This document shows positions 1 through 64,000 of a stretch of 64,000 nt of DNA, in pieces (position 1 is the stretch's first letter; the number at the start of each line of letters is the position of its first letter). The position numbers were made by a program, and so were the translations under genes. This DNA comes from Henriciella sp. (GTDB taxonomy: Bacteria > Pseudomonadota > Alphaproteobacteria > Caulobacterales > Hyphomonadaceae). Where the stretch lies: contig NZ_JAPYPG010000003.1 in assembly GCF_029937755.1 (NCBI RefSeq), positions 248,001 to 312,000 of the forward strand, written 5' to 3'. Under the pieces are notes generated by a model. That model was not told where the DNA came from and made no database searches. It saw only the letters and a program-made list of their open reading frames with translations.

Positions 1-311
1 CAGAACAGGACGCCGAGCACCAGCATCGAGATGTTGCCCATCACGATCCAGCCGGCAATCTCGGTCGCGCGGCGCGCGACAAGTGCCTCGATCATCTGGT
101 CGGCTTCAGGCTCGCTCATGCCAGCGGAAATGATCTCGAAGATGGCGCTCATCGCCATATTGATCAGCGGCCGGAACAGCAGATAGCTGATCGCCATCAG
201 GCAGAGCGCGCCAAAGAGATAGGCCAGCAGGTATTTCCAGAGAAAGCCGCGCGGGCCGTCGGTTTTCGCGAAATGCAGGAAGGCATTATCGAAACTGAAG
301 CGAGTTGCCAT
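1..311 (-). CDS. Hypothetical multi-pass membrane protein, 3' end outside window (MATRFSFDNAFLHFAKTDGPRGFLWKYLLAYLFGALCLM...)
   Basis: Open minus frame from CAT at 309-311 to the window edge; hydrophobic segments in my own translation. Confidence 0.7.
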   Translation of the reverse strand, partial: MATRFSFDNAFLHFAKTDGPRGFLWKYLLAYLFGALCLMAISYLLFRPLINMAMSAIFEIISAGMSEPEADQMIEALVARRATEIAGWIVMGNISMLVLGVLF

Positions 312-350
312 CCTGTGCGCGATCTCCCGTGATTATCGTTTATCGATATA

Positions 351-1238
351 TCACCCGAATGTCGTCTCCGCGTCAACTGCATTTGCGCTAAGGCGCAGGT
401 AAAGCGCGACCGCAAGCCCATGGCCGATCCAGATCCAGGGGGCCATCAGCAGCGCGCAGAACCCGTCGACGATACACACCTTGAGCATGGACGGCTCAGG
501 GCCGGACGGGACCGGGCCGAACCAGGTGAGCAGTGTCTCCATGCCGGCGAGATGCTGTATGGCAATGGTCAGCGCGCTCAGGACCAGCCATGGCAGGGCC
601 TGCAGGACGAGCCACAGCAAGCCGATGCGCAGGACGTATCCACGCGTCCACGACCATGTCCGGAAGATGGCAAGCCGCCCTTCGGCGACCGTCGCCACCC
701 CGAAGAGGAAGAGCCGCATTCCCAGCCACAAGAGCCCGAGCGAGGCGATGAAGAGCAGGATGTAGAGCACCGTCGCCCCGCCCGAATCCGCCAGCGCCTC
801 GATCGACTGCTGCACGCTTTCCGCCGAGTCACCCACCGTGGACGGATCATAACCGGCCGTCCCGATCAGCACGCCGGCAAACAGCGAGAAGAACAGCGTC
901 AGCAGGAAGAGCAGGATGAAATAGAGCGCATAGACCGCCAGATTGGCGAGAAACAGCCGCGCCGCATCGGGAAATATGCTGCCCCTGCCGGCATCCGGCA
1001 GCAGGTGGCGGTACATGTCAGCCGACCAGAAACAGCCCACAAAGACAGTGACAAGGCCGGTCCCGAACCAGAGCAGGAAGAGGTTCGCGCCCTCGCTGGC
1101 CAGGGTGAGGAAATAGGCATGCATGCCCATGGCGACAGCGAACAGCAGCAGCGCCGGGAAAGTCGGCAAGGCGATGCGGCGCGCATGCGTGAACGCTTCC
1201 CGCATGATAGCGCCGTGTGCGAGCGGTGATGTCGTCAT
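351..1238 (-). CDS. Hypothetical integral membrane protein
   Basis: 295-aa ORF with several hydrophobic helices; same strand and immediately upstream of the preceding membrane protein gene. Confidence 0.75.
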   Translation of the reverse strand: MTTSPLAHGAIMREAFTHARRIALPTFPALLLFAVAMGMHAYFLTLASEGANLFLLWFGTGLVTVFVGCFWSADMYRHLLPDAGRGSIFPDAARLFLANLAVYALYFILLFLLTLFFSLFAGVLIGTAGYDPSTVGDSAESVQQSIEALADSGGATVLYILLFIASLGLLWLGMRLFLFGVATVAEGRLAIFRTWSWTRGYVLRIGLLWLVLQALPWLVLSALTIAIQHLAGMETLLTWFGPVPSGPEPSMLKVCIVDGFCALLMAPWIWIGHGLAVALYLRLSANAVDAETTFG

Positions 1239-1300
1239 GGCCAGCCCCTTCAGCCCTGGTGACCCTTCAATGCCTCTCGATATGGGCCCCTCGCGCCAAT

Positions 1301-1335
1301 GAAAAGCCGGGGCGGGCCTTTCGGTCCACCCCGGC
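1301..1335 (-). terminator. Rho-independent terminator for the 1359..1661 gene
   Basis: On the minus strand GCCGGGG...CCCCGGC stem followed by TTTTC. Confidence 0.6.
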
Positions 1336-1358
1336 CATGCAGTTGACTTTGGCCCGTC

Positions 1359-1661
1359 CTAGTCGTCGCGGCGGGCGTCCGGCAGGCGGTCATTGATGTC
1401 GTCGCGGATGTCGAGCAGTGTCACGATCAGGCCGCAGACAAGGCTGGCGGAAATCCAGCCCGCAACCGTGAAGACCACGACATCGACGACCTGTGCCGCC
1501 ACGCCCTCAAGCGCGAAGATAACACCAGCGAAGCCGACTTCGTCCGTCCCGCCGGTCTCTTCATAGGCGTTATAGAGCCCCGTGCCGATCCCGCTCAGGA
1601 TGATCGCGATGTATGCGACATAGACCATCGTGCGGAAGCTGTTGATGATGAAGAACTTCAT
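1359..1661 (-). CDS. Small membrane protein (hypothetical)
   Basis: 100-aa ORF with two hydrophobic segments; ends just before a terminator-like hairpin. Confidence 0.7.
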   Translation of the reverse strand: MKFFIINSFRTMVYVAYIAIILSGIGTGLYNAYEETGGTDEVGFAGVIFALEGVAAQVVDVVVFTVAGWISASLVCGLIVTLLDIRDDINDRLPDARRDD

Positions 1662-1749
1662 ATGCGTCCCCTTTCCACATTGAGGGCAAAAACCTCAGTG
1701 CCGACCATAGCGGCTCAGGTCCGGCCTGTCTTCAGCTTGTTTGTGACGC

Positions 1750-2058
1750 TTATTCGCTCATGCCGCAGGTCATTGCGGCCTGCATGGCAAAGGACATGAA
1801 CTGGGTCTGCTGCTGCGGCGTGAGATCACCCATGATCTCTTCAGCGCCCTCAGAGCCCTCGCGCGCAGCATCGGCCAGCTTGGAGTAGAGATCATCGTCG
1901 AGATTCTCTTCGGCCGAGTCCGCCATGCATTCGCAGGTCTTCTGGTCACTGGTGCCATCGCTGACACAGGCATCGATGATCGCTTGCCGGTCGTTACCGC
2001 CGCCGCCACAGGCAGCCAGGGCCAGCAGGCCAGCCGAAGCAATGAATATCTTTTTCAT
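1750..2058 (-). CDS. Small secreted lipoprotein (hypothetical)
   Basis: 102 aa; MKKIFIASAGLLALAACGGGG lipobox-type signal peptide. Confidence 0.75.
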   Translation of the reverse strand: MKKIFIASAGLLALAACGGGGNDRQAIIDACVSDGTSDQKTCECMADSAEENLDDDLYSKLADAAREGSEGAEEIMGDLTPQQQTQFMSFAMQAAMTCGMSE

Positions 2059-2133
2059 GGCGAATTTCCCTCTTCAGTCAGATTTCCGCGGGGACCGTTC
2101 CATGATTTCCCGGGGCTGGCCAGTAAAAAAAGC

Positions 2134-2850
2134 CTACTCCCGGCGAAGTAGCCGGTCCCACTGGAACCTGTTGCCCATCCGCTTCAGGAAAGCCGCCTTT
2201 ACCGCGGCAGGGTCATAATCCTCACGGACCCAGTCCATGAACGGTTTGCCGCTCTCGGCGGTTTCATCGAGATAGGTCTGGAAGAAAGCGTCCAGCATGC
2301 CGGTCTTGCCGGACTTCACATGCAGATACCGGCCCGAAAGCTGCTCGGCCGCCTTGGCGACCGGCATGCCGCGCCGGAATATCATGTAGAGCGCACTCAT
2401 CAGGCCGGCCCGGTCCGCACCGGACTTGCAGTGCATCAGCGCCGGATACTCGATCTCCTCGAACAGGGCCTTCGCCTTCTCGATGGCCTCGACCTTGGGG
2501 GTATCGCGGGAGAAGACCTGGAAATCGACCAGCGCAATGCCGGCTACATCGCAGGCCTCCTTTTCCAGCAGGTAATAGCCCTTGGTGCTCTCGCCACGCA
2601 GGTTGATGATGGTGCGGATGCCGCGCGCGGCCGCATGTTCGGCCACCTGCCGCGGATTGGGCTGGTTGGAACGCCACATCTCGGGGCTGATCTGGTGCAG
2701 ATTCTGGAAGCTTTCGCGCAGGAAGCCGTGATCGCCGAGAATCATCTCGCGTTCCGCCCGCGACCGGCCGGCCACCGTCGACAGGTCGGCCGCGACATGC
2801 GGCGGGCGCTTCTTCTTGCGCTTTTTCTTCTTGGGCGTGTCGTCACTCAT
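2134..2850 (-). CDS. Tyrosine/dual-specificity protein phosphatase family protein
   Basis: HCKSGADRAG phosphatase P-loop (HCxxGxxR) in a 238-aa ORF; lysine-rich N terminus. Confidence 0.8.
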   Translation of the reverse strand: MSDDTPKKKKRKKKRPPHVAADLSTVAGRSRAEREMILGDHGFLRESFQNLHQISPEMWRSNQPNPRQVAEHAAARGIRTIINLRGESTKGYYLLEKEACDVAGIALVDFQVFSRDTPKVEAIEKAKALFEEIEYPALMHCKSGADRAGLMSALYMIFRRGMPVAKAAEQLSGRYLHVKSGKTGMLDAFFQTYLDETAESGKPFMDWVREDYDPAAVKAAFLKRMGNRFQWDRLLRRE

Positions 2851-3007
2851 CTCGTCTGCCGCCTAGCCAAGCTCAGCCCTCCGGGCAAGCAGCCAGATGC
2901 GGCGGCGCCTGCGAAGGTTCAACCCGTTCCCTTAAACGCGCAGTAAGAAGACAGGCTTAACATCACGCTCGAAACCTGCCCCATGACCGGGCAGACAGCC
3001 TCACCGG

Positions 3008-3817
3008 ATGCCCGACTGCATGCCCCTTTCTCCAGCCCGTCTGCTAAGCGCCATGCTTGCCCTCTGGGCCTTTCTGCCGGGCGCATTTGCCCAGACGCTC
3101 GACATCCAGCCGACCTCGGTGGAAATCCCCGCCGAGCCGGGCATGCGCCACCGCCAGGTACTGAGCATTACCAATATGTCGGCCGAAGAGACCCGCTCCC
3201 TGACCATCGGGCTGGCCGACTGGACGCTTACAGGCAGTGGTCAGCTGAGCCTGTCGCCCCCCGGCGAGGCGGACCGTTCGGCGGCAAGCTGGGCGCGGTT
3301 CACGCCCGGCTTCCTGTCGCTTGAGCCCGGCCAGTCCGGCAATGTCATCCTCGACATGATCGTGCCTGCAAAGCCTGATCATGGCGGCGATTACCTCTTC
3401 GCCCTGATGGCCTCTGAAGTGTCTCCCGGCCCCAATGGGCAGATGCGCAAGATCGAGGCGTCCAGCCTGTTTTATCTGACAATCGCGCCTGCCGTCAGCG
3501 ACCCGGCCATCACCGATGTCCGGATGGCCAGCCCGACCCGGCTCGACATCGAAGTGTCGAATGCCGGGAATGCGCATGCCCGGCTCGACGGAGAGGTCCG
3601 GATCGAGGCAGCAAGTGGCGAGACGACAAGCCTGCCGATCTCCAATCTGGTTGTGCTGGAGACAAGCGACCGGACCTTCACCTTGCCGCTCGCAGAGGGC
3701 GTTACCGAGGGCGCGCGCGTGACGGTAACGCTGGACAATGTCTTCGCCCCGCAATCAGGCACGGGCGTCGAAGCCCTGCGCACCTGGTCCGGCCCGCTCG
3801 AAGCACCCGCCGGCTAG
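3008..3817 (+). CDS. Periplasmic fimbrial-chaperone-like protein
   Basis: Signal peptide followed by an Ig-like, PapD-type sequence (LDIQPTSVEIPAEPG...RQVLSITNMS). Confidence 0.6.
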   Translation: MPDCMPLSPARLLSAMLALWAFLPGAFAQTLDIQPTSVEIPAEPGMRHRQVLSITNMSAEETRSLTIGLADWTLTGSGQLSLSPPGEADRSAASWARFTPGFLSLEPGQSGNVILDMIVPAKPDHGGDYLFALMASEVSPGPNGQMRKIEASSLFYLTIAPAVSDPAITDVRMASPTRLDIEVSNAGNAHARLDGEVRIEAASGETTSLPISNLVVLETSDRTFTLPLAEGVTEGARVTVTLDNVFAPQSGTGVEALRTWSGPLEAPAG

Positions 3818-4389
3818 CGGTAACCAAGACCGTCCAGCATGGACACGGCCTCATAGAGCGGCAGGCCGACAATGGCGGTGTAGGAGCCGTTGATGCGCTT
3901 GATGAACGGCGCCGCTCCGCCCTGGATCGCATAGCCGCCAGCCTTGCCGACGCCGTCGCCCTCTGTGGCGTAGCGCTCGATCTCTTCCGGCGTCAGTCTT
4001 TTGAAAACAACCCGCGAGGTCACGACACGCACCGATTCCCGGCTATCCGGACCAATCACGGCGAGGCCGCTCAACACCTGGTGGGCCCGGCCGGACATCA
4101 TCTCCAGGCACGCGCGCACCTGTTGGGCGTCGCCAGCCTTTGGCAGCATGCGCCGGCCGAGCGCGACCACCGTATCGCCAGCCAGCGTGAACTGGCCCGA
4201 CACATGGACAGCCAGCGCTTTTTCGCGCGCCAGCCTCTCTGCCAGCGCGCGGGGCGTTTCATCTTTTCGGGGAGACTCGTCGATGTCGGCGGGCTTGATC
4301 TCATCCGGCCGGAGACCGGCCTGGGCGAGAAGATCGAGGCGCCGGGGTGACGCGCTCGCCAGCACCAGGGGCGCGCGCGGGGTGGTCAT
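3814..4389 (-). CDS. maf: Maf family nucleoside triphosphate pyrophosphatase
   Basis: N-terminal LVLASASPRRLDLLAQAGL and AGDTVVALG motifs of Maf; adjacent to infA. Confidence 0.93.
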   Translation of the reverse strand: MTTPRAPLVLASASPRRLDLLAQAGLRPDEIKPADIDESPRKDETPRALAERLAREKALAVHVSGQFTLAGDTVVALGRRMLPKAGDAQQVRACLEMMSGRAHQVLSGLAVIGPDSRESVRVVTSRVVFKRLTPEEIERYATEGDGVGKAGGYAIQGGAAPFIKRINGSYTAIVGLPLYEAVSMLDGLGYR

Positions 4390-4390
4390 C

Positions 4391-4615
4391 TTACTTGAAG
4401 CGGTAGGTGATCCGGCCCTTGGTCAGGTCATAGGGCGTCATTTCGACGAGCACCTTGTCGCCCGTCAGGATACGGATGCGGTTCTTGCGCATCTTGCCGG
4501 CCGTATAGCCGATGATCTCATGGTCGTTTTCCAGCTTCACGCGAAAGGTCGCGTTGGGAAGCAGTTCCATGATGGTACCGTTGAATTCGATCAGTTCTTC
4601 TTTTGCCATTGGCAC
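4391..4615 (-). CDS. infA: Translation initiation factor IF-1
   Basis: 74 aa; [70 protein letters not shown]. Confidence 0.98.
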
Positions 4616-4815
4616 TCCATTGATGGCGGCGGTTATCTTTAACCTTCGCTATATGGTGCGGTTCGGTACTGGCGTCACCTGCCTGATGCAACCAATTTCA
4701 TCACGGACACGTTTAACGAGTAACAGTTACATGCAGCTTTCTCTGCACCTAATGGTTGCGTGTTAAGATAAAAGCGACCCAGAATCTCGCTTAATAAGAG
4801 AAGCGGGAAAGCAGA

Positions 4816-5838
4816 ATGCCCCATCGGTCAAAGTCAGACCTCCCAATATCGCCATCCTCCGGCAATATAGAATTTCGTCGTTTTGTCGATGAAATGGTTA
4901 CGCCCTACGTGGTGTTGGACTCTAAGCTTCGAATTGTTTATGCGAATGCTTCTTATCTAAACATTATGCAGCGCAAGCCTGAGGCTATTCTTGACCGGTA
5001 TGTGTTCGACGTCTTCCCCGACACACCGGGACGTATGGCATTTGCCCGTGAACGAATGCTATCGGTCCTCCAGCAGGGGAAATCCGTCACCGAACCGCAT
5101 TTGCCCTACACACTCCGTGGCGCTGACGGAGAGGAGGCGCTGCGCATATGGGAGGCTACCTACGCGCCCTATTTCGACGATGACGGCAGCGTCACCCACA
5201 TCATCTTCAATTGCAGGGATATAACCGAGACTGTCGCGCTCAGGCGGGAAAAAAAGATCCTTGCAGACGAGCTGAACCACCGCGTCAAGAACATGCTGGC
5301 CATGATCCAGTCTGTCTCGATGATGAGCGCGGACTCCTCCGAAAATCTCGACGATTTCCTTGAAAGCTTCGAGGAACGCCTGATCGCCATAGACAGGACG
5401 TTTGTCGGACTACAGCGGACCGACTGGAAAGGGATGACCCTGCGCCAGGTCCTGGAAGAGTCACTCGCGCCCTTTGGCCCGCCGTCAGCCAGCAGCCGAA
5501 TTCGGCTCAAGGGCCCGAACATCCTCCTCAGCGGGAACGATTGCCACATCACATCCCTGGTCCTTCACGAATTTGCGACCAATGCGGCAAAGTACGGATG
5601 CTTCAAACACCCGGGCGGCCGTCTGAACGTAAACTGGTCGATCGACGGCGATGGTGTCCTGGAGGTTGTCTGGGAAGAGACGGGCATGAGCGGTATCAAG
5701 CCGCCCAAGCGGACAGGCTTCGGAACGAAGCTCGCCTCGATCATGCCAGACCTGAACGTCGAACGCGACTTTTTCGACCACGGCATGCGGGCCCATACAT
5801 GGGTCCGCCTGTCCAAACCCGCACGTGAAGTTGCCTGA
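4816..5838 (+). CDS. PAS-domain HWE-family sensor histidine kinase
   Basis: PAS N terminus; HRVKNMLAMIQSV H-box; HEFATNAAKYG; VVWEE signature of the HWE family. Confidence 0.9.
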   Translation: MPHRSKSDLPISPSSGNIEFRRFVDEMVTPYVVLDSKLRIVYANASYLNIMQRKPEAILDRYVFDVFPDTPGRMAFARERMLSVLQQGKSVTEPHLPYTLRGADGEEALRIWEATYAPYFDDDGSVTHIIFNCRDITETVALRREKKILADELNHRVKNMLAMIQSVSMMSADSSENLDDFLESFEERLIAIDRTFVGLQRTDWKGMTLRQVLEESLAPFGPPSASSRIRLKGPNILLSGNDCHITSLVLHEFATNAAKYGCFKHPGGRLNVNWSIDGDGVLEVVWEETGMSGIKPPKRTGFGTKLASIMPDLNVERDFFDHGMRAHTWVRLSKPAREVA

Positions 5839-5913
5839 CCCGGCCCGCCCTGGCGCCATGCGCTCGCGGACCGACCTTACTTGCCCAAGCAGGAAGACAG
5901 CTGAACGCCCGGT

Positions 5914-6402
5914 TTACTTGCCGGGCCCGCGCGCCTGCCCGGCATGAAGGGCACAGATCAGGGTAAACAGGCGCCGCGCCGTGTCGAAGTCCACCTCGAT
6001 CTTGCCCTCGAGGCGCTCGGCCAGCAGCGATGAGCCTTCATTGTGGATACCGCGCCGGGCCATATCGATCGCCTCGATCTGGTGCGGGGTCTGGTTCTTG
6101 ATCGCGGAATAGTAACTCTCGCAGATCATGAAATAGTCGCGGATAATTCCCCTGAAAGGCGAAACGGAGAGGATAAAGGCGTGGACCTTTTCGCCGTCCT
6201 CATGTCGGATGTCGAAGACCAGCTTGCGCTCGACCATGGAGAGGTGCAGCACATAGGGCCCGCCATCATCGTCGATCACACCGAAGCTGTTTTCCTCGAT
6301 CAGATCAAAGATCGCGACGCGGCGCTCGTGCTCGGCGTCCGGCCCGCTTGAGGTCAGCGTCTCTTCGTCGATCTCGACAGCGATGAGGCGTTTGTCAGTC
6401 AT
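5914..6402 (-). CDS. UPF0262 family protein
   Basis: Start refined to 6402 ([16 protein letters not shown]); overlaps hisD stop; conserved alphaproteobacterial neighbour of hisD. Confidence 0.85.
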
Positions 6403-7702
6403 GACCTCCGCCAGCATTTGTCCGGATGGAAACAGAGCGCGCATGCGCGGGCAGGCCTTCGGCTTCAGCGAGACGCAGCGCCGCTGGCGCAAGCGCCGCG
6501 AAGCCTTCGCTGCTCGCACGCTGGATGCTCATCCGCTTCATGAAATCCTGCAGGCCGAGACCGGAGCTGAAGCGCGCCGCCCGGCTTGTCGGCAGGACAT
6601 GGTTTGACCCGGTGACATAGTCGCCCAGCGCTTCCGGCGTGTGGTGGCCGAGGAAGACTGCACCGGCATGCCTGATCTGCGGCAGCAGGAGGTCGGGATC
6701 CTCGACCGCAAGCTCCAGGTGCTCGGCGGCGATCTCGTTGGCGATGTCTGCAGCCTGATCAAGCGAAGTGGCGAGAATGATCGCGCCATGATGGTCCCAG
6801 GCGTGGCGGGCGCGCGCCTCTGTGGACAAAGTTTTCAACTGCTTTTCCACAGCCTTTTCCACAGCCTTGCCCACACCCTTGTTCACAGTGATCAGGATCG
6901 ACTGGGAAGAGGTGTCGTGTTCGGACTGGCTGAGCAGGTCAGCGGCGATCCAGTCGGGGTTCGCGCTCTCGTCTGCAATCACCAGAATCTCTGAAGGGCC
7001 GGCGATCGTGTCGATCCCGACGGTGCCAAAAACCTGCCGCTTGGCCTCGGCCACATAGGCATTGCCCGGCCCGACAATCTTGTCGACGCGGACCAGATGG
7101 CCGGCCCCATAGGCAAGCGCGGCAATCGCCTGCGCGCCGCCTATGGGATAGAATTCATCCACACCCGCCTTGAGCGCGGCATAGGCCACGGCTGGCGACA
7201 GCTGGCCGCCCGGCGCCGGTGCCGTCATCACGACCCTGTCCACACCGGCAATCTTGGCCGGTATCGTGTTCATCAGCACCGAGCTTGGATAGGAGGCGAG
7301 CCCGCCCGGCACATAGACCCCGACACTGTCGAGCGAGGACCATTTCCAGCCCAGCTCCACGCCCACGGCATCCTTGAAGACATGGTCCACAGGCCGCTGT
7401 TTCTCGTGATAGGCGTCGATGCGCTCAGCCGCGAAGTCGATGGCTTCCTTCAGGTCGTCAGGACAGCCCGCCGCCAGCGCATGCAGGTCGACATTGTCCG
7501 ATTGCAGCGTCACCGGATCGAGCGTGAGCCGGTCGAATTTCGAGGTGTAGCGGGCCACCGCTTCGCCGCCATTCGCCCGCACATCGGCGATGACATCGTG
7601 CACGGTCGTGGCGACATCCTCGACCTCGCCGCGCGGCTCGTTCAGGAAGGCGGTAAACGTCTCCCTGAATCCGGCATCGCCTGCATCAATCCAGCGGCCC
7701 AT
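6395..7702 (-). CDS. hisD: Histidinol dehydrogenase
   Basis: Motifs [48 protein letters not shown]. Confidence 0.96.
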
Positions 7703-8157
7703 CAGCGCTTTCTCCGTTCATGGCTCGGCGTATGACGCGTCGTCCATTCATAGTCGCTGTCGAGCAGCGTGACATCCAGCGCCTCGACCGTGAGGGCCAG
7801 TTCGCCATCGCCCGCGAACAGAAGACGCACAACGCCGCCCGGCGGATCTTCATCTGGAACGAATTCCACGTTGAGCAAGGAATACACCATGTCCGGATCG
7901 GATTTGGTGATGCCGAGAGTCTTCACGGCCAGGACTCCATCGAAGGCAAGCAGCGAGCGTATCCGCGTCTGCGGTCCCTTGCGCCGGCGGGTCTTCGCTT
8001 CCCAGCGGAAGCGGTTGAGCTCGATGGAGAAACGATGCTTGCGGGACTCGTATTTCAGGTTCTCGGCCTTGGTCACAGCGTCCTGCACGGCCGCGGCAAT
8101 CACGGTCAGGTCATCTGTATCCTCGGCGATCAGTCGCAGCGGCGTCGTCTCAGCCAT
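7702..8157 (-). CDS. DUF2948 family protein
   Basis: Between murA and hisD as in many alphaproteobacteria; LRLIAEDTDDLTVIAAAVQDAV start. Confidence 0.85.
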   Translation of the reverse strand: MAETTPLRLIAEDTDDLTVIAAAVQDAVTKAENLKYESRKHRFSIELNRFRWEAKTRRRKGPQTRIRSLLAFDGVLAVKTLGITKSDPDMVYSLLNVEFVPDEDPPGGVVRLLFAGDGELALTVEALDVTLLDSDYEWTTRHTPSHERRKR

Positions 8158-8171
8158 TTTAGCCCCTATTC

Positions 8172-9452
8172 CTACTCTTCACTGTCGCTGACGCGGCGGA
8201 TGTCGGCCCCGACCGCGCTCAGCTTGTCTTCAAGCTGCTCGAAGCCCCGATCCAGATGATAGATGCGGCTGACTTCGGTTTCACCTTGGGCAGCAAGCGC
8301 AGCAATGACAAGGGAGACCGAGGCCCGCAAGTCGGTCGCCATCACAGGCGCGCCCTTGAGCTGCTCAACCCCCTTCACGATTGCCTCATGACCGCGCACG
8401 GCGATATTGGCGCCAAGCCGCGAAAGCTCCGGCGCATGCATGAACCGGTTCTCGAAAATGTTCTCGCGGATCACCGAGGTGCCGTCGGCGATCGCCATCA
8501 GCGCCATGAACTGCGCCTGCAGGTCTGTCGGGAAGCCCGGATGCGGCGCGGTATCGACGCTCACCGCATTGAGCTTCGAGCCATTGCGGATGATGCGCAT
8601 CGTGCCGGCTTCCTTGTCGGTCTCGACGATGACACCGGCATCGCGCAGCGCCCCGGTCAGCGCGCTCAGCGCCGCCACGGGCGCATTGGTCAGGGTCACA
8701 TCGCCACCGGCGGCTGCCACGGCCATGGCATAGGTGCCCGCCTCGATCCGGTCCGGCATGACGGGATGGGTCGTCCCCTTGAGCGTATCGACACCCTGAA
8801 TGGTAATGGTCGCCGTCCCGGCGCCGGACACCTTTGCGCCCATCGCGTTGAGGCAGACACCGAGATCATGAATCTCCGGCTCCCGCGCAGCGTTTTCCAG
8901 CACCGTCTCGCCATCGGCCAGGACAGCCGCCAGCATGGCATGCTCCGTCGCACCGACAGAGACAAAGGGGAAGTTGATGTGCGCGCCCTTCAGCCCGCGA
9001 ATCGCGGCCGCCTTCACATAGCCTTCTTCGACCACGAGATCGGCTCCCATCGCCTCGAAGGCTTTCAGGTGCAGGTCGACCGGCCGCGCGCCGATGGCAC
9101 ACCCGCCCGGCAGCGACACGGTGGCATGCCCATAGCGCGCCAGCAGCGGGCCCAGAACGTTGAAGCTCGCCCGCATCTTCCGCACCTGTTCATAGGGCGC
9201 GATCGTGGAGGTGAGCTCGGCGGCATTCAGCCGGCAGGTCGAATCGCCCTTCGGCCAGTAGACCTCGACCCCCAGCGTCTGCAGCAGCTGCGAGAGGAAG
9301 CGGGTATCCGCCAGGCGCGGCATGTTGGTCAGCGTCAGCGGCTCAGGTGTGAGCAGCGTGGCCGCCATCAGCTTGAGCGCGGAATTCTTCGCGCCCGAGA
9401 TCGGGATGGTGCCGGAAAGCGGTTTGCCGCCAGTGATCTTCAGTTTGTCCAT
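8172..9452 (-). CDS. murA: UDP-N-acetylglucosamine 1-carboxyvinyltransferase
   Basis: [48 protein letters not shown]. Confidence 0.97.
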
Positions 9453-9530
9453 GGCGGCCTCTTATAGTGGTCTTGGCGGCATGGAAAAGGCGGGAATGCG
9501 GCGGTTTCGCCGAAAGGATGAAGCGCGCGT

Positions 9531-9680
9531 TTACGCCTTGTCGTCGCCGCGCTTTTGCGAGGGGGTGTCACCGCCCTCCTCGCGGGCCTTTCGCGCGGCC
9601 TGCTTGCGGCGTTTGAGATTGTCCCTCAGCGCCGCCTTTCGGCGGGCATCACGGTCGCTGGAGCTGTCTTTGGCAGTCAT
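9531..9680 (-). CDS. Small basic protein (49 aa), hypothetical
   Basis: My translation: MTAKDSSSDRDARRKAALRDNLKRRKQAARKAREEGGDTPSQKRGDDKA; upstream of murA on the same strand; not in the supplied ORF track. Confidence 0.55.
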   Translation of the reverse strand: MTAKDSSSDRDARRKAALRDNLKRRKQAARKAREEGGDTPSQKRGDDKA

Positions 9681-9757
9681 TTGTTCAGTGAACCTTCCGA
9701 AACGGTCTTTTCATCATTCCCCGCATAAGCTAAGGGCCTCCCTCACCTGCTTCAAAT

Positions 9758-9832
9758 GCCGCGGTAGCTCAGTGGTAGAGCGCGTCATTGGTAATGACGA
9801 GGTCGGGAGTTCAATCCTCCCCCGCGGCACCA
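9758..9832 (+). tRNA. tRNA-Thr (anticodon GGT)
   Basis: 7-bp acceptor GCCGCGG/CCGCGGC, D-arm TAGCTCAGTGGTAGAGC, anticodon loop TTGGTAA, T-arm GGGAGTTCAATCCTCCC, encoded CCA. Confidence 0.97.
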
Positions 9833-10131
9833 GCTCTTCTCCGGATAACATGGTTTTGACGGGCCGGCGCAACACCTGCGCCAGGGTCGCGCGAAGATGA
9901 ATGACTGTGTCGGGCACCCTCAAGTCTCATCCCAAAACGCCAGGAGCCGCCCTCGCCGGCCGGCCATGCAGATACGCTACACTCGTAACACGTTCGGGGA
10001 TTGCCCTTTCGCTAACCACCCCTCTTGCCGGACGAACATTGCTGTAATCAGGCTGAAGAAGAAAAATGTGTCTCTTGCGACACAGTTTCGTCACGATTGC
10101 AGCAGCGGGTGACAAATCGTTCATTTAGTCG

Positions 10132-10160
10132 TTGACGCCCTTCCGGGCGCTTGCCTAGCG
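10132..10160 (+). promoter_or_regulatory. Candidate housekeeping promoter of the TonB-dependent receptor gene
   Basis: TTGACG, 17-nt spacer, CTAGCG; about 100 nt upstream of the start codon. Confidence 0.35.
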
Positions 10161-10210
10161 TGCAGACAAGGCTGCTCGGGCGTCGAACAGTCTCAAAACT
10201 GTCAGGGTAG

Positions 10211-10240
10211 GCTCCCCGGAGGTAAGACCTCCGGGCGAGC
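10211..10240 (+). promoter_or_regulatory. Strong stem-loop in the TonB-dependent receptor 5' leader
   Basis: GCTC-CCCGGAGGT-AAG-ACCTCCGGG-c-GAGC: 13 bp with one bulge, directly before the SD GGAGGAGG. Confidence 0.7.
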
Positions 10241-10259
10241 GCTTATGGAGGAGGTCAAT

Positions 10260-13200
10260 TTGACCCAAGATAACTGGAAGAAGAAGCTTCTAACCACCTC
10301 ACTGCTCGTGGGCGTGGCTGGTAGCATCTGGAGCGGCGCAGCCATCGCCCAGGATGCTGATGACGACCAGGATGACGCACCAACCGTCATCGAGGAAGTC
10401 GAGGAAACTGATGAGTCCCGCCAGGAAACGGTCGTGGTCGTCGGTTCGCTGCTGTCGCGTAGCGAATACACGTCCATCTCGCCGGTTCAGGTGATCCGCG
10501 CCGACGTTCAGCGCGACAAGGGTCTCATTGACGCAACGGCCATTCTGCAAAGTTCACCGGTTTCCGCCGGTCAGCAGATCGACGCATCCTTTGCCGGCTT
10601 CGTGCTGGACAATGGCCCGGGTGCCACCACTGCAGACCTTCGCGGTCTCGGCGCAGGCCGCACGCTGGTTCTCGTCAATGGCCGCCGCCTCTCGCCAGCT
10701 GGTGTGGAAGGCGCGCCTTCCTCGCCGGACCTCAGCCTGATCCCGTCGGGCCTGGTCGAAAGCTATGACCTGCTGCTCGACGGCGCATCCTCAATCTACG
10801 GTTCGGACGCTGTGGCCGGCGTGATCAACGCCACGCTGCGCAAGGACTTCGACGGTCTCGAGATCGACGTCTTCCGCACCCAGCCCTTCCAGGGCAGCGG
10901 TGAAGAAACCCAGATCAACCTCGCCTGGGGTGTGAACGGTGACCGCGGCTTTGCCGGCTTCGGCGTCGAGTACTTCGACCGCAAGACCATCAAGCTGTCC
11001 GACCGTGATTTCTCGGACGAGTGCTCGAAGAATGTCGAAGTCTGGGACGATGGCAGCATCCATAATGAGGACCTGACCCTGCTTCCGGGCATGGGCACAA
11101 CGGATTGTGATATCTTCCCGCTGGCACGCCGTGCATCCTTCCTGCCGACAAGCCCCCAATTCCCGGGCGCCACAGGCACTCAGGCCCCAGGTGGCCGTTT
11201 CGGTTTCGGCAGCCTTTACTACACGCCAGGCTTCTCCAATGTCGGCATCCCGAACTTCTCGGAAAGCGGCGATGCATTCGGTAACGTAGCCGACGGAAAT
11301 GGCGATGGGCTCGCGGACTTCTCGTTCCTCGACTATACGACGAACGGCCTGCCGCGTGACCGCTCGACCGACCTGCTGGCCGGTACGGAGCAACTCTCCT
11401 TCTTCTCCTACGGTGAGTACACGCTCAACAACGATATCACCGCTTACTATGAGGCGTCTTACGCCCAGCGTGAAACATCGATCAATTCTGGTGAAGCCCA
11501 GCTCTTCCCGACAGTCTCGGGCGACAACCCGTTCAACCCCTGTAATATCGATGCTGGTGGCACTGACTGTGGCGCGGCTCGTAACAACTATTACATCAAC
11601 AATTACGGCGCACCGCTTTCCGTTTTCGGCGGCGATGACGCGGTTGAAGGCATCAACTACGATGTCCAGCCGATCGTCACTGTTCTCGGCGACCGCAGCG
11701 GCGTCGATGTCGATGTTGCCCAGTACCGTCTCGTTGGCGGCTTCAAGGGCGACCTTCCGTTCGTCAACCCGGTTACGGGATCGACCTGGGACTATGATGT
11801 CTACGCATCCTACTCCCGTTCGGACGGTAACTCGATCCGCCGCGGTATCCGTGACGACCGCCTGCAACTGTCGCTGAACACGACAATGGAAGACCCGAAC
11901 AATCCGGGTAACTACATCTGTGGTCTGGACGTCGATGGCGATGGCATTCCGGATCCGTCCGGCACGCCGGGCGGCTGTGTGCCCGTCAACCTGTTTGCGC
12001 CCTCTCTCTACGAGACGGGTTTCGGTGACTTCGCTACCCCGGAAGAGCGCGACTATCTGTTTGGCCGCCGGACCTTCAATACGGTCTACGAGCAAACGAT
12101 TCTGAGCGGTGTTGTCCGTGGTGACCTGGTCGAGCTTCCGGCCGGCATGGCGTCTGCCGCTCTAGGTGTCGAATATCGTCAGGACTCCATCGACTCCCGT
12201 CCGGACGATGTTGCAGAAGATGGCCTCTTCTTCGGCTTCTTCTCTGACGGCGGCGCCTCGGGTTCCAAGGATCTCTACGAAGCCTTCGCAGAAGTCGAGA
12301 TTCCGGTCGTTGCCAACGCTCCGGGTATCTATGAGCTGACCACGAACTTCTCTGGCCGCTGGACGGAAGAGCAGTTCTACGGGTCTGCCTGGACCTATTC
12401 CGGCAAGGTGGGCTACCGCCCGGTCGAGTGGCTTCAGGCTTCGGGTACGATCGGCACGTCCTTCCGGGCCCCGAACGTGCGCGAGCAGTTCCTGCAACCG
12501 CAAACAGGCTTCCTGACCCTGAGCGACCCTTGTGTTGTTCCGGACGATGCCTTCTCCATCGGTGGTGGCTACGATCCGACCCAGGATCCGCGTGACCAGA
12601 ATACACTGGACAACTGTCTCGCTGCCGGTATCGACCCGACGACGTTTGCGCCGAACGGCGCTGGCAACAGCAACTTCTCCACCGAGATTGCAAGTGAAGG
12701 TAACGTCAATCTGCAGGAAGAAACCTCGGACTCCTGGACGGCAGGCCTGACCTTCGAACAGCCCTGGTTCGACGATTTCGACTTCTCGGCTCGTGTCACC
12801 TACTATGACATCGAGATCGAGGACTCGATTGCCGAGCCGAGCGCGCAGTTCATCATCAATGACTGCTACACGATCCAGCCAACCTTCCCGAGCGCCTTCT
12901 GCGGACGGATTACTCGTGATCCGGCCGACCAGTCGCTGACCTTCATTTCGGCTTCGCCGATCAATGTGAACAGCGAAACGGCCAAGGGTCTCGACATCAA
13001 CCTGAACTACAATCAGGAGTTCACGATTGGTGGACGCAATGTCGGCATCTTCGCCGACCTCGACGCCAACCACAAAATCGAGCGTGATGTCACCCAGATC
13101 GACGAGAACGGCGTGGCCACCACCACGGATCTGCTCGGCCGCTTCGGCTTCGTCGAGTGGACGGCCAACGCTTCGCTGGCTGCCGAGTATGACGACTTCC

Positions 13201-13523
13201 GTCTGACTTGGTCGACCCGTTACATCGGTGATGCTCAGCAGCCGGACTCCGATGCTCCGGGTAGCGGTGTAACCTGCCTTGGTGACGAAGGCTGCCGTGA
13301 CGTCGACTTCGCTGACGAGTGGTTCAGCCACGACCTGGCACTCGGCTACACGGGTGACACGTTCAACATGACGGTTGGTGTCCGTAACGTCTTCGACGAG
13401 GAGCCGCCGCTGGTGAACTACGACGAGTACTCCACCAATGGTGGTAATGTGCCGCTGGGTGCTGGTTACACACCGGGTATCTTCGGCCGCACGGCCTTCG
13501 TCCGGGTCGGCAAGCAATTCTAA
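10260..13523 (+). CDS. TonB-dependent receptor
   Basis: Plug domain (ADLRGLGAGRTLVLVNGRRL), C-terminal FVRVGKQF beta-strand; start refined to TTG 10260 after SD GGAGGAGG. Confidence 0.9.
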   Translation: MTQDNWKKKLLTTSLLVGVAGSIWSGAAIAQDADDDQDDAPTVIEEVEETDESRQETVVVVGSLLSRSEYTSISPVQVIRADVQRDKGLIDATAILQSSPVSAGQQIDASFAGFVLDNGPGATTADLRGLGAGRTLVLVNGRRLSPAGVEGAPSSPDLSLIPSGLVESYDLLLDGASSIYGSDAVAGVINATLRKDFDGLEIDVFRTQPFQGSGEETQINLAWGVNGDRGFAGFGVEYFDRKTIKLSDRDFSDECSKNVEVWDDGSIHNEDLTLLPGMGTTDCDIFPLARRASFLPTSPQFPGATGTQAPGGRFGFGSLYYTPGFSNVGIPNFSESGDAFGNVADGNGDGLADFSFLDYTTNGLPRDRSTDLLAGTEQLSFFSYGEYTLNNDITAYYEASYAQRETSINSGEAQLFPTVSGDNPFNPCNIDAGGTDCGAARNNYYINNYGAPLSVFGGDDAVEGINYDVQPIVTVLGDRSGVDVDVAQYRLVGGFKGDLPFVNPVTGSTWDYDVYASYSRSDGNSIRRGIRDDRLQLSLNTTMEDPNNPGNYICGLDVDGDGIPDPSGTPGGCVPVNLFAPSLYETGFGDFATPEERDYLFGRRTFNTVYEQTILSGVVRGDLVELPAGMASAALGVEYRQDSIDSRPDDVAEDGLFFGFFSDGGASGSKDLYEAFAEVEIPVVANAPGIYELTTNFSGRWTEEQFYGSAWTYSGKVGYRPVEWLQASGTIGTSFRAPNVREQFLQPQTGFLTLSDPCVVPDDAFSIGGGYDPTQDPRDQNTLDNCLAAGIDPTTFAPNGAGNSNFSTEIASEGNVNLQEETSDSWTAGLTFEQPWFDDFDFSARVTYYDIEIEDSIAEPSAQFIINDCYTIQPTFPSAFCGRITRDPADQSLTFISASPINVNSETAKGLDINLNYNQEFTIGGRNVGIFADLDANHKIERDVTQIDENGVATTTDLLGRFGFVEWTANASLAAEYDDFRLTWSTRYIGDAQQPDSDAPGSGVTCLGDEGCRDVDFADEWFSHDLALGYTGDTFNMTVGVRNVFDEEPPLVNYDEYSTNGGNVPLGAGYTPGIFGRTAFVRVGKQF

Positions 13524-13556
13524 GATTTGCTGATCAAGACCTAAACGTCTGATGGA

Positions 13557-13607
13557 GGCGGCAGGCTCCGGGTGTAAATTCCCGATTGCCTGCCGCCTTT
13601 TTCTTTT
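13557..13607 (+). terminator. Rho-independent terminator after the TonB-dependent receptor
   Basis: GGCGGCAGGC...GCCTGCCGCC 10-bp stem followed by TTTTTCTTTT. Confidence 0.9.
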
Positions 13608-13657
13608 ATGTACTAGATGTCATTAGACGCGCCCCAAAGGCGTGAAGGAGGCCATGA

Positions 13658-15646
13658 ATGTACCGCAGACTTTTCCGAACACTTCTTGCATGCTCGCTCG
13701 CCCTTCCGGCGCTCGCCATTTCCCTGCCTACAGCAACCGCTCAGGAAACCACCGCATCTGACCCGGTGCCGCTGGAAGCCTGGGCGCTGCGCGAAGTCAT
13801 GCAGAATGTCGAGATCAATCCGAGCGGCGAGCATATCGCCTGGATGTCCAACCCGTCGCGTGAAGGCGATCCGATCATCCAGATCTACGAGACTGGAAAG
13901 TTCGACGAAAAGCCAACCAATGTCGGCGCCGACAATATGGAAATCATGGGCTTCTCCTGGGTGACCGACACAAAGATGATCGTCGCGTTCAGGCAGAAAA
14001 TCCGCAACAGGATCGAAGACTTCAATCAGGGGGTCTATGCCAACAAGCTCGCCATGTTCGATACAGAAACCAGCAGGTTTACCGAGCTTGGCGACAACTT
14101 CTCGATTGCGTCGCTGCTTCCGGATGAACCGAACACGATCATCATCGAGCAACCCAATTCGCGGTTCGGCCTGAATGTCGAGGATGACCCGTTCGCCGCT
14201 TTCCGGCCGCGCACCTACTACGAGCTCAACCTCGAGACCGGCAAGAAAAGCCTCGTTCTCAAGGGTAACAACCGCACAGCCTCCGCCATCTTCGATGATG
14301 ATGGCAATCCGCGCTTCTCGCAGGGCTATGATGCCGGCTCGAAGGAGTTCATCTTCTACGCCCGCAATCCTGATGAGAACAGCTGGCGCGAAGTGGTCCG
14401 CATGGACAGCTTCAGCCTCGAGAGTTCCAACTTCGGCGTTGCGGCATTCGATCCCAACAATGAGGACATCGCTTACGTCACCGCCAATAACGGCAACGAC
14501 AAGGTCGGTCTCTGGCAGTTCGATATCCGCGAGGGCGAATTCGGCGATGAGATCTACAGACGCGAAGATGTGGACGTCGCGGGCGTGCGCACAAGCTCCA
14601 ACTTCTGGCAAGAGGGCAACAAGCCGGTTGGCGTCACCTATTACGGCGCGAAGCTGGAAACGGCCTGGTTTGATGCAGAAGAAAAAGCGCTGTTCGATGG
14701 CCTGCAGAGCGCTGTTCCGAATGCTCACCAGATTTCCATCACCTCGCGCTCGCGCGATGGTGACACGATGGTGGTCTACAATGTCGGACCGAAGGATCCA
14801 GGTTCATATTATCTCCTGGAGAACGGCCAGCTCAGCTTTATCGGGACCAAGAACCCGCTGCTCAAGCCGGAGAATCTGAGCGAAATCCGCTATATCAAGT
14901 ATCCGACACGCGATGGAAGAGAAGTCGCAGGTTATCTCACCGTGCCCAACAAGGGTGAGGCCCCCTACCCGCTCATCGTGCTGCCGCATGGCGGTCCGTT
15001 CGTGGCGGAAATCGTGACCTATGACGAGTGGGCCCAATTCCTGGCAAACAATGGCTACGCCGTGCTGCAGCCGCAATACCGGGGATCGCTGGGCTATGGC
15101 CTCGACCACTGGAAGAGCGCCTATGGCCAGGGTGGCCTGAAGATGCAGGACGACAAGGATGACGGCGCGCTCTACCTCGTTGAGGAAGGTTTCGCCGACC
15201 CTGACCGGCTGGCCATGTTCGGCTGGTCCTATGGCGGTTACGCCGCTGCAGTCGCTGCATCGCGGGACCCGAACATCTATCAATGCACGATCGCCGGTGC
15301 CGCCGTTGTCGATGGCAACATGCAGCTGAACTACTATCGCGACAATCTTCTGCCAGCCTCGGAATATTGGGAGCTTCGTCGCCGGGAAGGTGTTCAGCCG
15401 CTGGATGAGGTCACGAAGGTCAACATTCCCCTCATGGTCATCCATGGCGATGTCGACCAGCGTGTGCCGTTCGAGCACTATGAGAAGTACACCAATGCGC
15501 TCGACAAGGCCGGTGTAGACTATGAGTCAGTGGTGCTGAAAGGCGCCGACCACTTCTACAATACCCTGTTCTACGACCACCAGCTGAAGCTCTACACTTC
15601 GATGCGGGACTTCCTGCAGAATGATTGCGGGCCGGGCGGCCTGTGA
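13658..15646 (+). CDS. S9 family peptidase (prolyl oligopeptidase/acylaminoacyl-peptidase type), secreted
   Basis: Signal peptide; GWSYGGYAA nucleophile motif, HGDVDQRVP, GADHFYN. Confidence 0.93.
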   Translation: MYRRLFRTLLACSLALPALAISLPTATAQETTASDPVPLEAWALREVMQNVEINPSGEHIAWMSNPSREGDPIIQIYETGKFDEKPTNVGADNMEIMGFSWVTDTKMIVAFRQKIRNRIEDFNQGVYANKLAMFDTETSRFTELGDNFSIASLLPDEPNTIIIEQPNSRFGLNVEDDPFAAFRPRTYYELNLETGKKSLVLKGNNRTASAIFDDDGNPRFSQGYDAGSKEFIFYARNPDENSWREVVRMDSFSLESSNFGVAAFDPNNEDIAYVTANNGNDKVGLWQFDIREGEFGDEIYRREDVDVAGVRTSSNFWQEGNKPVGVTYYGAKLETAWFDAEEKALFDGLQSAVPNAHQISITSRSRDGDTMVVYNVGPKDPGSYYLLENGQLSFIGTKNPLLKPENLSEIRYIKYPTRDGREVAGYLTVPNKGEAPYPLIVLPHGGPFVAEIVTYDEWAQFLANNGYAVLQPQYRGSLGYGLDHWKSAYGQGGLKMQDDKDDGALYLVEEGFADPDRLAMFGWSYGGYAAAVAASRDPNIYQCTIAGAAVVDGNMQLNYYRDNLLPASEYWELRRREGVQPLDEVTKVNIPLMVIHGDVDQRVPFEHYEKYTNALDKAGVDYESVVLKGADHFYNTLFYDHQLKLYTSMRDFLQNDCGPGGL

Positions 15647-15672
15647 TCTTCGAGCAAGAACGACAATTCCGG

Positions 15673-15703
15673 AAAGGCGGGCTTTCGGGCCCGCCTTTTC
15701 TTT
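15673..15703 (+). terminator. Rho-independent terminator after the S9 peptidase gene
   Basis: GGCGGGC...GCCCGCC stem followed by TTTTC. Confidence 0.85.
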
Positions 15704-15713
15704 ATGTGCGGCG

Positions 15714-16184
15714 CTAAAGGGAGTGCCCCTGCCGCGGGCTGCGGTCGCCGAACCACCAGAGGGTGGCCGCCGTTGCGGCGAAGGTGGCGGTTTCGGTGAT
15801 GGAGGTGCGCGCGCCTGCGTCCGCGCCGAGCCAGATGCCGCCCGCAATGCCCCAGAGGAGCAGCGTCAACACCGGCCGGGTCAGCCCGCGCACGGCATTG
15901 ACGAAGGGATAGCTCTCCCCGATCGCGGCCTCCGCTTCCATCGAGGCGCGCAGGCCCGCCCAGCTGCCGGCGGTCTCGGCCAGCGCCAGTTCGGCTTCTG
16001 TCTCTTCGGCACGCGCGGCCTGCTGCAGTTCGATCAGCCTTGTCTCATGCACCCAGCGCTCACGCTCATGGGCGTTCGTCTGGCGTCTTTCGATGAAGCC
16101 TGCCACGCGGCCAAGCGCCGTCCCGACCAGCCCGAATATCCCGCCACCCGCCGCGCTTGCGGCTAGTCCTGCTACCTCTTCCAT
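15714..16184 (-). CDS. Holin-like/phage-type membrane protein (putative)
   Basis: 156 aa; charged middle, two C-terminal hydrophobic segments, ends ...WWFGDRSPRQ, which resembles phage/GTA holin-like proteins; overlaps a peptidase gene. Confidence 0.5.
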   Translation of the reverse strand: MEEVAGLAASAAGGGIFGLVGTALGRVAGFIERRQTNAHERERWVHETRLIELQQAARAEETEAELALAETAGSWAGLRASMEAEAAIGESYPFVNAVRGLTRPVLTLLLWGIAGGIWLGADAGARTSITETATFAATAATLWWFGDRSPRQGHSL

Positions 16185-16600
16185 ACTGTCTCGCTCCCCG
16201 GATAGAACCAGCGCGCCGGCCGCGCCCGCCTGTCGATATGGAGGAAGCTTCGCGCCAGTCCGAGGCCGGTAAATCCGGCCTGTTCAGCCGCCGCCAGAAG
16301 CGTGAACCGGTCATGCCCGGCGAGCCTGATATCGGCGGCGATGGTCTTGTGCTGCGAGAGTGGCGCGCCGCCGACGGCTGCGTTCCAGCCCGCACAGCGA
16401 TGGCCGGAATTGATAATGAGCGGGGCACGAACCTTCGCGCGCACCGTCTCCAGCCCATCGAGAAAGCCCGGCGCGTGCCAGTATTCCCCGCCGCAGAACC
16501 GCCCGCCACATCGGCAGGCCAGCTCGGCCACCGAGAAGTGCGGCCAGCACCACCCCGTTCTCAGCGAAGCGTCAGCAGATAGGACCGATCGATAAAGCAA
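16172..16600 (-). CDS. M15-type D-Ala-D-Ala carboxypeptidase, phage endolysin-like
   Basis: HFSVAELACRC...INSGHRCAGWNAAVGG..SQHKTIAADI...HIDRR metallopeptidase pattern; TTG start behind AGGAGG. Confidence 0.75.
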   Translation of the reverse strand: MLYRSVLSADASLRTGWCWPHFSVAELACRCGGRFCGGEYWHAPGFLDGLETVRAKVRAPLIINSGHRCAGWNAAVGGAPLSQHKTIAADIRLAGHDRFTLLAAAEQAGFTGLGLARSFLHIDRRARPARWFYPGSETVWKR

Positions 16601-16709
16601 ACCATCCTCCTTTAACGGAGCATAGTTTCCCTCAGCCTGTCCGCTGTCGGATGAATTACGTCAGGACCGCAAAAACCCTGTTTGAAATCTGCGCTCTACA
16701 GCGAGGTTA

Positions 16710-17729
16710 TCAACCGATACCGGCGGATTCTGCCTGTTTGGCCCGCGCCGTCATGGGCACGAAAGCCTTGTGCTGGTTCAGCGCCTCGATGGCGCCCTCA
16801 TACTCGCTGGCCAGCCGGTCCACGAACTCCGCCGTCGACATGCGTTTCTCGATAGCGCCGATGCCCTGGCCGCAGCCCCAGATGTCCTTCCAGGCCTTGG
16901 ACTTCTGGTTGCCGCCGGAACCGAAATTCATCTTGCTCGGATCGCTTTCGGGAAGATCGTTCACATCCAGCCCGGCGCGCGAGATCGACGGGGCGAGATA
17001 GTTGCCATGCACGCCGGTGAAGAGATTGGAATAGACGATGTCGCCAGCCTTGGAGTCGACGATCATGTCCTTGTAGCCGTCCACCGCATTGGCCTCGTCG
17101 CAGGCGATGAAGGCCGAGCCGATATAGGCAAGGTCGGCGCCCATGGCCTGGGCAGCGGCAATTGCCCCGCCATTCGCAATCGAGCCCGACAGCGCCAGCG
17201 GCCCGTCGAAGAATTGCCGGATCTCCTGGATCAGGGCGAACGGCGACAGCGTGCCAGCATGGCCACCGGCCCCCGCACAGACCGCGATCAGGCCATCGGC
17301 GCCCTTCTCCAGCGCCTTGTGCGCAAAGACGACATTGATGATGTCGTGCATGACGATGCCGCCATAGGAGTGGATCGCGTCATTCACTTCCTGGCGCGCG
17401 CCAAGCGAGGTAATCACCAGCGGCACCTTGTACTTCACGCAGAGTTCAAGGTCCTCTTCGAGGCGATTGTTCGTCTTGTGGACGATCTGGTTGACCGCAA
17501 AGGGGGCGGCCGGACGGTCCGGGTTGGCCTTGTTGTAGCTGTCGAGTTCAGAGGTGATCTGGTCCAGCCACTCATCGAGCTGGCTGATCGGGCGCGCGTT
17601 CAGCGACGGGAAGGAGCCGATAACGCCCGCCTTGCACTGGGCGATCACCAGCTCCGGATTGGAAATGATGAAGAGCGGCGAGCCGATGACAGGCAGGCGC
17701 ATGTTCTGGAGCACGGGCGGCAGGGCCAT
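16710..17729 (-). CDS. Nitronate monooxygenase (2-nitropropane dioxygenase family)
   Basis: LPVIGSPLFIISNPELVIAQCKAGVIGSFPSLNARP; GAGGHAGTLSPFALI; GADLAYIGSAFIA. Confidence 0.9.
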   Translation of the reverse strand: MALPPVLQNMRLPVIGSPLFIISNPELVIAQCKAGVIGSFPSLNARPISQLDEWLDQITSELDSYNKANPDRPAAPFAVNQIVHKTNNRLEEDLELCVKYKVPLVITSLGARQEVNDAIHSYGGIVMHDIINVVFAHKALEKGADGLIAVCAGAGGHAGTLSPFALIQEIRQFFDGPLALSGSIANGGAIAAAQAMGADLAYIGSAFIACDEANAVDGYKDMIVDSKAGDIVYSNLFTGVHGNYLAPSISRAGLDVNDLPESDPSKMNFGSGGNQKSKAWKDIWGCGQGIGAIEKRMSTAEFVDRLASEYEGAIEALNQHKAFVPMTARAKQAESAGIG

Positions 17730-18004
17730 TATGGGTCTTCCCTCTGGTGATGTTTCCTCTATCGCCGCAACCTAGTCGTCCCGTCCGTCCGGACAAGATG
17801 TGACGTTGGGAAACGCGCCTCTCAGCGGCGCGCATTCAGCCAGCCTCATCCTTGCCCACCGCCACAACGGATCGAGTTGAAACTGACCGGGGCCGTAGCG
17901 CTCTCTCTCGCCACGCCTGACGGGTCTGACCGGGCCAGGGGTTGAAATGGCTGTCCTGATGCGCTCCCCTCCCTGCAATATCCATTACAGGGGGAGACCG
18001 ATTC

Positions 18005-18445
18005 ATGAAACGTATTCCGCTCATCGCCGCCAGCGCCGCGGCCGCCGCTTTCGCCGGAACCGCCAGCGCGCAATGCACCGAGGAGGACGGCTATGTTTTC
18101 GTCTTCAGCCAGTGCCTGCAGCAGGAGGCCGATGGCGAGGGCGAGACAGATCTTTGCCAGCATGCGCCCGGTGAAGACCCCGCCTTCATGCTGTTCATGT
18201 CCAACGTGATCCCGGACAGCGCCGAAGACCGCTCCTCGCTCGGCAGTCTCTTCTACTATGTCATCGACGAACAGCATGGTGTCGGCCTGCAGGGCAGCTC
18301 GTCACAATGCTTCGAGAGCGAAGACGCCGCCACGGAGCACCGGGACGCCACGATCCAGCGCTATCGCGACAATTTCGAGAATGTCACCGTGAAGGACGTG
18401 ACCTTCGACAAGGGTACCGGCGCCCCCGAGACGGTCGCCGACTAA
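18005..18445 (+). CDS. Secreted hypothetical protein
   Basis: 146 aa, signal peptide MKRIPLIAASAAAAAFAGTASAQ, several Cys residues. Confidence 0.65.
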   Translation: MKRIPLIAASAAAAAFAGTASAQCTEEDGYVFVFSQCLQQEADGEGETDLCQHAPGEDPAFMLFMSNVIPDSAEDRSSLGSLFYYVIDEQHGVGLQGSSSQCFESEDAATEHRDATIQRYRDNFENVTVKDVTFDKGTGAPETVAD

Positions 18446-18503
18446 CTTCCACTCGCCCCCGTCCAGACTGTCGGATAGTCTTTCCAAAAAGGGAGACAGA
18501 CGA

Positions 18504-19316
18504 ATGGACATGAAGGACAAGGTGGTCGTCATTACGGGCGGCGCGACGGGGATCGGGTTCGCGCTGGCGAGAAAGTTCGGCGCCGATGGCGCGAAAATCG
18601 TCATCGGCGAGCCGCGCGAACATCGCCTGAAGGAGGCGTGTGAAAAGCTCGAAGCCCTCGGCATCGATGCCCGCTCCACCGTCTGTGACGTTTCCAGCCT
18701 CGACAATGTCGAGGCGCTGGCGGATTTCACCTGGGACGAGCATGGCCGCTGCGATGTGCTCCTCAACAATGCCGGTATCGGCTCACGCGAGAAGCGCCTG
18801 CCGGATGTGCCCATGGAAGAGGCCCACCGGATCATGGACGTGAATTTCTGGGGCGTCTGGCATGGCTGCCGCGTCTTCGGCAACCGGATGAAGGAGCAAG
18901 GCTCCCCGGCCATGATCTACAATACCGGCTCGGAGAACTCCTTCTTCTGCGCCACGACGGCCGCCGCCTATATCGCGTCCAAGCATGCCGTCCTCGGTCT
19001 GACAGAGACCTTCCGGGACCAGATGCCGGACTTCATCAAGATCGGCCTGATCATTCCCGGCTGGGTCGCCTCCGAACTCAATCCGGACTTCAACGAATAC
19101 GCGATGGAAACAGACGCCTTCGCCGACATCATCTACCCCCAGATCAAGGCGGGCGAGCGTTTCGTCGTGAGCCATGCCTACAATGCCGTGCGCATCGAGC
19201 AGCGTATGGGGGCGTTGAAAAGCGCCTTTACGAAATATGCGCCGCGCTATGAGGGCGATGAGGAATACGATGTCCGGATTCTCGTGCAGCGCCTGCGGGA
19301 GCGCGGCCAGATCTAG
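18504..19316 (+). CDS. SDR family NAD(P)-dependent oxidoreductase
   Basis: VVVITGGATGIGFALA Rossmann motif, LNNAGIG, YIASKHAVLGL. Confidence 0.93.
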   Translation: MDMKDKVVVITGGATGIGFALARKFGADGAKIVIGEPREHRLKEACEKLEALGIDARSTVCDVSSLDNVEALADFTWDEHGRCDVLLNNAGIGSREKRLPDVPMEEAHRIMDVNFWGVWHGCRVFGNRMKEQGSPAMIYNTGSENSFFCATTAAAYIASKHAVLGLTETFRDQMPDFIKIGLIIPGWVASELNPDFNEYAMETDAFADIIYPQIKAGERFVVSHAYNAVRIEQRMGALKSAFTKYAPRYEGDEEYDVRILVQRLRERGQI

Positions 19317-19325
19317 GCGGGCGTA

Positions 19326-20045
19326 CTACGGCTCTACGGAGGGCAGCTTCATTGTCCCGGCCCCGATATAGCGCAGGATGGCCTGGGTCCGGCTGCGCAC
19401 ATTGAGCTTCTCGAAACAGCGGCGGACATAGGTGCCGACCGTGTGCTCCGATACGCCCAGCATCTGCGCGATCTCGCTGTTGGACTTGTCGTTGACCATG
19501 GCCACCAGCACCTGCAGCTCGCGCCGCGAGAGGGCCCCGACACCAGCCGTATCGAGCTCACGATAGCGGTAGAAATATTCCGAGAAGAGGAATTTGATAC
19601 GCCTCAGATCCGATGGCGTCAGGTCCGGGCGCTCTTCCGGGAAAGCCGCGACGAAATAGGCGAAATCCCCCGGCTTTGCGTAGACCGGCGTCGTCACACC
19701 ATCCTGGAAGCCGGCCTGGCGCATCGCATTGATGACGGCGGCGCCACGCTCGTTGAAGTCGAGCGATGCTTCGAGCTTCAGGAAATGAACCGGCGTGCCG
19801 AGCGTCATGGCCGCGTACATGATCGGGTCGTCACCCGCCATCTGCCGACGATAGGCAGACTTCACCGCATCCGGCCATGTCGAGAGAATGGGCAGTTTGT
19901 CAGTCGTGACACCGCCGCCATAGGGGAAGGTATAGCCAGAGAGAGCTGTTGCGCCGATCTCCTCGAACGTATCGATCAGCACCTCGTCCAGCGCATCCCT
20001 GGATGTGCAGGCGTAAAGTCCATCGAGGTAGTCTGACAGGTCCAT
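19326..20045 (-). CDS. LuxR family transcriptional regulator (autoinducer-binding-like domain plus HTH)
   Basis: C-terminal LSRRELQVLVAMVNDKSNSEIAQMLGVSEHTVGTYVRRCFEKLNV; start refined to 20045. Confidence 0.88.
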   Translation of the reverse strand: MDLSDYLDGLYACTSRDALDEVLIDTFEEIGATALSGYTFPYGGGVTTDKLPILSTWPDAVKSAYRRQMAGDDPIMYAAMTLGTPVHFLKLEASLDFNERGAAVINAMRQAGFQDGVTTPVYAKPGDFAYFVAAFPEERPDLTPSDLRRIKFLFSEYFYRYRELDTAGVGALSRRELQVLVAMVNDKSNSEIAQMLGVSEHTVGTYVRRCFEKLNVRSRTQAILRYIGAGTMKLPSVEP

Positions 20046-20144
20046 GAGGGCCTTTTCCCTTCCTCTCAAACTCAACCTATCCCGGCAGTCATCAACCTCA
20101 AGGGAGGATGGTCGATTCTTTTGGGCGTGCTCAGGCTCCTTCCG

Positions 20145-21434
20145 CTATTGCGAAAGCGCTTTTGCCTGTTGTTTCAGGCGCTTCTGATGCCGGTTATAGG
20201 CTTGGAGCAGGCTCATGCGCATTGGCACGTCCTGCCCCTCAGACAAGGCAAGAATGGCGAGATAGTTCCATGCCTGCTGTCCAAGGGCATTCAGCATCTT
20301 GATGAGACCGATGGAGCTGTTCGGCCCGAGAAAACCGGGCCCCAGCCGCATGCCCTTGGAGTGGTTTTCCAGCCGGTCGATCTCGCCCGCCAGCAGCTTT
20401 GCAGGCCCGCGCGGATCGGTGCAGAGTGGGGCGCCTATGCCCACCATGTCGGCCAGCCCTGCAGAAACCGCCTCCTCCATCGCGACCCTTGAACGGAAGC
20501 CGCCGGTCGCCATGACCGGCATGGACGCTTCGCCGCGCACCTCGCCGGCATAATCGACAAAGAAGGCCTCGCGCGCCTTGGTGCTTTCGCGCACCGGCTG
20601 GTCTTCTGCCGCCTGCAGGCCTTCGATGCCGAGAAGTTTCGGCTGCTCGTAATTGCCGCCGGAGATCTCCAGCAGGTCGATCTTCTTCTCCGAGAGCCAG
20701 GCCACGACCTGTCGGCATTCCTCGAAGCTGAAGCCGCCGGTCTGGAAGTCGGCCGAGTTGAGCTTCACTCCGACGGGGAAATCCGTGCCCACCGCCGCGC
20801 GCACCGCCTCGACGGTTTCCAGCAGCAGCCGCGCGCGGTTCTCGAGGCTGCCGCCCCATTCATCCTCGCGCTGGTTGGCGCGCGGATTGAGGAACTGGCT
20901 GATGAGATAGCCATGCGCGCCATGCACCTGCACGCCGTCGAAGCCGGCTTCCCGCGCCACGCTCGCGCAGAGCGCAAAGCCCTCGATCACCTTGCGGATG
21001 TCGTGCCCCTCCATCGCCACCGGCTTGCCGAACTGGCCGCCGGGCAGCGCCAGCGGGACCGCCGAGGGCGCATGCGGCGCCTCGTTGATCAGCTTCGGCG
21101 TCTGGCGCCCGGCATGGCTGATCTGCATCCACATCTTCGCGCCATGCTCCTGCCCGGCCGCCGCCCAGGCCTTCAGCGCCGCCATATGGTCGGCGTCCGG
21201 GCGCGCGTCGATGACGACATTGCCCGGCGCTTCAAGATGGTGGCGGTCGATCAGTACGTTTCCCGTCAGCAGCATCCCGCAACCACTCTCGCCCCATGCC
21301 CGGTAGAGCCTCACATGCCCTTCATGGGCGCGATTGCCGATGGCGATCTGCTCCGTCATCGCCGCCTTGCAGAGCCGGTTGGGCAGCTGCGCCCCGCAGG
21401 GCAGGTCAAGCGGTTGTTCGAGTATGCTGGTCAT
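20145..21434 (-). CDS. NADH:flavin oxidoreductase (old yellow enzyme family)
   Basis: LPNRLCKAAMTE; QISHAGRQTP; GVQVHGAHGYLISQFLNPRANQREDEWGGSLENRARLL. Confidence 0.93.
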   Translation of the reverse strand: MTSILEQPLDLPCGAQLPNRLCKAAMTEQIAIGNRAHEGHVRLYRAWGESGCGMLLTGNVLIDRHHLEAPGNVVIDARPDADHMAALKAWAAAGQEHGAKMWMQISHAGRQTPKLINEAPHAPSAVPLALPGGQFGKPVAMEGHDIRKVIEGFALCASVAREAGFDGVQVHGAHGYLISQFLNPRANQREDEWGGSLENRARLLLETVEAVRAAVGTDFPVGVKLNSADFQTGGFSFEECRQVVAWLSEKKIDLLEISGGNYEQPKLLGIEGLQAAEDQPVRESTKAREAFFVDYAGEVRGEASMPVMATGGFRSRVAMEEAVSAGLADMVGIGAPLCTDPRGPAKLLAGEIDRLENHSKGMRLGPGFLGPNSSIGLIKMLNALGQQAWNYLAILALSEGQDVPMRMSLLQAYNRHQKRLKQQAKALSQ

Positions 21435-21618
21435 GGAAAGCCCTCCCCGGCCATCTTTGCCGGAAGCATGACGTGCCGCCCCGGACCCGTCCAGACTTGC
21501 ACTTTCACGGACCCCCGCCTAGGTATCGCTCTCCTGAAACAAGAGACATGGAGCCCCGCAATGGATTTCGCCCGCATGAGACTAGCGACGATCTTCCATT
21601 CTGCCCGGGCCCCTTTCC

Positions 21619-23196
21619 ATGTCTGCCTTTCTTACCCTCGACCAGCTCTCGCTCTCAAAGCCTGACGGTTCTCCGCTTTTCGACACTCTGACGCTGTCTG
21701 TCAGCGCCGAACGCATCGGCCTTGTCGGCCGCAATGGCTGTGGCAAGTCCACGCTGCTTGCCGCTATCGCCGGAGACGTCCAGCCCTCCGCCGGCGCGAT
21801 CCATACCCATGGCCGTCTCGCGCGGCTGGAGCAGCGCTTTGACGAAAGCCTGAGTGTCGCCGAAGCGCTCGGGGTCTCCGGCGCCCTCGCCTGTCTCGCC
21901 CGCATCACGACCGGTGACGGCACGGCAGAGGATTTCGACGCCGCCGACTGGACGCTCGAACCCCGCCTCGACAAGGCGCTTGCCGAAACCGGGCTTGGGA
22001 CCATGCCGCTGGACCGCCGCCTCGCCACCCTTTCAGGCGGCGAACGCACGCGCGTCGGTCTCGCCCGTCTCTTGCTGGCCGAACCGGACCTGATCCTGCT
22101 CGACGAGCCGACCAACAATCTCGACAAGGATGGCCGCGCCGCCGTCATGGCGCTGATCGAGCGCTGGAAAGGCGGCCTGGTTGTCGCCAGCCATGACCGC
22201 GCCCTGCTCGAGGCGATGGACCGGATCGTCGAGCTGACGCCGGTCGGCTGCACCGTCTTCGGCGGCGGCTGGCGCGAATTCGACGAAGCGAGACAGGCTG
22301 CCCGCGACCGTGCGGCTCAGGAGGCCGAGAGCGCTGCCAACAAGCTGAAATCGACCACCCGCAAGGTCCAGCAGGCGAAGGAGCGCAAGGACCGCTCCGA
22401 CGCACACGGCCGGGCCGTTCGCGCCCGCGGCGACCAGCCGAAACTCGTCCTCGATGCCCGCGCCGAACGCGCCGAAGCGACCGGTGCGCGCGGTCAGCAT
22501 CTTGCCGATCGCCAGCTGGGCGAGGCCGAAACCACGCTGTCGGAGGCCGAAGCCAGGCTCGAAATCGTTACCCCCCTGAGCATCGACCTTCCCGCCTGCG
22601 ACCTGCCCGCCGCGCGCCAGCTCGTGACGCTGAAAGATGTCAGCATGGGGTTCGGAGGACGTCCGCTGTTCGGCCCTCTATCCTTTGAGCTGCGCGGGCC
22701 CGAGCGGGTCGCGATTGCCGGGCCGAACGGCTCGGGCAAGTCGACGCTGATGAAGCTGATCACCGGAGCGCTGCAGCCCCTCTCCGGCGAGGTAAGCGTC
22801 CACACCACCCGCATCGCCCTGCTCGACCAGCATGTCGCGCGCCTCGCTCCGGACCGTTCGCTGATCGACAATATGAAGACGCTGGCCCCGGCCCTCAACG
22901 ACAATGAAGCCCGCGCCCAGCTCGCCCGCTTCGCCTTTCGCGGCGATGACGCCCTGCAGGCCACCGGCACGCTCTCGGGCGGCGAACGCCTGCGCGCCGG
23001 CCTCGCGGCTGCCTTCGCCCAGCCGGAGCCGCCCGAACTCCTGCTGCTGGACGAACCGACCAACCATCTCGACATCGACGCCGTCGAACTGCTGGAAGCC
23101 GCCCTCAAAGCCTATGACGGCGCCATCCTCGCCATCAGCCACGACGAGCGCTTCCTGGATGCGATCGGGGTGGAGCGGCGCATCGTGCTAAACTAA
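21619..23196 (+). CDS. ABC-F family ATP-binding protein
   Basis: Two Walker A motifs (GRNGCGKST, GPNGSGKST), two LSGGE signatures, no TM domain. Confidence 0.95.
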   Translation: MSAFLTLDQLSLSKPDGSPLFDTLTLSVSAERIGLVGRNGCGKSTLLAAIAGDVQPSAGAIHTHGRLARLEQRFDESLSVAEALGVSGALACLARITTGDGTAEDFDAADWTLEPRLDKALAETGLGTMPLDRRLATLSGGERTRVGLARLLLAEPDLILLDEPTNNLDKDGRAAVMALIERWKGGLVVASHDRALLEAMDRIVELTPVGCTVFGGGWREFDEARQAARDRAAQEAESAANKLKSTTRKVQQAKERKDRSDAHGRAVRARGDQPKLVLDARAERAEATGARGQHLADRQLGEAETTLSEAEARLEIVTPLSIDLPACDLPAARQLVTLKDVSMGFGGRPLFGPLSFELRGPERVAIAGPNGSGKSTLMKLITGALQPLSGEVSVHTTRIALLDQHVARLAPDRSLIDNMKTLAPALNDNEARAQLARFAFRGDDALQATGTLSGGERLRAGLAAAFAQPEPPELLLLDEPTNHLDIDAVELLEAALKAYDGAILAISHDERFLDAIGVERRIVLN

Positions 23197-24008
23197 CCCC
23201 GCCGTGCGCCCTGGCCGCCATCGACCGGCAGCAGCACGCCGGTAATGAAGCGCGCTTCCTCGCTGACGAGGAAGAGCGTCGCGTGGGCGGTATCCCAGCC
23301 ACTTCCCATATGCCCCATCGGCACCTGCGCGGCCCGTTCGGCCCGGAGGTCATCGGCCGGCACGCCGCGGCGCTGGGAAATGCCCTCGATGGCCATCGGT
23401 GTATCCATCAGGCCCGGCAGGATCGCATTGCACCGCACGCCCTTCTTCGCGCCCGACAGCGCGACCGATTGCGTCATCCGGTTCATCGCCGCCTTGGAGG
23501 TTTCGTAAGCCAGCATGTGATGGCCCGCGATGGAGGCGAGCGAGGAGATATTCACAATGGCGCCCGCGCCCTGGCTTTCCATGATGGGCAGGCAGGCTTT
23601 CGTGACCAGCCAGGCCGCCTTGAAATTGACCGACAGGATCCGGTCAAAGGCCTCCTCGGTGAGGTGTTTCGCCGGGCCGTCGCCGCCCCCGCCAATGCCG
23701 ACATTGTTCACCAGCCCATCGATCCGGCCATAGGTCTCAAGCGTCACGCGGGCGATCTTTTCTGCTTCGTCCGCCTTCGCGACGTTGGCCGCGAGCGCCA
23801 GCGCATCGCCGCCCTCCTCGCGGATCGCCGCCACCGTCGCATCGGCGCGATCGAGATCGCGGTCGACGCAGACCACGCTGGCACCGGCGCGCGCGAAGAC
23901 GAGAGCGCAGGCCTTGCCATTGCCAACCGTCGTCCCCGGCGTCTGGCCCGCCCCGCAGATGATCGCGACCTTTCCCTCAAGCCGGCCAGCGACATCGATC
24001 CCGCTCAT
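23193..24008 (-). CDS. SDR family oxidoreductase
   Basis: VAIICGAGQTPGTTVGNGKACALVFARAG; NNVGIGG; YETSKAAMNRMTQ. Confidence 0.92.
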   Translation of the reverse strand: MSGIDVAGRLEGKVAIICGAGQTPGTTVGNGKACALVFARAGASVVCVDRDLDRADATVAAIREEGGDALALAANVAKADEAEKIARVTLETYGRIDGLVNNVGIGGGGDGPAKHLTEEAFDRILSVNFKAAWLVTKACLPIMESQGAGAIVNISSLASIAGHHMLAYETSKAAMNRMTQSVALSGAKKGVRCNAILPGLMDTPMAIEGISQRRGVPADDLRAERAAQVPMGHMGSGWDTAHATLFLVSEEARFITGVLLPVDGGQGARRG

Positions 24009-24565
24009 TTTGCGAGGTCCGGATCCAGCGTGAGGTCGTCATCGAGCTGCACGCCGAACGAGTTCAGCATCATCGAGACCTGGGTGTACTGGCCGACCGT
24101 CATGACGAGGTCCATCTTCTGCTTCTCGGTGAGAAAGCCGAGCCGCGCCCAGGTTGCATCGGTGATGAAGGCGTCGGCGGTCAGCTCGTCGGTGGCTTGC
24201 AGGAGGGCAGCGTCTTCCTCGCTCCAGCCCGCCGCCTCCGGACCGGCCTTGATGCGCGCGATCTCCTCTTCGGTGAGCCCGCACTGCAGGCCGATGCGCT
24301 CATGCTGAGCCCATTCATAGCCGGACTTCCAGTTGAAGCCCGCCCGCAGGATGACGAGCTCGCGTTCGCGGGGCGCAAGATCATTATGCTCCGACAGGAT
24401 ATAGCCGCCATAGAGCATGAAGCGCTTATAGGCCTTCGGCGCGCGCGAGAGCGTGCGGAAGATGTTGTAGATCTGGCCCTTGAACCGCTCCCCCAGCAGC
24501 GCGCGCTGCTCTTCGCCGATCTCATGGTCTTGAAGCGGTGCAATCCGCGGTTTGTTCAGGCGCAT
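24005..24565 (-). CDS. Carboxymuconolactone decarboxylase family protein
   Basis: LAPRERELVILRAGFNWKSGYEWAQHERIG. Confidence 0.88.
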   Translation of the reverse strand: MRLNKPRIAPLQDHEIGEEQRALLGERFKGQIYNIFRTLSRAPKAYKRFMLYGGYILSEHNDLAPRERELVILRAGFNWKSGYEWAQHERIGLQCGLTEEEIARIKAGPEAAGWSEEDAALLQATDELTADAFITDATWARLGFLTEKQKMDLVMTVGQYTQVSMMLNSFGVQLDDDLTLDPDLAK

Positions 24566-24696
24566 CCAGGTCTCCTCCCTCTATTTTTTCGGGCCCCGGT
24601 CCAAAACCGGTTACACCCATTTTCACTACAGTAAACGCGCCAAGTCCGAAGCGGGCAAGTGCGGACCCGGCGGCATGCCAAGGTTAATGTGGCTGG

Positions 24697-24721
24697 AACA
24701 CGAAAAGCGGAAGTCCGTTTT
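24697..24721 (+). promoter_or_regulatory. Candidate sigma-EcfG (general stress response) promoter
   Basis: GGAAC-N16-CGTT exact match to the alphaproteobacterial EcfG consensus, about 70 nt upstream of the 24791 start. Confidence 0.65.
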
Positions 24722-24790
24722 GAAAACTGAAGGGGCGCATCCCGCTGCCCCTCCAAAAATGGTAATGAAACCCCAGAAAGGAGTTCCATT

Positions 24791-25561
24791 ATGAAACTCA
24801 CTAATTCTACCGCATTTAGTTCCCTCATCGCGCTTGCTTTCGCCGCCTCAGCCGGAACGGCTGCTGCGCAGGACGATATGCAAAACGACGCAAGCAATGA
24901 TGAAACCCAGGCACAAGCCGACGCCATGACGGATGAAGAAGCCGACATGGATGACAGCGGCGTGCAGATCGACCTCACAGGCGACAGTCCTTACCTTAAA
25001 TCGGATGAGGCGTGGGTCACCCTGACCGGCGAAGTGACCGACTCCACCCTGTCCAGCTTCATGCTCGACTATGGCGATGGTACGGTCCAAGTCGAGATGG
25101 ATGACTGGGATAGCTGGGGCGACGCCTATGGCATTGTCGACGGACAGACCGTCGCCGTGACGGGCCGCATCGATGATGACTTCCTGGAGACGACGAGTAT
25201 CGAAGCCTCCAGCGTCTATGTCGCCGATCTGAACACCGTTTTCTATGCCTCGGCAGAAGACGAGGAAGCCCTGCGTAGCTGGAGTTCATATTCCACGACG
25301 ATAGATACGGGTAACAGCGTTACCTTCTCCGGTATCGTGACCGAGACGATGCCGCTTCAAGGCGAATTCATCATCGACACCGGCTATTACGATCTAGAGG
25401 TCGATGCCGATACCGACAAGCTCGGCTACAATCCGCTGGATGATGAAGGCTTCCAGAAGATCACCGTGGGCGACTGGGTCTCGGTGACCGGCGAGATCGA
25501 CGATCCACTCTTCGAGGAACTGGAGCTCGAAGCGACCTTCATCACCTCAAGCGCAAGCTAG
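24791..25561 (+). CDS. Secreted protein with two OB-fold-like (BOF/NirD-type) repeats
   Basis: Signal peptide; repeated pattern VTLTGEVTDSTLSSFMLDYGDGTVQVEMDDW...VAVTGRIDDDFLE and VTFSGIVTETMPLQGEFIIDTG...VSVTGEIDDPLFEE. Confidence 0.6.
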   Translation: MKLTNSTAFSSLIALAFAASAGTAAAQDDMQNDASNDETQAQADAMTDEEADMDDSGVQIDLTGDSPYLKSDEAWVTLTGEVTDSTLSSFMLDYGDGTVQVEMDDWDSWGDAYGIVDGQTVAVTGRIDDDFLETTSIEASSVYVADLNTVFYASAEDEEALRSWSSYSTTIDTGNSVTFSGIVTETMPLQGEFIIDTGYYDLEVDADTDKLGYNPLDDEGFQKITVGDWVSVTGEIDDPLFEELELEATFITSSAS

Positions 25562-25584
25562 TCGCGTAACATCCCGTGCCACCA

Positions 25585-25619
25585 GGCCCGGCAGGCGAAT
25601 GCCCTGCCGGGCCTTTTTG
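25585..25619 (+). terminator. Rho-independent terminator between convergent genes
   Basis: GGCCCGGCAGG / CCTGCCGGGCC 11-bp perfect stem, 7-nt loop, TTTTT. Confidence 0.92.
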
Positions 25620-25623
25620 TACG

Positions 25624-26574
25624 CTAGATCTGGCTGGCGAGCCAGGCGGTGTAGCCGGCATAGCCTGCGAGCATCAGGGCGCCTTCGGTGCGGTTGATGC
25701 GGTGGCCGGTCCGCGCGAGGATGATGAGCGCCGCCGTCGCACCGAGCATCACCCAGATATCCACCGCCATGATCTCTGGCGGGACCGGGATCGGCTGGAC
25801 CAGCGCCGTAACACCGAGAATGCCGAGCACATTGTAGATGTTCGATCCCACGACATTGCCGAAGGCGACATCGCTCTGGCCACGCAGCGCGGCGATCACG
25901 GAAGTAATGAGCTCCGGCAGCGAGGTGCCGATGGCAACGATGGAGAGCCCGATGATCGTCTCGGAGATGCCGAATCGTGTGGCGAGCCCCACCGCCCCGT
26001 CGATCAGGAGCGAGGCACCAAGGATGACAAGCGCGAGCCCGCCCAGCGTCATCAAGCCAGCCATCAGCGGACGGTCCGCGGGCTTCACCGGCGGGCCGGG
26101 ATCGACGGTAATGCCCGCCTTCGCTGTAACCGCACGCCGCTCCTGCCAGATGGCAAAGCCGAGATAGCCCGCAAGGCCGGCGAGGAAGACCACGCCCGAC
26201 AGCCGGTCGAGCACGCCGCTCATCGTCACGCCCAGGCAGAGCAGCGCCGAGACAGCGAGCGCCAGCCCGTCCCGCTTCAGCGCGCCACCGTCCACCAGGA
26301 CGGGCTTCAGCACGGCAGCGAGACCGAGGATGAGCAGGATGTTGGCAATGTTCGACCCGACGACATTGCCGGTCGCGACACCGGGCGATCCCGCCAGGGC
26401 CGCCTGAAGGCTGGTTACGAGTTCCGGCGTCGAGGTGCCGAAGCCGACAAGCGTCAGGCCGATGAGGAGCGGTGACACGCCAAGGCGCTGCGCGATGGAG
26501 ACCGAGCCGCGCACGAAAAGGTCGCCGCCCACCAGCAAAAGGACGAGACCGGTAATCAGGAAAACAATAAGCAT
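25624..26574 (-). CDS. Calcium/sodium (CaCA family) antiporter
   Basis: Two internal repeats GFGTSTPELVTSLQAAL...GNVVGSNIANI and AIGTSLPELITSVIAAL...GNVVGSNIYNV; start refined to 26574. Confidence 0.93.
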   Translation of the reverse strand: MLIVFLITGLVLLLVGGDLFVRGSVSIAQRLGVSPLLIGLTLVGFGTSTPELVTSLQAALAGSPGVATGNVVGSNIANILLILGLAAVLKPVLVDGGALKRDGLALAVSALLCLGVTMSGVLDRLSGVVFLAGLAGYLGFAIWQERRAVTAKAGITVDPGPPVKPADRPLMAGLMTLGGLALVILGASLLIDGAVGLATRFGISETIIGLSIVAIGTSLPELITSVIAALRGQSDVAFGNVVGSNIYNVLGILGVTALVQPIPVPPEIMAVDIWVMLGATAALIILARTGHRINRTEGALMLAGYAGYTAWLASQI

Positions 26575-26845
26575 GAGGGGGATCTTGGGTAAAAGGGGGC
26601 GGCCGCCGTCGCGCGGGAAATCGTCGTTTCTGACGCGGGCCGGTCCCTGTTGGCGCGATATGCCTCTGCGCACACCCGAAATCAAGATGCCGGTTTTGTC
26701 CCCATGCGGATTAAATTTTGGAGAGCCGGCCGCCCGCCATCTTCCACGCGCATGGGACTCTCGCCATATCCGGATGCGCGGATGAACAAGTCCCGCGGGC
26801 CGGACTGCGAGTCCGTCCCAACTCTTGCTTTTGGAGAGTGCGCAG

Positions 26846-27199
26846 ATGAGCGCACGGAACAAGTATATCGTGGCCGCTGTCACAGGCGTCGCGGTCCTCG
26901 GCGGCGCGGCCGCCTTCACCTACTACACCAACACCCAGACCAGCCAGCCAAAGTCGGCCTTCTCGGAAGAGACACCACTGACCGATGAAGCCACCAGCCT
27001 TGCTGAGCTGGAACCGGCGGCGCCTGTTACCGGATCGATTGAGGCCACCGGCCTTGAAGATATCGGCGTCAGCCCGCTCGAAACACCTGTCGATACGGTT
27101 GTGGAAACCCACGTTCATGGCGATGTGGCACCGGCAGACATCTCGGCGGACACCCAGACTGACGCAGGATTTGCGCCGGGAGAAACCCAGCCCGAATAG
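26846..27199 (+). CDS. Hypothetical single-TM anchored protein
   Basis: MSARNKYIVAAVTGVAVLGGAAAFTYYTN then acidic low-complexity tail. Confidence 0.65.
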   Translation: MSARNKYIVAAVTGVAVLGGAAAFTYYTNTQTSQPKSAFSEETPLTDEATSLAELEPAAPVTGSIEATGLEDIGVSPLETPVDTVVETHVHGDVAPADISADTQTDAGFAPGETQPE

Positions 27200-27220
27200 C
27201 CTGTCTTCGCGGCAGGCTAT
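27196..27220 (+). repeat. Hairpin ATAGCCTG...CAGGCTAT overlapping the stop codon of 26846..27199
   Basis: 8-bp perfect inverted repeat, 9-nt loop, no following T-tract. Confidence 0.7.
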
Positions 27221-27295
27221 GGTCATCGCCGCAGGGGTATCCTAAATGGCAAGTCCAAGAACCCCGGACCCCATGGGAGCCCTGCGGCGATGACC
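27221..27295 (+). promoter_or_regulatory. pdxJ leader inverted repeat (16-bp arms) covering the pdxJ start codon
   Basis: GGTCATCGCCGCAGGG (27221-27236) and CCCTGCGGCGATGACC (27280-27295) are perfect reverse complements, 43 nt apart. Confidence 0.65.
27246..27293 (+). CDS. Candidate 15-codon leader peptide ([15 protein letters not shown]) overlapping pdxJ by ATGA
   Basis: ATG 27246, stop TGA 27291-27293 overlapping pdxJ ATG 27290; AGGGG about 8 nt upstream. Confidence 0.3.
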
Positions 27296-28036
27296 GAACT
27301 CTCCGTCAATCTCAATGCTGTCGCCCTGCTGCGGAACCGGCGCGACCTGCCCTGGCCGAGCATGACAGGGCTTGGCCGCATCGCGCTCGAGGCCGGGGCC
27401 GTCGGGCTGACGGTTCATCCGCGTCCGGATGAGCGCCACACCCGCCGGGCCGACCTGCCTGACCTGCGCACCCTGATCGACACTGAGTTCCCCGACCGCG
27501 AATTCAACATCGAAGGCAATCCGAGCGAGGACTTCCTCGAACTGGTCGAGGAGATCCAGCCCGAACAGGTGACCCTCGTGCCCGACGACCCTGCCCAGGC
27601 CACCTCGGACCATGGCTGGGACTTCAAGGCTGACGGGGCGCATCTTCACAAGATCGTGGCGCGCCTAAAGGTCACCACCGGCGCGCGCATCTCCCTCTTC
27701 GCCGATGCCGACCCGGCCCAGATGGCGGCGGCCGCCGAAACCGGCTGTGACCGTGTCGAACTCTATACCGGCCCCTATGGCGGCTGCCATGACGACCCTG
27801 AGGCGCAGGCGCGCGAGCTTGAAAAGCTCGCCGAAACGGCCGAAGCGGCCATCGCACTCGGCCTTGGGGTGAATGCCGGCCATGACCTCACCGTCGAGAA
27901 CCTCACGCCGCTGGCCCTGCGCATTCCGGATCTCGCCGAAGTCTCGATCGGCCACGGGCTGACCGCCGATGCGCTGACCTATGGCATGGCCGAGACGGTG
28001 CGCCGCTTCCGCCGCGCCTGCGGACAGGTGGTCTAG
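27290..28036 (+). CDS. pdxJ: Pyridoxine 5'-phosphate synthase
   Basis: [61 protein letters not shown]. Confidence 0.97.
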
Positions 28037-28656
28037 AGCAGCCGCACCGCCGCGCCGACCTCAGCCTCCCACGCATCCTCATCCTCGACCGCCCACGGGT
28101 CGCAGGGCAGCCAGGGCGGCGTTGGCGGCACCGCGTCCGGCACGCCCTCCGGCCATGTCGCCTTGCCATCCTCGGCGAGCGCCGCCCCCAGCGTCCTCAG
28201 GCTGAGGAAATAGTCGAACACCACCGCCCACGCGTCCATCGCGCCGCCGCTTTCCAGCGTCCCGGCGACCTTCGCCAGGAAGGCCTTCGGAGCCGCATAG
28301 AAATCGCCCACCACGTCGGAAACCGCCGCGCGCCGGTCGATCCGGCTGAGCGTGGTTTCCAGCCGCCTTGTCTCGGTCTCCCACGCCGCCGCCTCATCCA
28401 TGCGGCCAAGCTCGGCCAGCGCCAGCGCCCAGCTTGCATGCCGCGCCCGGCGCATCTCCGTCGTCTCGGCAGCAAGGTTCTTCTTGCGGATGCCGAGCAA
28501 GGCGGCCCATTCCGCAGCAGTTGTTTTCGACACCCGTGCTTTTGCCGCCGCCTTGTCATAGCTAAGTCCCGTCCGCAGCCCGGTCTCGACCACACGGACT
28601 GCCAGCATCCGCCCGATGGGCATCTGGTCGAGCAGCGAGATGAGCGGGTCAGTCAT
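28033..28656 (-). CDS. Hypothetical protein with possible N-terminal HTH
   Basis: 207-aa [30 protein letters not shown] reads like a helix-turn-helix. Confidence 0.6.
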
Positions 28657-28791
28657 GAGGTCTGGTAAACTGCCACTCGAAGAGCCGTCGTCTGATGGAT
28701 TCGCCCAATCGCCTGCCGCGGCGGGTCACGCCGGAGGGAAAATCTGGTTGAGCCACTCATGGGGCAAGGCCAAGCGGGCGAGCCGCGCCAG

Positions 28792-28830
28792 AACCGGACT
28801 GTTTCCGGACTAAAACCGGACTGTTTTCGG
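28792..28830. repeat. Tandem repeat AACCGGACTGTTTYCGG, 22-bp period, two copies
   Basis: 28792-28808 and 28814-28830 differ at one base. Confidence 0.75.
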
Positions 28831-28842
28831 AACGTCCTTTTT

Positions 28843-28880
28843 CAGGGATAGTCCGGTGGAGGGATGCCGGACTATCCCTG
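28843..28880. repeat. 14-bp perfect inverted repeat CAGGGATAGTCCGG...CCGGACTATCCCTG
   Basis: Arms 28843-28856 and 28867-28880, 10-nt loop; no T-tract 3' of it on either strand. Confidence 0.85.
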
Positions 28881-28919
28881 AGTTCAGGTGTAGGACAGAT
28901 ACCCGTCCGGAATGCGGAC

Positions 28920-29144
28920 CTAGGAGGCCTGTTTCAGCCGGTCGCGCATCAGCTCCAGCCAGGCGGCCTGCCGGTGAATGACGCTGACCAGGTCATTCGG
29001 GTCTCCCTCGGCGATCAGCTCGTCGAGCCAGATCCGGGTCACCTTCGACTGGCTCTCGACCCAGTCCAGAATGCGGACCTTGCTGCCCGCCGCCTGACAG
29101 GCCGGTCCGTTACCCGCCTCTTCCTGCTGCCACGCTGTCATCAT
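28920..29144 (-). CDS. Hypothetical small protein (74 aa)
   Basis: Start refined to 29144 (MMTAWQQEEAGNGPACQAAG...); directly downstream of a Fur-box-like palindrome. Confidence 0.55.
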   Translation of the reverse strand: MMTAWQQEEAGNGPACQAAGSKVRILDWVESQSKVTRIWLDELIAEGDPNDLVSVIHRQAAWLELMRDRLKQAS

Positions 29145-29157
29145 CGCGAACCTCCAT

Positions 29158-29184
29158 ATTTGCGAATGGTTCTCATTTGCAAAT
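29158..29184 (-). promoter_or_regulatory. Fur-box-like palindrome
   Basis: Minus strand ATTTGCAAATGAGAACCATTCGCAAAT; 13/19 matches to GATAATGATAATCATTATC by hand. Confidence 0.6.
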
Positions 29185-29320
29185 AATTCGCGCGGGCCGT
29201 CAAGGGGCTCGTATTGAGGCGACTGCGACAAAGCGCACGCTTTGACGCAATGGAAAGCCTTGACCTGCACGTCAACCGCCGCCCTATACCGGTCACGACA
29301 AGATATGTACGAGTAGGTAT

Positions 29321-31257
29321 ATGGCAGACGGATTTCTCTCCCTGAGCAGCCAGTTCGAAACGGCCACCGAGGCCGAATGGCTGGCCGCCGTTGAAAAGGC
29401 CCTGAAGGGCGGCGGTCTCGAACGGCTCACCCGCAAGACTGATGACGGCATTGCGATTCGGCCGCTTTATCGCGAAGACGGTTTTGCAAGCGCGACCGAC
29501 CCGCTCGGCGCCCCCGGCGAAGCGCCATACCTGCGCGGCGCGGAGGCCCAGCCGGACGCCTACCTGCCCTGGGACATCCGCCAGGCCTTCACCCATCCCG
29601 ATCCGGAAACCACCAATGCCGAGATCCTGCGCGACCTCGAGCGGGGCGTGTCGTCTGTAGAGCTGGCCGTCGATTGCACCGGCGAGCATGGCTGCGCCAT
29701 CGAGGACGCCAACACGCTGGCAAGCGTCCTGAAAGGTGTCCGTGCCGACATCGCCACCATCGCGCTCGACCATCGCGGCGCCGGCGCCGGAACCTCGGTG
29801 GCCGCGCTTCTGGCGCTCTGGGGCGAAAAGCAGGACGAGCCCAAGTCGCTGAAATTCGCCTTCAATATCGACCCGCTCGGCCTGCTGATACGCACCGGCC
29901 GTGTCGAGGGCGGGCTCGACGCTGCCTTCGTCCGCACCGCCGAACTGGCGCGTCTGCTGGCCCTGAGCTTCCCGAACGCCACCACGCTGCGCGCCGATAG
30001 CCGCGCCATCCATGAAGCAGGTGGCTCGGAAGCCCAGGAACTGGGTGGCCTGATCGCCCATGCCGTCGACACGATGCGCCGGCTTCAGACAGCCGGCTAT
30101 GACATCAACACCTTCCCGGCCCAGACCGTTTTCACGCTGGCAACGGGCGGCAATTACGGGCTCGAGATTGCCAAGCTGCGCGCCGCGCGCCGCCTCTGGG
30201 CCCGCGTGCTCGACGCGATGGGTCTCGAGGCCGACCCCATGCGGCTCCAGTCGGTCAGCTCCGCCCGCATGCTGACGCGCTATGACGCCTGGGTAAACAT
30301 GCTGCGCAACACCGCGGCCTGCTTTGCCGCCTCTGTCGGCGGCGCTGATGTCGTTACGGTGCGCGCCTTCAATGAAGCGCTCGGCGTACCGGAAGAGCTT
30401 GGCCGCCGCACCGCCCGCAACACCCAGATCATCGCGATGGAAGAGTCCGGCCTCGGCCGTATTGCCGACCCGGCCGGCGGCGCCTGGTTTGAAGAAACGC
30501 TCGCGACCGATCTCGCCGAAGACGCCTGGAAGGAATTCCAGCAGATCGAAAGCGAAGGTGGCCTGGCCGAAAGCCTTGCGGCTGGTAAATTCCAGAGCCG
30601 TATCAAGGGCGTAAGAGACGACCGTTACAAGGCCATCGCGAAGCGCAAGATCCCTGTCACCGGCGTCAGCGAGTTCCCGCTGATCGAGGAAGACGGCGCC
30701 CCGATTGCCGATGTCACCTATGCCAGCAAGGCCACGCGCGTCTCGAATGAGGGGATCAAATCCTTCCTCAAGGACCTGCCCGACCGCTCCGGCGACGACA
30801 CGACAGCCGAAGCGCTTGAGCCGATCCATCTTGCCCGTGACTTCGAAGCCCTGCGGGACCGCGCAGCCGCCCACGAAGAGAAGACCGGCAAGCGCCCGGC
30901 CATCTTCATCGCAACGCTGGGTCCACTCGCCGAACACAATGCGCGCGTCGACTTTGCGCGAAACCTGTTCGCCGCCGGCGGCATCGAGGGCAAGGAAGCG
31001 CCCTCCCTGCCAACCTCGCTCGAAGACATCGAAGCCGGTTTCAAGGCGTCGGGATGCCGGATCGCTGTCATCTGCGGCAATGACGAGCGCTACAAGACCG
31101 AAGCCGGCGACGCGGCCCGAACCCTCAAGAAGGCCGGTGCCCAGCGCGTCTTCATCGCAGGCAAGGCAGAAGCGCCCTATTGCGACACCAACATCTTCAT
31201 GGGCTGCGACGCGGTCGACGTGCTCACCCTCGCGCAGGCCGAACTGGGAGTTGCCAA

Positions 31258-31261
<4 letters not shown>
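29321..31261 (+). CDS. mutA: Methylmalonyl-CoA mutase small subunit (beta)
   Basis: MCM-type sequence immediately upstream of and ATGA-overlapping mut[36 protein letters not shown]. Confidence 0.92.
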
Positions 31262-33414
<2,153 letters not shown>

Positions 33415-33485
33415 ACAGGCTGGACAAGACCCTTACCCGCTTTGCTGCGCTGCTGGATGGCCTGGTCATCCTGTGCAGCCTCAGC

Positions 33486-34388
33486 GTGCTGGGCGCCCTC
33501 CTGTCCCGCCTGCACTGGACGTTCGACCTTGCCGGCCAGTTTCTGCTGCCGGCGCTGTGCATCCTGCTCGCCGTCTTCGTCTTGCTGATCGTACTGACGT
33601 TGATCCAGCCCGATGGCGCGGGTCACGGTGTCTTCATCGCGGTCGCCCTGCTGGCCCTCGCCGGTGGCGGCCTGACCCTCAGGACCCCGCCAGGACCCGC
33701 CAATCCGCAGAGCGCTCAGGCCATATCCGTCTACCAGCACAATATCTGGGTCCGGAATCCGGACATGGACGGGCTGGTTCGCGCCATGGAGTCGGCCGAT
33801 GCCGACATTGTCGCGCTGGTCGAGGCCCGTCCTGACCGGTTTGCACCTTTCGAACGCCGCCTCGCCGAGCACTGGCCGCATCAGGCCTGGTCGGACAACT
33901 CGCCCATGCGCTACGCCCGCCTGAGGCTCTTGTCGAAACACGAGATCGAAAGCTGGGACGTGCGCCGCCCCCGCAAGTCCCCTGCGCTCCTTCGCGCAAG
34001 GCTTGCCACGCCGGACGGCGCGCTGACCGTCATCGTCGTCCACATGACCCGCCCATGGCCCTTCGACACGCCAAACGCCCAGATTCGGCAGTTTTCAGGC
34101 CTTCTCGAATGGATCAAGGAGGAAGACGGACCGCTCATTGTGCTGGGCGACTTCAACTCCGCTGCCTGGGGTCGGCTGGCGCAGCGGATAGTCCACGAGC
34201 AGGACTTCCAGCTCGTGAACCATCGCCACGTTCCCACATGGCCACATCTCGCCATGATCCCGATAGACCTCGCTTTCTGCCGCGACGGCGCGATTTGCAG
34301 CGACCATAGCGTCGCCGGCTTACACGGCTCTGACCACCGCGCGGTCAGCTTCAATGTTCGGCTAGCCGGGAGCGGTACGGCGCAGTGA
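33486..34388 (+). CDS. Endonuclease/exonuclease/phosphatase family protein with N-terminal TM segments
   Basis: QHNIWVRN; LVEARPDRF; VLGDFNSAAW; GSDHRAVSFNV. True start may be further upstream. Confidence 0.85.
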   Translation: MLGALLSRLHWTFDLAGQFLLPALCILLAVFVLLIVLTLIQPDGAGHGVFIAVALLALAGGGLTLRTPPGPANPQSAQAISVYQHNIWVRNPDMDGLVRAMESADADIVALVEARPDRFAPFERRLAEHWPHQAWSDNSPMRYARLRLLSKHEIESWDVRRPRKSPALLRARLATPDGALTVIVVHMTRPWPFDTPNAQIRQFSGLLEWIKEEDGPLIVLGDFNSAAWGRLAQRIVHEQDFQLVNHRHVPTWPHLAMIPIDLAFCRDGAICSDHSVAGLHGSDHRAVSFNVRLAGSGTAQ

Positions 34389-34499
34389 ACCGGGACGGCG
34401 CGGGGCACCGGTTAAGGCGGCCACTTGCTTGCGCGTGAGGCCTGCCCATGCCAGTCTTCGCCCACGCTCCAGTCCGCAAACAGACCGAGGAATGCCTTC

Positions 34500-34976
34500 A
34501 TGAAAGCTGTGTACGCGATCGCCGCAGCCGCCTGCCTGCCCATGGTGGCCCAGGCCGGCCCCGTCACGCCGAGCGAGGTCGAAATGGTGCTTGAGGACTA
34601 CGGCGCCACTGTCGCCAGTTCACAGGGCGTCGGCGAGAATGCCCATGTCATCAATGCAAAGCTTGATGACCTCGCCATGTATGTACGCCTCGATGAGTGC
34701 GACAGCTTCGACGAGTGCGGCCTGGTCGTCCTGTTCACGGCTTTCGAGATCGAGGATGAGATCGACGCGGAAACGCTGCAGAAGACCAATCGCTATAATG
34801 ACAGCTATCCGATCGGGCGCGCTTTCGTGTACCCGTCGGAGGCTGGCGGCAACATGATCGGCATCGATTATGTCATCGATGTCTCCGGTGAATCGGTCAT
34901 CGATTCGGGTGACCTGCAGCGCTTCGAGCGCGCCGTCAGGGCCTATGTCGATCACTGGACGAGCAACGAAAGCTAG
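34500..34976 (+). CDS. YbjN domain-containing secreted protein (copy 1)
   Basis: Signal peptide MKAVYAIAAAACLPMVAQA; YVRLDECDSFDECGLVVLFTAFEI; NRYNDSYPIGRAFV. Confidence 0.8.
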   Translation: MKAVYAIAAAACLPMVAQAGPVTPSEVEMVLEDYGATVASSQGVGENAHVINAKLDDLAMYVRLDECDSFDECGLVVLFTAFEIEDEIDAETLQKTNRYNDSYPIGRAFVYPSEAGGNMIGIDYVIDVSGESVIDSGDLQRFERAVRAYVDHWTSNES

Positions 34977-35041
34977 GCCGGCAACGCCGGCTCCCCGCAC
35001 CCCAAACGGTTGCAGTCCCTTTCGCCAAATGAGGTGATGCC

Positions 35042-35524
35042 TTGAAATATACGCTTCTGTCTCTTGCTGCCTCGGCAGCAGCCTTCACCGCTCACGCCGC
35101 CCCTATCACGCCTGAGGCGGCAAAGGCTGCCATCGAGGCGTCCGGCGCGATCATCAGCGACGAGAATGCGGTTGGCTCAGATGTCTACGTCATCGATGCC
35201 AGCTGGGCCGATACAAACATGAATTTTTCGGTCCGGCTAGGCGCCTGCACGGAAGCCGGCAGCTGCAGCTGGGTCATGACGTTTGCAACCTTCCAGATCT
35301 CTCCCGAAGGCTGGGAAGGCCTGCTTCAGAAGGCGAATGCCTACAATGACAGTTACCCATTCGGCCGGGCTTTTGTCCTGCCTGATGATAATGGCGCGCC
35401 AATGGCTGTCGGGATCGACTATGTCGTGAACATAGCAGACGAAGCGACCTTCGACGGCAATGACCTGGAGATGTTCCGCACCATCGTGACGAGCTTCATC
35501 GACCACTGGACCGAGGAGTCCTGA
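35042..35524 (+). CDS. YbjN domain-containing secreted protein (copy 2)
   Basis: TTG start; signal peptide; NAYNDSYPFGRAFVLPDDNG parallels copy 1. Confidence 0.8.
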   Translation: MKYTLLSLAASAAAFTAHAAPITPEAAKAAIEASGAIISDENAVGSDVYVIDASWADTNMNFSVRLGACTEAGSCSWVMTFATFQISPEGWEGLLQKANAYNDSYPFGRAFVLPDDNGAPMAVGIDYVVNIADEATFDGNDLEMFRTIVTSFIDHWTEES

Positions 35525-35536
35525 CGGCCCCCTTCC

Positions 35537-35938
35537 ATGCCCGACCAGCCCGATCTCGACACGTTTCAGGCCCTTGCTGAAGAGGCCTATGCCGGCTTGC
35601 CGGAAGAGTTCCGCAAGGCAGCGGGGCGGATTGTCATCCATGTGCAGGACATTGCCGATCGCGACGTGCTGCAGGATCTCAATATCGTCAATCCGATGCA
35701 CCTGACAGGCCTCTATCAGGGCATCCCGCTGATCCATGACAGCGTCACCTTCCCGAGCCCTGAATCAGCGCGCATCTTCCTCTATCGCAAGCCCCTGCTT
35801 GCCGAGCTGCAGACCCGGCCGGACACGACGCTGACGCAGCTTATCGAGCATGTCGTGATCCACGAACTTGGCCATCATTTCGGCTGGTCGGACGAGGACA
35901 TGCACGCCCTGCTGGACGAGATCGGCCACGACCATTGA
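35537..35938 (+). CDS. Metallopeptidase family protein (minimal zincin)
   Basis: HVVIHELGHHFGWSDEDMHAL. Confidence 0.9.
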   Translation: MPDQPDLDTFQALAEEAYAGLPEEFRKAAGRIVIHVQDIADRDVLQDLNIVNPMHLTGLYQGIPLIHDSVTFPSPESARIFLYRKPLLAELQTRPDTTLTQLIEHVVIHELGHHFGWSDEDMHALLDEIGHDH

Positions 35939-36023
35939 GGGTTTTTGCCCCGCATGGCTTGCCCTTTCTGTTTCTCGCCCGGTAGATGGCTGAGGGAGTT
36001 ACAAGACGGGAGAGCGGGCCACC

Positions 36024-37457
36024 ATGAAAGCCTTTGCAGATCAGGACGCCACCGCGCTCGCGGCGCTGGTACGTAACAGGGAAGTGAGCCCAGGGGAGCT
36101 GCTGGACGCCGCGCTTGAGAGCGCGCGGGCCGCACAGGATGAGCTCAACTGTTTCTCGCAATTCTTCGAGGATCATGCCCGCAAGCAGATCACCGAAGGC
36201 CTGCCGGCCGGCCCTTTTGCGGGCGTGCCGTTCGCCACCAAGGATCTCGGTGTCCGCCTCGAGGGGCTGCCGCTGACCAATGGCTCGCGGGCCTTCAGGG
36301 ATAATGTCGCGACGTTCGACTCCACGCTAGCCAAGCGCTATCGCGAGGCTGGCTTTGTGATCTTCGCGCAAACGACCAGCCCCGAATTCGGCCTGACGAC
36401 CTCAACCGAGAGCGCGCTCTACGGCAAGACACGCAATCCGTGGGATACCGGGCGAACCTCCGGCGGCTCCTCTGGCGGCGCCTCGGCCACCGTGGCCTCC
36501 GGTGTCCTGCCCGTGGCGCATGCCAGCGATGGGGGCGGCTCGATCCGCATTCCGGCGGCATGTACCGGTCTGGTCGGGCTCAAACCCTCGCGCGGGCGCG
36601 TGCCGATGGGACCGCCGATGAGCGAGAACTGGTTCGGCCTGTCGACCCATCACTGCGTCTCCCGCAGCGTACGCGACAGCGCAGCCCTTCTCGACGCGAC
36701 CCACGGCCAGGAGCCCGGTGGCCGATACATCGCCCCGCCTCCGCAGACGAGCTACCTCACCGCCTCACAACGTGATCCCCGGCCACTGAAGATCGCGCTG
36801 TGGACGACGGCACCGAATGGCGTGAGGCCGGACAAGGAGGCTGACGCTGGCCTCAAGGCGACCGGCAAGCTGCTGCAATCGCTCGGCCACCATGTCGAGG
36901 AGGCCGGACCTGCGCTTGATGGCGACGCGCTTGGCAAGGGGATGATGATGATCGTCTCCTCCTTCATGGCCGCCGTCGCTGATGAGCGCGAACAGGCTTT
37001 TGGCCGCAAGATCGGCGCAGATGATTTCGAACCGGTCTCGATGCGCTTTATCGAGCTGGGCCGGACCGTGCCGATGTCCGAACTCGTGAAGACCAACAAT
37101 GCCTTCCTCGAGGCTGCATTCGCTTTCGAGACCTTCATGGACGAAGGCGGCTACGATCTCATCCTCGCGCCGACGCTGGCACGTCCGCCGGTCGAGCTCG
37201 GCGTGCTGAGCCTCGACCCGGAGGATTTCGATGCCTATGGCGAGGCCATCACAGGCTTTGCGCCATGGTGTCCGGTCTTCAACCAGACAGGCTGGCCAGC
37301 CATATCGCTGCCGCTGCACCAGACCGCAGATAACCTGCCGCTGGGCATGATGTTCGGCGCACGGCTCGGTCGCGAAGACCTGCTCTACGCCATCGCCGGC
37401 CAGATCGAGCGCGCTGCGCCATGGGCCAACCGCCGGCCGCCAGTCTGGTTCGACTGA
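36024..37457 (+). CDS. Amidase
   Basis: Amidase signature [52 protein letters not shown]. Confidence 0.95.
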
Positions 37458-37461
37458 CACC

Positions 37462-37860
37462 ATGGCCGAAGGTCTCAGGACATATGCGGGCGGCTGCCAT
37501 TGCGGCGGCGTGCGTTTCGAGGTGGATCTCCCCGATCATGTCGAGGTGGAGGACTGCAACTGCTCGATCTGCGCCATGAGCGGTAATGACCACATCATCG
37601 TGCCATCCAGCCGCTTCCGGCTGACGCAAGGCGAAGAACGGCTGACCGTGTATCGCTTCAATACCGGCGCGGCCCGCCACCTGTTCTGCAAGGTGTGCGG
37701 GATCAAGAGCTTCTATGTCCCACGCTCCAATCCGGATGGCTATGCCGTGACCTGGCGCTGCCTCGACAATTGGGAGACCCTCGACGCCATGGTCACCGGC
37801 TTTGACGGCCAGAACTGGGAGGCAAATGCCGCCCGCCTGGCGCACAAGTCAAAAGCCTAG
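37462..37860 (+). CDS. GFA family protein (glutathione-dependent formaldehyde-activating-like)
   Basis: GGCHCGGVRFEV; CNCSICAMSG; HLFCKVCGIKSFYVPRS. Confidence 0.92.
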   Translation: MAEGLRTYAGGCHCGGVRFEVDLPDHVEVEDCNCSICAMSGNDHIIVPSSRFRLTQGEERLTVYRFNTGAARHLFCKVCGIKSFYVPRSNPDGYAVTWRCLDNWETLDAMVTGFDGQNWEANAARLAHKSKA

Positions 37861-38426
37861 TTCGGTGGCTCATCGCCGGGCGGAGACAGTGGCGGGCCAT
37901 GCCGGTCACCATGACCCCCGGGCCGACGGTCGTGGTGCTCACGCCAGCGGGCCCGGCGCTCTTCATCGACCTTCTTCAGCCACCCGACGAGGTCCTCGCG
38001 CTGGTCGAGCGTGAGGCTTGAAAGCTCGTCAGCGAGGACCGTGTGGAATGACCGGGTCAGGCGCTGGTCGGCGTCACGAATGCCGGTAAAGGCGGCCTCA
38101 ACGGCAGACCGGTCGAACGGATCGGCATCCATCGCGTCGCGAAGGGCCTGTTGTGCCTGGCGTTTCTGCACCCAATAGGGCCGGGCTTCACGGAAGGCTT
38201 CACGAAACGCCTGACGCATTTCCTTGTGGGCGCTATCGGGCATGACGCTTTCCATGCCGCGGGCAATCTCGAATTCCTCGCCGCCCCCGCGGGGCCCGCG
38301 CTCATGGTGAGGGCGGTCCGGCTTGCCGATGGCATTGCCAAGGATCAGGCCAATCAAAAGCGCATTGGCGATCAACGAGACGACGAGCGCGATGCCCAGC
38401 GTCGAAAGGGCGCGGCGTCGACTCAT
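37857..38426 (-). CDS. Periplasmic heavy-metal-sensor/Spy-like protein
   Basis: Single TM then LTxxQ-like helix-rich, His-rich C terminus (LTLDQREDLVGWLKKVDEERRARWREHHDRRPGGHG). Confidence 0.7.
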   Translation of the reverse strand: MSRRRALSTLGIALVVSLIANALLIGLILGNAIGKPDRPHHERGPRGGGEEFEIARGMESVMPDSAHKEMRQAFREAFREARPYWVQKRQAQQALRDAMDADPFDRSAVEAAFTGIRDADQRLTRSFHTVLADELSSLTLDQREDLVGWLKKVDEERRARWREHHDRRPGGHGDRHGPPLSPPGDEPPN

Positions 38427-38890
38427 TCGTCTACCTCCTGGATGTAGGCCTCAAAGCCATCATAGCCGAGGGCGGCATAGACAACTTCTTCCTCGGCCGT
38501 CTGATAACCGTCATCAGCAGTCGCCGGGGCACTGAAGATGCCGGCGCTCACACCCATGACAAGCGCGGCGGCCGTTGCTCCGGCCGGCCAGCGGAGACCG
38601 TTCGGAAATACCATTTCACGCAACCGACCGGCCCAGCCAGCCAGCGCCGAATGGGCCGCCGGCGCAGCCTCAAGAATACGTTCCGCCAGACCGGCGGGCA
38701 CATCAGGCAAGGCCTCACGCTCAAAGGCAAGATCCAGCGCGCGCGCCTCGTCGAGCGCAACGGCAAAGCGGTCGGGATGCGCTTTGAGATGCACCATGGC
38801 CGCATCGCGCTCATCCTCTGGCCAGGCCATCGGTTCGGCGCCATAGGCGGCAATCAGATCATAAAGGCGTTCGTCTTTCATCATCCTGTC
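38423..38890 (-). CDS. Putative anti-sigma-type membrane protein
   Basis: Between the sigma factor and Spy-like genes with 4-nt overlaps; cytoplasmic N terminus, one TM segment. Confidence 0.55.
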   Translation of the reverse strand, partial: DRMMKDERLYDLIAAYGAEPMAWPEDERDAAMVHLKAHPDRFAVALDEARALDLAFEREALPDVPAGLAERILEAAPAAHSALAGWAGRLREMVFPNGLRWPAGATAAALVMGVSAGIFSAPATADDGYQTAEEEVVYAALGYDGFEAYIQEVDE

Positions 38891-38892
38891 CT

Positions 38893-39516
38893 TCATGCGT
38901 CGCTGTCTGCTGCGAGCTCAAGACGCAGTTTGCGCCGCCCGCGCGCCAGCAGGCTTTCAAGCGCTTCGACACTGATGCCCATCACTTCGGCGGCCTCGAT
39001 ATTGCCGAGCCCCTCGAAGGCGCTCAGTGTCAGCGCTTCCTTCTGTCGTTCCGGCAGCCGGTCCACCAGCGCCGTAATGTGTGCGCTCGCCTGCTTCTGG
39101 GAGAGCGCCTGTTCAGGCCGGAGCGAAATATCGATCTGCTCCGGCAATTCGTCCATCAGGACCGGCTTCTTCTTCTTCAGCCGGTCGCGGCAGAGATTGA
39201 TCGCGACAGTGCAGGCCCAGGTCGAGAACTTGGCCCGCTCTTCCCAGTCTGGCAGCATCTTCCACGCCCGCAGGAACGTCTCCTGCGTCACGTCTTCTGC
39301 CTCCTGCCGGTCTCGCAGCATGCGAAAGGCCACACGCCAGACAACTGGCATGTGGCGATTGACGAGTGCTGTCTGGGCCGTGCGGTCGCCAGCAGCGGCT
39401 CGTGCGATCTGGTCTCGTTCGCTGATGCCTGACACCGGGCCACAGTAGCGGCGCTGGCGCAGGATGCGAGGAAGGAATTTCCCCGCTTCCGCACCAGCGC
39501 ACGCCGTGAGGTCCAC
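38893..39516 (-). CDS. ECF-type RNA polymerase sigma factor
   Basis: RHMPVVWRVAFRMLRDRQEAEDVTQETFLRAW; region 4 LPERQKEALTLSAFEGLGNIEAAEVMGISVEALESLLARGRRKL; GTG start abutting the upstream TAA. Confidence 0.92.
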   Translation of the reverse strand: MDLTACAGAEAGKFLPRILRQRRYCGPVSGISERDQIARAAAGDRTAQTALVNRHMPVVWRVAFRMLRDRQEAEDVTQETFLRAWKMLPDWEERAKFSTWACTVAINLCRDRLKKKKPVLMDELPEQIDISLRPEQALSQKQASAHITALVDRLPERQKEALTLSAFEGLGNIEAAEVMGISVEALESLLARGRRKLRLELAADSDA

Positions 39517-40005
39517 TTACTGGTCAGTGCCACCATCTTCCGGCCAGTAAGGGCAATCTCCGCCATGCTTGCCGCGACCACGCTTCGCCTTCATCGCCGC
39601 GATTTCATCAGCGGTGATGATGTCGTCATCATCGACATCCAAACGGTCGAACATCATGGCGCCGCGCCCTCCGAATTCATCGGCGGAAATCACGCCATCG
39701 CCATTCGCATCCCGGCGATCAAACATCGCCTGCTGGCGAGCTTCCATGCGGCGTGCACGTTGGACGGCGCGGAAGGCTTCCATTTCAGCCATGCTGAGGC
39801 TGCCGTCACCATTGGCATCGGCTTCAGCAAACCGCTGGGCCTTGTGGGCTTCAACTTCAGCCTTCGTAATCTGGCCGTCGCCATTCGTGTCCATCTTCTC
39901 GATCATCTGGCCCCTGCCGCCATTGTACGGCTGGGCGATGGCATATCCAGCCACGCCGACCGTGGTCGTACCGGCAATGAGTGCTGCGAGTGCAAGTTTT
40001 TTCAT
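39517..40005 (-). CDS. Secreted EF-hand protein (four EF-hand loops)
   Basis: DTNGDGQITKAE, DANGDGSLSMAE, DANGDGVISADE, DVDDDDIITADE. Confidence 0.9.
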   Translation of the reverse strand: MKKLALAALIAGTTTVGVAGYAIAQPYNGGRGQMIEKMDTNGDGQITKAEVEAHKAQRFAEADANGDGSLSMAEMEAFRAVQRARRMEARQQAMFDRRDANGDGVISADEFGGRGAMMFDRLDVDDDDIITADEIAAMKAKRGRGKHGGDCPYWPEDGGTDQ

Positions 40006-40055
40006 TTCGGGTTCTTCCTCTTATTGGCCCCACACGGTGGAACGAGGAAGGCTCA

Positions 40056-42782
40056 CTAATCCGTCGCGAGCGGTCCGATCTTTTTGCATCTAAGAGACGA
40101 AATCGCTGTTGTGACAGCCCTGTAGCGGGCTTCCAGATCCTCGAACGTCTCGCAGTTCGTCGCCAGGGCAAGACGGGTTTTCAGCCCCTGGGAAAACATG
40201 TCGGCGGTCAGTTCGGCCCCAACAGCCAATCGCTGGATCTGCTGGATGGACTGAAGGAAGGTGAAGCTCGACGTGATCGTCTCTACCTCATCAGCGCTGA
40301 GCGCCCCCTCCTCCCCAAGCGTCTCGGCAGCGTCAATCACCATGGGCAATACGCAATCCTCCTTGCCGGAAAGGAGCATGGCCTGCTGCAACACGAATTC
40401 GAGATCGATCAAACCACCTTCGACCAGCTTCAGGTCCCAGTCGCCACGCGGCGGGCGTTCCTTCCAGAGCCGGCGGCGCATGTCGAGGATATCGGTTTTG
40501 CGTTCGGCCTCCGGCTTGCCATGGATGATCGCATGACGGGCAATCTCAAGCGCGCGCTGGCCAAGCGCCTCGTCTCCGGCGACGGGCCGCAGCCGGGTCA
40601 GCGCCATCAGCTCCCAGGTCCAGGCGTCCTCATGCTGGTAACGGTCGAAAGCCTTGATGGAGGTCGCAACCGGTCCGGACCTGCCGGATGGACGCAACCG
40701 CATATCGACCTCGTAGAGGCTGCCCTCGGCAGTCTCGACGGAGATCGCAGTGATGAGGCGCTGGGCGAATTTGGTGAACCAGTGCCCGGCCTCCCCGGCA
40801 ACCCCTTCTTCCGCATCGAAGATGATGATCAGGTCGAGGTCCGACCCGGCCGTCAGCTCCTTGCCACCGAGCTTGCCGAGTGCGCCGATCGACCAGTGCC
40901 CCGGCTGGGGCCCATAGCGGCGCGCGGTCTCGATCGCTGCCGCCTCGGCCATCAGCTGGACGCAATGATCTGCAAGGTCACTCCAGGCGAGCGCAGCCTG
41001 CTGGGCCGGCAGGCGTGAATGCAGCAGGCGGTGACCGATCAGGAAGGCCCGCTCATTCTGCCAGCGGCGCACCTCATCCATCTGGCTCTCGAAATCCGCC
41101 TCGCGGGAGAGGGCCGGAGGGTATTCCTGCCCACTCGGCGTCACCAGCGCCTCAAGCAGGCCCGGCTGGCGTGACAGGGTCTGCGAAAGGCGCGGGGCGA
41201 TGGCGAGCGTCGTAACAAGATCTTCGAGAAGCGTGCCTTCATTGGCGAGCATGGAGAGCGTCTGGATGCCGGAGCTCAGCCCTTCGAAGAAGCGCGTGAA
41301 ACGGGTGAAGGCGGTATCCGGCTCCCCTGTCCGGCTCATCGCCTCGAGCAGTTCCGGCAGCAGCCCCGTAAGCAGGCCGCGGCCGCGTTCAGTCCGCGTG
41401 GCGGGTGTCTTGCCGCGATGCCAGTTGGCAACAGTGGCGATGATGCGCGACGGGTCAGAGAAGCCGTACTTCTTCAGCGTTTCGACCGTTCCTGGATCGT
41501 CGTCGACGCCGGTGAAGACGAGATTGCCGCGCGTGGCGGTTTCCTGCTTGCGCTCTTCTTCGGCGAACAGGTCGCGATAATGATGGTTTACCCGCGCGCG
41601 GACCTCTGAGACGGCCCTGTCGAAACCGGCCAGGTCCTCATGCCCACAAAGCTTTGCCACGCGGGTGCGAGCCTCCTCCTCCTTTGGCAGGCGATGGGTC
41701 TGCTGGTCCTCAAGCATCTGGATACGGTGCTCGATGCCGCGCAGGACCTGGTAAGCCTGCGACAGCTCCTCCCCGACTGCGGCATCGACAGACCCGGCCG
41801 CGACAAGAGCGTCGAGTCCTTTCAATGTCTTCTTGTGGCGCAGGAAACTGTTGCGCCCGCCCATAATGATCTGCTGCGTCTGGACGAAGAACTCGATCTC
41901 GCGGATGCCGCCGGGTCCGAGCTTCAGGTCTGGCGACGGGTCGGCAAGATCGCTGGCGCCTGTCTGTGAATTGATCATGCGCTTGATGGCCTGGACGTCG
42001 GCAATGGCCCAATAGTCCATATGGCGGCGCCAGACGAAGGGCTCGAGCATCGCGATGAAGCGTTCACCCGCCTTCATGTCGCCTGCGCAGGATCGCGCCT
42101 TGATCCAGACCATGCGCTCCCAGTTCTGACCGACGCTCTCATAGTAGATTTCGGCCATCTGGGTGGAGACGGCAGGCGGGGTGGATCCAGGGTCGGGACG
42201 CAGACGCAGATCGGTGCGAAAGACGTAGCCATCGCCGGTGATCTCCTCAAGCAGCCCCATCGTGTCCCGCACAACCTTGCTCGCCAGCTCACCAGCTTCC
42301 GGGACGCCTTCGGCAAAAACGGCCGGATCGTAGAAGATAGCCATGTCGATGTCGGAAGAATAGTTGAGCTCGAACGCTCCCATCTTGCCGAGCGCGATCA
42401 CAAACATGCCGTCAGGCTTGAGCCCGCGCATCCGCAGCGCTGACTGTAGCGCAGCATCCACGGCAAGGTCGGCGAAGCCCGTCAGATGGCCGGTAATATC
42501 CTGCAGAGGGGCAGCGCCAGAGAGGTCCATGGCAGCAACAGCCATATGGTTCTTGAGCTTCGCCTGGCGCAGCGCGGCCATGACCTCGTCTCGCGTCTCG
42601 AGACCTGCCGCCGCTTCGGCTTGTTTCATGGCATCCGCAGCCAGGACAGCCGGCCCATCTGCCTTCAGGAGAGCCAGCGCATCGGGGGCCCGCCGGACCA
42701 GTCTCGCGAGATAAGGGGCAAGCTGTGCGCCGGCGTCGAAGGCATCATGGCCGCTGTCGGCAAGAGGTCTGATCTCCAACAT
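40056..42782 (-). CDS. glnE: Bifunctional glutamine synthetase adenylyltransferase/deadenylyltransferase
   Basis: Two nucleotidyltransferase motifs (GKMGAFELNYSSDIDM, GKLGGKELTAGSDLDLI). Confidence 0.95.
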   Translation of the reverse strand: MLEIRPLADSGHDAFDAGAQLAPYLARLVRRAPDALALLKADGPAVLAADAMKQAEAAAGLETRDEVMAALRQAKLKNHMAVAAMDLSGAAPLQDITGHLTGFADLAVDAALQSALRMRGLKPDGMFVIALGKMGAFELNYSSDIDMAIFYDPAVFAEGVPEAGELASKVVRDTMGLLEEITGDGYVFRTDLRLRPDPGSTPPAVSTQMAEIYYESVGQNWERMVWIKARSCAGDMKAGERFIAMLEPFVWRRHMDYWAIADVQAIKRMINSQTGASDLADPSPDLKLGPGGIREIEFFVQTQQIIMGGRNSFLRHKKTLKGLDALVAAGSVDAAVGEELSQAYQVLRGIEHRIQMLEDQQTHRLPKEEEARTRVAKLCGHEDLAGFDRAVSEVRARVNHHYRDLFAEEERKQETATRGNLVFTGVDDDPGTVETLKKYGFSDPSRIIATVANWHRGKTPATRTERGRGLLTGLLPELLEAMSRTGEPDTAFTRFTRFFEGLSSGIQTLSMLANEGTLLEDLVTTLAIAPRLSQTLSRQPGLLEALVTPSGQEYPPALSREADFESQMDEVRRWQNERAFLIGHRLLHSRLPAQQAALAWSDLADHCVQLMAEAAAIETARRYGPQPGHWSIGALGKLGGKELTAGSDLDLIIIFDAEEGVAGEAGHWFTKFAQRLITAISVETAEGSLYEVDMRLRPSGRSGPVATSIKAFDRYQHEDAWTWELMALTRLRPVAGDEALGQRALEIARHAIIHGKPEAERKTDILDMRRRLWKERPPRGDWDLKLVEGGLIDLEFVLQQAMLLSGKEDCVLPMVIDAAETLGEEGALSADEVETITSSFTFLQSIQQIQRLAVGAELTADMFSQGLKTRLALATNCETFEDLEARYRAVTTAISSLRCKKIGPLATD

Positions 42783-42792
42783 GGGATGTCTC

Positions 42793-44196
42793 TTACTTGT
42801 CTCGCGGCAGGGTTAAAACCGCTTTCAGGCCTTTTGGCTGAGGCGGTCCATGTGTCCACAACAGATCGAGGTGCCCCTTGTGCAGCTCGGCCACCGCATC
42901 GGCCAGGGCAAGACCAAGCCCGGACCCGGCCTGGGTCCGCGCGGAATCAAGCCGGAAGAAACGCTCCTTGGCCTTGTCGCGCATATGTTCAGCAATGCCC
43001 GGACCATCATCGGACACAGTGATGATGACCGAGTCGGAGCTACGCCGCGCCGTAAAGGTGATCTCGCCATTTTCCGGCGTGTATTTCAGTGCGTTGTCGA
43101 GCAGGTTCGAGACCGCCTGCGCAATCAGTTCGCGGTCTCCGAGCACGATGATCGGCTGGGAGATGTCGCTGTTGAAGATGAGCCCCGCATCTTCGCAGGC
43201 CGGCTCATAAAGCTCGGCGAGTTCTTCAAGGACCTCGTGCAGATCGATCTTCACCATCCGCCCTTCGGAACCGGCATCAAGCCGCGAAAGCCGCAGGATG
43301 GCGTTGAAGGTCAGCAGCACCCGGTCGACTTCCTCCACTGTGCTGGCAAGGGTCTCGCGCGCCGTATCGGTATCCATGTCGGACAGGAGCGTGGTCTCCA
43401 ACCGGTTGCGCAGGCGCGAGAGCGGTGAGCGGAGATCATGTGCGATAGCATCGCCGGAATGCCGGCTTGCCGCCATCAGGCGCTCAAGTTTTTCCAGCAT
43501 GGTATTCAGATGCGTTGCCAGCCGGTCGAACTCGTCACCGGAGCCCTGGACAGGCGCGCGGATGGAGAGATTGCCTGCAACGATTTCTTCGGTCGTGCGG
43601 GTCAACTGCTCGGCGCGCCGGGCAGCGTAGCGGGAGATGAAGATCCCCCCGATCAGGGCCAGCAGCACGCCAATCGGCGCCGCCGTCGTGACGGCTTGGG
43701 TAATGCGCCGGACAATCCGCCCGCGTTCGCCCGTCTCGATGGCGACGAGAAGGACATTGCCATTGGCCAGCTTCACGATCCGGCCCTCAGCCTCGGTGAC
43801 GACTGCCTCGCCATTGCCGCGCGGCATCTCGATCGACAGGCTGACCATGCTGACTTCGCCAACCGTTTCAGGCGGAGAGACCGGCAAATAGGGAAAGTCC
43901 CCGATGATGCGTTCGCCGTCAGGGGTTTCCAGCTGATAACGAAAAGGGGCGCCCGGAACGAGCGCCCTCTCGATGACAGATTGTTCGAGGCGTTCCAGAC
44001 CGCCAGCATTATAGGCCAGGCCAAGCGCCCGCATCTCCGCATCCAGCCGCTGGTCGGCTTCTGCACGCAGAGAGCCGACCGTCGCCTGATACAGATAGGC
44101 GAGCAGCAGGAACGAGAACAGCCCGAACAGGACTGAGTAGACGAGCGCCAGCCGGAAGGTTGAGGTCCGGACAAAGGCGAAGGGGCCTGACTTCAT
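42793..44196 (-). CDS. HAMP-containing sensor histidine kinase
   Basis: SGDAIAHDLRSPLSRLRNRLE H-box; LLDNALKYTPENGEI; DDGPGIAEHMRDKAKERFFRLDSART. Confidence 0.93.
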   Translation of the reverse strand: MKSGPFAFVRTSTFRLALVYSVLFGLFSFLLLAYLYQATVGSLRAEADQRLDAEMRALGLAYNAGGLERLEQSVIERALVPGAPFRYQLETPDGERIIGDFPYLPVSPPETVGEVSMVSLSIEMPRGNGEAVVTEAEGRIVKLANGNVLLVAIETGERGRIVRRITQAVTTAAPIGVLLALIGGIFISRYAARRAEQLTRTTEEIVAGNLSIRAPVQGSGDEFDRLATHLNTMLEKLERLMAASRHSGDAIAHDLRSPLSRLRNRLETTLLSDMDTDTARETLASTVEEVDRVLLTFNAILRLSRLDAGSEGRMVKIDLHEVLEELAELYEPACEDAGLIFNSDISQPIIVLGDRELIAQAVSNLLDNALKYTPENGEITFTARRSSDSVIITVSDDGPGIAEHMRDKAKERFFRLDSARTQAGSGLGLALADAVAELHKGHLDLLWTHGPPQPKGLKAVLTLPRDK

Positions 44197-44870
44197 GCCT
44201 GTAGGCAGTAACCCGCACCGCGCACCGTTTGAAGGAGGGCCTCGTCAAAATCCTTGTCAATTTTCGCGCGAAGTCGCGAAATATGGACATCGATGACATT
44301 GGTCTGGGGGTCGAAATGGTAGTCCCAGACCTTCTCAAGCAGCATCGTGCGGGTCACGACCTGACCGGCATGGCGCATCAGGAATTCCAGAAGACGGAAT
44401 TCGCGCGGCTGCAGGTCGATCTTCTGGCCCTGGCGCCAAACCTTGCGGTCCAGCAGGTCCATTTCGAGATCACCGACTCTCAGCTTGGTCACCGGCGGCT
44501 CGTCCTGGACCTGACGGCGGCCCAGTGCCTCGACACGCGCGGCCAGTTCTGCCGGCGCGAAGGGTTTGGCGAGATAATCGTCTGCGCCGACCTTCAGACC
44601 TTCGACACGGTTGTCGACATCCGAGAGCGCCGAAAGGAAGAGAGCCGGCGTCTGCCCGCCCCCATTCCGGTATTCCTCAACGAGCTTCAGCCCGTCCTTT
44701 TCCGGCAGCATCCGATCGACAACGAGCGCGTCGAACGCCCCATCACGGGCCAGGGCAAGGCCGTTGGCGCCGTCATAGGCCGTTTCCACGTCATGGCCGG
44801 CTTCTGAGAGCACCTTGTTGATGAATGTCGCGTGCTCGCGATCATCCTCGATTATCAGGACCCGCATCAT
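44193..44870 (-). CDS. OmpR/PhoB-family response regulator
   Basis: MMRVLIIEDDREHATFINKVLSEAGHDVETAYDG; LVVDRMLPEKDGL; winged-helix C terminus. Confidence 0.94.
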   Translation of the reverse strand: MMRVLIIEDDREHATFINKVLSEAGHDVETAYDGANGLALARDGAFDALVVDRMLPEKDGLKLVEEYRNGGGQTPALFLSALSDVDNRVEGLKVGADDYLAKPFAPAELAARVEALGRRQVQDEPPVTKLRVGDLEMDLLDRKVWRQGQKIDLQPREFRLLEFLMRHAGQVVTRTMLLEKVWDYHFDPQTNVIDVHISRLRAKIDKDFDEALLQTVRGAGYCLQA

Positions 44871-44886
44871 GGGCACTCCTTTACTA

Positions 44887-46437
44887 TCAGTCTTCAGACT
44901 GCTCGCCGATGTCGGTGGTAACGAACATTGTCCGCTGGCCGTTCCGCACAGCGAGAAGCAGCTTGTCACGCCCCTTCGCCTTCACGTCTGCGATTGCCTT
45001 CTCCAGGTCATCAACCGAGGAGACCGGCATGTTCGCAGCCGACAGAAGCGCCATGCCCGGGCGAATGCCCAGTTCGCGCAGCGGACTGTCGGATTCCAAG
45101 TCACCGATGATCAGGCCGGCTTCGTCATCGTCCAGCCCCATCGCCTTGCGGGCGGCACTGTCGAGCGGACGCAGGCTCACGCCGAGCGGACCTTCTTCAG
45201 CCTCGCCGCCTGATGAGTCCGGGCTGTTGGAGCCTGACGGTGCCAGCTCACTCGGATCTACCGGGCGTTCGCCCACGGTGACATTGATTTCCTGACGCTC
45301 GCCGTCCCGCAGAACGGTGAATTTGTTTTTCGAGCCGGCCATCAGGCCGCCGACCATGCGGGTCACGGAAGTTGCGTCAGTCGCATCGCGGCCATTGACC
45401 GAGAGGATGACATCTCCACGTTGCAGGCCGGCCTTGCGAGCCGGGCTCTCATCATTGACGTCGGCAATAATCGCGCCCTTGGCCTCTTTCAGACCCTGCG
45501 CCTCTGCCATATCCCGGGTGACATCCTGGATGGTCACACCCAGCCAGCCACGCGACACCTTACCGTCCTTGATAAGGGCATTTGTAACTTCGATAGCCAG
45601 TTCCGCCGGAATGGCGAAACCGATGCCGACGGAGCCGCCGGTCGGGGAGAAGATTGCCGTGTTAACACCGACCACTCGGCCCTGAAGGTCAAAGGTCGGG
45701 CCACCGGAATTGCCGCGGTTGATGGCTGCGTCGATCTGCAGGAAGTCGGTATACGGGCTGTCGCCGCCAAGCTCGCGCCCATCGGCGGACAGGATGCCAG
45801 CGGTTGCCGTACCACCCAGACCGAACGGGTTGCCGAGCGCGACGACCCAGTCGCCGCGGCGAAGCCGGGTATCGGATTCGAACTCGACATAGGGATATGT
45901 GCCGGGGTCGGTGACCTTGATCACCGCCAGGTCGGTCTGCGGGTCTGTGCCGACGAGTTCTGCTTCAAGCTCGCGGCCATCTTCCAGTACAACCTCGATT
46001 TCGGTTGCATCCTGGACGACGTGATTGTTGGTGACGATGAAGCCTTCATCGGAAATGAAGAAACCGGACCCGAGCGAGCGGGCCTCACGGGTGCGAGGCT
46101 CTTCCTCCTGCTCACCCTCCTCATTTTCGCGGTCGCGCATATAGTCATCGAAGCCGGGCAAGCCACGGAAGCGTTCGAAGAACTCTTCCATATTGCCCAT
46201 GTTGGAGACTTCACGCTCGGAAACCACGTTCACGCTGACGACTGCCGGGCTGACCTCTTCAATCAGATCAGCGAAACTCATGGGGGCACCCTTTGGCGCC
46301 TGGATCGTGATGGGCTGCTTGGCGTCGGCCTGCTGGAAGGTTTGTGGTGCGTAGACCAGCGCTCCTGTCAGACCGGCGCCTGCTATTGCGGCCGCCAGAG
46401 CCTGCTTCGATATACCAAACGACTTCATCTTGATCAC
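44887..46437 (-). CDS. degP: DegP/HtrA-type periplasmic serine endoprotease
   Basis: TNNHVV, TDLAVIKV, GNSGGP catalytic regions; two PDZ domains. Confidence 0.94.
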   Translation of the reverse strand: MIKMKSFGISKQALAAAIAGAGLTGALVYAPQTFQQADAKQPITIQAPKGAPMSFADLIEEVSPAVVSVNVVSEREVSNMGNMEEFFERFRGLPGFDDYMRDRENEEGEQEEEPRTREARSLGSGFFISDEGFIVTNNHVVQDATEIEVVLEDGRELEAELVGTDPQTDLAVIKVTDPGTYPYVEFESDTRLRRGDWVVALGNPFGLGGTATAGILSADGRELGGDSPYTDFLQIDAAINRGNSGGPTFDLQGRVVGVNTAIFSPTGGSVGIGFAIPAELAIEVTNALIKDGKVSRGWLGVTIQDVTRDMAEAQGLKEAKGAIIADVNDESPARKAGLQRGDVILSVNGRDATDATSVTRMVGGLMAGSKNKFTVLRDGERQEINVTVGERPVDPSELAPSGSNSPDSSGGEAEEGPLGVSLRPLDSAARKAMGLDDDEAGLIIGDLESDSPLRELGIRPGMALLSAANMPVSSVDDLEKAIADVKAKGRDKLLLAVRNGQRTMFVTTDIGEQSED

Positions 46438-46540
46438 TCAACCTCCTGAAACGTGTCTCGGCCTATCAATATTGGGCGCGATGCTAGGATAGTGCCAGCA
46501 TGGAAGTGAATTAAACATCATTTAGACATGAGTAAGGCAC

Positions 46541-47788
46541 TCAGGCGTTTTCATTGGATTTTTCGGCGGGTTGCGGTGTGATCCGAGTTCTTATGATTGT
46601 CTCGCTATCGAACGTCCTGTGCACCGGGCAACGCTCGGCAATCTCCCCAAGGCGGGCGATCTGGTCTTCGTCCAGCGCGCCTTCGACTTCTATTTCCAGC
46701 GCGAATACATCAACCTTGTCTCCGGGCTCACAGGTCTTGCAGTCTTCAGCGTGCGCCTTGTTGTAGTTCACCCGGACAGTGACCCGCTCGAGTGGCCATG
46801 ACTTCCGCCGCGCATACATGCGAAGCGTCATTGCCGTACAGGCGCCCAGCCCTGCTGTGACCCACTCATAGGGGTCAGGCCCGGTATCGGCGCCGCCAAT
46901 CTCTTCCGGTTCGTCGGCTAGGTATCGCTTGCCATTGATGAGGACCTCGTTCTGGAAATCGCTCGCCTCGCCCGTCTCACGAACGATCACGTCATGGGTC
47001 TGTTCAAGCAGGTCACCACCCTCGGCAGCTCCAGCCAGGTAGCGGTTCGCCCAGGCCGCAATCATGCTGGCCGCGAATGCGCTGTCTTCAGGCTTCGAGA
47101 GGAAATGATCTGCCCCATCCAGGCTGATGAAGCTCTTGGGGTGGAGGGCCGCGATGAACAGCCCGCTCGCATTGTCGATGCCGACCACTTCATCGGTTGG
47201 CCCATGCAGGATCAGCAGTGGCAGACGAAGCGTGCTGACCGCCTCGCCCACATCGGAGGCCCGCAGGTCTTCCACGAACTGCTTCGTGATCACGAATGGC
47301 CGGCCGCCCAGCTTCACCTGCGCACGGCCCTTTTCCTCGATATCCTCGATGCGGTCAGCGAAATGGTGGATTACATGGCCGGCATCAGACGGGGCGCCGA
47401 TCGTCGCCACGGCTTTAACGCCATCGATCTTCTTCGCAGCAACAATGACGGCAGCCCCGCCCAGCGAGTGACCAACGAGCAGGTCAGGCGCGCGACCGGT
47501 GCCCGCCATCCAGCCGGCGGCTGCGACAAGGTCAGCGACATTGCTGGAAAAATCCGTCGATGCGAAGTCGCCATCGGATTCACCAAGCCCGGTAAAATCG
47601 AAGCGCAGGACGCCGATGCCGCGTTCGGCCAGGCCCTTGGCGACGCGCAAGGCGGCGAAGGATTGTTTTGAACAGGTGAAACAGTGCGCCACGATTGCCC
47701 AGCCGCGCAGCGTGCCAACAGGATGGTCTATTCGTCCGGCCAGGGTCTGGCCGTCCGATCCCTCGAATTGAACGGTTTCGGTTTGCAT
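46541..47788 (-). CDS. Bifunctional alpha/beta hydrolase-OsmC family protein
   Basis: GHSLGGAA hydrolase nucleophile elbow; C-terminal OsmC part (GLGACTAMTLRMYARRKSWPLERVTV). Confidence 0.9.
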   Translation of the reverse strand: MQTETVQFEGSDGQTLAGRIDHPVGTLRGWAIVAHCFTCSKQSFAALRVAKGLAERGIGVLRFDFTGLGESDGDFASTDFSSNVADLVAAAGWMAGTGRAPDLLVGHSLGGAAVIVAAKKIDGVKAVATIGAPSDAGHVIHHFADRIEDIEEKGRAQVKLGGRPFVITKQFVEDLRASDVGEAVSTLRLPLLILHGPTDEVVGIDNASGLFIAALHPKSFISLDGADHFLSKPEDSAFAASMIAAWANRYLAGAAEGGDLLEQTHDVIVRETGEASDFQNEVLINGKRYLADEPEEIGGADTGPDPYEWVTAGLGACTAMTLRMYARRKSWPLERVTVRVNYNKAHAEDCKTCEPGDKVDVFALEIEVEGALDEDQIARLGEIAERCPVHRTFDSETIIRTRITPQPAEKSNENA

Positions 47789-47866
47789 TCCCGGTCTCCT
47801 TCCACGTCGCGCCTAACGGGCAGATAGGACCATGGATGCCTGCCGGCCATCAAAACCTTTGTGACC

Positions 47867-48289
47867 TCAGGGTGAGCCAGCCTCTTCAGGGTCCACCGGC
47901 TCGACCGCGCCAGAAGCGTTCGAGCCACCCCGCCGCAGCGCAAAGATGAGAGCGCCCCCTGCAATGAGCAGGACAAAAGGTGCGCCCCAGAGCAGCCAGC
48001 CGCCGGGCCCTTCCGAACTCGGACGGAAAAGCACGAACTCGCCATAGCGTTCTGAAAACCAGTCCCTGATCTCCTCATCCGACATGCCATCGGCCACCAT
48101 CGCGCGCACCCGGTCCCGCATGTCTGCGGCAATGTCGGAGCCGGAATTGGAGATCGGTTCATTCTCGCAAGCCACACAGCGGATCTCGCGCATCAGATCC
48201 TGCGCGCGGGCTTCCTGCTTCGGGTCATCGAGCTGTGCGCCGCCCTCAGCGGCAAAGAGCACCAGAAGAGCCGCCAGAACCGCCTTCAT
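47867..48289 (-). CDS. ccmH: Cytochrome c-type biogenesis protein CcmH
   Basis: LMREIRCVACENEPISNSGSDIAADMRDRVR (RCxxC motif). Confidence 0.95.
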   Translation of the reverse strand: MKAVLAALLVLFAAEGGAQLDDPKQEARAQDLMREIRCVACENEPISNSGSDIAADMRDRVRAMVADGMSDEEIRDWFSERYGEFVLFRPSSEGPGGWLLWGAPFVLLIAGGALIFALRRGGSNASGAVEPVDPEEAGSP

Positions 48290-50202
48290 GCCGTTTCCTC
48301 CTCCGCATCCTTGCGTGTCCGTGTGCGCTTGCCTGCCATACTGAGGCCCGCGCCAAGGGCGATGAGCACGACTCCAAGGTACACGAAATCGATAAGCGGG
48401 TTGAGGAAGACCTCGAAGGTCCAGCGGGTCTCGCCTGCCCGGTTCCGCCGGCCATCGCCGAGCGCAATATAGAGATCGCTCGTACCGGTCTTGTGGATGG
48501 CGGTTTCAGTCGTGGGCATACGCGCGGCCGGATAATAGCGTTTCTGCGGCTGCATCTGCGCTGCCGTTCCACCGCGAACAGCCGTCAGCGTTGCACGCTC
48601 GGCATACCAGTTCGGGCCTTCGACGCTGGAAACGTCGTCGAGACGGACGTCCCAGCCGGCCACCGTCTGCGTCTCGCCCTCCTGCAGGGCGAGCGTCGTC
48701 TGCGTCCGGCCAGAACTCTGCAGCACGGCACCGATCACGAAGATGCCAAGCCCGGCATGCGCGAGCGTCATGCCCCAGACTCGCAGCGGCATTTTCGGTA
48801 GGCGGGCAAACGTCTTTGCCCGTCGCCAGATTTCCTGCCCGGCTCCAAAGATCAGCCAGACGCCCAGGGCAAGTCCGACACCGGCCAGCAACGGTATGTT
48901 CAGCGGGCCAATGCCCGCGAGCCAGAACGCCGCGACGATCCCGGCAAAACCAAGCGCCCATTTCCAGAGCGAGGACAGGTCCGCTTTACCCCAGGCCCAG
49001 GCCTGCACGACCGGGAGAGCCACAAGAGCGAGCGCCATGATCGGCGTGAAAGTCAGATTGAAGTACGGTTCACCGACAGAAATGGTCTGCCCCACCGCCT
49101 CGGCGATCAGCGGAAACAGTGTGCCTAGAAGGACGGTGAAGGTCGCGACTGTCAGGATGAGATTATTGCCCATCAGCGCCCCTTCCCTGCTGGTCGCCAG
49201 CCATTCCGGGCCACCCGAAAGCTTCGGCGCGCGCAGGGCGAACAGCACAAGCGCCGCGCCACCAAGAATGAGAAGCCCAGCCAGAAGGACCGACCCGCGC
49301 AGCGGGTCGACAGCGAAGGAGTGAACCGAGGTCAGCACACCGGAGCGCACAAGGAACGCCCCCAGCAGTGAGAAGCAGAAGGCGAGCACCGCCAGCAAGG
49401 CTGTCCAGGCCGAGAAGCTGCCGCGCTTTTCCGTCACGATGATGGAGTGCATCAGTGCCGCGCCGATCAGCCAGGGCATCAGGCTGGCATTCTCGACCGG
49501 GTCCCAGAACCACCAGCCACCCCAGCCAAGCTCGTAATACGCCCAGTAGCTGCCAAGCGCGATGCCGAGTGTCAGGGGCACAAAGGCCGCGAGCGCCCAG
49601 CCGCGCGCCTGCTTGGCCCATTGCCGGTCAATCCGGCCCTCGATCAGGCCGGCGGCCGCAAGCGCAAAGACAAAGGAGTAGCCGACATAGCCGAGGTAAA
49701 GCATCGGCGGATGGATCGCGAGCGCCGGGTCCTGCAGCAGCGGATTAAGCCCTTGCCCCTGCAGCGGCGCCGGGTCCAACCGGGTAAATGGTGACGAAGC
49801 AAAAAGCAGATAGGCCAGCGATGCAAGGTTGAGCAGGCCCTGTACACCAAGCGCGCGCGACTCGAATTTTGGCCGGTCAGACTTCATCAGCCATCCGCCA
49901 GCTGCGCCGAAGCCAAGCCCGACAAGGCACCACAGCGCCATCGAGCCTTCATGGTTTCCCCATGTCCCGGCGATCTTGTAGCCGAAGGGCTTCAGCGTGT
50001 GGGAATGCGCGGCCACCAGCTCAACGGAGAAGTCAGATCGCGCAAAGGCATAGACCAGCGTAAAGAAGGCAAAACCCATGGCTGCAAAGCCAAGCCCGGC
50101 AAAGAGGCCGGACTGGTCCCTGTCGCCCCTCAGTCCGAAGCCTGCCTGCAGGCCACAGAAAACGAGCGCGAGGAAGGCTGCGAAATGCCCCGCTTCAATC
50201 AT
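48286..50202 (-). CDS. ccmF: Heme lyase CcmF/NrfE family subunit
   Basis: KIAGTWGNHEGSMALW; WAYYELGWGGWWFWDPVENASLMPWLIGAALMHSI. Confidence 0.96.
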   Translation of the reverse strand: MIEAGHFAAFLALVFCGLQAGFGLRGDRDQSGLFAGLGFAAMGFAFFTLVYAFARSDFSVELVAAHSHTLKPFGYKIAGTWGNHEGSMALWCLVGLGFGAAGGWLMKSDRPKFESRALGVQGLLNLASLAYLLFASSPFTRLDPAPLQGQGLNPLLQDPALAIHPPMLYLGYVGYSFVFALAAAGLIEGRIDRQWAKQARGWALAAFVPLTLGIALGSYWAYYELGWGGWWFWDPVENASLMPWLIGAALMHSIIVTEKRGSFSAWTALLAVLAFCFSLLGAFLVRSGVLTSVHSFAVDPLRGSVLLAGLLILGGAALVLFALRAPKLSGGPEWLATSREGALMGNNLILTVATFTVLLGTLFPLIAEAVGQTISVGEPYFNLTFTPIMALALVALPVVQAWAWGKADLSSLWKWALGFAGIVAAFWLAGIGPLNIPLLAGVGLALGVWLIFGAGQEIWRRAKTFARLPKMPLRVWGMTLAHAGLGIFVIGAVLQSSGRTQTTLALQEGETQTVAGWDVRLDDVSSVEGPNWYAERATLTAVRGGTAAQMQPQKRYYPAARMPTTETAIHKTGTSDLYIALGDGRRNRAGETRWTFEVFLNPLIDFVYLGVVLIALGAGLSMAGKRTRTRKDAEEETA

Positions 50203-50624
50203 GAAGTCGCCTGCCGGGCCTTCTTCAGCTCGCGAGGTTCATAGTTCTCGTCATGCTTGGCGAGGATGCTGTCGGCGGTGAAGTCGCCCGTCTCGCCGAA
50301 ACGGCCGGTTGCCACCACGCCCTCGCCTTCACGGAACAGATCCGGGGTAATGCCAGTATAGCTGACCTCGACTGTCTCGCCGGAGCCATCCTCAATGAGA
50401 AAGGTCATGTCGGCGCCGTCACCATAGGCAATAGAGCCTTCCTGGACCCAGCCGCCCACACGCACACGCTTGCCCGATTCCGGCATGCCCTGCTCGGCGA
50501 TCAGGCCGGGGGTATAGAACAGGTCGGCATGCTGGCGCAGCGCGACTGTCGCCAGCGCGACAGCCCCGATCAGCAGCGTTGCTGCCGCCCCGACACCCCA
50601 GAGTCTCTTCGTCCTAGCTCTCAT
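50199..50624 (-). CDS. ccmE: Cytochrome c maturation protein CcmE
   Basis: KRVRVGGWVQEGSIA...GVVATGRFGETGDFTADSILAKHDENYEPREL (heme-binding HDENY). Confidence 0.96.
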   Translation of the reverse strand: MRARTKRLWGVGAAATLLIGAVALATVALRQHADLFYTPGLIAEQGMPESGKRVRVGGWVQEGSIAYGDGADMTFLIEDGSGETVEVSYTGITPDLFREGEGVVATGRFGETGDFTADSILAKHDENYEPRELKKARQATS

Positions 50625-50689
50625 GCGCGCATCCTATACCGGAAGCCTGCCCAAATGACACTGCGACCGAAACATCCAGGCAGTTGCCC

Positions 50690-51286
50690 TTATTCAGCAG
50701 GGGTCTCTTCAGCCGCACGTTCTTCATCGATCCGCGACTTGAAAGCTTCCAGCATCCCGAACAGGGGATCATTGGGCGCCATGTCCTGCTTGACCTCTGC
50801 CCAGTGCTCTTCAGCAGCGTCTACATCGCCAGCCTCATAGGCAGGCAGTGCCGAGAGCAGGCCGGCGCGATGCTGCGATTCGTCGAGGCGCCAGGCACGG
50901 GCATAGAGCTGAGCCGCCGGCGCAGTGACGATACCGCCATCGCGCATCATGATGACATCGGCAAGCGCCACCAATGACGGCACATGCGTATCATCCCGGC
51001 GAAGCGCTGACTGGAAGGCCCGCAGCGCATCCTCATTACGCCCCTGCGCGCGCATCAGCACGCCGATGAAGTATTGCGGTTCCGGGGAATCCGGCTGCTG
51101 GCGGGCCGCCAGTTGGAGCCGCGCCAGCATTTCAGACGGGTTGAGCTCGGAAGCATCGCGCTGCGCAATCTCGGCTTCGCGCTCGGCATAGGGCTGCTCG
51201 GCCAGTAGCGGACGCCCCTTCAGGAGATAGAGCCCCCCTGCCGCGACAACAGCGCAGGCCAACACAATGAGCGTACCGCGTCTCAT
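50690..51286 (-). CDS. ccmI: Cytochrome c biogenesis TPR protein CcmI/CycH-like
   Basis: TPR-like repeats, TM N terminus, heads the ccm cluster. Confidence 0.75.
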   Translation of the reverse strand: MRRGTLIVLACAVVAAGGLYLLKGRPLLAEQPYAEREAEIAQRDASELNPSEMLARLQLAARQQPDSPEPQYFIGVLMRAQGRNEDALRAFQSALRRDDTHVPSLVALADVIMMRDGGIVTAPAAQLYARAWRLDESQHRAGLLSALPAYEAGDVDAAEEHWAEVKQDMAPNDPLFGMLEAFKSRIDEERAAEETPAE

Positions 51287-52683
51287 GACCGGCGAAGCGC
51301 TATCGTGGCACGCAGGCCGCCGCGCTGACTTTCCGAAAGGGTCAGCTTGCCACCATTCATCTCAGCGATATCGGCAACAATGGAAAGTCCGAGCCCGGTC
51401 CCCGGCGCGGTCTCATCAAGCCGTACGCCGCGCTTGACCGCGGAGGTCATCTCGTCAGCCGTCAGGCCTTCGCCATTATCATCGACATGGATCAACATGA
51501 GGCCGTTGTCTCCCGGCTCAGAGGAGACTTCAACGCGCGATTTTGTCCACTTGCAGGCATTCTCCATCACATTGCCGAGCATCTCTTCCAGATCCTGCGC
51601 TTCGACCCGCACATAGAGGCTGGCCGGAATGGTCGACTCGACGGTCACCCCGCTTTCGCCGAAGAGCCGGTTCAGCAAGCGCACCAGCCCATCCACCACC
51701 GGCGCGATCTCTGTGCGCACACCGAGCGCCTCGGACCGGGCCGCGGCCTGCGCCCGTTTTAGATAATGGTCGACATTCGCCCGCATCGATTCGGTCTGAC
51801 GGCGGACGACATCATCGAGCGGTGTACTGCCATTCGCTTCATTGCGCAGGACCGCAAGCGGCGTCTTCAGCGCATGCGCAAGATTGCCGACATGCGTCTG
51901 CGCGCGTTCCACGATGGCGCGATTGTTGTCGATCAGCTTGTTCAGCTCCTGGGTCAGCGGCAGCACTTCGACCGGATAATCCCCATCGAGCTTCGCCCGC
52001 TTGCCTTCGCGCACCTGCGAGATGTGTAGCTGCACGCGGTCAAACGGCAGGAGCGCCAGACGCAGGCCCACCCAGAGCGCGATTAGCGTGCCCGCCGCGA
52101 GGAAGGTCATGCTGATAAGCAGCAGGAAGCGTAGCTGGTTGGCTCCTTCATCGGTGGCCTCACGATCAGCTGCAGCCATCAGCAATATGGGGGTCTCGCG
52201 ATTGGGAACGGTGATCGCACGTACCGCCACACGCAGGCGCTCATCGGCTGGACCGCGCGCATTGCCGTAGACGGTCATGCCCGGATTGGAGAGCGCGGAA
52301 AGGGCCTGCTCGCGCGGCAGTGGCAGTGGGCCATCCCACAGGCTTTGGGAGCGGATATCGTTGGCGACCTCGCCCTCATCATTGACGGCCACCATTGCCC
52401 AGTAGCGCCCGGACAGGGGCAGGTCATAGCGCACATCGCTCGGCAGCTTGTCTTCTTCATCGACAACCCGGCCATCCGGCAGCACTTCCAGCGCCCGTGG
52501 CAGGGTGACAAGGATGGAATCGAGTTCCTGCTCAAGCAGGCGAATGGTCTGCGCCCGATAAGAGATCGTCATGACGACGATGCCGCCCACGACTGCAATC
52601 AGGCTCCAGACGACAGCGCCGATCAGCATGCGCCGTGACAGGGAAAGGCGCGGCTTTTGCCTGGGGGGGATGGATTCGCTCAT
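51283..52683 (-). CDS. Sensor histidine kinase (FeuQ/PhoQ-like by synteny)
   Basis: HVGNLAHALKTPLAVLRNEA; MLGNVMENACKWTKSRVEV; GTGLGLSIVADIAEMNGG. Confidence 0.93.
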   Translation of the reverse strand: MSESIPPRQKPRLSLSRRMLIGAVVWSLIAVVGGIVVMTISYRAQTIRLLEQELDSILVTLPRALEVLPDGRVVDEEDKLPSDVRYDLPLSGRYWAMVAVNDEGEVANDIRSQSLWDGPLPLPREQALSALSNPGMTVYGNARGPADERLRVAVRAITVPNRETPILLMAAADREATDEGANQLRFLLLISMTFLAAGTLIALWVGLRLALLPFDRVQLHISQVREGKRAKLDGDYPVEVLPLTQELNKLIDNNRAIVERAQTHVGNLAHALKTPLAVLRNEANGSTPLDDVVRRQTESMRANVDHYLKRAQAAARSEALGVRTEIAPVVDGLVRLLNRLFGESGVTVESTIPASLYVRVEAQDLEEMLGNVMENACKWTKSRVEVSSEPGDNGLMLIHVDDNGEGLTADEMTSAVKRGVRLDETAPGTGLGLSIVADIAEMNGGKLTLSESQRGGLRATIALRRS

Positions 52684-52710
52684 CTCACCGGAGGGTGCGG
52701 CAGGCCGCCC

Positions 52711-53397
52711 CTATCCGGCAAGGCCGGCCGTCTCACCTTCAGGAACCACCAGCCGGTAGCCGAGGCCACGTTCCGTCTGAATGCGGTCCGTGCCAATCTT
52801 CTTGCGAAGACGCCCGATGAAGACCTCGATCGTGTTCGAATCACGGTCGAAATCCTGATCGTAGATGTGTTCGACAAGCTCTGTGCGCGGCACGACCCGG
52901 CCCTGATGGTGGATCAGGTAGGACAGGACGCGATACTCGTGCGCTGTCAGCTTGACCGGCCGGCCATTCACGGTGGCGCGCGCTGCACGTGTATCGACAC
53001 GCAAGCCGCCGGCTTCCAGGGCGGCAGCCGAATGGCCCGTCGCCCGGCGCAGCAAAGCGCGAAGGCGGGCCAGAAGCTCTTCAGTGTAGAAGGGCTTGGT
53101 CAGATAATCGTCGGCCCCGGCATCGAAGCCGGCCACCTTTTCGCTCCAGCGGTCGCGGGCGGTCAGGATCATTACAGGAAAATCTTTCCCGTCATCGCGC
53201 CAGCGCTCGAGAATGGTGACACCATCCATCTTCGGCAGGCCGAGATCGAGGATCACCGCATCATAGGGCTCGGTATCGCCCAGGAAGTGACCGTCCTCGC
53301 CGTCTGCGGCAAGGTCAACGGCATAGCCTGATTGCGTCAGCGCATCGGCAAGCTGCCGACGCAGGTCTGCATCATCTTCGACAACAAGAATTCTCAT
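52711..53397 (-). CDS. OmpR/PhoP-family response regulator (FeuP-like by synteny)
   Basis: MRILVVEDDADLRRQLADAL; VILDLGLPKMDG; winged-helix C terminus. Confidence 0.95.
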   Translation of the reverse strand: MRILVVEDDADLRRQLADALTQSGYAVDLAADGEDGHFLGDTEPYDAVILDLGLPKMDGVTILERWRDDGKDFPVMILTARDRWSEKVAGFDAGADDYLTKPFYTEELLARLRALLRRATGHSAAALEAGGLRVDTRAARATVNGRPVKLTAHEYRVLSYLIHHQGRVVPRTELVEHIYDQDFDRDSNTIEVFIGRLRKKIGTDRIQTERGLGYRLVVPEGETAGLAG

Positions 53398-53406
53398 AAA
53401 AACAAC

Positions 53407-53718
53407 CTAGCTCTTGCTGATTACGCGTCCAGTCCTGGCGTCGATGGTGAAGGTCACCAGCTCGCCCCGGCCTGTTACCCAATCTATCACATACACCTTG
53501 CGCCCGCCTCTTTCATAGAGGCCATCAAAACGGCGCATATTCCCGCCATACTGATTGCGGATCGGGCGCAAAAGATCGTTGAGCGGTTTGATCTCGCCCT
53601 TCTCGCGCGCATTGCGCGCTTCGTCAGCGGTAAACGAGCTACCCCACTGGCCCTGTGCCAAGGCTGGCGGGGCAAGCGTCGCGGCGCTGAGCGCAAGAGC
53701 GAGAATGATCCGTTTCAT
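53407..53718 (-). CDS. Secreted PepSY-like protein
   Basis: Signal peptide; VYVIDWVTGRGELVTFTIDARTGRVISKS; cotranscribed with the response regulator. Confidence 0.75.
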   Translation of the reverse strand: MKRIILALALSAATLAPPALAQGQWGSSFTADEARNAREKGEIKPLNDLLRPIRNQYGGNMRRFDGLYERGGRKVYVIDWVTGRGELVTFTIDARTGRVISKS

Positions 53719-53795
53719 GATGTGCCTTATGGCCGATCAGCCCTGAACAGCCCGTGAATAATCCGCGCGGGTTCCAGTCAGCATCCCAAACCCCA

Positions 53796-54668
53796 TCAAT
53801 CTTCAGCAGCCCACGCCTTCAGACCCGGATCCTTCGGATCCTCCAGAACAATTTCAAGACGGACATAGAGATGGCCCGGCTTGTCCTTGAACTGGACGCC
53901 CTTGTCGCGCAGGCGAAGCACCGTCCCTGTGTTCGATCCTTCCGGTACTTTCAGGGTGACTGCACCGGCGGGCGTCTCGACGTCCACACTGCCACCCGCG
54001 ACGGCCGTCTTGAGGGGCACCGGCACGGTCATGCGCAGATCGTCACCGTCGCGCGTCCAGGTCTTGCTGGGCCGCACAAAGACCTCCAGCAGGGCATCAC
54101 CCGGCGGGCCGCCAGTGGTCGAGGGCTGGCCCTGGCTTTTCAGGCGCAGCGTCTGGCCGGTTTCTATACCGGGCGGAATGGAAACATTCAGCGCCTTGCC
54201 ATCGCCCATGGTCATCTGGCGCTTGGCGCCCTGCACGGCATCTTCGAAGGAAATCTCGACCCGATAGCGCATGTCGGCGCCCTTGCGGGGCCCGGGCCGG
54301 CGGCGCTGCTGGCCGAACATTCCGGCGAGAATATCTTCAAACGGGTCGCCCTGGGCCTGTCCGCCAGCGCTCGCGAAGTCGCGGTAGGCGCCATAGTCGC
54401 GCCCCCCGCCGAAACCGCCCTGCGCACCCGCAAACCCGGTCGGATTGCCATCCGAATCGATTTCGCCGCGGTCGTATTTCTTCCGCTTTTCCTCGTCGCC
54501 AAGAATCTCGAAAGCGGCAGAGGCTTCCTTGAACTGGTCGGCCTTTGCCTTGTCATCCGGGTGCAGGTCCGGGTGCAGGGCTTTCGCCTTCTGCCGGTAG
54601 GCCTTGCGGATTTCGTCGTTGCTGGCCGTCTTGGATACGCCCAGAATATTGTACAGGTCGCGCGACAC
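53796..54668 (-). CDS. DnaJ C-terminal domain (CbpA-like) co-chaperone
   Basis: J-domain DLYNILGVSKTASNDEIRKAYRQKAKALHPDLHPDDKAKADQFKEASAAFEILGDEEKRKKYDRGE plus DnaJ_C domain. Confidence 0.94.
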   Translation of the reverse strand: MSRDLYNILGVSKTASNDEIRKAYRQKAKALHPDLHPDDKAKADQFKEASAAFEILGDEEKRKKYDRGEIDSDGNPTGFAGAQGGFGGGRDYGAYRDFASAGGQAQGDPFEDILAGMFGQQRRRPGPRKGADMRYRVEISFEDAVQGAKRQMTMGDGKALNVSIPPGIETGQTLRLKSQGQPSTTGGPPGDALLEVFVRPSKTWTRDGDDLRMTVPVPLKTAVAGGSVDVETPAGAVTLKVPEGSNTGTVLRLRDKGVQFKDKPGHLYVRLEIVLEDPKDPGLKAWAAED

Positions 54669-54713
54669 GTTCGGTAAACCACGCTGGATTGGGGTTAATA
54701 GACTGCCGAATAG

Positions 54714-57700
54714 TTAGGATGCACCGAGCGGGATTGAAACCCGCTGACCGATGCGTCCATCAGTTCCTATTTCAGCAACCCTTACAGTTTCGTATCCGGC
54801 AGGAATGATCGCCTGCTCGCCAGTCACACTTTGCGAGCGCGCCACTTCCCCGCCTGCGAGCGCTTCGACCAGGTACTGGCGTTGGCGTACCGGGTCAGGC
54901 AGATCCCAGTTGTCAGGGATGTCGAGACCGCGAGGGAGCCAGGTGATGACCGGCCCACTTTCGCCCGGCGAAGCGCTCAGATGGGCGACACTCCAGCCAA
55001 GGCCTGCGACGTCTGTGTGACTGAAAGTCTGGGGATCACCCGGCCCGGCCTGCCAGATCAAAGGCAGGGCGACCTCCTGCGGCAGGAGGCCCGCCGAAAC
55101 CAGCCGCTCATCTGCAAGCAGGCAGATCGCGCCAGCATCTACAGTAATTACAGGTGAGCCATTCAGGCCGCGCAGCAGTCCGCCAAGCCGCCATTGATTC
55201 TCGGCTATCAGCTCAGCGGTTTCGAATCCAATCAGCTCCCAGCCTGTAGCGTTGCGCACGAGAAGCCGGTTAGCTCCCGCCAGAACATCTGCTGGTTCAG
55301 CACTCGAAAGGTCTTCGCCCGCGATCTCGAGAACAATGGCCCCCGCCCTGTCCCATCGGCCAAGCGGTCCTGCACTCAGCGGCGCCGCCAGCCTGCCAAA
55401 TCCCGCCGGTCCATTTACGGTTGCCCGGCGACGGGCCTGAGATACCGAGGTCCCTGCCCGGACATCGACAGGACCGGGCCAGGGTAACGCTGCGACCGCA
55501 GCAAGGGGGCCGGTCTGTTGACCGGGTCCGAACGGAGGACCATCGACAAGGACAAGTTTTGGCACAGCGGGTCGCGGCGCCACCGGCGCCTCGTCAGGCA
55601 AGGCGCTCGCCCGAAGACCCTGCCCCTCCATCGGGCGCACCGCGCTACAATGCCGGGTGAGGCCATCATCAATGATGTCGGTGACCTGCCAGGCGCTCGC
55701 AAGTCCATCCATCTCAACCCGGTCACCCGGCTCGAGATGCAGGTATTCCGGCGGCAAGACGAACCCCGCCGCATCCGGCTGCAGCGCAGACTCAAGCAGG
55801 CGCGCAGCAAGATCGCTGGCCTCGGCATCAGACAGAACCAGCGGCAGCGCGGCTTCAATCGTCTGCGTAGGGTCGCCCAGATCGGACCGGGCATCCACCG
55901 CAGCAGGCGCATAGGTCCCGTCGGCGCTAATGAAGCTCAACTGCAACCGTCCGGGGCGCTTGTCGAGCAGGTTATACGTGAGCGACAGGCCGGATTCCGC
56001 CAGCCGGGCCGCATTGACCTGAACCGTGTCCACCGAAGCCTGATCGGTGCAAATGAGGCCGCCTTCACGCTCGACGCACGATAGGCCATGGGCGGCCCGC
56101 AACGGCTCCAGCGCGCGGCGGAGCGGCATCGGACCGGTGAGGGCAATCCCTTCCAGCCAGCCCGACAGGCGGCTTCCATCAAGATCGATCCCCGCGCGGG
56201 CGCCAAAATCGCTGACAGCCTCGCCAACCTCGATCAGCCCGGTGCGGCCGTTCAGCCAGTGACCGTAGGACCAGTTCGGCCCATCGCTCCAGACGCTTTC
56301 ACGCACCGGAAAGTCCGGCCAGGGCCGGGCATCCCAGGCCCAGATGAAGGTCTTCTCCACGCAAGGCTGGGCTTGCCAGTAAGCTAGCGCCGCCTCAAGC
56401 GCGCGGCGCTGGAGGACGTCATCACGTTCACCGGACGAGTATGGCGGCAAGGCGCTCTCTGAACTCTTTGGATCGTAGAAAAGGTTTGGCGCATTGCCGC
56501 CCTTGTCGACGGCCGGGAAGCCGATTTCGATCAGCCGCACGGGTTTCATACCGGGCACCCAGTCCGTCGGGGTCGCCTCACGGGCGCCGCCCGGCCGCTC
56601 ATGATGGGCTGCATTCCACCAACCCGCGAGATCCTTCTGGCGGAAAACCCAATGTTCGCCATGGGCAGTGTCGGTGATCGGCGTGCGGATCTGGGAATCC
56701 CGGTGGGCTTGGCTGGCATAGTACCAGTCATAGGCTTCTCCGCCGGCCATCTGGTCTGCCAGATAGGCGGGATCATCGGCCGCGGTGTAACCGGCGAGCC
56801 GGTCGAGATGGGTGTCACCATCCCGCCAGTCCCCAGCCGGCGGATACCAGTCCACGCCGACAAAATCGATGTCAGCCGAGGCCCAAAGCACGTCTAGCGG
56901 GAACAGGATATCGTTAGAACCATCGTCCGGAGTATAAGCTCCGTACTCGGTCCAGTCGGCCGCATAGGAAACCTTCACGCCCGGCCCGACAATTGCCTTT
57001 ACATCGGCGGCAAGCTGCACCAGCCCTTCGACGAAGGGGAAGGCACCTGTCTCGTCACGCAAGCGCGTCAGCCCGCGCATCTCGCTGCCAATCAGGATCG
57101 CCTCAACACCGCCGGCCCCTGCGACCAACCTGGCATGGTGCAGGATGAAATGCCGGTAGCCAAAATCATGATCGGTGCCGAGAAAGGCGTCGATCTCGGT
57201 TCTGACGGCGGCCGTCCCATCCTCGCTCGCCACGATCCGTCCCCGCCAGGGGAAGGCCGCCTGCTCATCGCCGCCATAAGGGTCAGGCAGGCCGTTGTCG
57301 GACGGCACGTCCATGAGCAGGAAGGGTGAGAGCGTCACAGCCATCCCCTCCGCCTGCATCGCGGCAATACCTTCCTTCACCGCAACATCGGTTGGCGTAC
57401 CGCCATAATTGGCGCTGCCGCCGGACTGGCTGACAAGATAGGCGCTCGTCCTGATCTCGCCTGCCACGCCCCATTGATAGGGAGCCGTCGAGCGGTTTCG
57501 CGTCTCTACACCGGGGCGGATGCGGCAATGGCCAGCGCGCACGTCATCGCCGAACCAGCCAACGGTCAGCGTGGCAGAATTCGTGCCCGGCAGGTCTGAG
57601 GTCAGCTGGTCTAGCGAAGACCGGAAGTCTGCTTCACCGGACGCATTGTTCATGTTGAGCGGCTTTTCTGTCCCCGGAAAGAACCGTTCACGGACGATGC

Positions 57701-58808
57701 GTGTCCCGTAGACGAACTCTCCCGAAGCAGGGATCACATTCACCCCTTCCGCCAGCTTGCGCAGGCCGGTTTCATCCGAACCTGCCCGCACGACTTCGAA
57801 GCTCAGTTGCGGCAACCGGTTTCCGAATGCGTCCAGCGGCAGGTCTTCGAAGACGATATAGGCCGTGCCGCGATAGGCCGGGGTCTGCCCGGCCCCCTCA
57901 ATGGCCTCGATTAACGGGTCCGGCAGCTGGGCATCGGCGAGGACGTACCCGGATACGAGCCCTCCGGCGTCCCGGCGCGTTCCAGCCGCAACGATCCCGC
58001 AGGCATCGGCGGCCGCCCCCACACCCGCTGGCGGGTCAACGGCCACGACGATTTCAGTCAACGGCCCGGGATGATGGGTCAGGCTCACCAGGTCGATCAA
58101 TGCACGCGTCCAGAGCGCACCGCTCTCCTCGTCGAGAAGTTCACCGGCCAGTTCCTGTCGGCCGAGATCGGAGTTTCCGTACAGCCGCTCGACATGATCA
58201 AGAAAGACGGGAGAAAGGTTCTCTGCATTGTCGCGCGTGGCCGATCGCGTCACTGCAACGGTCGCCCCCTCCACCAGAGCGCGGACGAGCGGCACACGGC
58301 GCGGCGTTGTCGTTGCGATGATACGCGGGTTTGGCCCCAGCCGCAGGGTCATCTGCAGCATGTCCCAGACCGCCCGGCCGTTTTGCCATGCAGCGACTTC
58401 GTCACACCAGGCGGCATCGAATTGCGGGCCCCGCAGGCCGTCCGGATCCTCGGCGGAAAAGGCATGGGCTTCTGCCCCATTCGGCCAGACAAGACGGTGG
58501 CGGGACACCTCATACTCCGGCGCCCGCTCACCCGCTCGCATGATCGAGCGCAAGCCAGAGAAGCCCTCAATCATCACTTCGCGCACATCATTGAAGGTTG
58601 GTCCGACAAGCGCGATCCGGCGATAACCGCCGAAAAGCACCAGACGCCTTACCCATTCTGCACCGGCGCGGGTCTTGCCGGAGCCGCGCCCGCCCATGAA
58701 CAACCAGGTATGCCAGGCCCCGGTCGGATCACATTGAGGCGCGCGGGCCGTAAAAAGGAAACTCTTCTGGCAAGGCACTTGTGGGTCGGGCACGCAAGGG
58801 TCGGACAT
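54714..58808 (-). CDS. In-frame fusion: GTA/phage large terminase N-terminal ATPase (58808..~57930) joined to GTA gp15-like TIM-barrel tail protein (~57929..54714)
   Basis: N terminus: FMGGRGSGKTRAGAEWVRRL Walker A, FDAAWCDEVAAW, IIATTTPRRVPLV. From QLPDPLIEAIEG: PAYRGTAYIVFEDLPLDAFGNRLPQLSFEV, GVDWYPPAGDWRDG, ITDTAHGEHWVFRQKDLAGWWNAAHHERPGG, typical of GTA TIM-barrel/phage-tail domains. Confidence 0.88.
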   Translation of the reverse strand: MSDPCVPDPQVPCQKSFLFTARAPQCDPTGAWHTWLFMGGRGSGKTRAGAEWVRRLVLFGGYRRIALVGPTFNDVREVMIEGFSGLRSIMRAGERAPEYEVSRHRLVWPNGAEAHAFSAEDPDGLRGPQFDAAWCDEVAAWQNGRAVWDMLQMTLRLGPNPRIIATTTPRRVPLVRALVEGATVAVTRSATRDNAENLSPVFLDHVERLYGNSDLGRQELAGELLDEESGALWTRALIDLVSLTHHPGPLTEIVVAVDPPAGVGAAADACGIVAAGTRRDAGGLVSGYVLADAQLPDPLIEAIEGAGQTPAYRGTAYIVFEDLPLDAFGNRLPQLSFEVVRAGSDETGLRKLAEGVNVIPASGEFVYGTRIVRERFFPGTEKPLNMNNASGEADFRSSLDQLTSDLPGTNSATLTVGWFGDDVRAGHCRIRPGVETRNRSTAPYQWGVAGEIRTSAYLVSQSGGSANYGGTPTDVAVKEGIAAMQAEGMAVTLSPFLLMDVPSDNGLPDPYGGDEQAAFPWRGRIVASEDGTAAVRTEIDAFLGTDHDFGYRHFILHHARLVAGAGGVEAILIGSEMRGLTRLRDETGAFPFVEGLVQLAADVKAIVGPGVKVSYAADWTEYGAYTPDDGSNDILFPLDVLWASADIDFVGVDWYPPAGDWRDGDTHLDRLAGYTAADDPAYLADQMAGGEAYDWYYASQAHRDSQIRTPITDTAHGEHWVFRQKDLAGWWNAAHHERPGGAREATPTDWVPGMKPVRLIEIGFPAVDKGGNAPNLFYDPKSSESALPPYSSGERDDVLQRRALEAALAYWQAQPCVEKTFIWAWDARPWPDFPVRESVWSDGPNWSYGHWLNGRTGLIEVGEAVSDFGARAGIDLDGSRLSGWLEGIALTGPMPLRRALEPLRAAHGLSCVEREGGLICTDQASVDTVQVNAARLAESGLSLTYNLLDKRPGRLQLSFISADGTYAPAAVDARSDLGDPTQTIEAALPLVLSDAEASDLAARLLESALQPDAAGFVLPPEYLHLEPGDRVEMDGLASAWQVTDIIDDGLTRHCSAVRPMEGQGLRASALPDEAPVAPRPAVPKLVLVDGPPFGPGQQTGPLAAVAALPWPGPVDVRAGTSVSQARRRATVNGPAGFGRLAAPLSAGPLGRWDRAGAIVLEIAGEDLSSAEPADVLAGANRLLVRNATGWELIGFETAELIAENQWRLGGLLRGLNGSPVITVDAGAICLLADERLVSAGLLPQEVALPLIWQAGPGDPQTFSHTDVAGLGWSVAHLSASPGESGPVITWLPRGLDIPDNWDLPDPVRQRQYLVEALAGGEVARSQSVTGEQAIIPAGYETVRVAEIGTDGRIGQRVSIPLGAS

Positions 58809-58902
58809 CGAAACCCTATAGCTGGCGGGCCGTCCCGGTCGGACAGATTGCGTGCCGGCCCGCCCCCGCTATCATGGGTGGGTCAAATGGAAGGATCGCG
58901 AC

Positions 58903-59052
58903 ATGTTTCTTTTCCTGCTCTGGTGGTGCGTGGATGACCATCTCGCCGCGGCCCTTGAAGCGCCGGGCCTCGGCACACTGCCAATCTGGGTGCCGCTTAT
59001 CCTGTCACTAGCCTTCAGCTTCACGCTTCAGGGTGCCGTCAAACGGAAGTGA
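58903..59052 (+). CDS. Small membrane protein (49 aa), hypothetical
   Basis: MFLFLLWWCVDDHLAAALEAPGLGTLPIWVPLILSLAFSFTLQGAVKRK; one clear TM helix. Confidence 0.45.
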   Translation: MFLFLLWWCVDDHLAAALEAPGLGTLPIWVPLILSLAFSFTLQGAVKRK

Positions 59053-59137
59053 GGCGCATTCCCCGCTCGCGTGCAATCAACCAGCTTTCCCGGGCTGATT
59101 GCTGGCGCACCGCCACGTTCCAGCGCAGAGTCCCGCA

Positions 59138-59815
59138 ATGGCAGACCCGCCCCCACGATCACGCGCGCGGCGCGCCCGGCCCGCACCCGCGCGCAACCTG
59201 ATGTCACCTCTCTGGCGGCAAGTCTGCAGGCTGATCCTGGCAACAGGCGGCTGGAGGGTTCGCGGCGACTGGCCGGACGCCCCGCGCGCCGTCATGGTGG
59301 CGGCGCCGCACACATCGAACTGGGATGGCTTCTGGATGCTGGCCGCGGCCGGCTACTATCAGGTAAAGCTCAGATGGATGGGCAAGAAAGCGCTTGTCGA
59401 TCATCCGCTCGGCGCGCTCGTACGCTGGCTGGGCTGTGTACCGATTGACCGGGACTCCGCAAACGATGTGGTCGAACAGATGGGCGCGGCCTTCGCCTCG
59501 TCCGACCGCCTTGTCCTTGGCGTTGCTCCGGAAGGGACGCGCTCACATGCGGTCGAGTGGAAGAGCGGTTTCTACCGGATCGCCCACCAGGGTGGCGTGC
59601 CGCTCATCCTGTCTGTCCTCGACTATGGCCAGCGGACGATCCGGATCGATGGCCTGTTCCGGCCGACCGGCGACTACGAGGCCGACCTGCCGTTGATCCA
59701 GGCGGGCTATGCCGACGCCCGGGGCCGCCACAAGGGCCGCTTTGCCGTGGGCGAAAAGGCAACTGGCCCGTCAGCCGGAAAGGTACCGCCTGAAGACGAA
59801 AGCCGAGACCGCTGA
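59138..59815 (+). CDS. Lysophospholipid acyltransferase family (PlsC-like) protein
   Basis: VAAPHTSNWDGFWML (HxxxxD variant), VAPEGTRSH; probable start ATG 59138. Confidence 0.88.
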   Translation: MADPPPRSRARRARPAPARNLMSPLWRQVCRLILATGGWRVRGDWPDAPRAVMVAAPHTSNWDGFWMLAAAGYYQVKLRWMGKKALVDHPLGALVRWLGCVPIDRDSANDVVEQMGAAFASSDRLVLGVAPEGTRSHAVEWKSGFYRIAHQGGVPLILSVLDYGQRTIRIDGLFRPTGDYEADLPLIQAGYADARGRHKGRFAVGEKATGPSAGKVPPEDESRDR

Positions 59816-60097
59816 CCCGGCGATCAGGACCAGCACGCCCAGCGGATCCACGAACTCGGCATGCCGGAACCAGGCTGCCGGCACCAGATAGGCCAGCAGC
59901 GGCAATGCCCAGACAGCCGGCTCCTTGGGCAGGAGATAGGCCACGCAGAAGATCGCGGCGCCCGATATGGGCAGCCAGTAGCGCACAAAGCCCAGCACAT
60001 CGCTTTCGGCGGGCAGCCACATGAACTTAAGGCTCACGAGAACCGAATACCCGATCAGGAAAACTGACAGCCAGACAATGCGCAGGATTGGCGTCAT
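59771..60097 (-). CDS. Small integral membrane protein
   Basis: 108-aa hydrophobic ORF; 4-nt overlap with the upstream oxidoreductase gene. Confidence 0.7.
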   Translation of the reverse strand: MTPILRIVWLSVFLIGYSVLVSLKFMWLPAESDVLGFVRYWLPISGAAIFCVAYLLPKEPAVWALPLLAYLVPAAWFRHAEFVDPLGVLVLIAGSAVSAFVFRRYLSG

Positions 60098-61113
60098 TCA
60101 GGCTCCGATACCTTCACCACAAGCTTGCCGAGATTTTTGCCCGTAAACAGCCGCTCCAGCGAAGCTGGCGCATTCTCCAGCCCTTCGACCACATCTGTCT
60201 CGAAACGGATCTTGCCTTCCATGAGCCATTGCCCCATGGCCTGCATGCCTTCCGGGAAGCGGTCGATATAGTCGGTCACGATATAGCCCTTGAGCGTGAC
60301 ATGCCGCATCAGCAGCATCGAGAAGTTGTATGGCCCGGGGACCGGCTCGGTCGCATTGTAGGATGAAATCAGGCCGCATAGCGGCATGCGGGCAAAATCG
60401 TTCAGTTTTGTGAGGATCGTATCCATGATCTCGCCGCCGACATTCTCGAAGTTGATGTCGATGCCATCCGGGCAATGCCGGTCCAGCGCCGCGCCGACAT
60501 CTTCCTTCTTGTAATTAATCGCTGCATCGAACCCGGCGGTTTCGGTCAGCCAATTGCATTTCTCATCCGACCCGGCGATCCCGACGACGCGGCAGCCCTG
60601 GATCTTGGCGATCTGGCCAACCATGGATCCGACCGCCCCGGCAGCGGCGGAGACCACCATCGTCTCGCCCGGCTTTGGCTTGCCGATATCCATCAGGCCG
60701 AAATAGGCGGTCATGCCGGTCATGCCGAGCGGCCCCATGAACGCCGTCAGCGGCACGCCGGGCAATTGCGGAAGCTTGTTCACCTCCTCGCCCTTCTTGA
60801 CCAGATAGAGCGCCCACTGGCCAAGCCCGGTGTTCACGATGTCACCGCGCTCCAGGCCGTCGAACCGGCTGTCCTCGACGATGGCGATGCCACCGCCGCG
60901 CATCGGCTCACCAATCTGGACCGGCGGCATGTACTGGTCACGATCCGACATCCAGATCCGGTTTGTCGGGTCAAGCGAAAGAAAGAGCGTCCGGATCAGC
61001 ACTTCGCCCTCTTCCAGGGCCCGTACCGGTTCCTCGACGAGTTCGAGATCGCCCTCGCTGACATCGCCCACCGGACGGTTGCGAAGTTTCCAGACCTTGT
61101 TTGTCTTTTCCAT
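60094..61113 (-). CDS. NADP-dependent MDR-family oxidoreductase (PTGR-like)
   Basis: Start refined to 61113; MVVSAAAGAVGSMVGQIAKIQGCRVVGIAGSDEKC; NFENVGGEIMDTIL. Confidence 0.93.
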   Translation of the reverse strand: MEKTNKVWKLRNRPVGDVSEGDLELVEEPVRALEEGEVLIRTLFLSLDPTNRIWMSDRDQYMPPVQIGEPMRGGGIAIVEDSRFDGLERGDIVNTGLGQWALYLVKKGEEVNKLPQLPGVPLTAFMGPLGMTGMTAYFGLMDIGKPKPGETMVVSAAAGAVGSMVGQIAKIQGCRVVGIAGSDEKCNWLTETAGFDAAINYKKEDVGAALDRHCPDGIDINFENVGGEIMDTILTKLNDFARMPLCGLISSYNATEPVPGPYNFSMLLMRHVTLKGYIVTDYIDRFPEGMQAMGQWLMEGKIRFETDVVEGLENAPASLERLFTGKNLGKLVVKVSEPE

Positions 61114-61400
61114 GTTGCTGTCCTCCCTGACGGCTATCGCAGCCACCTTAGGGAAGGCGGGCGGGTGTGGCGAGCCATGACGCCGGGTTCGCTGGTCATG
61201 CCGCCGGTGCAGGCGTTGGTATATTGGGGAAATGTAATGAAACCGGAAGGAACAAACGCCGCGCCCACACACTGTTAGGGGGACATGTCCAAGAACGGAT
61301 ATGTTTCCAATCCCAGGAACCAGCAGAATGCCGGCTTCCCGGGAACCTCCTCCCCATCCCCGATTGGACGGGGCGCCAACCCTTCCGGGTGGCGTCCCGT

Positions 61401-62321
61401 CTAATTTTGTCGGCCTGTCACTGCCTCGATGGGAATATCGTAGTGGCGCGCGCAAAACTGGCAGTCGACCTTCAGCGTCCCATCAGGCTCGACCATGTCA
61501 TGCAGCGACTCGTCAGCCATGCCGGAGAGGGTCTTCCGGAGCCGATCTTCACTGCAGGTGCACCGGTCGATCAGAAGCTGTGGCGCTTCCATGCGCACGC
61601 CGCCCTCATGGAAGAGACGGTAGAGAAGGTCGGGCGCTGCGATCTCCTCGGAAATCAGTTCTTCCGGCGTCAGCGTATTGAACAGGGCCTGAGCCTCCAG
61701 CCAGCCATCTTCCGTGTCACCGCGCGCATCGTCACCGGCAATCTTCTGCACCATCATGCCGCCGCCATGCCATTCCCCGGCCTGATCGCGTTTCACGGAC
61801 ATGGCAAGGCAGGTCTCGATCTGCTCGGACTGATGGAAGTAATCCTCGGCGCACTCCTGCAGCGAGCCTTTCGCCAGCGGGACGATCCCCTGATAAGGCT
61901 GCATACCAGGCTTGTCGTGTACAATGATGAGCCCGAGACGCCCCATCGGACCGAAGAGCTGCGGCATGTGGGGTTTCAGGCCCTTGTTGACCTTTTCCAG
62001 ATAGGCCCAGCGCTCCTGCTCGAAGCGGGAATAGGCCCGCACGCTGCCATCCTTGTGATACTCGCCAACCAGCATGGAAACCGGACCGTCGCCTTCGGCC
62101 TGCGTCATGACGCGGCCCTCGAACTTCATGCCCGACCCGACAAGTGTGGCGAGGAGCAGCGCCTCACCAAGGATCTCGCCGAGGTGATCGGGATAGGCGT
62201 GGCGCTGGAGAATCGGTGAGAGGGTCTTGCTTCCCATGCGCACGACCCGCCCGGCCACCGGCAGCGTTTCGGAGGAGAAGCTGGCAACATAATCTTCTGG
62301 ATGCGAGGAGAGGGCACTCAA
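61401..62321 (-). CDS. hslO: Hsp33 family redox-regulated chaperone
   Basis: C-terminal CTCSEDRLRKTL...DCQFCARHYDI zinc/redox motif (CxC...CxxC). Confidence 0.95.
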   Translation of the reverse strand: MSALSSHPEDYVASFSSETLPVAGRVVRMGSKTLSPILQRHAYPDHLGEILGEALLLATLVGSGMKFEGRVMTQAEGDGPVSMLVGEYHKDGSVRAYSRFEQERWAYLEKVNKGLKPHMPQLFGPMGRLGLIIVHDKPGMQPYQGIVPLAKGSLQECAEDYFHQSEQIETCLAMSVKRDQAGEWHGGGMMVQKIAGDDARGDTEDGWLEAQALFNTLTPEELISEEIAAPDLLYRLFHEGGVRMEAPQLLIDRCTCSEDRLRKTLSGMADESLHDMVEPDGTLKVDCQFCARHYDIPIEAVTGRQN

Positions 62322-62568
62322 AACAGGATTTCCCTTGTTTCAATTCGCGGCACATGTGGCGGCACGCCCCCTGCGGGGCAAGAACGAGCCTGCAAAATCG
62401 CGCAGCGGCCCCGTCCGACACAGCCGGGGAATCAAGCCAGAACTGTTGGAGGCATTACGATTGATGAAATCTGATCTATCGCTGTAAGGGGACTTTAAGC
62501 GAAGTGTTCTATGGCTAAGCCTGACCTAATCGGGAACCGGGCTTTTGCTGCACAAACTGCAATCATTC

Positions 62569-64000
62569 ATGCAGATCAAAGACGACGAGCGTGAGCTTAA
62601 CCGGGCACGCTATCGTGCCCTCAGCCAACAGCTTCCGTTGATGTACGGCATCATCACCATCAACACGCTTGCCGTCGCCTACACCCATATCGAAATTGCG
62701 CCCCTCTTCCTGACCTTGCTGGCCCCCGTCTTGCTGCTCGTTTTCGCGCTGGCCCGGACCGTCAAATATGTCGTTGGCCGTCAACGCCTCCTCAGCGACG
62801 AGCAGATCGCCAAAAGCTTGCGGAATACGATCAAGCTGGTCATTCCGCTATCAGCTATATTCACCTTATGGGGCCTGTCTTTCTACCAGTATGGCGACGC
62901 CCATCAGCACGCGCAGATCGTCTTCTTCATCGGCGTCACGACAATCGTCAGCGCCTTCTGCCTCATGCACCTGCGCCAGGCGGCCATGCTGCACCTGTTC
63001 ATCGTGTCCATCGCGACCTGTACTTTCCTGCTGACCTTTGGCGAACCTGTCCTGACGGCCATCGCGCTGAACCTTGGCGTGGTAACACCGGTTTTCGCGA
63101 CGCTTCTCCTGCAGTCGGAGAAGGACTTCGCCCGGATGATCCTCCAGAAGCGCCAACAACGCCAGCAGCACAGCAAGCTGCGCGCCCTCAATGAGGAAAA
63201 CAAGCGCCTTGCCAATACTGACAGTCTGACCGGGCTGGCCAACCGCCGCCAGTTCCTTGCTGAAATCGACGAATGCGTCAGCCGGCATGGCAAGCTCGGC
63301 AGTGAATTCGTGGTCGCCCTGCTGGATCTTGATGGCTTCAAGCCGATCAATGACGTTTTCGGACATCCTGCTGGCGATCAGGTCCTGGTCGATACGGCAG
63401 CGCGACTTCAGAAGCGTTTCAGCCACCTTCCCGTCCTGATTGCCCGTCTCGGCGGTGATGAGTTCGGCCTTCTCTTCCGTGATCCCGGAAACGACGAAGA
63501 AGTCATGACGCTTGCCCGGTCGGCCTGCGACGCTTTCCGTGATGCGTTCCGCTTCGAGGAAGGGGCCGCCAATCTCAGCGCCACCATCGGCATGGCCCGC
63601 TTCCCGGCCGCCGCCAACTCCCGCAGCCTGCTCTTCGATCGCGCCGACTATGCGCTGTATTACGCCAAGCAGAATGCGAAGTCGGAACCGGTTTTCTTCT
63701 CGCACGACCATGAGCGGCTCATCTTCGCCAACAGTGCCCTGGAACAGGCCCTGCGCCATGCCGACCTCGAAAAGGAAATGACGGTCGAGTTCCAGCCCGT
63801 GCTTGATCTCGAATATGGTAGCACGAAGGGCCTCGAGGCTCTGGCGCGCTGGTACTGCCCGACGCTCGGACGCATCCGGCCTGACCTCTTTATCAAGGCG
63901 GCGGAGAATATCGGCATGATGGGCCGGCTGACGGAAGTCCTGTTCACCAAGGCTCTCAAGGAAGCACGCAACTGGCCGGGAGACCTGACGCTCAGTTTCA
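62569..64000 (+). CDS. Membrane-anchored GGDEF-EAL protein, 3' end outside window
   Basis: Open frame to the window edge; LTGLANRRQF..RLGGDEFGLLF GGDEF; EFQPVLDLEYGSTKGLEALARW start of EAL. In-frame TTG at 62545 is an alternative start. Confidence 0.93.
   Translation, partial: MQIKDDERELNRARYRALSQQLPLMYGIITINTLAVAYTHIEIAPLFLTLLAPVLLLVFALARTVKYVVGRQRLLSDEQIAKSLRNTIKLVIPLSAIFTLWGLSFYQYGDAHQHAQIVFFIGVTTIVSAFCLMHLRQAAMLHLFIVSIATCTFLLTFGEPVLTAIALNLGVVTPVFATLLLQSEKDFARMILQKRQQRQQHSKLRALNEENKRLANTDSLTGLANRRQFLAEIDECVSRHGKLGSEFVVALLDLDGFKPINDVFGHPAGDQVLVDTAARLQKRFSHLPVLIARLGGDEFGLLFRDPGNDEEVMTLARSACDAFRDAFRFEEGAANLSATIGMARFPAAANSRSLLFDRADYALYYAKQNAKSEPVFFSHDHERLIFANSALEQALRHADLEKEMTVEFQPVLDLEYGSTKGLEALARWYCPTLGRIRPDLFIKAAENIGMMGRLTEVLFTKALKEARNWPGDLTLSF

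Follow-up and report, generated by a model that had tools for sequence, protein, structure and literature searches.

An open reading frame of 1364 codons in Henriciella sp. begins as the large terminase, a DNA-packaging motor, of a virus-derived gene transfer agent (GTA) cluster and ends as the GTA tail protein gp15. The question that this locus raises is whether such a chimera is a new protein, an assembly error or what is left of a cluster that has lost its middle. It was addressed in a window of 64,000 nucleotides, the whole stretch of DNA that was analysed, and by comparison with related genomes. It is highly probable that an RcGTA-like head-tail cluster recently lost about 8 kb from its interior and that the chimera is what this deletion left behind, a non-functional relic.

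Two gene parts in one reading frame

The frame is uninterrupted from its ATG start, with no internal stops in its translation (Table 1). That a single frame passes from terminase to gp15, as an earlier note on this DNA had claimed, was confirmed by the ORF and by Pfam, NCBIfam and PHROGs, and the domain searches suggested for the two halves returned terminase in residues 1-293 and gp15 in residues 294-1364. In Pfam, Terminase_6N covers residues 36-237 (7e-33), followed by GTA_TIM at residues 549-834 (6e-127) and Rcc01698_C at residues 1137-1223. The NCBIfam equivalog GTA_megatron aligns positions 153-1269 of its 1299 model positions to chimera residues 292-1342 with 1134 bits, the cut-off being 800 bits, and PHROGs places terminase at residues 36-282 and a tail protein at residues 291-1257. 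Two solved megatron structures match the gp15 half, 6tba of RcGTA (6e-184) and 8gtc. The Walker A motif, described earlier as intact, reads GGRGSGKT in the translation.

Neither protein is complete. In the relative G009, whose terminase has 425 aa, the terminase part aligns to residues 15-292 (70.5%), and similarity ends at about chimera residue 293, corresponding to G009 residue 292; what is present is the ATPase domain and the start of the nuclease, and comparison with G009 indicates that the remaining nuclease is gone. The gp15 part aligns to residues 149-1225 of the 1225-residue G009 gp15 (67.4%), and its similarity to the megatron model begins only at position 153, which leaves out the iris/penetration N-terminus. 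The iris domain of RcGTA comprises residues 1-46, and the domain limits of the RcGTA structure imply that the deletion took the iris/penetration domain and a large part of the adhesin-like domain, whereas the peripheral, central and fibre-binding domains of gp15 are kept in the chimera (PMC7296036). We infer only that the product may interact with the cell envelope, the N-terminal iris/penetration domain of gp15 being gone. An AlphaFold2 model of residues 1-545, built on 13 alignment rows, had a mean pLDDT of 40.6 and is meaningless.

Table 1. Features of the chimeric locus and its neighbours (positions in the window)
Feature	Position	Strand	Basis
Chimeric ORF: GTA terminase N-terminal part and GTA gp15 minus its first ~150 residues, in frame	54714..58808	-	
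Terminase (g2) part, residues 1-293	57930..58808	-	Pfam Terminase_6N; alignment to G009 terminase
Walker A motif GGRGSGKT, residues 39-46	58671..58694	-	translation
Deletion junction A293/Q294	57929..57930	-	comparison with G009 and G010
gp15 (megatron) part, residues 294-1364	54714..57929	-	NCBIfam GTA_megatron; alignment to G009 gp15
GTA TIM-barrel-like domain, residues 549-834	56307..57164	-	Pfam PF13547
Phage-tail_3 domain, residues 892-1045	55674..56135	-	Pfam PF13550
Rcc01698-like C-terminal domain, residues 1137-1223	55140..55400	-	Pfam PF23666
DnaJ-like downstream neighbour	53796..54668	-	synteny, directly downstream of gp15 in intact relatives; name by inspection
Putative GTA-cluster promoter region with block GCAATCTGTCCGACC	58809..58902	-	six-genome alignment; promoter function putative
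Upstream neighbours common to intact relatives	59771..62321	-	synteny; names by sequence inspection
Small membrane protein, upstream neighbour	59771-60097	-	synteny
ADH-like oxidoreductase, upstream neighbour	~60094-61113	-	synteny
Hsp33-like protein, upstream neighbour	61401-62321	-	synteny

The intact cluster of relatives and the missing middle

At this locus, flanked by the same genes, the closest relatives carry an intact RcGTA-like cluster of about 12 kb. Among 60 relatives searched, most of those that belong to the same genus group have the two halves of the chimera as separate genes about 10 kb apart. The whole cluster with the flanks seen in the window, Hsp33-like and ADH-like genes on one side and a DnaJ-like gene on the other, was found in G019, G009, G021, G025, G012, G002 and G018; in G010, the cluster has the same upstream flank and the contig ends within gp15. 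In an alignment of six genomes, the block GCAATCTGTCCGACC is mostly conserved in the intact relatives. The clusters of three relatives (G022, G011 and G008; loci L011, L020 and L022) contain a near full-length gp15 with one or two in-frame stops; these genes may be at an early stage of pseudogenization although their clusters otherwise look intact, or the stops may be sequencing errors.

Several observations concern the upstream edge of the cluster. Divergent from the putative GTA promoter, a predicted small membrane protein of 49-51 aa (MFLFLLWWCVDDHLAAALEAPGLGTLPIWVPLILSLAFSFTLQGAVKRK) is encoded at 58903-59052 (+) of the window; it also occurs at L034, L035, L036, L037, L038, L048, L049, L054, L058, L060 and L061, and is nearly identical across all close relatives, its conservation being far above that of its neighbours. 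A motif scan found none in more distant or collapsed loci. An acyltransferase-like gene, named by eye, also adjoins the putative promoter (59099-59815, +), and its place is taken in G009 and G010 by a 148-aa membrane protein, pointing to gene turnover at this edge.

Comparison with G009 and G010 defines the breakpoints at 57930/57929, the very spot at which the earlier note had placed the switch, with the junction codons GCC and CAG. The deletion measures 7812 nt relative to G009 and 8067 nt relative to G010. It extends from the terminase nuclease, just past the first acidic motif, to gp15 residues 1 to about 150, and the 12 complete genes that separate the two halves in G009 (among those named, portal, protease, capsid, g6 and g8-g14) agree with the "about a dozen" estimated earlier. 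At most a few nucleotides of microhomology, with little or none visible, can be read at the junction from these relatives. Judged from these alignments, one deletion of about 7.8-8.1 kb, taking the 12 whole genes and both partial ends, would explain the chimera. The proposal of a single in-frame deletion in an RcGTA-type cluster thus finds support in the intact syntenic clusters of the closest relatives and in the genome-wide absence of representative missing genes.

This absence was established with a query of 1251 aa from five deleted proteins (portal, capsid, g9, g12 and g14), which gave no match anywhere in the window's genome, whereas the same query found all five segments in G019, G010, G021 and G033. 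Because these representatives of the deleted genes are absent from the assembly and the query is positive in four intact relatives, a rearrangement is ruled out and a misassembly is improbable. The genome is a draft of 36 contigs, and an assembler could have collapsed an intact cluster into the observed junction; this possibility, also raised in the earlier note, is nevertheless very unlikely, given that the missing genes lie on no other contig, completeness of the genome is scored at 100%, the junction sits far into its contig (at about 305.9 kb), and no repeat is apparent that would link terminase to gp15. Furthermore, the same type of collapse arises independently in relatives, including the single-contig assemblies G028 and G091.

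Other GTA loci, which the earlier note had recommended looking for, did not turn up in this genome. Two candidates, on contigs C19 (L044) and C14 (L045), were rejected as ordinary prophage regions by their look and are apparently unrelated to the cluster: tblastn with the G009 cluster proteins returned only a terminase match of about 47% in L044 and nothing in L045. A 743-aa head-like protein of the L044 prophage (13848-16079, +) has a seeming intein-like insertion, judged by eye, that starts CFPSGQPVSIHD and ends near WYIAGTAGVGNCGC. DUF6456, which we take to be part of the GTA regulator, was rejected as a sign of leftover GTA machinery; it is also absent from the intact relatives and is therefore uninformative.

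Age of the event and the question of selection

The conservation of both halves equals that of their counterparts in intact clusters. Changes at columns that are otherwise invariant, defined among 12 other genomes of the core set, number 2 of 105 in the terminase half and 7 of 295 in the gp15 half, which is in the middle of the range of intact genes, and the branch lengths are ordinary. When the chimera is compared pairwise with G019, G009 and G010, dN/dS is 0.15-0.19, as compared to 0.16-0.26 among these three; the outcome of this check, proposed in the earlier note, fits recency and selection alike. Pairwise dS between the chimera and its nearest relatives comes to about 1.2-1.6, near saturation. 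When neutral substitutions were simulated on the actual sequence, each 0.01 substitutions/site produced 1.2 stops and, at widely invariant sites, 5 changes; the chimera has no stops and 2 such changes, so that an unconstrained chimera would be younger than about 0.013-0.025 substitutions/site. The event is therefore recent unless the fusion is selected, and the bound alone does not separate the two. Relaxation is not visible in either half, and selection would give the same picture; recency is the simpler reading, though not the only one. Among the three options offered in the earlier note (recent, selected or artefactual), recency is on the strength of this bound the best supported.

Collapsed clusters elsewhere provide a measure of how often such joins fall in frame. 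In 12 other loci of the family and order, the middle was lost at differing points and a 5' gene was joined to the gp15 tail. Of the 13 joins read at the nucleotide level, counting that of the window (G000), 5 are in frame: G000 (g2::g15), G091, G073 and G086 (portal::g15), and G055 (capsid::g15). Out of frame are G007 (g2::g15 with other breakpoints), G003, G028, G066, G076 and G083, as well as G094 and G075, with gaps between the matched pieces. Tested against a chance of 1/3, the in-frame count gives P = 0.37 for 5/12 and 0.21 for 5/10. Since 5 of 13 is close to one third, the in-frame state needs no selection; the earlier suggestion that the chimera is selected for is to this extent dispensable, while from one genome it may still hold.

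Two further open frames, 1697 in G091 and 1497 in G083, were rejected as terminase::gp15 fusions once their DNA was read: in the former, the terminase ORF ends normally and gp15 lies in a separate portal::gp15 ORF, and in the latter, the join is between g12 and gp15 and does not keep the frame. Collapse at differing breakpoints was recorded at L040, L041, L042, L047, L100-L104, L108, L109, L111 and L114. Two genomes of genus g5 carry a ParA-like ATPase gene, recognized by its N-terminal motif, within the GTA remnant downstream of terminase and in the opposite orientation to the GTA genes (L100:8946-9905, -; L101:7734-8618, +).

An exapted, selected protein, combining ATPase and GTA tail domains in a new host role (for instance, to block GTA receptors or, in a "cheater" that produces no GTA of its own, to interfere with GTA), would account for 1364 open codons with an intact Walker A, for two unrelaxed halves and for the conserved putative promoter region. 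It is nonetheless improbable in the extreme, as independent collapses yield in-frame joins no more often than expected by chance, dN/dS and conserved sites resemble the two parent proteins with no new constraint regime, and recency accounts for the open frame. In addition, outside the window's genome no match spanning terminase and gp15 was present among the matches listed for 105 family members or for 398 order members, so that the same junction, which the earlier note had proposed to seek in related genomes, did not recur there; a junction 30-mer had no matches in IMG/VR. There is likewise very little probability that the chimera is expressed from the surviving putative GTA promoter and kept by selection as a host protein, such as a tail fragment that shields a non-producer by blocking receptors or acting as a dominant negative, the terminase ATPase serving as a new N-terminal module.

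A relic of a recent deletion is thus preferred. Such a deletion would have taken the approximately 8 kb between terminase and gp15 with little or no visible microhomology and would have abolished GTA production, leaving no portal, capsid or tail genes. The in-frame join would be a 1-in-3 accident, and the frame would still be open because the event is young. If made, the protein would consist of an ATPase domain without a complete nuclease and a tail protein without its pore-forming N-terminus, with no particle to serve; it is most likely non-functional and would be expected to decay. It is rather unlikely, though less so than the alternatives above, that the real deletion is a polymorphism or a culture or laboratory event of the sequenced isolate, atypical of its species. 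The neutral-age bound is compatible with zero and one genome of the species was compared; nothing speaks directly against this special case of the preferred explanation.

Retained ends and the loss of GTA clusters

The gp15 end lies 45 nt from the DnaJ-like gene in the window and similarly close in intact relatives, and the 3' end of gp15 is retained in most collapsed loci. The DnaJ promoter may lie inside this 3' end, in which case DnaJ would probably need it for transcription. The ends would then survive because the flanking genes are important to the cell, and deletions that remove the gp15 3' end would be weeded out, as would those reaching the upstream neighbours. With both flanks under such constraint, internal deletions would leave behind pieces of the genes at the start of the cluster and of its last gene. 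Collapsed loci nearly always keep the gp15 3' end beside DnaJ, stop-free in most cases; this end could be a marker of the dnaJ promoter or a tail fragment with retained function.

The two halves are orthologous to the g2 terminase, the first large gene, and the g15 megatron, the last, of the RcGTA-type cluster (Rhodobacter capsulatus g1-g15; CcGTA of Caulobacter), at a conserved locus that intact clusters occupy in relatives. In contrast to this cluster type, all genes between g2 and g15 are missing, with portal, capsid, g9, g12 and g14 absent from the genome, and the terminase lacks most of its nuclease and gp15 its iris/penetration and much of its adhesin-like domain. What remains is a partial cluster at its ancestral locus with the intervening genes lost, as in a GTA relic. 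RcGTA-like clusters have been reported in 78% of Caulobacterales OTUs (PMC6821227), and a published criterion for completeness is 14 of 17 genes (PMC10883770). Pseudogenization and loss of GTAs are known from several alphaproteobacterial lineages, which have been discussed as possible cheater lineages (PMC10883770). The present locus resembles these in that GTA production would be lost by cluster decay in a particular lineage, and differs in that one internal deletion fuses both end genes in frame with the product open. The portal::gp15 and capsid::gp15 relics are closer parallels, as independent internal deletions that join a 5' GTA gene in frame with the gp15 tail, but have other 5' partners and breakpoints and shorter frames of 399-530 codons (some counted stop to stop). 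A terminase::gp15 fusion was not found described in the open-access literature searched, in agreement with the earlier note.

The locus is probably a snapshot of a known process and not a new machine. Knowledge of GTA loss comes mainly from presence or absence and from pseudogenes, whereas the chimera locus and its relatives represent an early step of loss with readable breakpoints, in which single internal deletions spare both ends. The chimera itself is probably inert, and the series of collapses has greater value than this single chimera: arisen independently in one family and order, these collapses form a set in which the manner, the rate and the constraints of the loss of a domesticated virus-like element may be measured.
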